IMG/VR virus record: IMGVR_UViG_3300009032_000007
Coordinates: 1-40,360 of that record
Direction: 5' to 3' (one strand)
Source of the DNA: a virus
DNA: 40,360 bases
This document shows positions 1-40,360 of this stretch, piece after piece (the stretch's first letter is position 1; the number at the start of each line of letters is the position of its first letter). The notes under the pieces were generated by a model. It saw only the letters and a list, made by a program, of their open reading frames with translations, was not told where the DNA came from and did no database searches. The translations under genes and the position numbers were made by a program.

Positions 1-1
1 C

Positions 2-808
2 GCGGCCCCTCCCTTCAAGTCGCCCGAAGACGAAGCGAAGGATAAGGCCGAGTCCGAGAAGACCGAGAAGGGCGCGACGATCGATGCCCCCTCGTCGGCC
101 GAGCAGCCGGCTCCCACCGATCCCAAGACGGACGATGTCACGGCCGTCTTGATGGGTCTGGCCAAGGCCTGCGCCAGCACCACCGACGCCATGGCCTCGA
201 CGGTCAAGATGCTCGCCAAGGGCATGACCTCTGGCGACGGCGCCGTCGCCAAGGCCGGTCGGAAGATGGCCAGTGGGCGTCTCTCGATGCTTCAGCAGGC
301 CTACAAAATCTTGTCCGGCCTGCTCCAGGAGCTGGTCGCGGAGAACGGCGGCGACGAGGAAGCTCCCGTCGCGCCCGCGCCCGCCGGAATGCCCGCGCCC
401 GGCGGCAAGGCTGCTCCCGCGGCCATCCCTCCGGCGCCCGCCGGCGCACCGGTCGCGCCCCCGAAGGCGCCTGTCGCCGCGGCCCCCGCCGCGCCGCCCG
501 CGCCCGCGGCGCCCCCGAAGCGGCCCGCGCCCCCCGCGGTGCCCGCGGCGAAGGCCAGCTCTGTCGCGAAGTCCATGGAGTCGCTGCGCAACTTCGTGAA
601 GCCCGTCGCCAAGACCGCGCGCGAGGTGGAGCTGGAGGCGAAGGTCAACAACCTGTCGTCGCAGCTCAAGTCGGTCGCCAAGGAGCGCGGTGGGCAGCCG
701 CGCGCCGGGTCGGTCGACGACATCCCGACGCCTCCCGTCCCGGTGAAGAAGTCGGTCCTGTGGCCCGACGACTTGAGCAAGTCCGCCGCGGAACGCACCG
801 CGAAGTAA
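2..808 (+). CDS. C-terminal part of a capsid protease/scaffold-like protein (5' truncated)
   Basis: The frame is open from the left edge, so the start lies outside the window. The visible part has a charged N-terminal stretch, a helical segment (around 'VLMGLAKACAST'), a long Ala/Pro-rich linker at about 360-560, and a helical, probably coiled-coil C-terminus with 'REVELEAKVNNLSSQL'. It lies 44 bp before the major capsid gene, where tailed phages normally keep the prohead protease and scaffold, and scaffolds are typically helical and of low complexity. No protease catalytic residues are visible here. The scaffold role is inferred from position and composition; the C-terminal extension of an XkdF-like protein is an alternative. 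Confidence 0.6.
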   Translation, partial: AAPPFKSPEDEAKDKAESEKTEKGATIDAPSSAEQPAPTDPKTDDVTAVLMGLAKACASTTDAMASTVKMLAKGMTSGDGAVAKAGRKMASGRLSMLQQAYKILSGLLQELVAENGGDEEAPVAPAPAGMPAPGGKAAPAAIPPAPAGAPVAPPKAPVAAAPAAPPAPAAPPKRPAPPAVPAAKASSVAKSMESLRNFVKPVAKTAREVELEAKVNNLSSQLKSVAKERGGQPRAGSVDDIPTPPVPVKKSVLWPDDLSKSAAERTAK

Positions 809-852
809 CCGATCACACGTCGTCACAGACGTCAGGAAGAGAAGAGTAATCC

Positions 853-1800
853 GTGGCGAACAACATGACCTACATGACCTTCATCGAGAAGGCGGATCTG
901 AGCATCCATAACCTTACGAACGAGGGCGGTTTGCTCGTCCCCGAGCAGGCCCGGGAGTTCATCGAGATCGCGATCGTGGAGAGCGTGTTGCTCAGCATGA
1001 TCACGGTCAAGTCGATGAGCGGCCCGACCTTCGAGCTGTCGAAGATGGGCTTCACGGGGCGCGTGCTCCGTGGTGCGACCGAGAGCCAGGCCCTCGGCGT
1101 GGCGGACCGCTCGAAGCCCGAGCTGGGCAAGGTGCTGCTCCAGACCGTGGAGTTCATCGCCGAAGCCAGGATCCCCTACGGGGCGGTCGAGGACAACGTC
1201 GCTCAGGGCACGTTCGTCGACTACGCAACCAAGCTCCTCGCGCAGGCCGTGGCCCGCGACATGGAAGACGTCGCCGTCAACGGCGACCTGACCTCGTCGG
1301 ACGTCCTCTACAAAAAGATGGACGGATTCCTCAAGCAGATCACGACCCGCGTAATCAACGCCGGTGGCGTGAAGCTGACCAAGAGCGTGTTCGACACCAT
1401 CGTGAAGACGATGCCCTCGCAGTTCTTCCGCGGCGCGAAGAACATGGCGATTTTCACCTCGAAGAACGCCGCGATCGACTACGGCTCTTCGGTCGCGAAC
1501 CGCCAGACGCCCCTCGGCGACAACGCGCTCGTGAAGATGTCCTCCGGCGAGTACATGGGCATCCCCGTCGTGGCGGTGCCGCTCTTCCCCGAGCAGCTCG
1601 GCGTAAACTTGAACGCGACCAACGTGGTCATGGGCGACCCGAAGAACATGGTCGTCGGGATCCAGCGAGAGATCCGGATCGAGACCGACAAGGATATCTC
1701 GGCGCGCGAGTACATCATCGTGGCCACGCTGCGTTTCGACGCGAAGTGGGCCCACGAGCCGGCCGTGGTCAAGGCCACCGGCGTTCTCGCGGCGGCGTAG
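853..1800 (+). CDS. Major capsid protein (HK97-fold type)
   Basis: This 315-residue protein should form the capsid shell. The GTG start is preceded by AGGAAGAG about 6 bases upstream. The N-terminus is helical, followed by 'LLVPEQAREFIEIAIVES' and a segment ending in 'LGVADRSKPELGKVLLQTVE', the usual order of N-arm, E-loop region and P-domain in short HK97-like capsid proteins. 'GIPVVAVPLFPEQLGV' and 'REYIIVATLRFDAKWAHEPA' near the end look like the A-domain and final strands. Size, position after the scaffold-like gene, and the hairpin directly behind it agree with a highly expressed capsid gene. Assignment is by pattern, not by search. Confidence 0.85.
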   Translation: MANNMTYMTFIEKADLSIHNLTNEGGLLVPEQAREFIEIAIVESVLLSMITVKSMSGPTFELSKMGFTGRVLRGATESQALGVADRSKPELGKVLLQTVEFIAEARIPYGAVEDNVAQGTFVDYATKLLAQAVARDMEDVAVNGDLTSSDVLYKKMDGFLKQITTRVINAGGVKLTKSVFDTIVKTMPSQFFRGAKNMAIFTSKNAAIDYGSSVANRQTPLGDNALVKMSSGEYMGIPVVAVPLFPEQLGVNLNATNVVMGDPKNMVVGIQREIRIETDKDISAREYIIVATLRFDAKWAHEPAVVKATGVLAAA

Positions 1801-1820
1801 TCCCGTCCCGGGGGGGACCA

Positions 1821-1845
1821 GGGGCGCTCGCTCGCAGAGCGCCCC
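1821..1845 (+). terminator. Hairpin after the capsid gene
   Basis: A 9-bp stem (GGGGCGCTC / GAGCGCCCC) with a 7-base loop lies 20 bp after the capsid stop codon. A clear T-tract does not follow directly, though TCTTTT appears about 15 bases on. It may reduce transcription past the capsid gene or protect the 3' end of its mRNA. Confidence 0.5.
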
Positions 1846-1902
1846 TTCGAGCCAGAACCATCTTTTCAGCCTGGCATCCAGGCGCTTCTCGGGAGAACGG
1901 TC

Positions 1903-2223
1903 ATGTCGATTTCGCTGCTCACTCTCATCTCCGGCGCCGGCGGGAAGGCCTCTGCTCCGGCGTTCGCCGACCGTGTCAGCTTCGCCGGCGAAGCCTCGTA
2001 CCTGGCCGGCGGAACGACCGGTCTCGCGGCCCGGCTGCATGCGCAGACCGGCGACTCGCGCGCGATCGTCGGTATCGTCTCCGGCGACTGCGGCGTGTAC
2101 ATCGCGCAGTACAACCCGGCCACGGACCTGTTGAAGGTGCGGAAGATCGTCGACGGCACCGAGCCGGCCGATGCCACGGACCTGTCGGCCACCACGTTCA
2201 ACCTCGTGGTCCTGTCGGGCTAA
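1903..2223 (+). CDS. Small capsid-region protein, possibly head decoration
   Basis: This 106-residue protein starts at an ATG preceded by GGGAGA. It is rich in Ala, Gly and Ser with alternating hydrophobic strands ('SRAIVGIVSGDCGVYIAQYN'), suggesting a compact beta fold, and has no signal peptide or membrane segment. Genes just after the capsid gene often encode decoration or head-stabilising proteins, and the hairpin between them would let the two be expressed at different levels. The decoration role is inferred from position only. Confidence 0.7.
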   Translation: MSISLLTLISGAGGKASAPAFADRVSFAGEASYLAGGTTGLAARLHAQTGDSRAIVGIVSGDCGVYIAQYNPATDLLKVRKIVDGTEPADATDLSATTFNLVVLSG

Positions 2224-2266
2224 TCGGCGCCGTCGCGCCCAGACCAGATCACACGGAGGCACTTCG

Positions 2267-3379
2267 ATGGCAAGGCACGGTATCCCGATCAACTTTGGTG
2301 AGGCAGGCGCGTTCTTCGCGCCGGGCGACGGTGCGGGGAAGCCGTGCCTCCCGGATATTCTCATCAGCTTGCTGGCTCGGTTCGCGCCGCCGCAGGCGAC
2401 GACCACGGCGCTCGGGTTGCTCGACACGGACAACCGGTCCGACAGTCAGCTCGCCCTCGTCACCTTCGACGACTCGCTCTGGGTCTACGACGAGCTGAGC
2501 ACGGCTGTCGCAGGCGTGAACGTCGTCGTCCCGAATCCGGCCCCCACGGCTGGTCGCTGGCTCCGGCTCGTCTCGGGCACGGGCACGAGCACCGTGCTCG
2601 GGAGCCCCGCGGCGACGACCGCCGCGCTCACCGCGATCGCTTCGGCGAACCGCGGCGACGGCGAGTTCGTCGGCGTGACGAGCGACAACTCGCTCTGGCA
2701 GTTCAGCGCGGCCAGCTCTGCGGCGGCGGTGACCGGTCTCGTGCTCGTGCCTGACGTCGGCACCGGGCGCTGGTTCCGCGTCGACGCCGCGGATGTCGCG
2801 ATCACCGCGAACATCGCCACGACCACGGCGCTGAAGGGCATCGCCGCGGCGGTTCGCTACGAGGGGCAGCTCGCGCTCGTGCAGGCAGACGGCAGCCTCT
2901 GGCGGTTCGTCAGCGCGTCGACGTCGGCGGATACGACCGAGAGCCTCGTGCTCGTGCCGACCGCCGGCTCGGGGCGCTGGCACCGCGTCGACAAGCACGT
3001 CGATCTGAAGCTCGTGCTCGACCGCACCGCGGCCGACGGCGCCACGCTCTTCACCGTTCCCGTCGGCTTTCGCCTGCGCCCGACGGTCCCCTTCTGGGAG
3101 ATCTCGACGCTGTTCACCACGGCCAACGCTGGCGTCGCGGGGCTCTCGACGAGCAACGCGGCCGGCAGCACCAAGGGCGACCTCCTCGGCGGCGCTGGCC
3201 TCGACGCCGCCGCCTCTCTCACCGCGGGTCTCATCGGCGGAACGGCCGGCACCAAGATCGCGACCGTGACTCCGGGCCTGGTCCTGGTCGCCGGCGACAC
3301 GATCCGCTGGGACAAGACCAACGCCTTCACCGCGGGGGCCGGCTTCGCGCACGTTCCCGTCAACCTCGAAGCGCTGTAG
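2267..3379 (+). CDS. Head fibre/decoration-like protein with three tandem repeats
   Basis: The protein has 370 residues from the ATG at 2267, which follows GGAGG closely; the frame is open upstream but lacks a Shine-Dalgarno site there. Residues about 45-245 hold three repeats of roughly 60 residues, each with 'DSLW' or 'GSLW', a Ser/Thr-rich turn, a 'VLVP' strand and a closing 'GRW-R' motif. The last third is a different beta-rich domain beginning with 'DLKLVLDRTAADGATLFTVP'. Repeats closing in GRWxR are familiar in phage fibre and surface proteins. Together with its place among head genes this suggests a surface-displayed head protein. The exact role is unknown. Confidence 0.7.
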   Translation: MARHGIPINFGEAGAFFAPGDGAGKPCLPDILISLLARFAPPQATTTALGLLDTDNRSDSQLALVTFDDSLWVYDELSTAVAGVNVVVPNPAPTAGRWLRLVSGTGTSTVLGSPAATTAALTAIASANRGDGEFVGVTSDNSLWQFSAASSAAAVTGLVLVPDVGTGRWFRVDAADVAITANIATTTALKGIAAAVRYEGQLALVQADGSLWRFVSASTSADTTESLVLVPTAGSGRWHRVDKHVDLKLVLDRTAADGATLFTVPVGFRLRPTVPFWEISTLFTTANAGVAGLSTSNAAGSTKGDLLGGAGLDAAASLTAGLIGGTAGTKIATVTPGLVLVAGDTIRWDKTNAFTAGAGFAHVPVNLEAL

Positions 3380-3419
3380 CACGCGGGCCCACCCCCCGAG
3401 CCCTGATTCAGGAGACCAA

Positions 3420-3779
3420 ATGGCCAACTCTATCGTTCGTATCAAGCCCTTGAACAAGCGGGATGTCCACGTAATGTGCATCACGTCCAGCGCGTTCACG
3501 TTCACGAGGGCCCGTGGCTGGTACAAGGTGACCGAAGACGTCGCCACCGCCTGCGAGAAGGAGCGCATGAACGACATGGACCCGACCTCGCCGTACGTGT
3601 TCGACGTCTCGACGCCGGATGATGCAAATGAGGTCATGCGCGGCGAGACGCGGTCGGCGGTCGGCACCGCCGACTCGCCGAATGAGCTGGCCGCGGCGTC
3701 GACCGCCGCGACCACGGTCCTGAACGCGCCGGCCGAAGAAAAGGGCCAGGCTCGGGTCGGCAAGCGGCGCGATAGCTGA
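3420..3779 (+). CDS. Small head-region protein of unknown function
   Basis: This 119-residue protein begins at an ATG preceded by CAGGAGACCAA. The first 60 residues look like a small globular domain ('VHVMCITSSAFTFTRARGWYKVTEDVA', here given only as the stretch from 'VHVMCIT' to 'WYKVTED'); the rest is Ala/Thr/Glu-rich, likely disordered, and ends in a basic tail. Its stop overlaps the next start (ATGA), implying translational coupling. It lies in the head-completion block. I do not recognise a family. Confidence 0.65.
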   Translation: MANSIVRIKPLNKRDVHVMCITSSAFTFTRARGWYKVTEDVATACEKERMNDMDPTSPYVFDVSTPDDANEVMRGETRSAVGTADSPNELAAASTAATTVLNAPAEEKGQARVGKRRDS

Positions 3780-4222
3780 TGACCAGCGAGCTTCGTGAGC
3801 TTGCAGCTCAGATGCTCGCTGAGGCTGCCGAGGTGCGGCGAGAGCGTGCCCCTCGTAAAGGGGCACGTCTCGCCGCACCTCGCATCGCCGACGGGCTCAG
3901 CGCCCTGACGCAAGAAGAGCTGGCCCGCCTCATCTCCGATGGGCACATCGCCAGCGAAGTCTCGGAAGCGCTTCGCGCGCTCGACTCAGCTCCCACCGAA
4001 CTACAGCCCGCCCTGATCCGGGTGACGCTCCGGCTCAACGAAGCGATCGCCCGCAGGGTGCACGCGCTCGGCCGAACCTGGGAGCTGACTTCCGCCGAGG
4101 CGCGGGGGCGCGCGTGCGCGCTGACCACCTCGGCCTCGTCGCTGACCGCCATCGCCGACAAGCTCGCGAGCGATTCTCTGATCGCTGCTTCGAGCCCGGC
4201 GCCTTCCCCCTCGCCGACGTAG
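3779..4222 (+). CDS. Helical head-region protein of unknown function
   Basis: The gene overlaps the previous stop codon (ATGA) and encodes 147 mostly helical residues ('ELRELAAQMLAEAAEVRRER', then 'LTQEELARLISDGHIASEV'). The C-terminus is Ser/Pro-rich. About 50 bases inside the gene is a very stable stem-loop (3831-3880), so the mRNA can fold strongly just after initiation. No family was recognised; the position suggests a head-assembly or connector accessory. Confidence 0.6.
   Translation: MTSELRELAAQMLAEAAEVRRERAPRKGARLAAPRIADGLSALTQEELARLISDGHIASEVSEALRALDSAPTELQPALIRVTLRLNEAIARRVHALGRTWELTSAEARGRACALTTSASSLTAIADKLASDSLIAASSPAPSPSPT
3831..3880 (+). repeat. 21-bp stem-loop inside a coding region
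   Basis: Arms 3831-3843 and 3868-3880 (13 bp) continue, past a single bulged G at 3844, into arms 3845-3852 and 3860-3867 (8 bp). The loop is TCGTAAA. Such a stem is far stronger than expected by chance in a coding sequence and sits just after a start codon. Confidence 0.8.
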
Positions 4223-4230
4223 AGGCTTCG

Positions 4231-4500
4231 ATGTCCGAGAAGTTCGACCACTATCAGCAGACCAACCTCGACGCGAACTCGGGCTACAGCCCGTCGGCGC
4301 CTCGCTGGCTCGGGATCCTGACGGTGGCGCCGGCGAACGCCACCTCGCTCACCGGCATCGGGCTGATGACGCTCTACCCGCCGTTGCTCGGCAAAGCGAT
4401 CGAGAACCTGACGCCCACGCGCGTGCTCCTCGTCGCCTCCAGCTACCGCTCCGTCATCCTGATGGTCTCGCCCGAGCGCAGGGTGAAGGTGCTATCTTGA
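4231..4500 (+). CDS. Small head-region protein of unknown function
   Basis: The ATG at 4231 follows AGAGG and gives 89 residues; longer forms starting inside the previous gene are unlikely. The N-terminus is polar, followed by 'APRWLGILTVAPANATSLTG' and a hydrophobic C-terminal half ending in 'RRVKVLS'. It lies 4 bp before the next gene, whose probable promoter (TGC-TATCTT) overlaps its last codons. Function unknown. Confidence 0.55.
   Translation: MSEKFDHYQQTNLDANSGYSPSAPRWLGILTVAPANATSLTGIGLMTLYPPLLGKAIENLTPTRVLLVASSYRSVILMVSPERRVKVLS
4490..4498 (+). promoter_or_regulatory. Extended -10 box before the GTG at 4505
   Basis: TGC-TATCTT ends 6 bases before the GTG start. With start of transcription 6-8 bases after a -10 box, the mRNA would be leaderless or nearly so. 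No -35 match was seen. Confidence 0.45.
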
Positions 4501-4504
4501 GCGC

Positions 4505-4885
4505 GTGCCGACCTTCGCGCTCACCCAAGACGATCTCGATCCGTCGCTGGTCGTTGCGATGCGAAACGCCGACGGCAAGGCCTACGTCCCCCAAGCCGGG
4601 AGCACCGCCACCTTCAAGATGGTCCACCGAGGCACGGGCCTGATCATCACCGGCGCCGCCTCGATCGGCGGCGCGAACGGCGACCAGCTCACCTACGACT
4701 GGCAGGCTGGCCAGACGGCCAAGGTTGGCGAGTACGACGCGCAGTTCAAGGTCTTGGCGCCCGGAGGGCACACGATCAGCTTCCCCACGGCCGTCGGGCA
4801 CTGCGCCTCGGGGCCGGGCTGCCTCGGGCCCGTTGTCGGCGGCGGCTCGCTCGCGCTTATCGTGCAAATCGTCCCGTCGCTGTAG
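4505..4885 (+). CDS. Ig-like phage structural protein (BppU N-terminal-like)
   Basis: This 126-residue protein starts with GTG. Its pattern fits the small Ig-like domain seen at the N-terminus of phage upper-baseplate (BppU) proteins and in stand-alone head-region proteins: 'LVVAMRNADGKAYVPQAGST', then 'QLTYDWQAGQTAKVGEYDAQ', then a 'GHTISFP' strand. A short hydrophobic C-terminal extension follows. It is probably a virion surface or connector accessory protein. The next gene's ribosome site (TAGGAGAT) overlaps its stop codon. Confidence 0.65.
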   Translation: MPTFALTQDDLDPSLVVAMRNADGKAYVPQAGSTATFKMVHRGTGLIITGAASIGGANGDQLTYDWQAGQTAKVGEYDAQFKVLAPGGHTISFPTAVGHCASGPGCLGPVVGGGSLALIVQIVPSL

Positions 4886-4894
4886 GAGATCAGG

Positions 4895-5998
4895 ATGCGC
4901 ATCATCGGTCTGGGCAAGTCGAGCACCCGGCAGATCCCGGTGTTCGACCTCTTCACCATCACAAATGGGCTGATGGTCGATCCCGACTACGTGCAGTTCC
5001 AGATCTTCGACCTGACGACCGAGGACAAAAAAGTCACCCCGGTCCAGGTCTACCCGACGACGCCGGGCAACGCGTCGACCCTCGACCTGAACCCGGTCGA
5101 GCAGGGGGGCCATCGGCTCGGGCTCGCGCACTTCGTGGCGCTCTGGAGCGTGCCCTCGAACGAGCCGGTCGGCTTGCACGAGATCGTCTGGTTCTACGCG
5201 ATCGCCGGCGGGATGGAGGTCGAGGTCCACATCGAGTTCGACGTGGTGAAGGCGCTGGGCGCTGGCATCTACGACGTCTACGCCCTGGTCTCCGACCTGC
5301 GGGCCGAAGACGTGTCGTCCTGCCTGGCGCGGGACATCGACGTCGGTCACCGGCTGATTCTCGCGAAAAAGCTCATCGACGCCATCACGCTGCGGTCGTT
5401 CATCCCGACGTACAAGTCGATCACCCTCGACGGGGTGGGCACGTCCTGCCTCTTCCTGGACGAGGCGATCATCGCCGTCGCGCAGCTCGTGCAAGACGGC
5501 GATGACGTCGACATGTCCGTCGTGAAGGTCGCGAACAGGCACATTACGCAGGGCCTGCTCGCTCCAGACGACCGCAACAACCCCACCATCGAGTTCGCGG
5601 AGTCGCTGCGCTCGCGCCGGCACGTGGGCGTGATCGGCATCGGACCATCCCTGCGCGCGCGCGGCCTGTTCAGGGCGGGGACGCAGAGCGTCAACATCAA
5701 AGGGATCTTCGGCTACACCGATCCGGACCCGGGGTACGCGGTCGGCGTGACGCCCTACATGATCCGGTTCGCGGCGCAGCTCATCGTGATGAGCCAGTTG
5801 CCCAAGCTCGGCGACCTCGACGAGCGATTCAGTCGCCTGAACCACTGGAGGTTCACCGGGGAGACGACCAGGGACCAGAGCTACAGCCTCGGCGCCGGCC
5901 GCCCCGTGTCGACGCTCGACGGCCCGTCGACGGGCGATCCCGAGATCGATGGGATCCTGAAGAGCTTCCTCGCCCCGATGCGGATCCGCACCGTGTGA
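4895..5998 (+). CDS. Probable head-tail adaptor with N-terminal Ig-like domain
   Basis: The protein has 367 residues; the ATG follows TAGGAG closely. Residues about 1-120 resemble a second Ig-like domain ('GLAHFVALWSVPSNEPVGLH'). The middle, from 'DVYALVSDLRAEDV' through a helical stretch to 'SITLDGVGTSCLFLDEAIIA', resembles phage connector (gp6-type adaptor) domains, which attach below the portal. The C-terminal 100 residues ('LSRLNHWRF'-like region, 'GDPEIDGILKSFLAP') are of unknown fold. Placement between capsid and closure/completion genes supports an adaptor role. The domain assignment is by pattern. Confidence 0.6.
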   Translation: MRIIGLGKSSTRQIPVFDLFTITNGLMVDPDYVQFQIFDLTTEDKKVTPVQVYPTTPGNASTLDLNPVEQGGHRLGLAHFVALWSVPSNEPVGLHEIVWFYAIAGGMEVEVHIEFDVVKALGAGIYDVYALVSDLRAEDVSSCLARDIDVGHRLILAKKLIDAITLRSFIPTYKSITLDGVGTSCLFLDEAIIAVAQLVQDGDDVDMSVVKVANRHITQGLLAPDDRNNPTIEFAESLRSRRHVGVIGIGPSLRARGLFRAGTQSVNIKGIFGYTDPDPGYAVGVTPYMIRFAAQLIVMSQLPKLGDLDERFSRLNHWRFTGETTRDQSYSLGAGRPVSTLDGPSTGDPEIDGILKSFLAPMRIRTV

Positions 5999-6069
5999 CA
6001 CTGGTGGCGCGAAGCGTGTGAGGATTCCGCTCATGAACCCGACGCACCGCTCGACGTACCGCTTCCCTC

Positions 6070-6432
6070 GTGACTACGGCGCCATTGGAACAATGGCCGC
6101 GGGATCCCCGCGCCGGCTTCCCTGCGCAGCGGGGCCTATGCCTCGCCGCGGCGCCGCTGGTGATCGAGCTGGCGATCCGCATCGCGACCGACTGGCAGGA
6201 GCGCGACGGCGACTTCGCCCCCTGCGACGAGGCGGCATCTCCGGTCGACGTCGAGGCGCGTGGCGAGGCCAACGTGAAGATGAAGCTGCCCGCTGAAGGG
6301 GCTCTTCAGACACGCGCCGATCACACCTGCGGAGCGCACGCGCCGATCACGCTCGGCGTCGAGCGCACGCGAGAGGCCTACCGGCGCCACCATCTCCCGG
6401 TCTTGCGGCGGGGCCGCCAGGCCGCGCACTGA
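6070..6432 (+). CDS. Unknown head-tail joining region protein; start uncertain
   Basis: The frame encodes 120 residues from GTG 6070. 'LVIELAIRIATDWQERDGDF' looks like a real helical segment; the last 40 residues are basic. There is no Shine-Dalgarno site before the GTG. An ATG at 6033 in another frame does have GAGGA about 9 bases upstream, so the gene may use an unseen start or contain a frameshift between about 6070 and 6130. I do not recognise the family. Confidence 0.5.
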   Translation: MTTAPLEQWPRDPRAGFPAQRGLCLAAAPLVIELAIRIATDWQERDGDFAPCDEAASPVDVEARGEANVKMKLPAEGALQTRADHTCGAHAPITLGVERTREAYRRHHLPVLRRGRQAAH

Positions 6433-6434
6433 TC

Positions 6435-6443
6435 TGGTAGGCT
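6435..6443 (+). promoter_or_regulatory. Extended -10 box TGG-TAGGCT
   Basis: TAGGCT with an upstream TG ends 7 bases before the ATG at 6451. It matches the boxes at 8818 and 27391 in sequence and spacing. Confidence 0.5.
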
Positions 6444-6450
6444 CCGCCGC

Positions 6451-6753
6451 ATGGCACATGCTGACGACCCGCGGGTCACGACCACCGATGGCCCTGCTGA
6501 CCCCGGCGCGCAGGGCCCCGCGCCCGGCCCCGTGAACCCCCTCACGGGGCAGCACGCCTCGTACTGGATCCTCACCCCCGAAGAGCCCGGGTCGACGACC
6601 AGGATGGCGAAGTCGATCGCCGAGACCTACGCGCGCGAGCCGAAGTTCTACGGCGCGACGTTCTGCGTCGCCTGCCAGGTGCACGCGCCCGTCGGGGAAT
6701 TCACCTGGCTCGACGACGCGGGCACTCCGACCGAAGCGCTCGTCGGGAGCTGA
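6451..6753 (+). CDS. Small phage protein with C-x-x-C and 'PVGEF' motif
   Basis: This 100-residue protein has a Pro/Gly-rich N-terminus and a conserved-looking C-terminal block 'FCVACQVHAPVGEFTWLDD' ending in 'LVGS'. A C-x-x-C followed by H-x-P-V-x-E-F-x-W and a final VGS is a pattern I associate with small uncharacterised proteins in many phages. One CxxC alone is not a complete zinc site unless the His takes part or the protein pairs with itself. The start follows a TAGGCT box by 7 bases and no Shine-Dalgarno site is visible. Confidence 0.65.
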   Translation: MAHADDPRVTTTDGPADPGAQGPAPGPVNPLTGQHASYWILTPEEPGSTTRMAKSIAETYAREPKFYGATFCVACQVHAPVGEFTWLDDAGTPTEALVGS

Positions 6754-6759
6754 GCGCGC

Positions 6760-7245
6760 ATGACCCGCGGGCGGCTGATTCGCTGGTTCATCGCCGAGAT
6801 CGCGCAGCTCGACACGGCGGCCACCGCTGCCGCCGGCGGCTACGACGAAGTCTTCCGCACGATGAACGTCACGATGCAGGACGGCGTGCGCAACAACGGG
6901 CGCAAAGAGAAGCTGATCCGGCTGCGGTGCCAGGTTGAGCCAGCGGATAACGAGCGCCAGCATCAGGCGCCGCACGGCGATATCCCGGTCCGGAAGATGG
7001 ATCTGGTCTTTCTGATCCCAGACCTGGAGCAGCTCGGGCTCGTGGACCCGACGACCGGCGACCCCCTGCTTCGGAAAAACGACCGCCTCGTCGCGCTCTA
7101 CACGAAGACATGCAAGCTGGTGCAGGCCTTCGGGGATCCTCCGGGGATGTACGCGCAGCACGTTGACGCGCGCGCCTACGGCCTCGGTAGCATGCGAAAC
7201 CTCGTCGTCGTCACCTTTCAGGATAGGCCGCAGGGGCAGCGGTAA
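6760..7245 (+). CDS. Probable head-closure/neck protein
   Basis: The 161-residue product begins 'MTRGRLIRWFIAEIAQLDTA' and has a beta-rich middle ('LIRLRCQVEP', 'KMDLVFLIPDLEQLGLVD') and a C-terminal strand region 'LVVVTFQDRP'. Size and position, between the adaptor-like gene and a gp10/gpS-like completion gene, fit a head-closure or neck protein. The stop overlaps the next ATG by one base (TAATG), so translation is probably coupled. The assignment rests on gene order. Confidence 0.55.
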   Translation: MTRGRLIRWFIAEIAQLDTAATAAAGGYDEVFRTMNVTMQDGVRNNGRKEKLIRLRCQVEPADNERQHQAPHGDIPVRKMDLVFLIPDLEQLGLVDPTTGDPLLRKNDRLVALYTKTCKLVQAFGDPPGMYAQHVDARAYGLGSMRNLVVVTFQDRPQGQR

Positions 7246-7820
7246 TGGGTATCGAGTTCATCGGCTGGGACGAGGCCGCCAAGATCCTCAAGGCGCTCCC
7301 GGATGCCTCGAAAGAGGCGATGGACCAAGCGATGAAAGAAGAGGCCGAGTTCATGCAGGCTCGCCTCGTCGCCAAGCTGGAGGCGGGGGTATCGCCGTCG
7401 CGCTCGGCGCTGAGCGTCGCGCTCGGCAACACCGGCCCCCCGCTCGCGGGGCTCGCGCCCTACGTGATCGTGAAGAAGGTCGGCGACGCGTACATCGTCG
7501 GCATCGAGCCCAAGGGCGGCAGTTCGGGCTACTCGATGGCCGACATCGCCGCGGCGAACGAGGAGGGGCGCTCCTATACGACGCAGATGTCCGACAAGCA
7601 GCGGCGCTGGTTCTTCGCCAAGCTGCGTGATGCGGGCCTGTCGAAGCCGCGGATCCGTGGGAAGCAGCCGCCCTCCTCGGCCGGTACCGTCTTTCACGTG
7701 ACGATCCCCAAGCGGGCCTGGCTCCAGCCGACCGTCGACAAGTACGCAGAGCCGGCCGCGGTCTCAACGCGCGTGACGGCGACCGTTGCCGAGGTGCTCC
7801 GCAAGAAGTTCGGGTGGTGA
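7245..7820 (+). CDS. Tail completion/virion morphogenesis protein (HK97 gp10/gpS-like)
   Basis: The protein has 191 residues. The N-terminus has a long helix ('AMDQAMKEEAEFMQARLVAK'), typical of HK97 gp10-like proteins. The middle 'SDKQRRWFFAKLRDAGLSKP' resembles the phage virion morphogenesis (P2 gpS) pattern, and the C-terminus 'VFHVTIPKRAWLQPTVDKYA' matches their closing strand and helix. Such proteins complete the tail end that docks on the head. The TAATG junction couples it to the gene before. Confidence 0.7.
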   Translation: MGIEFIGWDEAAKILKALPDASKEAMDQAMKEEAEFMQARLVAKLEAGVSPSRSALSVALGNTGPPLAGLAPYVIVKKVGDAYIVGIEPKGGSSGYSMADIAAANEEGRSYTTQMSDKQRRWFFAKLRDAGLSKPRIRGKQPPSSAGTVFHVTIPKRAWLQPTVDKYAEPAAVSTRVTATVAEVLRKKFGW

Positions 7821-7847
7821 CGCCGCGCTCGGATATACGGAAGCGTA

Positions 7848-7876
7848 TTGCGTGGACGGTGGCCGCCGAGTAGCCT
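7848..7876 (+). promoter_or_regulatory. Possible sigma70-like promoter
   Basis: TTGCGT (7848-7853), 17 bases, then TAGCCT (7871-7876) lie in the 83-bp gap before the gene at 7904. The match is modest. A strong AAGGAGGT (7891-7898) follows, so unlike other boxes here this mRNA would have a leader. Confidence 0.35.
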
Positions 7877-7903
7877 TCGCCCTCTTCTCCAAGGAGGTCC
7901 CCG

Positions 7904-8797
7904 ATGAGCAAACGATTGCATGGTCCTGTCACGCTTCAGAAGATCAACCCCCCGGCGCTGACCGGCGACGGGCTGAAAGAGCCTCTTCCGGGGCTCGTCG
8001 AGCGCTACGGCGACATGGACGGCACCAACGCCGCCGAGACCATGTTTAAGGTCTACTGGCACGGCGAGCGGCACTACTTCGACTGCGCCGGCGGGCAGTG
8101 CATCGAGAGCCCCCACGGTACGATGGCCGGGTACAAGATCTCCGACGCCGACCTGGAGCGAATCCGCTTCGACGGGAAGGGCGAGTCGAAGCACACCGAG
8201 ACCAAGGCCAGCGACGGCGCCAAGCTGCTCGGCGTGACGATGGCGGACCCCGGCTTCCCCTCCTCGTGGAGGGAGGAGCAGCGGGGCCAGGGCGCCCGCT
8301 CGCTCGCTCGCTCGGCCACCCCCGGGCCGCCCCTCGTATTTCGGGGTGAGCACCCCGCGCTCTCGGTGCCGCTGACCCACAAGCTCGATCACGACCCCGG
8401 CTGGCAGGGGGCGATCGAACCCATCGATCAGTCCTGGATCGCCTTCATCGCCGACAACGGCGATGGGCTCCTCTGGACCGAGCGCGAGCCGAGAGGCGGC
8501 GCGCCAGTCGGTGTGCCGTTCACGTTCAAGCGCCCCGACCTCGCGAAGTCGGATCCCCGCGCAGCCGCGGACGCCATCGGGGTGAAGGAAGTCGGCGGCA
8601 GCCTCGGCCTCGGCCTCGGGCTGAAGGTCGACGGCAAGGAGCTGGAGCCGATCCGGAAGTCGAACGCCCGTCGCGTGGTCGAGAGCTACACGGCGCCCGC
8701 GGACGAGACGCACGGCGGCGTGAAGATCCTGGCCGGCACGCATGTCGTCATGGTGATGAACGACGAGCGCCCGCTCCCGCTGATGCAAGCTCGATAG
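7904..8797 (+). CDS. Virion-region protein of unknown function
   Basis: The 297-residue protein has the strongest Shine-Dalgarno site in the window (AAGGAGGT, 5 bases before ATG). Visible parts are an N-terminal domain with 'MFKVYWHGERHYFDCAGGQC', a low-complexity segment around residues 118-148 encoded partly by a CGCT tetranucleotide repeat (8297-8314), and a C-terminal domain ending in 'GTHVVMVMNDERPLPL'. Its position between the completion and tail-terminator candidates, and the strong ribosome site, suggest an abundant virion protein. No family was recognised. The low-complexity segment may be an insertion. Confidence 0.65.
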   Translation: MSKRLHGPVTLQKINPPALTGDGLKEPLPGLVERYGDMDGTNAAETMFKVYWHGERHYFDCAGGQCIESPHGTMAGYKISDADLERIRFDGKGESKHTETKASDGAKLLGVTMADPGFPSSWREEQRGQGARSLARSATPGPPLVFRGEHPALSVPLTHKLDHDPGWQGAIEPIDQSWIAFIADNGDGLLWTEREPRGGAPVGVPFTFKRPDLAKSDPRAAADAIGVKEVGGSLGLGLGLKVDGKELEPIRKSNARRVVESYTAPADETHGGVKILAGTHVVMVMNDERPLPLMQAR

Positions 8798-8815
8798 CCC
8801 CCGCCGGCGGGGGCT
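8796..8815 (+). repeat. 20-bp perfect palindrome at a stop codon, before a -10 box
   Basis: AGCCCCCGCC followed directly by its reverse complement begins on the TAG stop and ends on the T of the TGA-TAGGCT box. It could act as a terminator or as an operator overlapping the promoter. Confidence 0.75.
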
Positions 8816-8823
8816 GATAGGCT
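8815..8823 (+). promoter_or_regulatory. Extended -10 box TGA-TAGGCT
   Basis: The box ends 6 bases before the ATG at 8830. The 17 bases from 8816 through that ATG recur exactly at 27389-27405. Confidence 0.55.
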
Positions 8824-8829
8824 CGGCGC

Positions 8830-9801
8830 ATGGCGGTTCCCACGCTCATCAGCATCACCCCTGACGAGGGTCACACGGGCGGCGATACGCTCGTCGAGAT
8901 CATCGGCACCGGGTTCCAGCTCCCGCCGCCGCCTCCCCCTTACGGCATGACGACGGCCCCTCCGCCGACGGTGCAGGTGCTCTTCGGCGCCGAGCCGGCG
9001 ACGGACATCGGGGTCACCGAAGACTGGCAGATCTTCTGCCGTTCCCCGATCAACGACCCTGGCTCGGTCTCGATCACCGTGCAGAACATCGACCCGAGCG
9101 GGGCGGTGATCGCCGGCGAGTCGGTGACGGGGCTCGCGTACCTCTTCAGTCGCCCGGACTTCACCAAGAAGGGCGAGCTGGCGCGGGTGCTCGGGCTCTT
9201 CATGTTGGACCTGCGCCGGCAGCTCACCGACAACGTCGACTGGGCCGTGCACACCGACTTCGACGCGACGCTCGGCGACCTCAACATCGCCTACCAGGGC
9301 AAGCTCCCCGCGCTGGTGCTGGCGGACCTGGAGCTACCCGAGCGCGAGCCGCAGCTCTCGGCCGAGACGTACACCGTGCAGCTCGACGCATCGACGTTCA
9401 TCGAGCGGCGCGCGCCGGTGGTCGTCGATGCAGTCTTCGCGCTCACGGGCATGTCCGACAACCCGATCGAGCTGTTCAACCTGCTCGAAGCGACGAAGAT
9501 CTACTTCCAGAAGAACATCTCCCTGAAGGTCTGGCGAGACCCGATCGATCGCACCCACGGCGTCGTCGAATACGCGGTGCGCGCATCGATCGGGTCGAGC
9601 ACCAAGGTGACGCGGCAGACCGACAACTCCAACATGACGAGCTTCAGCGGGACGGTGTTCATCGAGAACATTCGGCTGGAGGACATGCCCGGGATGACGA
9701 CGAAGGCGGTCCCGGGTGTGCCGGCGTGGATGCCCCACGAGGGGACGCTGCGCTACGGCTGGACGGCGGAGACGATCGTGATTCAAAAATGCCCAGCCTG
9801 A
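8830..9801 (+). CDS. IPT/TIG-domain tail terminator-like protein
   Basis: The protein has 323 residues. Residues about 3-95 form an IPT/TIG Ig-like domain: 'PTLISITPDEGHTGGDTLVE', a Pro-rich loop, 'VQVLFGAEPATDI' and 'GSVSITVQNIDPSG'. The rest begins with a helix 'ELARVLGLFMLDLRRQLTDN' and contains strands such as 'GVVEYAVRASIGSSTKVTRQ' and 'TSFSGTVFIENIRLED'. Size and gene order, just before the sheath, fit the tail terminator that caps the tube and sheath. IPT domains occur on exposed phage proteins and often bind partners or sugars. The terminator call is an inference from position. Confidence 0.6.
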   Translation: MAVPTLISITPDEGHTGGDTLVEIIGTGFQLPPPPPPYGMTTAPPPTVQVLFGAEPATDIGVTEDWQIFCRSPINDPGSVSITVQNIDPSGAVIAGESVTGLAYLFSRPDFTKKGELARVLGLFMLDLRRQLTDNVDWAVHTDFDATLGDLNIAYQGKLPALVLADLELPEREPQLSAETYTVQLDASTFIERRAPVVVDAVFALTGMSDNPIELFNLLEATKIYFQKNISLKVWRDPIDRTHGVVEYAVRASIGSSTKVTRQTDNSNMTSFSGTVFIENIRLEDMPGMTTKAVPGVPAWMPHEGTLRYGWTAETIVIQKCPA

Positions 9802-9832
9802 GCCACGTTTGGGCGGCCGACCTCGGCACGTC

Positions 9833-9860
9833 TTGACCCACACCGGCACTCCTATATCGT
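9833..9860 (+). promoter_or_regulatory. Promoter candidate TTGACC / TATCGT
   Basis: TTGACC (9833-9838), 16 bases, then TATCGT (9855-9860) end 6 bases before the GTG start at 9867. Both boxes and the leaderless spacing are present in a 65-bp gap. Confidence 0.55.
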
Positions 9861-9866
9861 GGCGGC

Positions 9867-10310
9867 GTGGAAGAACAAGCTACGGTCACCATCACGAATC
9901 TCGTTCGGCGGCCGCAGACCATCGAGCTCGCTCATGACATCGTGTGCCAACCTGGCGCGTGTCTGTGCTCCGAGCAGCTCGTCGGCGCGCGCGATCACGA
10001 TGCCTATAGCGGTATCCGAACCGTTCGCGGCGGCATGAAGCGCGTCTCGCGCTCGCTGCACCTTCTCGCCAAGGGATCCAACCCGAACGACGTCACCGTC
10101 GCCGGCTTGCCCCTCTCGGTTCTGAAGCTGGAGCAGGTGCAGCGCATGAAGCGGCAGGGCGAGATCTCCGCGGTCGAGGTGGCCGCCGTTGCGCCGCCGC
10201 CGGCGCCCGAAGCAGAACCGCCGCCGGCGCCCGCGTCGCCCCCGGACTCGCCGTCCACGGTCATCGCGCCGATCTCGCACAGCAAGCCCGTCTCGGCGGT
10301 GAAGGAGTAA
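9867..10310 (+). CDS. Small tail protein upstream of the sheath gene
   Basis: The GTG start gives 147 residues. The first 85 look globular ('EEQATVTITNLVRRPQTIEL', then 'SRSLHLLAKGSNPNDVTVAG'), and the last 60 are Pro/Ala-rich and probably disordered. No ribosome site precedes the GTG, consistent with a leaderless mRNA from the box 6 bases upstream. Genes at this place in myoviruses are often small tail accessory proteins. I do not recognise a family. Confidence 0.6.
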   Translation: MEEQATVTITNLVRRPQTIELAHDIVCQPGACLCSEQLVGARDHDAYSGIRTVRGGMKRVSRSLHLLAKGSNPNDVTVAGLPLSVLKLEQVQRMKRQGEISAVEVAAVAPPPAPEAEPPPAPASPPDSPSTVIAPISHSKPVSAVKE

Positions 10311-10313
10311 TCG

Positions 10314-12569
10314 ATGGCCACCGGCCTCTCGTCCGAAGTCACTTTCGATGAAGAAACGCCTGTCGTCAGGCAGATCAGCACCAACGCGAACCTCGCGCTC
10401 GGGATCGTCGGAATTTCTGAGCGCGGCGATTTTGGTGTGCCGATCCAGGCCACCAGCTTCGACGAGTTCAAGAAGAAGTGCGGCTCGTACACCGTCAATT
10501 CGATCGACTGCACCGCTGCGGTCCAGGGCTACTTCGACAACGGCGGGAACCTGCTCTATTTCGCGCGGGCTCTCCACTGTACGGACGCCACCGATCCGAC
10601 CACCAAGACGTCGAACTACGCGACGATCAACCTGATGACGACGTCGGCCGCGCCGACGTCGGGTGTCGCGACCAGCGGTGTCGGGCCATGGGCCCTCGCG
10701 CATGGCCAGACGGTGGTGCTCAAGGTCAATGCGCTCGGCAACCAGACCGGGACGATCTCGGCGACGGCTGCGTCGCGGCAGAGCGGAGCCGCCGGCTCGG
10801 GGTTCGTGCTCGCCGATCTCCAGACGCTGCTCATCAATGTCGACGGGGTCGCACTCCCCCTAAAGACGTTTCACACGGCCGAGTTCTCGAACATCCTCCT
10901 CGCTACCGCGCAGGAGGTGGTGAATTCGCTGAACGCGTTCTTCGCCTCGAACACCGCCGGCTGCGTCGCCACCGTAACGGCCTCTGACCACGTGACGATC
11001 ACGAGCAACCGGAAGGGGTTGGGCTCGGGGGTCAACATCGTCAGCGGCACGGCCAACGCCGGGCTCGGCTTCACCACCGGCAACCAGGCCGGAGGCGGCA
11101 ACGTGTCCAACGTCGCCGTTGTGACCGTGACCGAGGTCATCGCCATCTTCGCCGCCCTCCCGCTCTCGGGCGCGACGGCGACCAACGTTGGAGGGGCGCT
11201 CCGGTTCACCTCGTCGACGACCGGCGGAACGAGCATCGTGCAGCTCATCTCGTCGTCGACGGCGCTGATCGGCTTCGACTTCGCGCAGCACACCGGGCTC
11301 GCAGGAACGCCGGTCGTCAGCGTCCTGGTCGACGCGAAGAGCGACGGCGTGTTCGGCAATGCGCTTCAGGTGCAGGTGCTCGCGCCCACCGACGGCGCTG
11401 CGGACAGGATAAACCTCTACGTCTGGTCGAACGGCGTGGTGAAAGAGCGCTTCTTCAACGTGAGCTTCACGATGACCGACTCGCGCTACATCGAGTCGGT
11501 CATCAACGACTCCGACATCGGAAGCGACCTGATCAAGGTGACCGACCAGGCCCCCGCGGTCCCGGCGCCCGGGAACCTGCCCGCCATCGGCCTGTCGGCG
11601 AACCTCGCCGGCGGCGACGATGGTCTCTCCGGGCTCGTCGACAACGACTTCATCGGTGGCACGTCGACGGGCGGCGATGTGGGCTTCCGCGTCCTCGACG
11701 CGGTCGACATCGACGTGATGATCGTTCCTGGCAAGGCGACGAGCGCCATCCACAACGCGATGGTCACGTACGCCGAGATCACGCGCGCCGGGCTCTGCTT
11801 CTGCATCCTCGACCCCCCGGCGGCGACCAGCGCCGCAGGGATGATCACGTACGTCAAGCAGACGGCGAGCCTCTACCAGCTCACCGAGATGGCCGCGATG
11901 TACTGGCCGCGGATCAAGGTGCTGAATCCGAGCCAGGCCATCTACGGCAGCGGGAAGATGCTTGTCGTCCCGCCGAGCGGGATGCTCGCGGGGCTCTACG
12001 CGCGCGTCGACAGCGCGAAGATCGGTGGGGCGTTCGACCACCCGGCGGGCACCGACCTGAAGTACCTGCCGAAGAACGTGCTCGGGCTGGAGAGCGACGA
12101 GGTGAAGAAGAAGCCGATGCGCGATCTCATCTTCCCCTCGCTGATCAACCCGATCTCGAAGGAAGACGGCCCCTACTTCGTCGACGGCGCGCGCACGCTG
12201 CGCGACAGCGGCAACTGGCCCACGATCGGTCAGCGCCGCGGGATCATCTTCGTCGAGAAGCGCCTGATCCCCGGGTTGGCCTTCATCAGGCACCGGAACA
12301 TCCAGCCGAAGCTGCTCGGATCGGGGACGCGAACGGTCCTCGGCTTCCTCGGGTCGCTCGCGTCGAGCGAAGCCTTCGCCTCGAAGGATCCGAAGAAGGC
12401 CTTCTTCGTGGACTTCGGCCCGGCTCTGAACACCGCCGCGACGGCAAAGCGTCGTACGGTCTACGCGCGCCTCGGAATCGCCGCTGCCGAGCCGGCGGAG
12501 TTCGTCTGCCTGCTGATCTCGCCGGACACGCGTGCACTCGACGAAGAGCTGGCCGCGCTCACGGCATAA
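10314..12569 (+). CDS. Tail sheath protein with a large inserted region
   Basis: The 751-residue protein should form the contractile sheath. AAGGAG lies 5-10 bases before the ATG. The N-terminal part ('NANLALGIVGISERGDFGVP', 'YFDNGGNLLYFARAL') and the C-terminal part ('KEDGPYFVDGARTLRDSGNW', 'FIRHRNIQPKLLG') show typical sheath features, including the conserved region feeding the C-terminal arm. Residues about 112-333 are a Gly/Ala/Thr-rich insertion, which makes the protein longer than the common 400-660. Within it, residues about 161-253 resemble a domain in the Ig-repeat protein encoded at 22518-24395. The insertion probably projects outward from the sheath. Confidence 0.9.
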   Translation: MATGLSSEVTFDEETPVVRQISTNANLALGIVGISERGDFGVPIQATSFDEFKKKCGSYTVNSIDCTAAVQGYFDNGGNLLYFARALHCTDATDPTTKTSNYATINLMTTSAAPTSGVATSGVGPWALAHGQTVVLKVNALGNQTGTISATAASRQSGAAGSGFVLADLQTLLINVDGVALPLKTFHTAEFSNILLATAQEVVNSLNAFFASNTAGCVATVTASDHVTITSNRKGLGSGVNIVSGTANAGLGFTTGNQAGGGNVSNVAVVTVTEVIAIFAALPLSGATATNVGGALRFTSSTTGGTSIVQLISSSTALIGFDFAQHTGLAGTPVVSVLVDAKSDGVFGNALQVQVLAPTDGAADRINLYVWSNGVVKERFFNVSFTMTDSRYIESVINDSDIGSDLIKVTDQAPAVPAPGNLPAIGLSANLAGGDDGLSGLVDNDFIGGTSTGGDVGFRVLDAVDIDVMIVPGKATSAIHNAMVTYAEITRAGLCFCILDPPAATSAAGMITYVKQTASLYQLTEMAAMYWPRIKVLNPSQAIYGSGKMLVVPPSGMLAGLYARVDSAKIGGAFDHPAGTDLKYLPKNVLGLESDEVKKKPMRDLIFPSLINPISKEDGPYFVDGARTLRDSGNWPTIGQRRGIIFVEKRLIPGLAFIRHRNIQPKLLGSGTRTVLGFLGSLASSEAFASKDPKKAFFVDFGPALNTAATAKRRTVYARLGIAAAEPAEFVCLLISPDTRALDEELAALTA

Positions 12570-12581
12570 GGGAGCACGACC

Positions 12582-13055
12582 ATGGCTGTTCTCGGAAAAC
12601 TGCGAAGCTACCACAAGAAATTCAACTTCTCGATCGAGATCGATGGCCTCGATATCGCGTGGTTCGAGAGCATGTCCGAGCTTTCGGCCGAGGTCGGCGT
12701 CGTCGAGCAGCACGAGGGCGGCAGCCTCGTCGTGGCCTCGCAGGAGCCCGGCAAGGTCAAATACTCGCCCGTCACCCTGAAGGCCGGCGTGACGGACAAC
12801 AACGACCTGTACGACTGGTGGGTGCAGGTGATCGACGGCGCCGGCAACGGCGGTACCGGCACCGGCGAGGTCAATAGCGAGTACAAAAAGAACATCGCGA
12901 TCGTGCAGAAGGACCGCGATGGGTCAGAGCTGAAGCGCTGGAACCTCTTCGAGGCCTGGCCGAACAAGTTCTCCGCCGGCGACTGGGATGCCAAGGCGGA
13001 AGACAACGTGATGGAAGAGGTCACGTTGACCTACAAGCGCTTCGAGAAGGGCTGA
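12582..13055 (+). CDS. Tail tube protein (T4 gp19-like)
   Basis: The protein has 157 residues, the usual length for gp19-like tube proteins of phages and contractile injection systems. It begins with the typical 'FNFSIEIDGLDIAWFESMSE', has the middle 'KYSPVTLKAGVTDNNDLYDW' and ends with 'NVMEEVTLTYKRFEKG'. It would stack as hexamers inside the sheath. It follows the sheath gene by 12 bp with AAGGGAG as ribosome site. Confidence 0.9.
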   Translation: MAVLGKLRSYHKKFNFSIEIDGLDIAWFESMSELSAEVGVVEQHEGGSLVVASQEPGKVKYSPVTLKAGVTDNNDLYDWWVQVIDGAGNGGTGTGEVNSEYKKNIAIVQKDRDGSELKRWNLFEAWPNKFSAGDWDAKAEDNVMEEVTLTYKRFEKG

Positions 13056-13104
13056 TCCTTCTCTGGCCGGCGCCGTTCCACGAGCGCCGTAAAGGGAGAC
13101 CGAC

Positions 13105-13995
13105 ATGCAAGATACAGCGCCGAGCGGCCTGACCGCCAACGTCAGAAAAATCAAGGGCCACGTACTCGCCTCCCTCGCCGCCGAGGCCGACGCCGACACG
13201 TCGGCCGATGGCGGCATTTCCACCATCGTCGGTGGGTGCTGGGAGAGTACGGTCGAGGCCGGCCCCTACGCGTTCGTCACGCCCGGCGAGGGGATTCCGG
13301 ACTGGAGCCGCGTTCTCAAGGGCGACCTGATGTTCTGGCTGCTGCGCCTGCGCGCGCTCAGCGTGCGCACGCCCGACAGCAATCCGGGGCCGTGGGGGCA
13401 GGGCGACGCCTACTGCTTCCCGGTCAAGTGCCAGAACTGCCCGAAGCAGTACGACTGGGAGGTCAACCTCTCCTCCCTGCCGATCAAGCACCTCCCCGAG
13501 GAGTCCGCGCAGCGGATCCGCTCGGGCGACGGCCGCTTCAAGGTGACGGTCGGCGGCCGCGCCTACGTCTACGAGCTGCAAATGCCGAAGCACGACGAGC
13601 CGATGCGGCGCGCGCGCAAGCAGCAGAAGCGGGTCGCGTCGACGATCATCGACGTGCTCACCTCGCAGACGGTCTCGATCGAAGGCGTGAAGCCCTCGAT
13701 CATCGACCGGTACAACCACATGGCCGACCTGGAGTTCGAGGACATCCAGGCTCTGCAAGAGGCCTACGAGGCCTCCGACTGCGGCGTCGAGACCTCGCTC
13801 GATACGAAGTGCCCGGGCTGCCGGTGGGTGCAGGAGGTCGAGCTTCCTCTGGGAAAAGGTTTCTTTGCTCCTCGTCGCCGGTCGAAGGAACCGATCGAGG
13901 AGACGGATTCCCCCTCACCGAGCACGGTTACTTCCTTCGTCACCTCTTCTGGGGAGTCGGCACCGAGTGGTGGCACAAGCTCGTCCGCCACCTGA
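13105..13995 (+). CDS. Tail assembly chaperone, short (unshifted) form
   Basis: The 296-residue product has a helical N-terminus, then C-x-x-C (C109/C112, with C104 nearby: 'CFPVKCQNCPKQYDWEV'), a central beta region, a long helical part and a second C-x-x-C (C236/C239: 'KCPGCRWVQEVEL'). Two such pairs could build one zinc ribbon, as in gp26-like tail proteins of T4-related phages. Between tube and tape-measure genes this is the usual place of the chaperone (lambda G analogue) that coats the tape measure during assembly. The slippery site at 13851-13857 supports this. The unshifted tail after it is Ser/Thr-rich. Confidence 0.8.
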   Translation: MQDTAPSGLTANVRKIKGHVLASLAAEADADTSADGGISTIVGGCWESTVEAGPYAFVTPGEGIPDWSRVLKGDLMFWLLRLRALSVRTPDSNPGPWGQGDAYCFPVKCQNCPKQYDWEVNLSSLPIKHLPEESAQRIRSGDGRFKVTVGGRAYVYELQMPKHDEPMRRARKQQKRVASTIIDVLTSQTVSIEGVKPSIIDRYNHMADLEFEDIQALQEAYEASDCGVETSLDTKCPGCRWVQEVELPLGKGFFAPRRRSKEPIEETDSPSPSTVTSFVTSSGESAPSGGTSSSAT

Positions 13996-14153
13996 CCTAC
14001 AAGCAGCACGGCGGCAGCGGCCTGAACTGGTCCCGCGCCGACGTGCTGGACGCCGACGCTGACGAACTGATCTGGCATGCCCTCGACCTCGACGCGCAGC
14101 GCGCACGCGAGGCCGCTGAGGTCGAGAAAAGGCAGAAGACGCCGAGCCGATGA
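13105..14153 (+). CDS. Tail assembly chaperone, long frameshift form (lambda GT analogue)
   Basis: A -1 shift at G-GGA-AAA (13851-13857) joins codons 1-251 to a second frame, giving about 349 residues. The added 98 residues contain 'EHGYFLRHLFWGVGTEWWHK' and 'DADADELIWHALDLDAQRAR', which look far more protein-like than the unshifted tail and resemble T-domain extensions. In lambda the shift occurs in a few per cent of passages and the GT form binds the tape measure. Its stop overlaps the start of the next frame (ATGA). Confidence 0.75.
13851..13857 (+). promoter_or_regulatory. Programmed -1 frameshift slippery site GGGAAAA
   Basis: In the zero frame the bases read ctG-GGA-AAA-GGT, an exact X-XXY-YYZ heptamer, one base different from lambda's GGGAAAG. 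It lies at the end of the shared chaperone domain, just where the downstream frame becomes protein-like. Confidence 0.85.
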
Positions 14154-14584
14154 GCCGCACCACGCACCACCGTTCCCATGACCTCTCCGCCGGCCGCGCC
14201 CGGGGCACCAGGCGCCCCGGCGCGCAGCCACTGGCTCTGCGCGCGCGGTCCGCCGCGGGGCGCGTGGTGAGCCATCGGCGCGCGCGCGGCCCGGCCCCTC
14301 GCGCCTTCACCGCCGCCGAGCTGGAGAAGGCCGCGCAGCTCTACGCCACCGGAGCCTCGTCGAATAAGAACGCGCGCGACGACTTCTTCCTGACCTGGAC
14401 GCCGGATAGCGCGTGGGTGCTCGGGCTCCTCTTCGGCGACGGCCACGTGAAACCGCGCGGCACCGCCGTGAAGCTACGTGTCTCTTCGACACGTAGCTTT
14501 GCCGCTCTAGTCTACGCCGACTCGGCGAGGATTCGCTGTTACCGCAAATATAGAGCCGCGGCTCCCCCGCTGGGAGGTGTGTAA
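14150..14584 (+). pseudogene. LAGLIDADG homing endonuclease remnant
   Basis: The frame spans 144 residues from an ATG overlapping the chaperone stop; GTG 14264 or 14267 are alternative starts that skip an odd Arg-rich leader. The clear signal is 'RDDFFLTWTPDSAWVLGLLF' followed by 'GDGHV', matching the first LAGLIDADG helix of homing endonucleases, which usually read FF-x-W-(S/T)-x-x-x-A-Y-x-L-G-x-x-x-x-D-G. After about 15 more residues the likeness stops, at a 12-bp stem-loop (14471-14499). The second half of the nuclease is missing, so it is probably inactive. It ends with TAA at 14582-14584, overlapping the probable start of the tape measure gene. Confidence 0.6.
14471..14499 (+). terminator. 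12-bp stem-loop within the endonuclease remnant
   Basis: Arms AAGCTACGTGTC and GACACGTAGCTT enclose the loop TCTTC; only a short T-run follows. It lies 85 bp before the tape measure start and may attenuate transcription into it. Confidence 0.5.
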
Positions 14585-17373
14585 TCGCACTCAACGGCGC
14601 GATCGGTATCGGGCTCGTCATGACCGCCAAGGATCTCGCCACGGGCGTGATGGGCAAGGTCGAGGACAAGTTCAAAAAGATCTACGAGCAGGGGTCGCTC
14701 GCCGGCAAGGCGATGGACGGCGCGTTCGCCGCGTTCAAGGCCGGCACCGCGATCATGGGCGCCGGGATCGGGATCCTGGCCGCGACGGCGGCCGCGGCCG
14801 ACGCCTACGGCGCGATGGACGATGCCCTCGACAAGGTGGCGCTCCACACGCGGCTCACCGCCGACGGCATGGAGGTGCTGGAGGACGCCGCCTACCGCGC
14901 CGGCCTCTCCACGAAGTTCAAGCCCGAGGAGGCCGTCGACGGCTTGGAGGTGCTGGCGAAGAAGTTCAACGACGCCGGCGCCGCCGCGGCGAACATCACG
15001 CCGGTCCTCAACCTCGCGGCGATCTCGATGGGTGACCTCGGCGTCGCGCAGGCGGCGAAGCTCGCGACCGACACGATCACGCAGTTCAACCTGACCGCCG
15101 CGGACACGAGCGACGTCGTCGACACGTTCGCGAAGGCGCAGCAGGTCACCTCGCTGAGCACGAAGGATTTCGGCGGCGCCTTCAAACGCGCCTCGGTCAC
15201 GGCGTCGCAGTTCAATCAGACGCTCGACGACACCCTGATCGGCGTGGGGTTGTTCAAGAGCCGAGGCATGGAGGGCGGCGAGGCCGCCATGCAGTACAGC
15301 CAGTCGCTCCAGAATCTGGCCACCGACACGAAGGCTCAAGCAGAACTTCAGAGCAAGCACGTCGAAGTCTTCGACAAAACGACGAAGAAGATGCGCGGGC
15401 TGACTGACATCCTCGGCGATGTCGTCAAGGCCACGAAGGATATGACGGAGCAGGATAGGACTGCCTTCGTGAGAAAGGCCCTCGGCACGAAGGGCATGGC
15501 CACGTACGACGCCGCGGCCAAGGCGACCTTCAAAACGATGGTCGACGGGAAAGAGGTCACGCTCCAGGGCGCCGAAGCGATCGCCGAGATGACGAAGCAG
15601 ATGGGTGACGCGAAGAACGCCGCCCAAGATCTCACCGACGCAATGCTCGACGACATCGGCGGTCAGCAGGAGATGATCGGCAGCGCGCTCTCGACGATCA
15701 AGACGATGGTCGGCAAGCAGTTCGCGATCGCGCTGGAGCCCGCCGCGCGCGCGGTGGTCGGCATCATCCGCAAGATCGGTACCGTCATCCTCGAAATGCC
15801 CGAGCCGCTGAAGCAGGGCATCGCCAAGTTCGTGATCTTCGCCGGCGTCCTGACGACGGCCGCCGGCGCTCTGCTCGCTGGATCCGCGGGCATCGCGATC
15901 CTGATCCTCGGCCTGAAGATGATCGGCGCGACGATGCTGTCCGTGCTCATCCCCATGCTCGGGTTCGTCGCGATGATCGGGCTGGCCATCGCCGGGATTG
16001 CCGCCCTCCGCTACGCCGTGATGCACAACCTCGGCGGCATCGGCGACTTCATCCACAAGGTGATCGACCGGGTGGTGCTCACGTGGAAGGCGCTCGTCCA
16101 GCTCTTCACCCAGGGCGGCTTCTCGGGTGCGGTGCGCGAGGCGATGGGCGACAAGGCCAACGCGCCCATTCGCGAATTCGCGATCACGGTGTTCCTCTGG
16201 TTCAACCGGATCAAGAACTTCTTCAAGGGCCTGGCCGGCGGGTTCGAGGTCGCCATGCAGGCGGCCCGTCCCGCGTTCGCGGCGTTCGTCGGCGCGCTGG
16301 AGCACCTCGGCCGCATCTTCGGCATCGTGCAGGACGGCCCCGACGTGGCGAAGGGGAAGTTCATCGCGTGGGGCAAGGCCGGCGAGCGGGTCGGCGTGGC
16401 GCTCGGCGCCGTGATGGAGACCATCGTCACCGTGATGACGGCGGTGCTCGACATCGCCTCTGGCGTGGCGTCCGGCTTCTCGTCGATGAGCCCGATCACC
16501 AGCACGCTCGGCTCGTCGCTCGGGGTCCTGTTCGATGCCTTCGGCGAGATCGTCGACGCCATCATGGGCACAGACGGTGCCGTCGGGAACAACCGCAGCG
16601 GCTGGGAGACCCTCGGCCTCGTCATCGGGAAAGTCGTGGGCGCCATCGTGGGCGCCGTGTCGGTGCTGGTCACCGTGGTCGCCGAGGTCGCGGCGATCGT
16701 GGCCGGGGTGATCGGAGCCGTGCGCGCCAACATCAAAATGGCCATCGGGATCATCACGGGCCTGATCGATGTCGTCGTGGCGCTTCTGCACGGCGACTGG
16801 GCCGGCGCGTGGGAGAGCGCGAAGGGCATCGTCTTCAAGACCGTCGAGGGAATCCTCGACATCGTCGGGAGCCTGATCCAGGGCGTCGCCTCGGCCGTCG
16901 ACAAGCTGGGCAAGCTCTTCGGGAAAGACCTCGGGTTCGCGAACAAGGTCGGCGAGATCCGGAGCCAGCTCGTCGGCGCAGCGCGCGATGCTCTCGCGAC
17001 GCAGCAGCAGAAGGACGACGCAGCCAAAGACAAGGCGGCCTCCGACAAAAAAGAGAACCTCGTCGGCGACGGGTCGCGGGCGCGGCCGTTCATCGGTGTC
17101 CCGAACCCCCCCGCCTTCGGGCCCCCGGCCGCCGCCGGAACGGCGCCTGGTGTGGCCGCGACGGCGTCGGCCGCAGCGCCCGCAGCCGGGGACGCTGGCG
17201 CCGCCGCGGCCGCCGCGACCGGCGCCGCGGTCGCCGCCGCGCTCCGGTCCGCGCCCCCGGCGGTCGTCTCTGCGAAGCTCGTGTGCGACGGCGAGGTGAT
17301 GGCCAAGGTCGTCACCAAGTACCAGCGCGCCGCGGCCTCCAGTGATGGTACTCCTACGGCGATCGACGAATAG
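14584..17373 (+). CDS. Tape measure protein, probable ATC start
   Basis: From ATC 14584 the product has 929 residues (917 from ATG 14620). GGAGG at 14573-14577 is 6 bases before the ATC, and the N-terminus then reads 'IALNGAIGIGLVMTAKDLAT', as tape measure proteins commonly begin M-A-L-N-G-A-x-x-x-x-L-x-M. ATG 14620 lacks a ribosome site. The protein has long helical parts, a central hydrophobic region (about residues 395-475) with membrane-like segments ('GSAGIAILILGLKMIGATML'), many Ala/Gly/Val-rich helices, and a disordered Ala/Pro-rich end. It sets tail length and is released on injection. No peptidase motif was seen. Confidence 0.85.
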   Translation: MALNGAIGIGLVMTAKDLATGVMGKVEDKFKKIYEQGSLAGKAMDGAFAAFKAGTAIMGAGIGILAATAAAADAYGAMDDALDKVALHTRLTADGMEVLEDAAYRAGLSTKFKPEEAVDGLEVLAKKFNDAGAAAANITPVLNLAAISMGDLGVAQAAKLATDTITQFNLTAADTSDVVDTFAKAQQVTSLSTKDFGGAFKRASVTASQFNQTLDDTLIGVGLFKSRGMEGGEAAMQYSQSLQNLATDTKAQAELQSKHVEVFDKTTKKMRGLTDILGDVVKATKDMTEQDRTAFVRKALGTKGMATYDAAAKATFKTMVDGKEVTLQGAEAIAEMTKQMGDAKNAAQDLTDAMLDDIGGQQEMIGSALSTIKTMVGKQFAIALEPAARAVVGIIRKIGTVILEMPEPLKQGIAKFVIFAGVLTTAAGALLAGSAGIAILILGLKMIGATMLSVLIPMLGFVAMIGLAIAGIAALRYAVMHNLGGIGDFIHKVIDRVVLTWKALVQLFTQGGFSGAVREAMGDKANAPIREFAITVFLWFNRIKNFFKGLAGGFEVAMQAARPAFAAFVGALEHLGRIFGIVQDGPDVAKGKFIAWGKAGERVGVALGAVMETIVTVMTAVLDIASGVASGFSSMSPITSTLGSSLGVLFDAFGEIVDAIMGTDGAVGNNRSGWETLGLVIGKVVGAIVGAVSVLVTVVAEVAAIVAGVIGAVRANIKMAIGIITGLIDVVVALLHGDWAGAWESAKGIVFKTVEGILDIVGSLIQGVASAVDKLGKLFGKDLGFANKVGEIRSQLVGAARDALATQQQKDDAAKDKAASDKKENLVGDGSRARPFIGVPNPPAFGPPAAAGTAPGVAATASAAAPAAGDAGAAAAAATGAAVAAALRSAPPAVVSAKLVCDGEVMAKVVTKYQRAAASSDGTPTAIDE

Positions 17374-17375
17374 CC

Positions 17376-17900
17376 ATGACGCTCGAAGCCATGATCCCGG
17401 ACCGCATGTCGGTCGAGAACCTCACGACGGGGACCGGCGTCTTTGCGCAGTTCAACCCCGACGAGGTCGATGAAAAGATCGGCGTCTCGTACAACCGCCT
17501 GGCGGTGCAGGGGCTGTCGCACCAGCCGATGCAGTACCAGTACACCGAGAACATGAAGATCTCGCTCACCCTCGGGTTCGAGGCGCTGTCGAAAGATGGC
17601 GGCGGGAGGACGTTCGACACGCGAAAATTCATGCTGTCGTTGCTCTACGCCGGCCGGAACGCGCAAGACATCATCGGCGGAGAGCCTCCAAGGGTGCTCT
17701 TCATCTGGCCCCAGCTCTACTCGATCAAGGTGCGAATCACCTCGTACAGCAACAGCATGAAGCGCTTCGCGCTGAACGGGCGCCCGACCTCGTTCTCGCT
17801 GAAGCTGGATCTGGAGTGGGTGCTCGATTCGAGGATGACCTCCGAGGACATATACGAGCACGGTACGCAGTTCAGCGGATCCGCCGCGCGAGGGGGTTAA
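17376..17900 (+). CDS. Tube-end/baseplate hub adaptor (contractile injection system tube-type protein)
   Basis: The 174-residue protein contains 'GVFAQFNPDEVDEKIGVSYN', 'VQGLSHQPMQYQYTENMKIS' and 'FIWPQLYSIKVRITSYSNSM'. The F-N-P-x-E-V opening followed by a Y-x-R and a G-x-S-H-Q-P-M-x-Y segment matches proteins that join the tube to the hub in contractile injection systems (Afp7/Pvc7-like) and related phages. It lies directly after the tape measure gene and before a LysM-like gene, the usual order. Confidence 0.75.
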   Translation: MTLEAMIPDRMSVENLTTGTGVFAQFNPDEVDEKIGVSYNRLAVQGLSHQPMQYQYTENMKISLTLGFEALSKDGGGRTFDTRKFMLSLLYAGRNAQDIIGGEPPRVLFIWPQLYSIKVRITSYSNSMKRFALNGRPTSFSLKLDLEWVLDSRMTSEDIYEHGTQFSGSAARGG

Positions 17901-17901
17901 C

Positions 17902-18264
17902 GTGCCGCCGAATCGCTATTCCAGACACAGGTTCACCACGTCGGCGGCTGACCCGCTCGATGGTAACCTCGCGCTGTCGGAGCGCGAGGCGTTTACCTAT
18001 CGAGAGCTGTCGGACAACCGGGTGCACCCCATCGTCGACGGCGACACGCTGCACAAGCTCGCCGGGCTCTACTTCGCCGGCCTTCCGCGCCCGTCGGGGC
18101 TCTGGTGGATCATTGCCGATTTTCAGCCGATTCCGATCTACGACCCGACGATCCCGCTGTCCACGCTGGCTGACAAAAACCTGATCATCCCCTCGGTGCG
18201 CACGGTGCAGGAGCTGATTCTCACGGATCGGCGCGCCGGCGAAGACTCGCGCGTGATCGTATGA
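17902..18264 (+). CDS. LysM-like baseplate protein
   Basis: The GTG start follows the previous stop by one base and gives 120 residues. 'HPIVDGDTLHKLAGLYF' followed by 'LWWIIADFQPI', 'LADKNLIIPS' is a LysM-like pattern (D-x-L-x-x-L-A ... W-x-x-I-A-x-x-N ... L-x-I-P). Such small proteins bridge hub and baseplate (gpX or gp53-like). The next gene's ATG overlaps its stop (ATGA). Confidence 0.75.
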   Translation: MPPNRYSRHRFTTSAADPLDGNLALSEREAFTYRELSDNRVHPIVDGDTLHKLAGLYFAGLPRPSGLWWIIADFQPIPIYDPTIPLSTLADKNLIIPSVRTVQELILTDRRAGEDSRVIV

Positions 18265-19490
18265 GCGCACGAACCGGCGCAGAGGTCTTCCTGTCCGTCA
18301 CCCTGGCTGGGGCGCAGGAGCCCGAGCGCCTCGACCTGTCGACGCGGTTCCTTGGGATCTCGTACGACGACGACGAGAAGAAGCCCGACAAGCTGATGCT
18401 CAGGGTCGACAACTTCGACCTCACCGAGTTCGAGCAGGACACCTGGCGCAAAGGCAACGTCATTCACGTGTCGTGGGGATACCACGGCGAGATGTCGCCC
18501 GAGCGCGAGTGCGTCATTCAGACCGTCAAGGGCAGCACCGAGCTGTCGATCGAGGCCAACGGCAAAGAAGCCGTGATGAATCGGAAGAAGAAGGGTCGAA
18601 CCTTTCTCAACACGACTCGATCCGGCGCCGTCAAGAAGATCCTCAAGGAGTACAATATCACGTTCGCCGAGGCGAACATCGACGACACCGAGGTCGTATT
18701 CGAGCAGATTTCGCAGGCTGCGGTCACCTGCTACGAGTTCATTCGCGACCTCGCTCGGCGTGAGCGATTCGAGTTCTTCATCGACTTCGATGGTGGTCAC
18801 TTCCACAAGCGCAGGACCGGTCAAAAGCCGCAGAGAGAGTTCGTCTACTACATCGATCCGAACCAGGGCGACATCATCACCTGGAACATCGACAACGACA
18901 TCTCCGCGGGCAAACCTGGCGCCGTAAATCTCCAGGGGCGCGACCCGGACACGAAGGAAGACGTCGACGCGAAGGCCGACAATACCACCGTTACGCGCGA
19001 TGGCCCGGGCGCGGTTCTCGAATCGATCGGGGAAGACGACGGCGCCGCGCACGACGTCGCGCTCGTCGCGAGCGAGCACGTCGCCCCCACGACCGAGGCG
19101 CAGCCGGCAGCCGAGCGCAAGGCCGCCGGCCTCTACACGCAGAGCCAGCTCGCGGCGGTGAAGCTCACGATGACGTGCTGGGGAGACCCGAACGTACTCG
19201 CCAAAAGCATCATCTCGATCGGCGGGCTCGGGCCGCTGTTCTCGGGGAATTACTACGTCAACTCGGTCAAGCACGACGTCGGTAGCGGCTACACGATGGT
19301 GATCAAGTGCTCCCGCGACGGCCACGGAAAATCGGGTGGCATGGCCGGGGACACGAAAACCAAGGCGAAGCTGAACGACGCCGACCCGCCGGCGAACGCC
19401 GATGGGTTGACGCCGGTCGAGAAGGTCGACGAGGAAGACGGGACCGCGACGCAGACCTTCCAGGACACGCGGGGCCGAGGGACGCAGTAG
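18261..19490 (+). CDS. Baseplate hub protein (late control gpD / gp27-like)
   Basis: The 409-residue protein begins 'GAEVFLSVTLAGAQEPERLD' and contains 'LMLRVDNFDLTEFEQDTWRK', typical of gpD first-barrel strands, then 'ILKEYNITFAEA' and 'RRERFEFFIDFDGGHFH'. The C-terminal 'LFSGNYYVNSVKHDVGSGYT' is the characteristic closing motif of gpD-like hubs, just before a charged, disordered tail. A trimer would connect the hexameric tube to the trimeric gpV spike. It overlaps the LysM gene by 4 bp. Confidence 0.85.
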   Translation: MSARTGAEVFLSVTLAGAQEPERLDLSTRFLGISYDDDEKKPDKLMLRVDNFDLTEFEQDTWRKGNVIHVSWGYHGEMSPERECVIQTVKGSTELSIEANGKEAVMNRKKKGRTFLNTTRSGAVKKILKEYNITFAEANIDDTEVVFEQISQAAVTCYEFIRDLARRERFEFFIDFDGGHFHKRRTGQKPQREFVYYIDPNQGDIITWNIDNDISAGKPGAVNLQGRDPDTKEDVDAKADNTTVTRDGPGAVLESIGEDDGAAHDVALVASEHVAPTTEAQPAAERKAAGLYTQSQLAAVKLTMTCWGDPNVLAKSIISIGGLGPLFSGNYYVNSVKHDVGSGYTMVIKCSRDGHGKSGGMAGDTKTKAKLNDADPPANADGLTPVEKVDEEDGTATQTFQDTRGRGTQ

Positions 19491-19513
19491 GCGCGCCTGC
19501 GCGTGCGCCGTTC

Positions 19514-19522
19514 TGGTAACCT
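19514..19522 (+). promoter_or_regulatory. Extended -10 box TGG-TAACCT
   Basis: The box ends 6 bases before GTG 19529. A weak GC hairpin lies at about 19491-19510, just upstream. Confidence 0.5.
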
Positions 19523-19528
19523 GGAACG

Positions 19529-19633
19529 GTGAACCGGCTCCAGGTGATCGTGGCGAAGGCCCGGGCGCGCGCGTACGAGATCCGCAATGCCTCGCCGAGC
19601 TACCAGCGCGCGGCGAAGAGGCTCGGGCTGTGA
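19529..19633 (+). CDS. 34-residue basic peptide with its own -10 box
   Basis: The GTG-started frame encodes a short, basic, helix-prone peptide ('NRLQVIVAKARARAYEIRNA', ending 'RAAKRLGL'). It sits between gpD- and gpV-like genes. The start is 6 bases after TAACCT, the same spacing as for other genes here, which is the main reason to believe it. No ribosome site or known family was found. A spurious frame is possible. Confidence 0.4.
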   Translation: MNRLQVIVAKARARAYEIRNASPSYQRAAKRLGL

Positions 19634-19674
19634 AGCACCCACCGATCGAGCGTGCGCTCTCGCGTCGATCTCGG

Positions 19675-19680
19675 TAGCCT
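19675..19680 (+). promoter_or_regulatory. -10-like box TAGCCT before the spike gene
   Basis: TAGCCT ends 11 bases before ATG 19692. An imperfect inverted repeat (19641-19649 with 19665-19675) ends on its first base. Confidence 0.4.
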
Positions 19681-19691
19681 GGCGCGACCCG

Positions 19692-20273
19692 ATGCAACCC
19701 ATCATTTGCCTGGTCACCGGGGAGCTGCGCTACCCGTACGCCTACCCCGCCGTCGTGATCGATCGGGAAGACCCGAAGGGGCGGCATCGCGTCCGCGCCG
19801 CGATCCGAGGCTTCTTGCCGGAGGGCACCCAGTGGGCCTACCCGCTCACCGCCGGCGGCGGGAGCCCGCAGCGCGGCGGGCATGTCGTGCCCGATGTCGG
19901 CGCCGACGTCGTGATCTGGTTCCTCGGCGGGGACATCGAGCGCCCTGTCTACCAGTGCTTCAACTGGTCCGAGCGCAAGGGGGAGAGCGAGCTGCCGACG
20001 TCGATGCGTGACGCCGGCACGGATGCCCACCTCGTCCAGGCGATGGAGATCGGGCGCTACCTGCTCACGATCGACGAGCGCCCGGGCTCCCCTGGTCTGA
20101 GCATCGTTGACAAGCTCACGGGGGACAGCCTCGCCTTCGACGCGAAGACGCTCAGCGTGCAGCTCAAGGCGACGACGATTCTGAACCTGATCGCCGACGG
20201 CATCGTCAACATCGAAGGGTCGCAGGTGCAGATCAACGGGCGTCTCGTGACGCCGACCGGAAAGGGAATCTGA
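19692..20273 (+). CDS. Baseplate spike/assembly protein V (gpV/gp5-like)
   Basis: The 193-residue protein starts 'MQPIICLVTGELRYPYAYPA' and has an OB-fold pattern: 'PAVVIDREDPKGRHRVRAAI', 'AYPLTAGG' and 'DVGADVVIWFLGGDIERPVY', as in gpV and VgrG. The end, 'LIADGIVNIEGSQVQINGRL', is a repeating beta pattern of the spike. It should form the trimeric spike below the hub. It overlaps the next gene (TGATG). Confidence 0.8.
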   Translation: MQPIICLVTGELRYPYAYPAVVIDREDPKGRHRVRAAIRGFLPEGTQWAYPLTAGGGSPQRGGHVVPDVGADVVIWFLGGDIERPVYQCFNWSERKGESELPTSMRDAGTDAHLVQAMEIGRYLLTIDERPGSPGLSIVDKLTGDSLAFDAKTLSVQLKATTILNLIADGIVNIEGSQVQINGRLVTPTGKGI

Positions 20274-21055
20274 TGGGCGTGGACTTCTTCCCAGTTATCG
20301 TCCCCGGGGTCGCCGAACTCTGCATCGAGATGCAGACGTCCCCCGGCGAGCTGTGCATCACCTTCCCGGGTGGGGGGCAGTTGTGCGCGCAGGCGGGCTT
20401 CGAGATGGGAGACCTCTCGGGGATCGCGCAGTCGCTCATGGCGCCGCTGAACGCCGTGCTGATGCCGCTGATCCCGATCTTTACGGTGTTCGAGGTGATC
20501 AAGCTGCTCTTCGACGCGATCAAGGCGGTACCCGCGCTGATCGGGCCACCCCCCGACCCGAGTAAGCTGCTGAAGATCATCCCCGAGATCGGCAAGGTCG
20601 TCGACAAGATCGTCTCGATGCTGCCGATGATGAGCGTGCCGCTGCTCGTGCGCGGGATCATCGACGTCTTGATCACCGCGCTGCTCGGGATCAAGATCGA
20701 CCTGAAGGCGATGATCTCGGCCCTCGGGCGCGTCGCCGCGGCTCAGGCGAAGGCCGAGAACCTCGGCAACGTCGAGTTCTCGGCGGCGCTGGAGTGCGCG
20801 TCGGGGAACCTGGACATCCAGTTCGCGAACAAAAACGCCTCGCTCGCGCCGCTGAATCGGCTGCTCGGGGTGATAAACTTCTTCATGGACCTCGCGCAGC
20901 TCGGGTGCATCCCGGCCGTGCCGAGCTTCGACCACCTCGGCGACGGGGCCCTGAAGATCCTCGACAATGTGATCGCCCTTCTCCAGAAGATCCGCGACGC
21001 CATCAGCATCCCCGGGGCTGGGATCGGTGCCATGTCGGCGTCGCCCTGCGAGTAG
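20273..21055 (+). CDS. Hydrophobic baseplate-region protein of unknown function
   Basis: The 260-residue protein is coupled to the spike gene by a TGATG junction. After a Gly/Pro-rich beginning with several Cys ('VAELCIEMQTSPGELCITFP', 'GGGQLCAQAGFEMGD') come long hydrophobic helices ('LIPIFTVFEVIKLLFDAIKA', 'VPLLVRGIIDVLITALLGI'). Hydrophobic proteins next to the spike may be cargo or membrane-active tail-tip parts. That is speculation; no family was recognised. Confidence 0.6.
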   Translation: MGVDFFPVIVPGVAELCIEMQTSPGELCITFPGGGQLCAQAGFEMGDLSGIAQSLMAPLNAVLMPLIPIFTVFEVIKLLFDAIKAVPALIGPPPDPSKLLKIIPEIGKVVDKIVSMLPMMSVPLLVRGIIDVLITALLGIKIDLKAMISALGRVAAAQAKAENLGNVEFSAALECASGNLDIQFANKNASLAPLNRLLGVINFFMDLAQLGCIPAVPSFDHLGDGALKILDNVIALLQKIRDAISIPGAGIGAMSASPCE

Positions 21056-21076
21056 GCGCACAGCGCTCGCCGAAGC

Positions 21077-21105
21077 GGCCCCGGGACTGATACAGTCCCG
21101 GGGCC
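21077..21105 (+). repeat. 12-bp stem-loop containing a -10 box
   Basis: Arms GGCCCCGGGACT and AGTCCCGGGGCC enclose GATAC. TGA-TACAGT (21088-21096) lies across the loop and right arm, and ATG 21106 begins directly after the stem. Folded RNA and promoter DNA would use the same bases. Confidence 0.7.
21088..21096 (+). promoter_or_regulatory. Extended -10 box TGA-TACAGT within a hairpin
   Basis: The box ends 9 bases before ATG 21106. No Shine-Dalgarno site separate from the stem is visible. Confidence 0.4.
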
Positions 21106-22509
21106 ATGTCGACCATCACGAAGACCAACATCATCCTCGACGCGACCTCGGCGAACAACTCGTTCTCGGCGGTCTGGTGGCTGTCGAGGTGCATGAAGAA
21201 GGCGGGATGGTCCGTCCTGGCTTCGAGCGATGGCACGACGAAGGATACGAGCGGGGTCGCCGCGAGCGACAAGTGGGGAGGGAACGCCGATCCGCTGCTC
21301 GACACCTACCCGACCGCGTTCGATGCGAAGGCCCCTTGGCTCGTGCTCGACGGGCCGCGGACGGTGAAGGTCAGCATCACCGCGGTGCCGACCGGAACCT
21401 TCCTCCGCGGTGAGGGGGTCACGCAGGCCACGTCGGGGGCGACGGGCGAGCTGCTCGGGTACGTCATCAACGCGGCTGGTAACTCGGGCTGGGCCATCAT
21501 CATGCCGCGCACGGGCACGTTCAACGGAACGAACGTGATCACCGGCGACACGTCGGCCGCGACGCTCACGGCGACCGCCGTCGCTTTCTTCGCGCGGCAG
21601 GTCGTCTTCTGGAAGAGCATCTCGAACGTGACGGACGGCTCGGTCTACTACATCTGCGCCGACGTCGCGGCCGAGACCGCTCAGCTCTTCTCGACGTTGG
21701 CCGCGAACGCCAACTGCACCGCGACGATTGCTCCCGCGGGCTCGCCGACCGCGGGTAACCAGTTTCCGGTGCTGGCGATTTGCTGCCGAGGAACGAGCGC
21801 CGTTGCAGCAGGAGCTGCCGCTTCCCACCAGAACCTGTTCTGGACTTCGGCTAATCTTTTTGGTCGCGCCCAGATCGCCGCGGTAAACGCCGTTCCAGCT
21901 ACGGGCGTATCGGCAGACGGTACGTTCTGGGTGGCGATCTCGAACACGTCAGCTGCAAATACGTTCATATCGTGGTCATTTCACCGTCTGGATGATAGTG
22001 AGCCGGGGGACGTCGAGCCGTTTGCGTGGTATTTCCCTAGTGGCGAGGGGGTTTCTGGGTCGACGAATCGTACCCAAGCAACATCCTCGAACGGAAACAA
22101 CACCACTTGGAATAACATGTCCGGCGGGCTGATGAGCTGGCGTGGGTACTGCGCGCGCGGAACCGGTGGAGCAAAGGACGCTTTCGTCGCGCTTCAGGCT
22201 GCTGTCCCGAACGCTACTGGATCTAGCACGGCGGTGGCCGTGTCGAACGCGTCGGACACGATGCGCCTCGCCAATCACCCCGACGCCGTAGCACCCGTCA
22301 CGCAAGAGCCTCTCTTCATCTTTTCAGACAAAACCGCGTTCAAGATCCGCAAGGGAGCCACGCGGTGGATGGTCGTCTATCCCATCGGAACTGGCCTCGA
22401 CACGTTCGACTCGAAGCAGTGGATCGTCATCTTGACGCAGTCGTCGACGTCGAACCCTGCGATCGCCCTCGGCCCGTACGATGGCGCAACGACCCCTCTC
22501 CCGACGTGA
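21106..22509 (+). CDS. Virion/tail structural protein with composition shift
   Basis: The 467-residue protein is Ala/Thr/Ser-rich and beta-like throughout ('TKTNIILDATSANNSFSAVW', 'VFWKSISNVTDGSVYYICAD'), with no membrane segment. Around 21841-22130 the DNA becomes visibly poorer in GC and uses codons such as AGT, TTT, CCT and AAT rarely seen elsewhere, encoding the 'SEPGDVEPFAWYFPSGEG' and 'NRTQATSSNGNNTTWNN' regions. This looks like an acquired domain, for example one for binding. Its place among baseplate genes suggests a tail decoration or fibre part. Confidence 0.65.
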   Translation: MSTITKTNIILDATSANNSFSAVWWLSRCMKKAGWSVLASSDGTTKDTSGVAASDKWGGNADPLLDTYPTAFDAKAPWLVLDGPRTVKVSITAVPTGTFLRGEGVTQATSGATGELLGYVINAAGNSGWAIIMPRTGTFNGTNVITGDTSAATLTATAVAFFARQVVFWKSISNVTDGSVYYICADVAAETAQLFSTLAANANCTATIAPAGSPTAGNQFPVLAICCRGTSAVAAGAAASHQNLFWTSANLFGRAQIAAVNAVPATGVSADGTFWVAISNTSAANTFISWSFHRLDDSEPGDVEPFAWYFPSGEGVSGSTNRTQATSSNGNNTTWNNMSGGLMSWRGYCARGTGGAKDAFVALQAAVPNATGSSTAVAVSNASDTMRLANHPDAVAPVTQEPLFIFSDKTAFKIRKGATRWMVVYPIGTGLDTFDSKQWIVILTQSSTSNPAIALGPYDGATTPLPT

Positions 22510-22517
22510 GGTGAGAG

Positions 22518-24395
22518 ATGGCATCCGCTAATCAAGGTCTGAGCTACTCGGTTGCGCGCCGTGACTCCCACGGCGCGTCGCGACTTCTGCCCGCCTACAG
22601 CAGCACGCCTGTAGGCGGCGCGGGCCGCTACGTGTCTCGCACGAGCATCACCCTGGAGAGCGAGCGCGGTATCTCGTTCTCGCTCTGGCGCGTCCGGGTG
22701 CCCTATCCCGCTTCCGACAGGACGTTGCCGGTCGTCGGGAACCTCGTGCCGTCGGTGCTTGCGCCGATCACGCGGGTCACGCCGGTACAATTTGACGTGA
22801 CCGACAACTCTGGATTTGTGAGCATCGTTGTGCTCGCAGAGCCGCTAAATGGACCGCGCGCCGAGGTCGTCTTCGACGGCACGGTGTTCTTGGCACCGTT
22901 CTTGGCCTCGTCGACGCGTACGAGCATCACCAACGGGTATCGCTTCGTTCTCAACCGCGACGGCGGGTGGAACGCCGTGGTTATCTACTTCAAGGTCGTC
23001 GCGATTGACACGTTCGGCAATCAGTCGACACTGACGACCATCAACCACGCCTTCATTGATCCAGACCTGTCGGCGCCAAACGTTCATGCTTTTTCGCCGG
23101 CGCAGGGTGGGTCGGTGGATACGCTGTTGAACGTCGACTTCTCCGTCGACGACGTCGGCACGTCGCAGCTCTCGTCGGTGGTCGTGTCGGCGGCGATGCC
23201 GAATGGCAGCATCGAAGTGATTCACGATAATTCAACGTTCGGGGCCAACTACGCGGCGCTGTCCTCGCGGTCCGACAACGGCTCGGGGTGGGACTTCTCG
23301 ATTCGGCGGTTGGCCAGCGGCGCGGGGTGGCCCGCGCCAGGTTTCACGATCGCGATCGTGGCCGTCGACCTGAACGGGATCGCGTCGACGACGCTGTATC
23401 CCGTCAACGTCATCAACATCGCCCCTGTCGTCGGCACCTTTTCCCCGGCGAACGCTGGCTCGCTGGCGAAGGCGGGCAGCGCGAGCTTCCACGTGACCGA
23501 CGACGGCACCCTCGCGAAGATCCTGGTGTACGTCACGCACATCTCGGGGCTCGTCGAGCTGATCCACAACGGCACGAGCTTTCTCTCCCCGTACTCGGCG
23601 AGTTCGACCAGGAGTTCGATCACCGGCGGCTACGCCTACACGGTCACCCGAACCGGGGGATGGGCCGCGCAGGGCATCTCGCTGACCATCTTCGCGTCGG
23701 ACACCGGAGGGCTTCAGACCACGGCGACCTACGCGCTCACCGTGACCGATGGCCCGGCGATCGGCGTGGCACCGCCGACCATCGGCGGCTTCTCACCGCC
23801 CGAGGGCACGCTCATCGATCGGACCGACGCGATCTCGTTCGACGTGCTGGACGACTCTGGTTCGCTGCAAGACGTTCTCGTGTGGGTGACGTACCCCGAC
23901 GGGACGACCGAGATCGTGCACGACGGCACCGCCTTCGCGAGCAACTTCCTGGCCCTCTCTTTGCGCACCCCGAAGGGCAGCCCGGCGCTGGTCGAGACGG
24001 GGATCGCCTCGCCGTTCGCGCTCGCCGATCTCCAGACGTTGACGCTGCTCATCGACGGCGCGGCGCAGACGGTCACCTTCCACACGGCCGACTTCGTGAC
24101 GATCGCGGCGGCGGCGGCGGCGGCGGTCGCGGACGCGATCCTCGGGGCGCTCGTCGGGGCGCTCGCCTACGCGAGCGAGAGCGGCACGAAGGTGTCGCTC
24201 GCCAGCGTGACGCTCGGCATCCTCTCGACGGTGCAGGTGACCGGGGGCACGGCGGCGGCGGCGCTCGGGTTCCCCTCGGCCAAGGTCATCGGTAGCGCCG
24301 GCTGGCGCTACCGGGTCCGGCATGTCGGAGGGTGGCCGGCGACGCCAACGCTTTCGGTTCGCGCCTTCGATGCGAACGGGAACGAGGGATCCTGA
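22518..24395 (+). CDS. Ig-repeat tail/fibre protein with an inserted domain
   Basis: The protein has 625 residues; GAGGTGAG precedes the ATG. From about residue 75 there are four Ig-like repeats of about 105 residues, with common elements 'FSPA-G', 'F-V-DDGSL', 'E-IHDGT-F', 'S-R', and 'GGW' before a final 'D-G' strand. The fourth repeat is split, at about residues 490-595, by a domain starting 'SPFALADLQTLTLLIDGAAQ' that is also present in the sheath protein. A GCG triplet run (24104-24126) encodes polyalanine in that insert. Such chains of Ig domains usually project from phage tails and bind surfaces. Two hairpins lie near the gene's start. Confidence 0.75.
   Translation: MASANQGLSYSVARRDSHGASRLLPAYSSTPVGGAGRYVSRTSITLESERGISFSLWRVRVPYPASDRTLPVVGNLVPSVLAPITRVTPVQFDVTDNSGFVSIVVLAEPLNGPRAEVVFDGTVFLAPFLASSTRTSITNGYRFVLNRDGGWNAVVIYFKVVAIDTFGNQSTLTTINHAFIDPDLSAPNVHAFSPAQGGSVDTLLNVDFSVDDVGTSQLSSVVVSAAMPNGSIEVIHDNSTFGANYAALSSRSDNGSGWDFSIRRLASGAGWPAPGFTIAIVAVDLNGIASTTLYPVNVINIAPVVGTFSPANAGSLAKAGSASFHVTDDGTLAKILVYVTHISGLVELIHNGTSFLSPYSASSTRSSITGGYAYTVTRTGGWAAQGISLTIFASDTGGLQTTATYALTVTDGPAIGVAPPTIGGFSPPEGTLIDRTDAISFDVLDDSGSLQDVLVWVTYPDGTTEIVHDGTAFASNFLALSLRTPKGSPALVETGIASPFALADLQTLTLLIDGAAQTVTFHTADFVTIAAAAAAAVADAILGALVGALAYASESGTKVSLASVTLGILSTVQVTGGTAAAALGFPSAKVIGSAGWRYRVRHVGGWPATPTLSVRAFDANGNEGS
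22555..22618 (+). repeat. Two adjacent hairpins near the start of the Ig-repeat gene
   Basis: The first has 9-bp arms (22555-22563 and 22569-22577) with loop ACTCC. The second has 10-bp arms (22591-22600 and 22609-22618) with an 8-base loop. Both lie within the first 100 bases of the coding region. Confidence 0.65.
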
Positions 24396-24883
24396 TGCCG
24401 ACCTGGCCCCTGAATCCAGACCCTGCGGCGGAGACGACGACCGACACCGGGCTCGTCGCGCTCGGGCAGCCGAGCTTCTTTGGCTTCGGTCTGCTCACGC
24501 CGTTCAGACGGGACCTGAAGAGCGACTTCGCGACCGGCGAGATCGTCGAGCTGGTCAAGTCCAACATCCGGCAGGTGCTCGGCACCCACGCGCGCAACGT
24601 GAACGGCGGTGGCGAGATCCCGTGGCGGACCGACTTCGGATCCTGGCTGCACATGATCCGGCACCGCGACCTCACCTACGCGACGCAAGAGGTGGCGCGG
24701 GTGTACGTCAGCGATGCTTTGGCGGCCTGGGAGCCCCGCGCGCGCGTGGCGAACAACGGGGTGCGCTTGACCTTGCTCAAGCGCACCCTTCACATCGCCG
24801 TAAAGTTTCATGTCGTTGTGCGAAGTACCGTGATCGCGCGCGACCAGGATGTGACGTTGCCCCTGCTTTCGCTGGGCGGTTGA
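24395..24883 (+). CDS. Baseplate wedge protein (gpW / gp25-like)
   Basis: From the ATG in the TGATG junction the product has 162 residues, longer than the usual 110-135. The core 'RDLKSDFATGEIVELVKSNI', 'GTHARNVNGGGEIPWRTDFG' and 'VYVSDALAAWEPRARV' matches the GPW/gp25 family (R-x-I-R-x-x-I-x-x-x-L-x-T-x-x-G-x-x-x-x-x-P-x-F-G pattern). This protein nucleates sheath assembly on the baseplate. The gpJ-like gene follows, as is usual. Confidence 0.85.
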   Translation: MPTWPLNPDPAAETTTDTGLVALGQPSFFGFGLLTPFRRDLKSDFATGEIVELVKSNIRQVLGTHARNVNGGGEIPWRTDFGSWLHMIRHRDLTYATQEVARVYVSDALAAWEPRARVANNGVRLTLLKRTLHIAVKFHVVVRSTVIARDQDVTLPLLSLGG

Positions 24884-24890
24884 GGGATCC

Positions 24891-26453
24891 ATGTCGATCT
24901 TGCAGCGAGACAACGACTTCACGAACAAGGATTTCGACTCCTTGTCCGCGCGCTTCCAGAACGCGCTCGCGAGCGCGTTCCCGGACTGGAGCGAGAAGTC
25001 GCGGGCGAACTTCGGCAACATCCTCGCTGAGCAACCGTCGCACATTGGCGACGTGGTGCTCTATTACGTCGACCGGGCTGCGCGCGAGAGCCGCATCGGC
25101 ACCGCGCAGCTCCGCCGGAGCATTCTCGGGATCTGCAAGCTCATCGGCTTCAGCCCTGCCGGCGCCGCCGCGGCGTCTGTTCTCGTCGTCTTCACCCTGG
25201 CGCTCTCGCTCCAGGGAACGCTGACCCTGCCGCGCGGAACGCACGTGAAGACGGCGCAGGTGACCGAGCCTGTTCGGTTCCAGCTCCTCGAAGATCTCGT
25301 TTTTCTTCCCGGCGAGACCGTCAAGACGGCGCTGGTCGAGCACTCGGATTTTGCGACCGATTCCTTCTCTTCGACCGGCCTCAGCGGGCAGCGCTTCTCG
25401 CTGAAGAGTACGCCGTACCTCGACGAATCGGCGGTCATCGTCGCGGCGAACGGGACGTACACGATCGTCAGCAACTTCCTGAAGTCGTCGATCACCAACC
25501 CGAACCAGGGGCGCGATTGCGTCGTCGTGGTCGACCAGGCCGACCGCGCCACGCTGCGCTTCGGCAACGGCATCAACGGCGCGATCCCCGTGGGAACCGT
25601 GACGATCGTCTACAAGGTCGGCGGCGGGGTGAAGGGGCGCCTCGAACCGAACACGCTGACGAAACTCGACGCCGGCCCGTTCAAAGACACGCTCGGCAAC
25701 GGCGCGACGATCACCGTCAACAACCCGTTGAAGACCGAGGGGGCCGCCGATCGGCTTTCTGTCGAGCAGATCCGGCTCCTCGCGCCGGAGTCGATCCGCG
25801 TCATCGAGCGCGCGACGGCGCGCGAGGACTACGAGATCGTCGCGCGCTCGGTCGCGGGCGTCGCGCGCTCATTGCACCTGACGCGCAACGAAGACGTCGC
25901 GATCGACGAGAACGCCGGGATCACCTTCATCGTGCCGGCCGGCGGAGGGATCCCCACCCAGGCGCTGCTCGATCTGGTGCTTTCCCGCTTCCAACCGGTC
26001 GCCGGCTACCCGAAGCCCACGCATCCCAAGTCGAACACCTACAAGCTCGCGGTGCAGCGGCCGAGGTACCTCTCCGTGGACGTGGCGGTGAAGATCTTCA
26101 AGCGCACGGGGGTGACGGGGGCGGTGGCGAAGGCGAACATCCTCGCCGCGCTCGCGCGCTTCTTCGCGATCAGCGTCGACAAGGATGGGAACCCGTACGT
26201 CAACGGCACACCGAACCCGCTCATCGACTTCGGGTGGGCGCTGAAAGACGTCGACGGGAACCCGAGCGACACGCTGGCCTACAGCGACGTGATGGAGAGC
26301 GTTCGCGACGCTGTCGGGGTCCGCAAGCTGTCGGCGTTCGCGAGCGACTGCACGCTGAACCTGGCGCACGCCGACGTGCAGATCGGCCACTTCGAGTTCC
26401 CCATCCTTGGTGAGGTCACCATCGTCGACGGGGACACCGGGGCCACGCTGTGA
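24891..26453 (+). CDS. Baseplate J-like protein
   Basis: The 520-residue protein begins with 'DNDFTNKDFDSLSARFQNAL' and 'NFGNILAEQPSHIGDVVLYY', typical of gpJ/gp6-like wedge proteins, and contains 'DQADRATLRFGNGINGAIPV' and 'GTVTIVYKVGGGVKGRL', the conserved R-F-G-x-G-x-x-G-x-x-P-x-G core. Later come 'ATAREDYEIVARSVAGVARS' and a C-terminal domain. It forms the wedge ring around the hub. The ATG follows TGAGGG; its stop overlaps the next GTG. Confidence 0.88.
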   Translation: MSILQRDNDFTNKDFDSLSARFQNALASAFPDWSEKSRANFGNILAEQPSHIGDVVLYYVDRAARESRIGTAQLRRSILGICKLIGFSPAGAAAASVLVVFTLALSLQGTLTLPRGTHVKTAQVTEPVRFQLLEDLVFLPGETVKTALVEHSDFATDSFSSTGLSGQRFSLKSTPYLDESAVIVAANGTYTIVSNFLKSSITNPNQGRDCVVVVDQADRATLRFGNGINGAIPVGTVTIVYKVGGGVKGRLEPNTLTKLDAGPFKDTLGNGATITVNNPLKTEGAADRLSVEQIRLLAPESIRVIERATAREDYEIVARSVAGVARSLHLTRNEDVAIDENAGITFIVPAGGGIPTQALLDLVLSRFQPVAGYPKPTHPKSNTYKLAVQRPRYLSVDVAVKIFKRTGVTGAVAKANILAALARFFAISVDKDGNPYVNGTPNPLIDFGWALKDVDGNPSDTLAYSDVMESVRDAVGVRKLSAFASDCTLNLAHADVQIGHFEFPILGEVTIVDGDTGATL

Positions 26454-27346
26454 GCGGCCCGGGCGTCCCGCTGAATCTTGGCTTCGAGCTGGCTGGCGCA
26501 AATCCGGGTGAAGCCGCTGGCTGGACGGTGATCGTCGTCTCGACAGCACAGGAGGTCGCCAACTACAACGGCGGCGCCGGCGCCCCGCTCTCCGCGGAGG
26601 CCTTCGACTCCGGCTGGAGCAACGACGCCTATCTGCGGGTATTCGATCCCCTGATCGATCTGACCAGCGCCGACTACTCCGCCGCGCTGGTCATGCCGGC
26701 GGCCAAGGCCGAGACGTTCGACATCGGCTGGGACTCGAACGAGATCTACATGTTCCAGCTCGGGACGAGCACCGCGGCCAGCTACGGGACCGCGCTGGAG
26801 GACTTCGAGGACTTCGATCAGGAATGGGACTCGAACGAGAGCTACATCACGTCGTTCGTCGGCGTCGGCACGGATCTCGTCGCGGCCGTGTACGGGGCGG
26901 GGACCGTGGACAGCTTCGACACGGGCTGGGGGAACACCGTTTACCAGACCACGTTGACCGTCGGCGTCGACGCCGTCTTGGCAGTGTACGACGGCTCCTT
27001 TGCCCCGCAGGACTTCGAGGACTTCGATCAGGTGCTCGCCGACGTCACCATCCTCGCCACCAACGCGTCCACCGACGAGTTCAAGCAGTCGCCCTCGGGA
27101 ACGCTGACCACCGACGTGTCGGTGCGCTTCGTGAACAAGGTGGGAGGCAAGATCCCCGGCGGGATCAACGGGAAGCTCACCTACTGGATCGGCGACATCG
27201 ACGGGACGCTCTTCGTCGTCGCGCTCTCTCCATGGTCGCTCGGCGGCACGCAGATCAACCTGATGGCTGACGCGGACGACGGCACCTTCGCGACCGCCGA
27301 CCCGGCGCGGTACTGGGGCAGCGACTTCATCGCGAAATCGTTCTGA
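26450..27346 (+). CDS. Baseplate-region protein with FDxGW repeats
   Basis: The GTG start overlaps the gpJ-like stop (GTGA); the product has 298 residues. Residues about 45-205 carry five diverged repeats with the core F-D-x-G-W-x-x-N-x-x-Y ('EAFDSGWSNDAYLRVF', 'ETFDIGWDSNEIYMFQL', 'DSFDTGWGNTVYQTTL', and two with 'DFEDFDQ'). The C-terminal 80 residues are a different beta domain. The protein is very acidic. Regular aromatic/acidic repeats suggest a rod or calcium-binding surface protein, but no family was recognised. Confidence 0.7.
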   Translation: MSGPGVPLNLGFELAGANPGEAAGWTVIVVSTAQEVANYNGGAGAPLSAEAFDSGWSNDAYLRVFDPLIDLTSADYSAALVMPAAKAETFDIGWDSNEIYMFQLGTSTAASYGTALEDFEDFDQEWDSNESYITSFVGVGTDLVAAVYGAGTVDSFDTGWGNTVYQTTLTVGVDAVLAVYDGSFAPQDFEDFDQVLADVTILATNASTDEFKQSPSGTLTTDVSVRFVNKVGGKIPGGINGKLTYWIGDIDGTLFVVALSPWSLGGTQINLMADADDGTFATADPARYWGSDFIAKSF

Positions 27347-27720
27347 GGTTGCGTGCCACACTCGACGCCCATCCCCGCGTGATTTTGGGATAGGCTCGGC
27401 GCATGCGTCGGCTCTCGGTAGGTGCGATTCAGCAGCATGCGCAAAATCGTGTTCGTGCCGACCTCGTACAGCCGCGCGAGGACCACCCCCGTCTCGTTCG
27501 AGTCACGAATCTCATCGACCTGCTCCCGCGTGAGCTTTGCGCGGCCACCCCGATAGGGGTCGGGCTGAATGAGCCAGGTATCGAGTGCGTGTCGAATGTT
27601 GCCGCTCGGCTCCGTTCGTCGAACGAAGACCTCGCCGGTCATCATGTCGACCCGCAAACACCCCCCATCGATCGCAGCAAGCACGTCGGCTCGCCCAGCC
27701 GTCAGCTTCAGCCGTCCCAT
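27181..27720 (-). CDS. Leftward helix-turn-helix protein inserted in the late operon
   Basis: The frame has 179 residues and is the only leftward gene among the tail genes. Residues 1-35 ('LKLTAGRADVLAAIDGGCLR') look like a small DNA-binding module. Residues about 62-105 ('KLTREQVDEIRDSNETGVVL', then 'RLYEVGTNTILRMLLNRTYR') are a clear HTH pattern, L-T-x-E-Q-V-x-x-I-R ... LA-x-x-Y-x-V, common in phage homing or mobile gene products. The last 55 residues run antisense over the neighbouring gene and look non-native, so the original stop may have been lost. Upstream, TGA-TATTTT lies 9 bases before the ATG. It may be a transcription factor or a mobile-element accessory. Confidence 0.6.
   Translation of the reverse strand: MGRLKLTAGRADVLAAIDGGCLRVDMMTGEVFVRRTEPSGNIRHALDTWLIQPDPYRGGRAKLTREQVDEIRDSNETGVVLARLYEVGTNTILRMLLNRTYREPTHAPSLSQNHAGMGVECGTQPQNDFAMKSLPQYRAGSAVAKVPSSASAIRLICVPPSDHGESATTKSVPSMSPIQ
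27389..27405 (+). promoter_or_regulatory. Duplicated TAGGCT promoter plus ATG, now stranded
   Basis: These 17 bases match 8816-8832 exactly, including box, spacer and ATG. Here no convincing gene follows the ATG in the rightward direction; the sequence beyond is the antisense of the HTH gene. A short inverted repeat (27367-27375 with 27387-27395) overlaps the box. Confidence 0.5.
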
Positions 27721-27760
27721 GTGTTGGACAAAATATCACGGGCGGAATGGTTGGATAATA

Positions 27761-28468
27761 GTGGCAAGCGGCAACTGGACACTGCTCAACAACTCCCTCT
27801 CGCAGGCGACGATCGACTACGGCGTCTCGGCGGGGTTCACCCCACCGAACGGCGGCGGCCCCTTCGTGTTCGGCTTCAACAGCCTGCTCACGTCCGCGGG
27901 GTGCGTCGGGTTCTACACGAACCAGAACAACTACGCGCCCACCCCGGCGCTGAAGGGCGGGTCGATCTCCTCGGCGATGAAGCGCGGGATCTCGGCCGGT
28001 ACGATCGACTTCGCCCCGATGATCTTTGCTGGCCTTCAGGGCAACGACGTATCGAGCAGCGGCTACCTGCTCGGGCTGGGTGACGGCGCCGATCAGAACC
28101 ACATCGTGCTCCGGAAAGGCTCCCCCATCACGAGCCTGCCGGACGTGGCGCCTGGAACGCAGGGAGTGCTCGCGCGCAGCTCCGCGGTGTACGCGGCCGA
28201 CACCTGGCTGCACCTGCGCCTGGACATGATCGTCAACGCCAACGGCGAGACGATCATGAAGTGCTTCCAAAGCGACCTCGTCGCGCACACCGTGCTCAGC
28301 CCGGTATGGACGGCGATCCCCGGGATGCCCGACTTCTACGACGACCCGATCGGCGTGAACAGCGGCAGTCAGCCCTACACGACGAGCTACTTCGGGTGGG
28401 CGTTCTTCTCGAAGAACGTGAACCGCCGGGGCTACTTCAAGCAGTACAAAACGGCGCGGCAGACGTGA
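27761..28468 (+). CDS. Tail structural protein of unknown function
   Basis: From GTG 27761 the product has 235 residues; ATG 27719 is in frame but overlaps the HTH gene's start. The sequence is beta-rich ('GNWTLLNNSLSQATIDYGVS', 'WLHLRLDMIVNANGETIMKC', 'SYFGWAFFSKNVNRRGYFKQ') and reads like a lectin-type sandwich. It has no strong ribosome site. The gene may once have started directly after the promoter at 27391 (see findings). The position between baseplate genes suggests a tail component. Confidence 0.65.
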   Translation: MASGNWTLLNNSLSQATIDYGVSAGFTPPNGGGPFVFGFNSLLTSAGCVGFYTNQNNYAPTPALKGGSISSAMKRGISAGTIDFAPMIFAGLQGNDVSSSGYLLGLGDGADQNHIVLRKGSPITSLPDVAPGTQGVLARSSAVYAADTWLHLRLDMIVNANGETIMKCFQSDLVAHTVLSPVWTAIPGMPDFYDDPIGVNSGSQPYTTSYFGWAFFSKNVNRRGYFKQYKTARQT

Positions 28469-29814
28469 AACCGATGGCACTCCTCAGCAAGTCCGCGGTG
28501 CACAAGGCCAGGGCCTGGCTGGAGCGTCGTCAGCTTCGCTCGGTGGCGAAAGCCGAGGGCGAGTTCGACGAGTCGTCGCACCCGCGCTCCGACGATGGGA
28601 AGTTCGGCTCGGGCGGCGGCGGCGACAAGGCCCCCAAGGAAGCGCCGGCGCCGGCCCCCGCGGCGCCCAAGAAAGCACCCGCGCCGGCGGCGCCGAAAGA
28701 GCCCAAGAGCCCCGCGGCGCCCAAGGAACCCAAGGGCGAGAAGGCCCCGGAGGCGCCCCCGGTACCCGAGATGAGCCAGCACGCTGCGGCCGCCGCGGAG
28801 AAGACGGCCGTCGCGACCGAGGCCTCCGCGAACGCGAAGAACCTGAGCCGAGAGGCGAACGCCAACGCGGGGCCGCCGACGCCAACGTCGATGGGGGAGC
28901 ACGAGCAGGCGCAGGCGGCGAACGCCGTCGCCGCCCAAGATCACCTCGCCGCCGCTCATGCCGACGCCGACGCCGCGAAGACCGCGGCGGCTGCCTTCCA
29001 CGCGGCCACCGCCGCGGCGCAGGCGGCGACCTCCACGGCCCAGAGCGAGACGGACAAGGCCACCGCCGCGGCCGAAGCCGGGCAGCCCGATGTCGCGGCC
29101 ACGCATACGGCCACCGCTGCCACGAAGACCGAAGAGGCCAAGGCGCAATCCGAGGCGGCGGCGGGGCACGCGGCCGCCTACACCGTCCACACCGAAGCTC
29201 TCGCTACCCATTCCGCCGCGGCGACGGAGCACGCCGCGGCGGCGACGGCGCACGATGCCGTGACGGCCGACGCGATCCGGCAGGTCGTCGAGAACAACGG
29301 CCTGAAGCAGAGCTACGGCGAGAAGATCGAGATCTACCGGAACACGATGGCCACGTACCGATCCACGCAGGCGAAGGAAGCGGATCTCGCCTGCACGAAG
29401 ACCGGGAGTCGGTCGGATCACGCCGTGGCCATGGCGGCGCATACGCGCGCCGCGCTCGCGGCGAAGCTGGCCGGAAATCCGAGGGAGATGGAGAAGCACC
29501 AGGCGATCGCCTGGGAGCATCGCCACGCCGTGGAGCGCATCGACCGAGGCGGCACGCCGCGCCCGTACAAAATGCCCACCAGCGAGACCGGCAAGCCCGT
29601 CTCCGAGAAGCCGGCGGACGAGAGCGGGAAGAAGGAACCGAAGGGCGAAAAAAAGCCGAAGGGCGACAAGGAACCGAAGGGCGAAAAAAAGCCGAAGGGC
29701 GACAAGGAACCGAAGGGCGACACGGGCCCCAGCGAGACGCTCGACGTGCTCGGGATCGGCGAGATCTTCGGCGGTACGCTCAAGGATCTCTGGCACCAAA
29801 TGCTCGGGGGTTGA
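28465..29814 (+). CDS. Ala/Pro/Lys-rich structural protein
   Basis: GTG 28465 overlaps the previous stop (GTGA) and gives 449 residues; ATG 28474 is possible. Near the N-terminus 'FDESSHPRSDDGKFGSGGGG' is a motif often found in phage head proteins (D-E-x-x-H-P-R-x-x-x-G-x-F). It is followed by Pro/Ala repeats, a very long Ala/Thr/His-rich helical region (about residues 110-275), a short globular part and a Lys/Glu/Pro tail with tandem 'EPKGEKKPKGDK' units (36-bp DNA repeat at 29632-29721). It may be a flexible or coiled structural protein. Function unknown. Confidence 0.65.
   Translation: MKPMALLSKSAVHKARAWLERRQLRSVAKAEGEFDESSHPRSDDGKFGSGGGGDKAPKEAPAPAPAAPKKAPAPAAPKEPKSPAAPKEPKGEKAPEAPPVPEMSQHAAAAAEKTAVATEASANAKNLSREANANAGPPTPTSMGEHEQAQAANAVAAQDHLAAAHADADAAKTAAAAFHAATAAAQAATSTAQSETDKATAAAEAGQPDVAATHTATAATKTEEAKAQSEAAAGHAAAYTVHTEALATHSAAATEHAAAATAHDAVTADAIRQVVENNGLKQSYGEKIEIYRNTMATYRSTQAKEADLACTKTGSRSDHAVAMAAHTRAALAAKLAGNPREMEKHQAIAWEHRHAVERIDRGGTPRPYKMPTSETGKPVSEKPADESGKKEPKGEKKPKGDKEPKGEKKPKGDKEPKGDTGPSETLDVLGIGEIFGGTLKDLWHQMLGG
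29632..29721 (+). repeat. 36-bp in-frame tandem repeat
   Basis: Two exact 36-bp units (29632-29667, 29668-29703) and an 18-bp half unit encode the Lys/Glu/Pro/Gly tail. Each full unit holds a run of seven A. Confidence 0.85.
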
Positions 29815-29822
29815 GGTAAGCG

Positions 29823-31625
29823 ATGGCGAGCCTCTCCCCGTGGAAAGCGGCCTTCGGCGCCGAGCAGGGGCGCATTCAGCCCCTCGGGTGGTCCGCACCC
29901 GAGGGCAGCTACGTCTTCGTGCTCGGTAGCGATCTCCCGGATCGGACGGCCTGGTTCGCGGTCGGCGACCGCATCACGGCGCAGCAGAGCTGCACCGTGC
30001 CGGTGCTCGCTACGCTGCTCCGCGCTCGCCTCAGGATCCGCGGCGCGAGCGCGATGCCAGCCGGCGTCGAGTGGGTCGTCAGCCTGCTGATCGACGGCGT
30101 CACGCTCTGGTCGCAGCCGCTGACCATCGGGAAGCAACGGGATCGCGCCGACGTCGGCGTCAACGTCGCCCACCTCGCCGGCGGCGATCACGTCTTCGCG
30201 TTCCGCTTGGAGCTGAGCTTCCTCGGGGGCCCGGGCGCGCCCTTTTACGATGTCGAGCTGCCAGCGGTCTACGTCGACGCGCTTCTCTTCGACGAGGACA
30301 CGACGCGGCCGGCGCTGCTGAATCGCGACCCGGAGCCCGCCGACACTGGCGTCTTGGTCGACGCGAAGATCCGCCTCGACCTCACCGACATCGGCGCCAC
30401 CGGTGTCGACCTGACCGCGACGACGATCACCGTCGACGGGGTCAACGCCTTCGTCAACGGCGTCTTTCAGCCGGGGTTCACCGGCCCTTCGTCGAGCCTG
30501 TTCGCTCCACAGGCCGACACCCGCCGGATCGTGCTCGATCCGGTTCTCCCGCTCAAGCACACGTCGACGGTGCAGATCGGCGTCGTGTCGGCCGTGATCG
30601 GCGGCAGCGCGACGCTGAACACCAGCTACAGCTTCCAGACCGAAGACCTGACCGCGCCGGCGCTCCTGACGGCGACGGGAACGGCGCAGCGGAAGATCCG
30701 GCTCGTGTTCAGCGAGGCTGTTCTCCGGGGCGACGGTACAGCGCCCGGCGACGCGCTCAACCCGGCGAACTACGTGATCACGATCATCCCCCCGGCGACC
30801 GGGTTTCAGATCGCGGTGACGCTCGTCGTGGTCTCGGTGCTCCCGGTCACGGGGGCCGAGGTCGACCTGATCACCGATATCGAGCAGACGCCTGGCGCCA
30901 GCTACTCGGTGACCGTCAACGACGTCGAGGACACCAACGGCAACGCCGCGTGGACCCCGACCAACGTCGCTCCGTTCAGCGGGTTTCAGCCCTACGTCCC
31001 GCCGGATCGAGACCGCGAGATCCTCTGGACGCTCCCGAACATGAACCTGGAGGAGGATGAGACGGAGGATCTTGCGAAGTTCGTCGCCTGCTGCGAGGAG
31101 CTGTTCAACCTGATCCTGGTCGACATCGACGCGTTCCCCGACATCGTCGATCCGGACACGGCGCCCGAGCGCTACGTCGACCTGATGCTGCGGGATCTCG
31201 GGAACCCCTTCGCCACCTTCTCGGCGTCCCTGAGCCTGATCGATAAGCAGCAACTCGCGCAGCTCCTCGTTCCGATCTACCGGAGCAAGGGAGTCGACCC
31301 TGGTATCGTCGACGCGATCCGGCTGCTCCTCGGCATCGAGGTGACGATCACGATCCCGGCGATCTCGATGCCCGGGCTCGGGCAGTGGACGCTCGGCGGA
31401 ACCTGGGTGCTTGGGTCGAGCGACATCGGCACGCGCTTGACCTTCCACGTCAACGTCCCGCGCGTGCTCACCGATCTGGAGCGGGTGAAGATGAACGCCC
31501 TCATCGCGTACATGAAGCGCGAGGCCACCCACCATCGGATCATCGAACCGGCCGCGCCTCCCCCCGTCCCGGCGCACATGGTTCTCGGCCTCAGCCAGCT
31601 CGGCAAAAACTGGACGATGCACTAA
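29823..31625 (+). CDS. Tail protein I (gpI-like) with N-terminal Ig-like domains
   Basis: The 600-residue protein follows GAGG. Residues about 1-170 form a beta domain; about 180-285 and 288-395 look like two bacterial Ig-like domains ('DPEPADTGVLVDAKIRLDLT', 'APALLTATGTAQRKIRLVFS'). The C-terminal 190 residues match P2 gpI-type proteins: 'PERYVDLMLRDLGNPFATFS', 'LVPIYRSKGVDPGIVDAIRL' and the final beta segment. gpI connects baseplate wedge and fibres; P2 gpI has only about 175 residues, so this is an extended form. A 32-bp palindrome starts on its TAA stop. Confidence 0.8.
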   Translation: MASLSPWKAAFGAEQGRIQPLGWSAPEGSYVFVLGSDLPDRTAWFAVGDRITAQQSCTVPVLATLLRARLRIRGASAMPAGVEWVVSLLIDGVTLWSQPLTIGKQRDRADVGVNVAHLAGGDHVFAFRLELSFLGGPGAPFYDVELPAVYVDALLFDEDTTRPALLNRDPEPADTGVLVDAKIRLDLTDIGATGVDLTATTITVDGVNAFVNGVFQPGFTGPSSSLFAPQADTRRIVLDPVLPLKHTSTVQIGVVSAVIGGSATLNTSYSFQTEDLTAPALLTATGTAQRKIRLVFSEAVLRGDGTAPGDALNPANYVITIIPPATGFQIAVTLVVVSVLPVTGAEVDLITDIEQTPGASYSVTVNDVEDTNGNAAWTPTNVAPFSGFQPYVPPDRDREILWTLPNMNLEEDETEDLAKFVACCEELFNLILVDIDAFPDIVDPDTAPERYVDLMLRDLGNPFATFSASLSLIDKQQLAQLLVPIYRSKGVDPGIVDAIRLLLGIEVTITIPAISMPGLGQWTLGGTWVLGSSDIGTRLTFHVNVPRVLTDLERVKMNALIAYMKREATHHRIIEPAAPPPVPAHMVLGLSQLGKNWTMH

Positions 31626-31654
31626 CCGATCGCGGGCGCGCCCGCGATCGGTTA
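31623..31654 (+). repeat. 32-bp perfect palindrome at the gpI-like stop
   Basis: TAACCGATCGCGGGCG is followed without spacer by its reverse complement. It begins on the stop codon and its last two bases are the first two of TACGCT. It may be a terminator for the gpI gene, an operator, or both. Confidence 0.8.
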
Positions 31655-31658
31655 CGCT
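31653..31658 (+). promoter_or_regulatory. -10-like box TACGCT
   Basis: The box overlaps the end of the 32-bp palindrome, 73 bases before the fibre ATG at 31732; an ATG at 31670 lies 11 bases on but opens an unconvincing frame. Confidence 0.35.
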
Positions 31659-31731
31659 CGCGGCACACCATGGCACGCGCGGCACAGCTTTGCGCTGACC
31701 GTGCCCCACGGGTGACGGAGAGGCGACGAGC

Positions 31732-33603
31732 ATGTCTGGCCGACGCGATTATTTCTACCTGCAACAGGTCACCGACGGCGAACTCGACTCGGGTTTCAAT
31801 GAGCTGGAGAAGGCCGATCGGGCGATGATCCTCGCGCTCGGGATGGTCGGCATCACGACGAACCTGGACGTGGTGCAGCACGGCGCGGGGGACAGTACCG
31901 TCGACATCAGCGGGCTCGGGAAGGGCCACGACAAACTGGGCCAGTTCCTGAACGTGCCCAGCAACCAGAACGTCGATCTCTCCGTCGACTCGAATGGCCA
32001 AACCACGGCGATCTCGGCGTTCGGCCTGCACAGGATCGTCAGCGTTTTCCTGAAGTTCAACCGGACCCTCTCGGATCCGCGGGTCGACGGCAACTCGGAC
32101 ACCGTCTACTTCGTGCGCGACGAGTCGTTCACCTTCCTCGTCATCCAGGGGGCGGAGTCTGCCGGGATCCTCACGCCTCCCGCGCTTCAGACCGACGCGC
32201 TCTTGCTGGCCGACATCACGCGCGACTTCGGTGTCGCCGCGATCCTGAACAACCACATCAGCTACGCGCGGCGCGAAGACGCCTTCGGGATCTCGAACAC
32301 GCCGAGGTCCATCCGGGCCGGCACGGCATCTGGGGCGATGACCCAGATGCTCCAGTTCTACTCGAACCACGTCAACGGGGTCGCCGACCAGCACCCGGCC
32401 GGGTCTTTGACCTACCTGGGAAGCGGGCCGTGGGCAAACGCCTCGACGATCGCCGCCGGCACCGTCGAAGCGACGTTCGACACGATGGTCGCGACGCTCG
32501 CCAGTTCGTCGTCGGGGAACAGCGGGGCGCACCTGCTCGGCAGCGATGCCATCGTCGGGACGGCCAATACGCTCGCCGCCGCAAGCATCTTCACGCAACT
32601 GGGCCGCTTGAAGCTGGCATCGAATCACGAGTACGGCGGGGGCGGCACGTGGGCGGATGGCACCACCAATCCGGCCGCCTCCTCCGAGGCGCAGCTCGAC
32701 AAGATCATCTCCGACCTCGCCCCGACGACGGGCGGGGCGAGCGGGGCCCATCGCCTCGGATCCGCGCAGATAGCCGGCGGCAGCACCTACCTGGCCGCGG
32801 GGACGCTGTCCTCCCAGATTACCTCGCTGAAGTCGGCGGCGAACCTCGACCAGCCGGCGCGCACGACCTGGCTCGGCGGGCGCACCAACCCGGCGACGCG
32901 AGTCGACCTGGCGATCGACAAGATCATCACCGATCTCGGCGCGTCGGACGCGTCCGACGACGGCGCCGAGCGCATCGGATTCGCACCGTCGGGCAATATC
33001 GCGGCGACTGACGTCGCCGCGGCGATTCGCTTTCTCGACGCCGAGAAGGGAGGGCTTGCGATCTCGAACACGTGGGCGCTCCAGCAGACCTTCAGCGGCG
33101 GCATCACCGCGAACGGTAGCGCGGTGGTCAACAACACCTTGGCCGTCTCGGGAGTGTCGACGTTCAGCGGTAGCGCGGTGGTCAACAACACCTTGACCGT
33201 CTCGGGAGTGTCGACGTTCAACGGAGCGAACGCCGTCAACAACTCGACCACATACGCGGGGTCGACCGCCTGGCAGGCGATGCGCGGGCTCGACCGCCGC
33301 AGCTCGGGGGCAAGCACGTCGATCTCGATCGCCGCCGACTACGTCATCGTGGGAAGCCCGACGCTCCCGACGACTGTCGACGTGACTCGCCCGTCCGCGG
33401 CGACGGCGATCGGGACGATGATCACGGTCTACGCGATCGAGGAGACCGTCTCGAACTACGTCTTCCAGGACAACGGGACGACGATGGCGACCATGCCCCC
33501 CGGACCGCGCTCACCGAAGCAGTGGATCATGTTTGTTTGGTCGGGAACGGCCTGGATGGTCGGTCCGGCGTCGAGCACGATCACGATCGCCGCGGGCTAC
33601 TGA
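31732..33603 (+). CDS. Tail fibre-like protein
   Basis: The 623-residue protein has GGAGAGG upstream. It starts with 'YFYLQQVTDGELDSGFNELE', resembling fibre N-termini that dock on the baseplate. The middle holds diverged segments with 'SGAHLLGSDAI', 'SGAHRLGSAQI' and 'DGAERIGFAPS', about 65-70 residues apart. Residues about 461-497 have an 18-residue repeat ('GSAVVNNTLAVSGVSTFS') from a 54-bp DNA duplication, typical of trimeric beta fibres. The C-terminus 'TMPPGPRSPKQWIMFVWSGT' may be a tip domain. It is the last rightward late gene and abuts the next, convergent gene. Confidence 0.75.
   Translation: MSGRRDYFYLQQVTDGELDSGFNELEKADRAMILALGMVGITTNLDVVQHGAGDSTVDISGLGKGHDKLGQFLNVPSNQNVDLSVDSNGQTTAISAFGLHRIVSVFLKFNRTLSDPRVDGNSDTVYFVRDESFTFLVIQGAESAGILTPPALQTDALLLADITRDFGVAAILNNHISYARREDAFGISNTPRSIRAGTASGAMTQMLQFYSNHVNGVADQHPAGSLTYLGSGPWANASTIAAGTVEATFDTMVATLASSSSGNSGAHLLGSDAIVGTANTLAAASIFTQLGRLKLASNHEYGGGGTWADGTTNPAASSEAQLDKIISDLAPTTGGASGAHRLGSAQIAGGSTYLAAGTLSSQITSLKSAANLDQPARTTWLGGRTNPATRVDLAIDKIITDLGASDASDDGAERIGFAPSGNIAATDVAAAIRFLDAEKGGLAISNTWALQQTFSGGITANGSAVVNNTLAVSGVSTFSGSAVVNNTLTVSGVSTFNGANAVNNSTTYAGSTAWQAMRGLDRRSSGASTSISIAADYVIVGSPTLPTTVDVTRPSAATAIGTMITVYAIEETVSNYVFQDNGTTMATMPPGPRSPKQWIMFVWSGTAWMVGPASSTITIAAGY
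33114..33221 (+). repeat. 54-bp tandem duplication in the fibre gene
   Basis: Two units (33114-33167, 33168-33221) differ at a few positions and keep the frame, adding 18 residues. The DNA similarity indicates a recent duplication. Confidence 0.85.
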
Positions 33604-33924
33604 TCAGCGCGAGCACACGCCCTTCAGGCACACGCCGTTCCCCTTGACGTCGCAACAGTAGTTCCCGTCGAACACGGGGGACCAGTCGCATACTCCCGCC
33701 CGGCAAGAAGGCGCCGTGCAGGGGTCTGCCGGGGTCGGGCAATCGGACCAGTCGCGGCACATCGGGGCGCTGTCGAGGATCTTCGCGCCCGCGTCGTACT
33801 CGGGCACCCCGACGGGGATGCTGCCGCCCCCGCCGCACGCGGCCTCGTTCGAGGTCTCGGCGATCAGCGTGCAGCCGCACGCGGTCAAAAGGGCGATGAG
33901 GGTCAAGATCGGGAATGTCTTCAT
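33604..33924 (-). CDS. Cysteine-rich lipoprotein
   Basis: The ATG at 33924 follows AGGAG by 6 bases; the product has 106 residues. A signal peptide ends in the lipobox L-T-A-C (C16). The mature part has a Gly-rich spacer and a C-terminal module with nine Cys in 'CRDWSDCPTPADPCTAPSC' and the following 'CC' and 'C-L-K-G-V-C', probably disulfide-bonded. Such modules are frequent in secreted myxobacterial proteins, which points to host origin. The stop codon directly abuts the fibre stop (TGATCA). The role could be surface modification or exclusion; none is shown. Confidence 0.75.
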   Translation of the reverse strand: MKTFPILTLIALLTACGCTLIAETSNEAACGGGGSIPVGVPEYDAGAKILDSAPMCRDWSDCPTPADPCTAPSCRAGVCDWSPVFDGNYCCDVKGNGVCLKGVCSR

Positions 33925-33941
33925 GTCGGGCTCCTGTCTAG

Positions 33942-34109
33942 GTCTTTGGCGGAAAGTACCCCCGAACCAGAGGTGCCCCGCTACTTTCGATCGCTTCCCC
34001 CCGGCACTACGCGCGGCTCGTCGTCGAGCAGGGGTCCAATTCGACTGCCTTGGCGCCCCCTGCTGTGCTGGTCACCTACACGCTGACCAACATCGACGAC
34101 GGGTATTAA
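33942..34109 (+). pseudogene. Possible stranded C-terminal gene fragment
   Basis: After a stop at about 33939 the rightward frame stays open to a TAA at 34107-34109 that interlocks with the opposite lipoprotein's stop. The last residues ('LVVEQGSNSTALAPPAVLVT', then 'YTLTNIDDGY') read like the end of a beta structural protein. No usable start was seen, so it may be the remnant of a tail gene or chance. Confidence 0.2.
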
Positions 34110-34768
34110 TTCGACGACGGCGTCACGGTCAGCGTCGTCCCGCAGACCCACCCGTTCTTGGCCTGGCCGCCGCCCCACTCCTGCGCGAAGATGATGTAGT
34201 AGTACGAATCACCGACGACCTCGTTCAGCGGCATGACGATGTCGTGCGGCTGGCTGAAGGCGGCCGCCTTCTCGGCGCCCGGGTTGTAGACCGAGTAGGG
34301 GATCGCGTAGGGATCCCACGCGATCCCACCGATCTTGGTCTCGACCCCGTTGCGGCCGACCTTGCGAAATTCGAGGTACGGCAGCAGCTCGTCGTCGAGC
34401 GACGTATGCACGGCCGGCGCGATCCGGACCGTGATCGACGTCAGCGTCGATCCCATCGGCGCGAGGATCGGCTGCGTCGCGCCGCTGCCCGCCGGCACGA
34501 TGCCTCCGGTGACGCCGGTCGGCACGTACTTCATGCTCCCGTCGTTCAGGGTGAACGGCGTGTTCAGATAGGGCACCTGGCTGGCGCACCGCAGCGTCAG
34601 GGGCCCGGTGCTGATCAGCCCGGAGCCATCTCTGATCTCGGTGGACCCGGCGGTATCGGGGTCTTCGATCTGGATCTCGTCCTCGCGAGTCACAGAAGAG
34701 AGGCACCCGAGCGTGGCGACGGCGAGCGACAGCGTCAGGCAATAAAACGGCAAAGCGATACGGTTCAT
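34106..34768 (-). CDS. Lipoprotein of unknown function
   Basis: The product has 220 residues; GGGAGA precedes the ATG. The signal peptide 'MNRIALPFYCLTLSLAVATL' ends at a relaxed lipobox (T-L-G-C, C22). The mature domain is beta-rich: 'LTLRCASQVPYLNTPFTLND', 'GSTLTSITVRIAP' and 'VVGDSYYYIIFAQEWGGG', with two Cys that may pair. It is exported and probably anchored in the outer membrane. No family was recognised. Phage-borne lipoproteins commonly act in superinfection exclusion, but here that is only a possibility. Confidence 0.7.
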   Translation of the reverse strand: MNRIALPFYCLTLSLAVATLGCLSSVTREDEIQIEDPDTAGSTEIRDGSGLISTGPLTLRCASQVPYLNTPFTLNDGSMKYVPTGVTGGIVPAGSGATQPILAPMGSTLTSITVRIAPAVHTSLDDELLPYLEFRKVGRNGVETKIGGIAWDPYAIPYSVYNPGAEKAAAFSQPHDIVMPLNEVVGDSYYYIIFAQEWGGGQAKNGWVCGTTLTVTPSSN

Positions 34769-34890
34769 GATGAGAGTCTCCCACTCGTGTTTAACTGCGA
34801 TTCAACAAAATCGCCTATGCCTGAATTGTGTAGCAAATGGCAAGTCAGTTCTGTGAGCTGGGTGCCGATCGTGGTCGATTTGTGGAGCGG

Positions 34891-34919
34891 TTGCCGGCGA
34901 GGGCGATTCGCCCTACTCT
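34891..34919 (+). promoter_or_regulatory. Promoter TTGCCG-17-TACTCT with inverted repeat
   Basis: TTGCCG (34891-34896), 17 bases, TACTCT (34914-34919), then 6 bases to ATG 34926. An inverted repeat AGGGCGA-T-TCGCCCT (34900-34914) fills the spacer and ends on the first base of the -10 box, as an operator would. Confidence 0.6.
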
Positions 34920-34925
34920 GCCGCG

Positions 34926-35087
34926 ATGCGCTCACAAGGATTGGTCGTTCTCCTCGTTTTCTGCGGAGCCGCGTGCTCTTCGGCGATCCAGGTGCAGGCC
35001 GCCACCGCCGGGGCCCTCGCTCTCGGCCTGGCGAAGATCGAACAGGACCAGGGGCTTGACCCTGTGGCCGAGCTGGACGACTCGTGA
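34926..35087 (+). CDS. 53-residue lipoprotein, possible o-spanin-like
   Basis: The frame encodes a short hydrophobic signal ('MRSQGLVVLLVFCGAACSSA') with a possible lipobox G-A-A-C (C17), and a mature peptide of about 36 residues ending 'LDPVAELDDS'. It has a full promoter upstream at leaderless spacing. Tiny lipoproteins are typical of phage outer-membrane spanins (Rz1-like), and the next genes encode small membrane proteins, so a lysis role is possible. It lacks the usual Pro-rich region of Rz1. It is the only rightward gene in this block. Confidence 0.55.
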   Translation: MRSQGLVVLLVFCGAACSSAIQVQAATAGALALGLAKIEQDQGLDPVAELDDS

Positions 35088-35130
35088 TCCTGCGTCTGCC
35101 GGTGAATCTCTCGACGTTCGACCGCATCGA

Positions 35131-35454
35131 TCAGCGGACGAGAAAAACAAGCAGCGTGCACTCGACGAGCAGCACGAGCGCGAGCCCTAACGCGCGCTTG
35201 TGCACGTGCCAGAACGATGGCTTTTGAGGCATGAGGGTGATGCGCGATTCGCGCGGAGCCTCGTCGTGCTCCACCGACTCGTTCACCTCGAAAGGCCAGG
35301 GCCGCGTCAGCGCCCGCGGGCGCTGACGCGGTGGCGCGTACCGCAGCGACGAGCCATCCCCGACCCTGGTCGTCGGACGGTCATCTGGTCTCTCGACGAG
35401 GGTCGGTGTCGACGAAGACCGCTCACGCATAATCTCCAGGATATCACCGCTCAT
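35131..35454 (-). CDS. Small C-terminally anchored membrane protein
   Basis: The product has 107 residues. The N-terminal 85 are charged and probably disordered; the C-terminus 'ALGLALVLLVECTLLVFLVR' is a single membrane segment, preceded by basic residues ('HVHKR'). The ATG overlaps the stop of the gene before (4 bp). A 30-bp perfect palindrome (35302-35331) lies inside and encodes the Arg-rich 'RQRPRALTR' part. A lysis or membrane-signalling role is possible. Family unknown. Confidence 0.6.
   Translation of the reverse strand: MSGDILEIMRERSSSTPTLVERPDDRPTTRVGDGSSLRYAPPRQRPRALTRPWPFEVNESVEHDEAPRESRITLMPQKPSFWHVHKRALGLALVLLVECTLLVFLVR
35302..35331 (+). repeat. 30-bp perfect palindrome inside a coding region
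   Basis: CCGCGTCAGCGCCCG is followed without spacer by its reverse complement. It is unrelated in sequence to the other palindromes here. Confidence 0.85.
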
Positions 35455-35944
35455 CGAGGCGGCGCCTCACACTTTCGCGAAGGCGCGCGAGCTGCTCGGC
35501 GGAGAACGGCGGTTGACGCGGCGGCGCTGGCGCCTCGTCGAGCTTCGGAAGGTTCGAGCGCGCGAAGGCGGCGTTCGCGGCCGTGACATGCTGAACGAAC
35601 CGATCTCCCGTCTGCGGATGGCGGCAGTCTCCGCACGACGTGCCCCCCGTCGCCGGGTAGAAGTAGAAGGCGGTCTCGCCGCAGATCTGGCAGAAGGCGC
35701 CGGCCTTGCTGGCGAACCAGCGCGCGGCGAGGCGCCTGAAGAGCGCCAGGTCGCCCTCGGGAGCCACGCGGTACCAGCGGGTCAGGTACTCGACCTCGTG
35801 GAACTGCCCCCCGCCTCGCCCGCCGATGCAGTAGGCGTAGCCGTCCCCGCGGTTCGGCAAGATCGACATCACCATCATCGAGGGGAAGTCGCTCGCGTTC
35901 CCTCGGCGATCGACCAGCACGTCGCCGGGCTTGATCAGCTCCAC
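35451..35944 (-). CDS. Zinc-ribbon-like protein, N-terminus probably frameshifted
   Basis: From GTG 35944 the product has 164-165 residues, with C-x-x-C pairs in 'FCQICGE' and 'SCGDCRH' that could bind zinc, and a helical, Arg-rich end. There is no ribosome site before the GTG, and the same frame upstream still reads protein-like ('ACHLPAIDIFTAEHLAVELI') up to a TGA. An ATG at 36023 lies in another frame; the two would join if the GAAC repeat (36006-36017) had one more unit. The gene is thus either broken or switchable. The function may be nucleic-acid or protein binding. Confidence 0.55.
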
Positions 35945-36005
35945 CGCCAGGTGCTCGGCGGTGAAGATGTCGATCGCGGGGAGGTGGCAGGCCTCGGCGG
36001 CGAGG

Positions 36006-36017
36006 CGTTCGTTCGTT
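36006..36017 (-). repeat. (GAAC)3 tetranucleotide tract at a gene start
   Basis: Three GAAC units on the minus strand lie 4 bases after the start of the ATG at 36023. With 1 or 4 units the ATG would be in frame with the zinc-ribbon gene; with 3 it is not. Confidence 0.7.
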
Positions 36018-36024
36018 CAGCCAT

Positions 36025-36051
36025 CGGCCCGCCCCACTGCACGGGGCGGGC
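36025..36051 (-). promoter_or_regulatory. Hairpin directly before the ATG at 36023
   Basis: Arms GGCCCGCCCC and GGGGCGGGCC (10 bp) with a 7-base loop end one base before the minus-strand ATG. The stem would hide the only G-rich ribosome-site candidate. Confidence 0.5.
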
Positions 36052-36074
36052 CACGGGATGCTTCTGGGGGCCGT

Positions 36075-36133
36075 GAATCCCTCGCGTTTCCCCAGGCGAC
36101 GATAATGGTCACCTGGGGAAACGCGAGGGATTC
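36075..36133 (-). terminator. 22-bp inverted repeat at the holin-like gene end
   Basis: Perfect 22-bp arms (36075-36096, 36112-36133) enclose 15 bases and overlap the stop of the gene at 36109. TTTTT follows on the plus strand, none on the minus strand. It may stop transcription in both directions, or be a protein-binding site. Confidence 0.6.
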
Positions 36134-36378
36134 TGCTTTTTGGCCTGCGAGGGGTCGATGAAGGTGGAAAGCGCCAGCGCCACGAGAAGTGCGGCGACGA
36201 GGGCGTACCCGAGCGAGGTCTGGTGCAGCCCGAGGATCCCGAAGAACACCCCGAGCCCGCCGACGACGGGCTGCTCCCATCTCGCCGCCCACCCGTGTTC
36301 ACGCGGAAAGCCGCGCGGGGGTGGAGCAGAAGAAGGGCCCGATGGCTCGCGCGCGGCAGGCGTTCGGTACGGTGACAT
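36109..36378 (-). CDS. Small membrane protein, holin candidate
   Basis: The product has 89 residues: a Pro-rich N-terminus, then two likely membrane segments ('VVGGLGVFFGILGL' and 'LGYALVAALLVALALSTF') separated by 'HQTS', and a basic tail 'KKQNPSRFPR'. Size, two hairpin-forming membrane helices and a charged end fit class II/III holins. It lies 54 bp after the copper-monooxygenase-like gene. No endolysin gene was seen nearby, so the holin call is tentative; the last residues are encoded by the inverted repeat. Confidence 0.55.
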   Translation of the reverse strand: MSPYRTPAAREPSGPSSAPPPRGFPREHGWAARWEQPVVGGLGVFFGILGLHQTSLGYALVAALLVALALSTFIDPSQAKKQNPSRFPR

Positions 36379-36432
36379 GGATGCGCTCGCAGCTCTGGTA
36401 TGTTCGCGGGCGCATCCTGGCCGCCGAAGCCA

Positions 36433-37758
36433 TCACGGGATAGCGAAATCGAGCAGCGCGCTCGCCGTCGTGGTCATCCCGGCCACCGCGGTCACCTGGA
36501 CCGGGCTGCTGTTCACCGGATCCCCCGAGCCAGCGATGAAGCCGCCGTGGACGGTGTCCATGTAGCAGGAGAGCACGTAGTCGCCCGGCGTCACGTCGGC
36601 GAGCGTGAAGCTGGCCGTGGCCGCGGACGTCGCGAGCGGCACGTCCACGCGCGAGCGGTAGTACACGGGGCGCGCTCCGGGCTTCGGAAGAGCGCCATCC
36701 CAGTCGGTCGCGCGGAAGAGCGAGCAGTAGATCGGGTCGCCCGCGGCGGCATCGCCCTTGATCCCGGGGATGGTGTCGTTCCTGGACAGGCTCACCTCCA
36801 CGGTGGCGCCGCCCGCGCCGACGGGAACGCTGTCCGGGTACCAGCAGTCGCACGCCGCGGTCCCGCCGCCGCTCGCGCACATCAGGCTCGCCGTCGCCGG
36901 CCAGTAGTAGCCGATGGCGAAGCACATCTCCGCCGGGTAGCCGAGGCGGTTAGGGCCGCTGTTCGACCAGTCGCACTTGACGTGCAGCGCGTCGGCCGTG
37001 CCGACGAGCTTTCCGTCATCGAACGTGGTGATCGCAGGGTTGTCCCAATGCGCCGTAGTGTAGAGCGGCTGACTCGCGCCGCCGCCGCCCGGAAGCAGAT
37101 CCACCGAAACGAGCGTGCCGAAGCGGTGCATGTGGCCGAACATGGTGTGAATCGGCAGGTCCGACGGGGGCTTGCAGGTGACCTCCGCCGTGGCAACCCC
37201 GTTGGGCGGGACGTCGATGTTGCCTGTCCCGACGTAGTACGTAGAGGCTCTTTCCTTGACCGTCCCGGCCGTGGCGTAGAGCGCCGTGAACTCGCTCTTG
37301 ACCTCGATCGGCTTCGAGGTGGTGTTGATGTAGTGCGTCTCCATCACGTACTGCTGATGGGCATTGACGTGAAAGCCCACGCCGTCGGGGAAGGTCGTTG
37401 TCTCGGCCGGCAGACCGGAGGCGAGGATCTGGCTCCACCCCGGCTGCCCTCCCTGGGAGCAAAGCGCGGGAGGGAGATCGACGTTGTGGTCGAGCGTGTA
37501 GACGATGAGGTGATGGCCACCCTCGCTCTGTGCCGAGGTGAAGCGCGTGATGTCCTCGGCATCGGTGTTGTCGCCGCGCACGTACGAACACATGATCAGC
37601 TCCTTTCCAGCGCCGACGGTGAACGTCCCCGCGGAGAATGACTCCTCCCGGATCGCGGGCGGGGTGCCGGTGGTAGATCCGCCGCTCCCGGGATCGTCCC
37701 CAGAGCACCCGACGAACGAGACGAGCAGTGAAACGATGGCGAGGATCGATTTGTGCAT
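36433..37758 (-). CDS. Lipoprotein with two-copper (PHM/DBM-like) monooxygenase domain
   Basis: The ATG at 37758 follows AGAGG; the product has 441 residues. The signal peptide 'MHKSILAIVSLLVSFVGCSG' has a lipobox at C18. The core carries an H-H pair (H82/H83 in 'GGHHLIVY'), H142 in 'METHYINTT', H-x-H (H209/H211 in 'FGHMHRFGT') and M278 in 'AEMCF'. In peptidylglycine alpha-hydroxylating monooxygenase the copper ligands are H107/H108/H172 and H242/H244/M314; the spacings here (59, 67, 67) nearly match those (64, 70, 70). A C-terminal beta domain (about 380-441) follows. The enzyme would hydroxylate an unknown substrate at the cell surface. Such lipoproteins are known from myxobacterial genomes. 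Confidence 0.75.
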   Translation of the reverse strand: MHKSILAIVSLLVSFVGCSGDDPGSGGSTTGTPPAIREESFSAGTFTVGAGKELIMCSYVRGDNTDAEDITRFTSAQSEGGHHLIVYTLDHNVDLPPALCSQGGQPGWSQILASGLPAETTTFPDGVGFHVNAHQQYVMETHYINTTSKPIEVKSEFTALYATAGTVKERASTYYVGTGNIDVPPNGVATAEVTCKPPSDLPIHTMFGHMHRFGTLVSVDLLPGGGGASQPLYTTAHWDNPAITTFDDGKLVGTADALHVKCDWSNSGPNRLGYPAEMCFAIGYYWPATASLMCASGGGTAACDCWYPDSVPVGAGGATVEVSLSRNDTIPGIKGDAAAGDPIYCSLFRATDWDGALPKPGARPVYYRSRVDVPLATSAATASFTLADVTPGDYVLSCYMDTVHGGFIAGSGDPVNSSPVQVTAVAGMTTTASALLDFAIP

Positions 37759-37860
37759 TGTAGCCTCTTTGCAAAGAATGGACGCCTCCGCCGAGGCGGC
37801 TTGGCTCGCTACCTCGACGGAGTCGACCATGGTAGTGAATGCGGCAGGTGAACGCCAGCC

Positions 37861-37910
37861 CCAAGGGGCTATTGGCATACGCAGATCTGCGTATGCCAAT
37901 AGCCCCTTGG
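37861..37910 (+). repeat. 50-bp perfect palindrome
   Basis: A 25-base arm (37861-37885, starting CCAAGGGGCT and ending ACGCAGA) is followed without spacer by its exact reverse complement. It lies about 100 bp upstream of the lipoprotein ATG at 37758, with no T-tract on either side. The rest of the 37759-38049 gap shows only a ribosome site and small hairpins. Confidence 0.9.
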
Positions 37911-38004
37911 ATATGATAGGCGCCCTCGGTTCGGGCTGCACCGGCGCTGTGCGAAGATCCTGGATCCCCAGCTCGTGCCCGAGTGCTCGGATGCGTTGTG
38001 CCGC

Positions 38005-38048
38005 CGGCGGGTAATGTATGCCTTTCGGCAAAAGCATACACCCCGCCG
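38005..38048 (-). terminator. Terminator-like hairpin after the small-gene operon
   Basis: Inner arms GTATGC/GCATAC with a short T:A extension and the loop CGGC are enclosed by a G/C-rich outer stem (38005-38012 with 38040-38048, one bulge). It directly follows the original stop codon of the gene at 38050. Confidence 0.55.
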
Positions 38049-38049
38049 A

Positions 38050-38326
38050 TCACGCCCCCTCCGACGGGTCGCCGAACAGGTTGAGCTGACCCTTCGGCCG
38101 CTTGATCGCGACGATCAGCGCCTCGGCGATCGCGTCGGTGCGCGCTTGCCCCTTGAGCGAGGCATCGATACTCGCCGACACCGCGGGCAGAAGCGCTTTC
38201 ACCTGCTCCAGGCAGAAGCGCTTTCACCTGCTCCAGGCAGAAGGTGTAGACAGCGTCTTTCAACGCCGGATCGCTCTGGATCGCGGCGTGAACTCGCCAG
38301 GCATACGTTTTCGTCAGATCCGTCAT
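38050..38326 (-). pseudogene. Small gene broken by a 25-bp tandem duplication
   Basis: The ATG at 38326 overlaps the previous stop (ATGA). The first part reads 'MTDLTKTYAWRVHAAIQSDP' and 'FCLEQVKALLP'. Then a 25-bp unit is duplicated (38186-38235), shifting the frame so that it runs on without sense. Removing one unit restores 'AVSASIDASLKGQARTDAIA' and an end '...LNLFGDPSEGA' with stop at 38050, a helical protein of 83 residues. Function unknown; it ends an operon of four coupled genes. Confidence 0.7.
38186..38243 (+). repeat. 25-bp tandem duplication plus 8-bp partial unit
   Basis: Two exact 25-bp units (38186-38210, 38211-38235) are followed by GGCAGAAG, the first 8 bases of the unit. 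The original sequence would have had one unit flanked by these 8-bp direct repeats, a classic slippage site. Confidence 0.9.
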
Positions 38327-38655
38327 GGCAATACCCCGAACGTCTCGGCGGCGTAGCTGAGAACGACTGAGGCTCCCCGGAGCTTCACCCCCTCGACGCG
38401 CGCCTTGATCACCATGTATCTCCTGCACGGTTCGTACCCGAACAGGCACTCGACAGCGCGGGACCTCGCCGGCGTGAAGAGCAGGAACCATCCAGGTACC
38501 TGCCACCATGAGAGCGTCTTCCGCATCTCGGCGAGCCGGAGATAGGTCACGAGCGCATCTCGTAGGGTGGGGGGCAGAGTCGGCATGTAGAGAATGGCCA
38601 CGGTCGCATTCCTCGAAGCAGCCGCGACGAGGTCGGGCATGTTGATCTGGTTCAC
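38323..38655 (-). CDS. Small protein of unknown function
   Basis: GTG 38655 overlaps the stop of the gene before (GTGA) and gives 110 residues; ATG 38640 is an alternative. The product reads 'NATVAILYMPTLPPTLRDAL', 'MRKTLSWWQVPGWFLLFTPA' and 'RYMVIKARVEGVKLRGASVV', a mixed alpha/beta pattern without membrane segments. Both ends overlap neighbours by 4 bp, so it belongs to a translationally coupled early-type operon. No family was recognised. Confidence 0.65.
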   Translation of the reverse strand: MNQINMPDLVAAASRNATVAILYMPTLPPTLRDALVTYLRLAEMRKTLSWWQVPGWFLLFTPARSRAVECLFGYEPCRRYMVIKARVEGVKLRGASVVLSYAAETFGVLP

Positions 38656-38867
38656 TGGGTCGCGTCCATGGCGGCGAGCGTCGCGGGCGAGATCTCGCCC
38701 CACGTCTCGGCGACCTCGACACGCAGGAAGCACTTCGTGCACTCGTACGCGAGGCGCGTTCTCTTGCCTCCCGAGCAGCCGCGCCGCTCCAGGTGTCCGT
38801 GGCGCTTCATCGGCAGGCCACAGCACACGAGGATGGTCGTGATCTTGGTCGTGATGTCGTCTTTCAT
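38652..38867 (-). CDS. Small cysteine-containing protein (possible zinc ribbon)
   Basis: The 71-residue product begins 'MKDDITTKITTILVCCGLPM' and has Cys at 15, 16, 31, 43 and 46 (the last two in 'YECTKCFLRVEV'). The first Cys with C43/C46 could form a small zinc ribbon. It overlaps both neighbours by 4 bp (ATGA and GTGA). The short size and operon context suggest a phage regulatory or host-interaction protein; this is not shown. Confidence 0.65.
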   Translation of the reverse strand: MKDDITTKITTILVCCGLPMKRHGHLERRGCSGGKRTRLAYECTKCFLRVEVAETWGEISPATLAAMDATQ

Positions 38868-39199
38868 GAAGGTTCCGTCGGGTCCGAGAGGGTGAGAACC
38901 CAGCACCAGCGCGCTGCGGGGATCCGCAGAATCAGCTGCGGCGCAGGCGTCGACTCGTGCCACACGTCGACCTCCTTGTGGTTGAGCCAGTCGGAAGTGA
39001 GCTTGTGCACCTCCGCCATCTGCTGGATGGGTAGGACCCCCAGCAGCGGATGCGCGACGACGTTGTGGGCGATCCAGAGGGCGTGGTGTCGCAGTCGCGG
39101 GTGCGGTTTCCCGTCTGCGATGAAGGCGGCCAGCCTCTGCTCGTAGCGCTCCCAACTCGTCTGCGCGCCGGCACGTGCCGGCGCATCTTCAAAGAACAT
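38864..39199 (-). CDS. Conserved-type small phage protein with 'HN-x-x-AHP' motif
   Basis: The 111-residue protein has a helical N-terminus ('WERYEQRLAAFIADGKPHPR') and the striking block 'LWIAHNVVAHPLLGVLP' followed by 'EVHKLTSDWLNHKE'. W-x-x-H-N-x-x-A-H-P-L followed by a later H is a pattern I have seen in small uncharacterised phage proteins; the repeated His could bind metal. AGAGG lies before the ATG. It heads the coupled operon running to 38050. Confidence 0.65.
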   Translation of the reverse strand: MFFEDAPARAGAQTSWERYEQRLAAFIADGKPHPRLRHHALWIAHNVVAHPLLGVLPIQQMAEVHKLTSDWLNHKEVDVWHESTPAPQLILRIPAARWCWVLTLSDPTEPS

Positions 39200-39247
39200 C
39201 TCGGTGCCTCTCGGTTGTTTTCCGATGCACGACGTGCGCCACCCCTT

Positions 39248-39270
39248 GACGTTTGCTCACTACAAACGTC
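39248..39270 (-). terminator. Hairpin over the SbcC-like gene's stop codon
   Basis: Arms GACGTTTG and CAAACGTC (8 bp) enclose 7 bases containing the TAG stop. No long T-tract follows, so it may be a weak terminator or an RNA-stabilising stem. Confidence 0.4.
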
Positions 39271-40360
39271 CCGGGCTGGCCGTCGGGGACTCGACGGTGA
39301 TCTTGCCGCCGTGAACCCGGATGACGGTGTCGGCCATCTTGATCACGTCGGGGCGATGCGAGACGAACAGCACCTTGCTGGCCTTCGCCAGCTTCACGGC
39401 GTGACGCAGCATGTCCATGAAGATCGGGCCGTTCTCTTCGTCGAGCCCGTCGCCGCTCTCGTCGCGGATCAGGGTGGCGCCGACCTGGCCCGACCTGCGG
39501 CACCCGAGCACGGAGATCGCGTCGGTGATCGCCTCGCCGACGATGACCTTCTCCCCCCCGCTCAGGTACTCGCCCGGGATCGTGATGTTCTTCGTGGCGT
39601 CGTAGACGTTGACGATGCAGTCCTCGATCTCGCCCTTCCCGCGCGACCGTTCCCGCGTCGTTTTGATGTCGATGGTCCAGCGGGGGCCGTGGCACGTGCG
39701 CAGGATCAGGTTGGCCAGCGCCGATAGATCGGGCCCGGCCGCGTCGATCTCCAGGGCCTGCATCTCGGCCAGGTCCCCGAGGATGTGCTCGGCATCGGCG
39801 AGCACAGACGCCTTCTGGCGTCGTTGCTCGGTCATGTCTTCGACCAGGCTCGCCGCGGCGCGCGCGGTTTCGAGCTGCTCATCGAGGCGAACCGCCGCGC
39901 CGATGGCGGCGTCGAGCACCACCTGCTTGTCGAGCACGTCAGCCTCCGCGCGCGCGACGTCTCCCAAGCTCGGGCCATCGGCGCCGCCGAGAGCGGGAAG
40001 CTCGGCGAGCCGCCCGGTCAGGGAATCCACAGCGATCGTCTCGGCGGCTTCGGTGGGCAGCAGCTCGGCGATACGAGCCTCTGCATTGGCCAGCGGTGCG
40101 AGAAACGAGGCGTATTGCTCCAGGCTCGCATCCTCGGCGCGGTGCCGCGCGATCCTGTCCTCGATCGCGCTACAGCGGATCTTCTCGGCTGCCGCGGTCT
40201 GGGCTGCCTCGGCGATCTCCTGGGTTGCACGAGCGATCGCAGCCTCTTCGGTGGCGATCGCGGTCTCCTCGGCGGCGATCGCCTCTTCGGCGGCGTCGAT
40301 CTCGCCCTGGCGCGCGGCGAGGCGCTCGGCGGCCGCGAGCGCCTCGCGCGCCTGATCCAG
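39260..40360 (-). CDS. SbcC/Rad50-like ATPase, C-terminal part (5' truncated)
   Basis: The frame is open to the right edge, so only 366 residues are seen. The first 180 are an Ala/Glu-rich coiled coil with many 'EE-AIA' heptads. The ATPase lobe has the ABC signature 'YLSGGEKVIVGEAI', a Walker B with D-E in 'ATLIRDESGDGLDEENG' including the D-loop, and an H-loop 'VLFVSHRPDV'. This order is that of SbcC, Rad50 and T4 gp46, which with a nuclease partner process DNA ends and hairpins. The Walker A half and any SbcD-like gene lie outside the window. A RecN- or SMC-like protein is an alternative. Confidence 0.8.
   Translation of the reverse strand: MDQAREALAAAERLAARQGEIDAAEEAIAAEETAIATEEAAIARATQEIAEAAQTAAAEKIRCSAIEDRIARHRAEDASLEQYASFLAPLANAEARIAELLPTEAAETIAVDSLTGRLAELPALGGADGPSLGDVARAEADVLDKQVVLDAAIGAAVRLDEQLETARAAASLVEDMTEQRRQKASVLADAEHILGDLAEMQALEIDAAGPDLSALANLILRTCHGPRWTIDIKTTRERSRGKGEIEDCIVNVYDATKNITIPGEYLSGGEKVIVGEAITDAISVLGCRRSGQVGATLIRDESGDGLDEENGPIFMDMLRHAVKLAKASKVLFVSHRPDVIKMADTVIRVHGGKITVESPTASPGRL

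Follow-up and report, generated by a model that had tools for sequence, protein, structure and literature searches.

The window analysed here, the whole of an IMG/VR record of 40,360 bases, raises the question of whether a phage can carry a complete two-copper monooxygenase of the DBH/PHM family, whose animal members make noradrenaline and amidate peptide hormones. The candidate is a 441-aa protein beginning MHKSILAIVSLLVSFVGC (ORF 37758..36433, minus strand). We chose the start at 37758 over the first ATG of the ORF at 38037, because both the signal sequence and the homology begin at 37758. A first-pass annotation made from the sequence had described a phage-linked lipoprotein with the copper ligands of peptidylglycine alpha-hydroxylating monooxygenase (PHM). 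The positions of the features are collected in Table 1.

Comparison with Pfam returned both halves of the DBH/PHM family in the correct order along the protein, PF01082 (E 2.4e-4, 21.7 bits against a cut-off of 30) followed by PF03712 (E 6e-4, 19.8 bits against a cut-off of 23), each below its cut-off. The 46-member family profile matched DBH (E 4.3e-36) and PHM (E 1.2e-33) in the PDB, and searches of PDB, phage and plasmid sequences with the single window sequence gave no relative. Among the 46 members, PF03712 is found in 42 and PF01082 in 14 at E<=0.01, and none of the 46 matches an NCBIfam model. The AlphaFold model has a pLDDT of about 95 over residues 37-295, lower near 100-110. The predicted model, with its two-domain beta-sandwich core, superposes on PHM 6ala_A (Z 24.6, 263 residues, 3.1 A) and on DBH 4zel_A (Z 24.8, 275 residues, 3.2 A). 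DBH/PHM structures match the model at Z 20.0-24.8, with 16-18% identity to the window protein in these rows, and the best match outside them is PNGase F, at Z 8.4. Comparison with the viral structure library yielded only weak matches (TM-scores up to 0.46). Since the double jelly-roll fold of PHM and PNGase F is also found in some virus capsid proteins, as described in PMC8812541, we take distant capsid structure matches as a shared fold only. The DOMON domain of DBH has no match among the Pfam results, and the core starts at about residue 37, after the signal. Judged by the family profile, the window protein is homologous to DBH and PHM.

The ligands named in the first-pass annotation, H82, H83, H142, H209, H211 and M278, are all in place, in the same order as the DBH ligands H262, H263, H333, H412, H414 and M487 described in PMC4846438. 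By tblastn, 92 ORFs matched the window protein before identical sequences were merged, and the column counts refer to 65 rows, including the window protein, that passed the profile thresholds after profile iteration. Of the 47 rows selected by the DNA motif scan described below, all keep H142, and all but one, which has a gap, keep H82/H83; the HxH and M columns of these rows are kept by the selection itself and are not independent. Alignment A1, made of the window protein and 45 of the 47 relatives (the incomplete L038 and L094 were left out), has C262, E277, C279 and the six ligands invariant in its 46 rows, the HxH and EMC partly by selection. The ligands are also kept in all 17 relatives from the protein search, seven of which carry the DNA motif of the scan and one of which duplicates a scanned locus, and the ten relatives free of motif selection all keep the six columns. 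The six-ligand pattern in the window protein is not due to chance, and the PHM-like fold with a full ligand set claimed at first pass is upheld.

The likeness does not extend to identity with PHM. At the columns of R240, N316 and Y318, which we take to be the peptide-binding residues of PHM, the window protein has F207, F280 and I282, and across the 46 rows Arg never occurs at the first of these columns nor Asn at the second, while Tyr occurs twice at the third. PHM proper, with its peptide amidation, was therefore rejected as the identity of the protein. The fold and the ligands make the window protein a DBH/PHM superfamily member, and the pocket columns indicate that it is not a PHM.

The N-terminus bears out part of what had been claimed for it. 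A signal sequence ending in a cysteine is present, but its SFVGC fits a lipobox only approximately, at position -3. The Cys18 column holds Cys in 35 of the 65 aligned rows and a gap in 15. At the other end of the protein, the extension of residues 300-441 has a weak fn3_3 Pfam match (E 0.024) and, folded alone, gave no confident model (mean pLDDT 49).

Table 1. Features of the window, with the strand and the basis of each assignment.
Feature	Position	Strand	Basis or remark
SU10-like major capsid protein	853..1800	+	PF17236 E 1e-4, 22.4 bits vs cut-off 24.1; 51% to G177:C211
Tail sheath	10314..12569	+	phrog_15814 E 1.8e-140; phrog_17610 tail sheath E 5.4e-36
Tape measure protein	14620..17373	+	
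Baseplate wedge protein	24891..26453	+	phrog_6 E 9.3e-28
Last gene of tail module	31732..33603	+	final tail gene in the colinear stretch of four related elements
Small Cys-rich putative lipoprotein, 106 aa	33604..33924	-	no PHROG
Putative lipoprotein, 220 aa	34106..34768	-	no PHROG
166-aa protein	35444..35944	-	two sub-cut-off Pfam matches; no PHROG, no phage match
Hairpin with 29-nt arms, downstream of gene	36075..36133	.	z -12.45
PHM/DBH-like two-copper monooxygenase family lipoprotein (putative)	36433..37758	-	441 aa; Pfam, profile, ligand conservation, predicted fold
C-terminal extension, residues 300-441	36436..36861	-	common to Byssovorax relative; models low-confidence
M278, CuM ligand in E-M-C motif (by homology)	36925..36927	-	sequence, alignment
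H209-M-H211, CuM ligands (by homology)	37126..37134	-	sequence, alignment
H142, third CuH ligand (by homology)	37333..37335	-	sequence, alignment
H82-H83, CuH ligands (by homology)	37510..37515	-	sequence, alignment, DBH H262/H263
Cys18, presumed lipidated	37705..37707	-	sequence; SFVGC, approximate lipobox
Perfect palindrome of 50 nt, upstream of gene by about 100 nt	37861..37910	.	z -9.99
167-aa ORF	38323..38826	-	no PHROG
111-aa protein	38864..39199	-	no PHROG, no phage match
SbcC-like ATPase, phage type, C-terminal part	39260..40360	-	runs off contig; phrog_77 E 1.4e-10

From its remaining genes, the window is a phage with a contractile tail whose family occurs in Polyangiales genomes, and it appears to be a virus of soil myxobacteria. 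Besides the structural genes of Table 1, the window has fibre genes. The only other record of this phage that we found has 51,106 bases (IMGVR_UViG_3300027878_000179, G001); it is 99.99-100% identical to window positions 1-34768 and reaches 16.3 kb further left than the window, where it adds a portal and a head protein. That head protein (L003:11803-15489, 1228 aa) combines inorganic-pyrophosphatase-like and XkdF-like serine protease domains, and another single phage protein (L003:1185-2249) has a DUF488 followed by a SLOG-type (YAcAr) domain, its first part having a relative in G177:C211. Tail sheath matches occur in 33 of the 183 genomes of the order sampled here, and the tail module is colinear in the genomes G076, G092 (at two places), G034, G114 and G177. 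The nearest related element, in a genome of the same order, is the 69.6-kb contig G177:C211 (L177, L182-L184), which has a portal, a capsid, an integrase and a large terminase; its integrase indicates that the phage lineage can be temperate. No integrase was found among the searched proteins of the window's own phage, and no PHM-like protein among the ORFs of at least 80 aa in the related loci L147-L184 (E<=1e-3), most of which are partial.

Relatives of the protein occur commonly on chromosomes of Myxococcota. A scan of the species-genome collection for the DNA motif HMHxxG...EMC gave at least 119 stretches, and the titles of 62 of the 80 matches listed carry myxobacterial names. All twelve of the genomes preselected for motif loci have DBH/PHM-like matches at E<=0.001, from 2 to 29 per genome. 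Myxococcota, to which most of the loci L007-L145 belong, show a strong expansion of the DBH/PHM-like family, and many of its members have lipoprotein-like N-termini. Single-protein scans of GTDB genomes and of IMG/VR returned no relative, and motif patterns were needed. The nearest relative, from a Byssovorax MAG (G003, the genome to which locus L022 belongs), is 61-62% identical over residues 9-441, has HEH as its HxH, and also has residues 300-441. In the tree the two proteins are sisters with support of 100/100. G003 alone reached E<=1e-40 among the 183 genomes of its order (Polyangiales) and E<=1e-35 among 377 genomes sampled from the phylum, the two samples overlapping. The relative's 17-kb contig encodes glutamate dehydrogenase, cytidylyltransferase, undecaprenyl diphosphate synthase, heme oxygenase, FMN reductase, DUF1501 and an AraC-type regulator, a gene content that indicates a chromosome. 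A captured host gene was one of two options raised at first pass, and the chromosomal position of this relative in a Polyangiales MAG upholds it: the gene was probably taken from a host. Its codon usage is intermediate between those of phage and host and is not decisive.

On its contig, the gene has the tail module on one side and a phage-type SbcC gene on the other, and its strand is opposite to that of the late genes. The SbcC-like protein is 38.5% identical to one of Leptospira phage LE1 over 42% of the query, and its relatives occur at five places in four of the 183 genomes of the order. Four of these places had enough flank to be examined, and all four have a SbcD, integrase, helicase or terminase-like gene nearby. 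PHROG gave no match for four small ORFs (35.1, 35.4, 38.3 and 38.9 kb) nor for the two putative lipoproteins. The one at 34106-34768 has a stretch of about 50 aa in common (49%) with a tail-adjacent prophage protein of the Byssovorax MAG (L153:9106-10275), and a collagen-like lipoprotein ORF adjoins the latter on the opposite strand.

Hairpins with arms of at least 20 nt number four in the 57 kb of this phage, two of which flank the gene; there are four in 873 kb of the loci L007-L125 and none in the 314 kb made up by 27 loci that are related or bear SbcC. Arms of 20-29 nt are also found at L003:1002-1042 and 5053-5101, in the left arm of the phage. The SbcC family is known for palindrome-specific nucleases, and a phage rich in long hairpins here also encodes an SbcC-like protein. 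The flanking hairpins are without T-tracts. Terminator-like sites are no commoner than in shuffles (2 as against 2.7), and no sigma-70-like promoter was found. A 25-nt unit is duplicated exactly in tandem at 38186-38235, upstream of the gene.

The linkage of the gene to the phage, which the first-pass annotation had assumed by treating the window as one phage genome, stands in so far as the window is a phage, with tail genes on one side of the gene and a phage-type SbcC on the other; the chief doubt comes from the second record. That record breaks off precisely where a start codon begins, at 34768, 1.7 kb before the 3' end of the gene, and its end looks like trimming at a predicted host border. 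A prophage-host border at about 33.6-34.8 kb, which would make the gene an ordinary chromosomal gene of a Polyangiales host, is also suggested by the chromosomal position of the nearest relative, by the frequency of the DBH/PHM-like family in host chromosomes, and by the arrangement in G076, where (from the translations) the tail genes give way to lysis and small genes and, within about 5 kb, to host-like genes. However, a 5-kb host stretch between two phage parts needs two borders, and what lies beyond the gene is of phage type: the SbcC-like gene has relatives in only four of the 183 genomes of the order and in phage LE1, SbcD, integrase, helicase or terminase-like genes lie near its relatives at the four places examined, and the long hairpins that flank the gene recur in the left arm of the phage. 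We consider such a border unlikely. A chimeric assembly, with a host gene attached to a phage contig, is very improbable: the junction is seen in one contig only, and the perfect palindrome at 37861-37910 would be an error-prone place for assemblies, but window positions 1-34768 are confirmed by the second record and the GC content is even (66.4 and 66.7%). On balance the gene is, in our judgement, likely to be linked to the phage.

A phage-borne protein need not be a working monooxygenase, and it might instead be a copper or ligand binder, a surface decoy or an exclusion lipoprotein. The substrate-pocket columns are unlike those of PHM, the divergence from PHM/DBH is large at the identities given above, and phage exclusion lipoproteins exist, such as Ltp as described in PMC3952083. 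Against a non-enzymatic protein, the six ligands and C262, E277 and C279 are invariant across the 46 members (for HxH and EMC, in part through selection), and every member free of motif selection keeps the ligands; we regard this alternative as rather improbable, a little more so than the border. The explanation that we favour, with somewhat better than even confidence, is that the gene is a host-derived accessory gene for a predicted envelope-anchored two-copper monooxygenase, carried by a contractile-tailed, temperate-type phage lineage of Polyangiales (Myxococcota).

DBH requires a pair of type 2 coppers, with ascorbate supplying two electrons, and its CuM is thought to bind O2 and its CuH to pass electrons, as described in PMC4846438. 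In the accessory enzyme that we favour, H82, H83 and H142 would hold the electron-transfer copper and H209, H211 and M278 the oxygen-binding copper. The exported protein would be lipid-anchored through Cys18 and, by analogy with DBH, might hydroxylate a substrate in the envelope or beyond it. This would alter the surface or the surroundings of the lysogen or the infected cell. We suppose that the gene is expressed in lysogens and benefits the phage. Export of the protein, a coding strand opposite to that of the late genes and the hairpins on either side lead us to prefer, as an inference, a change of the lysogen's surface as its role. A broader and doubtful extension is that myxobacterial phages repeatedly acquired two-copper monooxygenases and expose them in the form of lipoproteins, which would oxidise the lysogen's envelope or secreted peptides and change phage adsorption or predation, an enzymatic and oxygen-dependent kind of lysogenic conversion.

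A pattern scan of IMG/VR gave four stretches, and one of them is a true relative, on a contig of 136,226 bases (IMGVR_UViG_3300010400_000001, L187). Its protein is a complete family member, a predicted lipoprotein of 282 aa with an LIGC lipobox, HH, H, HMH and EMC, and matches the family profile at E 1.7e-38; the start and stop of its gene overlap the neighbouring frames as ATGA. The other three stretches had no profile match and were rejected, as were all ten stretches of a further pattern scan. The contig has matches to DnaB-like helicase, integrase, RNase H, tail-fibre and endolysin-type proteins, and no portal, major capsid protein or terminase appeared among the 21 of its proteins that went through a family search. 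It may also hold host flank, because a magnesium-chelatase-like stretch lies near its left end. It has little in common with the window's phage. Its PHM-like protein sits on a long branch at an unsure position in the tree, and at E<=1e-15 in the 377 genomes it has only two matches, at 33 and 30%, both in G003. If both contigs are sound, the uptake into phages probably happened at least twice. A single-protein search of 50,697 phage records gave no match. The early view that such a gene is very unusual among phages holds as far as we searched, with none in those records and one relative in IMG/VR; the scan patterns reach only part of the family, and rarity in viruses is poorly measured by them. 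We found no description of the bacterial DBH/PHM-like family or of a phage copy in the titles and abstract openings of the open-licence papers that we searched.

If the favoured explanation is true, phages can carry a whole, stand-alone copper monooxygenase of a family known for its part in hormone and neurotransmitter chemistry, and the enzyme probably acts outside the cytoplasm. Lysogenic conversion would thereby gain a new chemistry, and the phage enzyme would give a testable handle on a family abundant in Myxococcota.

Like DBH and PHM (PF01082 and PF03712), the window protein has the two-domain core, the six ligands in order, the EMC motif and the predicted fold; unlike them, it has a signal sequence with Cys18, an extra C-terminal part and no DOMON match, and is bacterial and probably phage-borne. 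Phages carrying pmoC, the host gene of a copper-dependent monooxygenase, are described in PMC7674155. PmoC, from another enzyme family, is a single membrane subunit, and the phage genes are more than 86-90% like host genes in that description (PMC7674155), whereas the window protein is a stand-alone member of the DBH/PHM family. The chromosomal PHM-like proteins of Myxococcota belong to the same family, have the same ligands and are in many cases lipoprotein-like, and the window gene differs from theirs in its adjoining phage genes. To our knowledge, Ltp of phage TP-J34 is not an enzyme. It is likewise a phage-encoded surface lipoprotein and has a role in exclusion according to PMC3952083, whereas the role of the window protein is a proposed one. 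Host-derived accessory genes in phages are known, and the unusual part here would be the predicted DBH/PHM-family chemistry.
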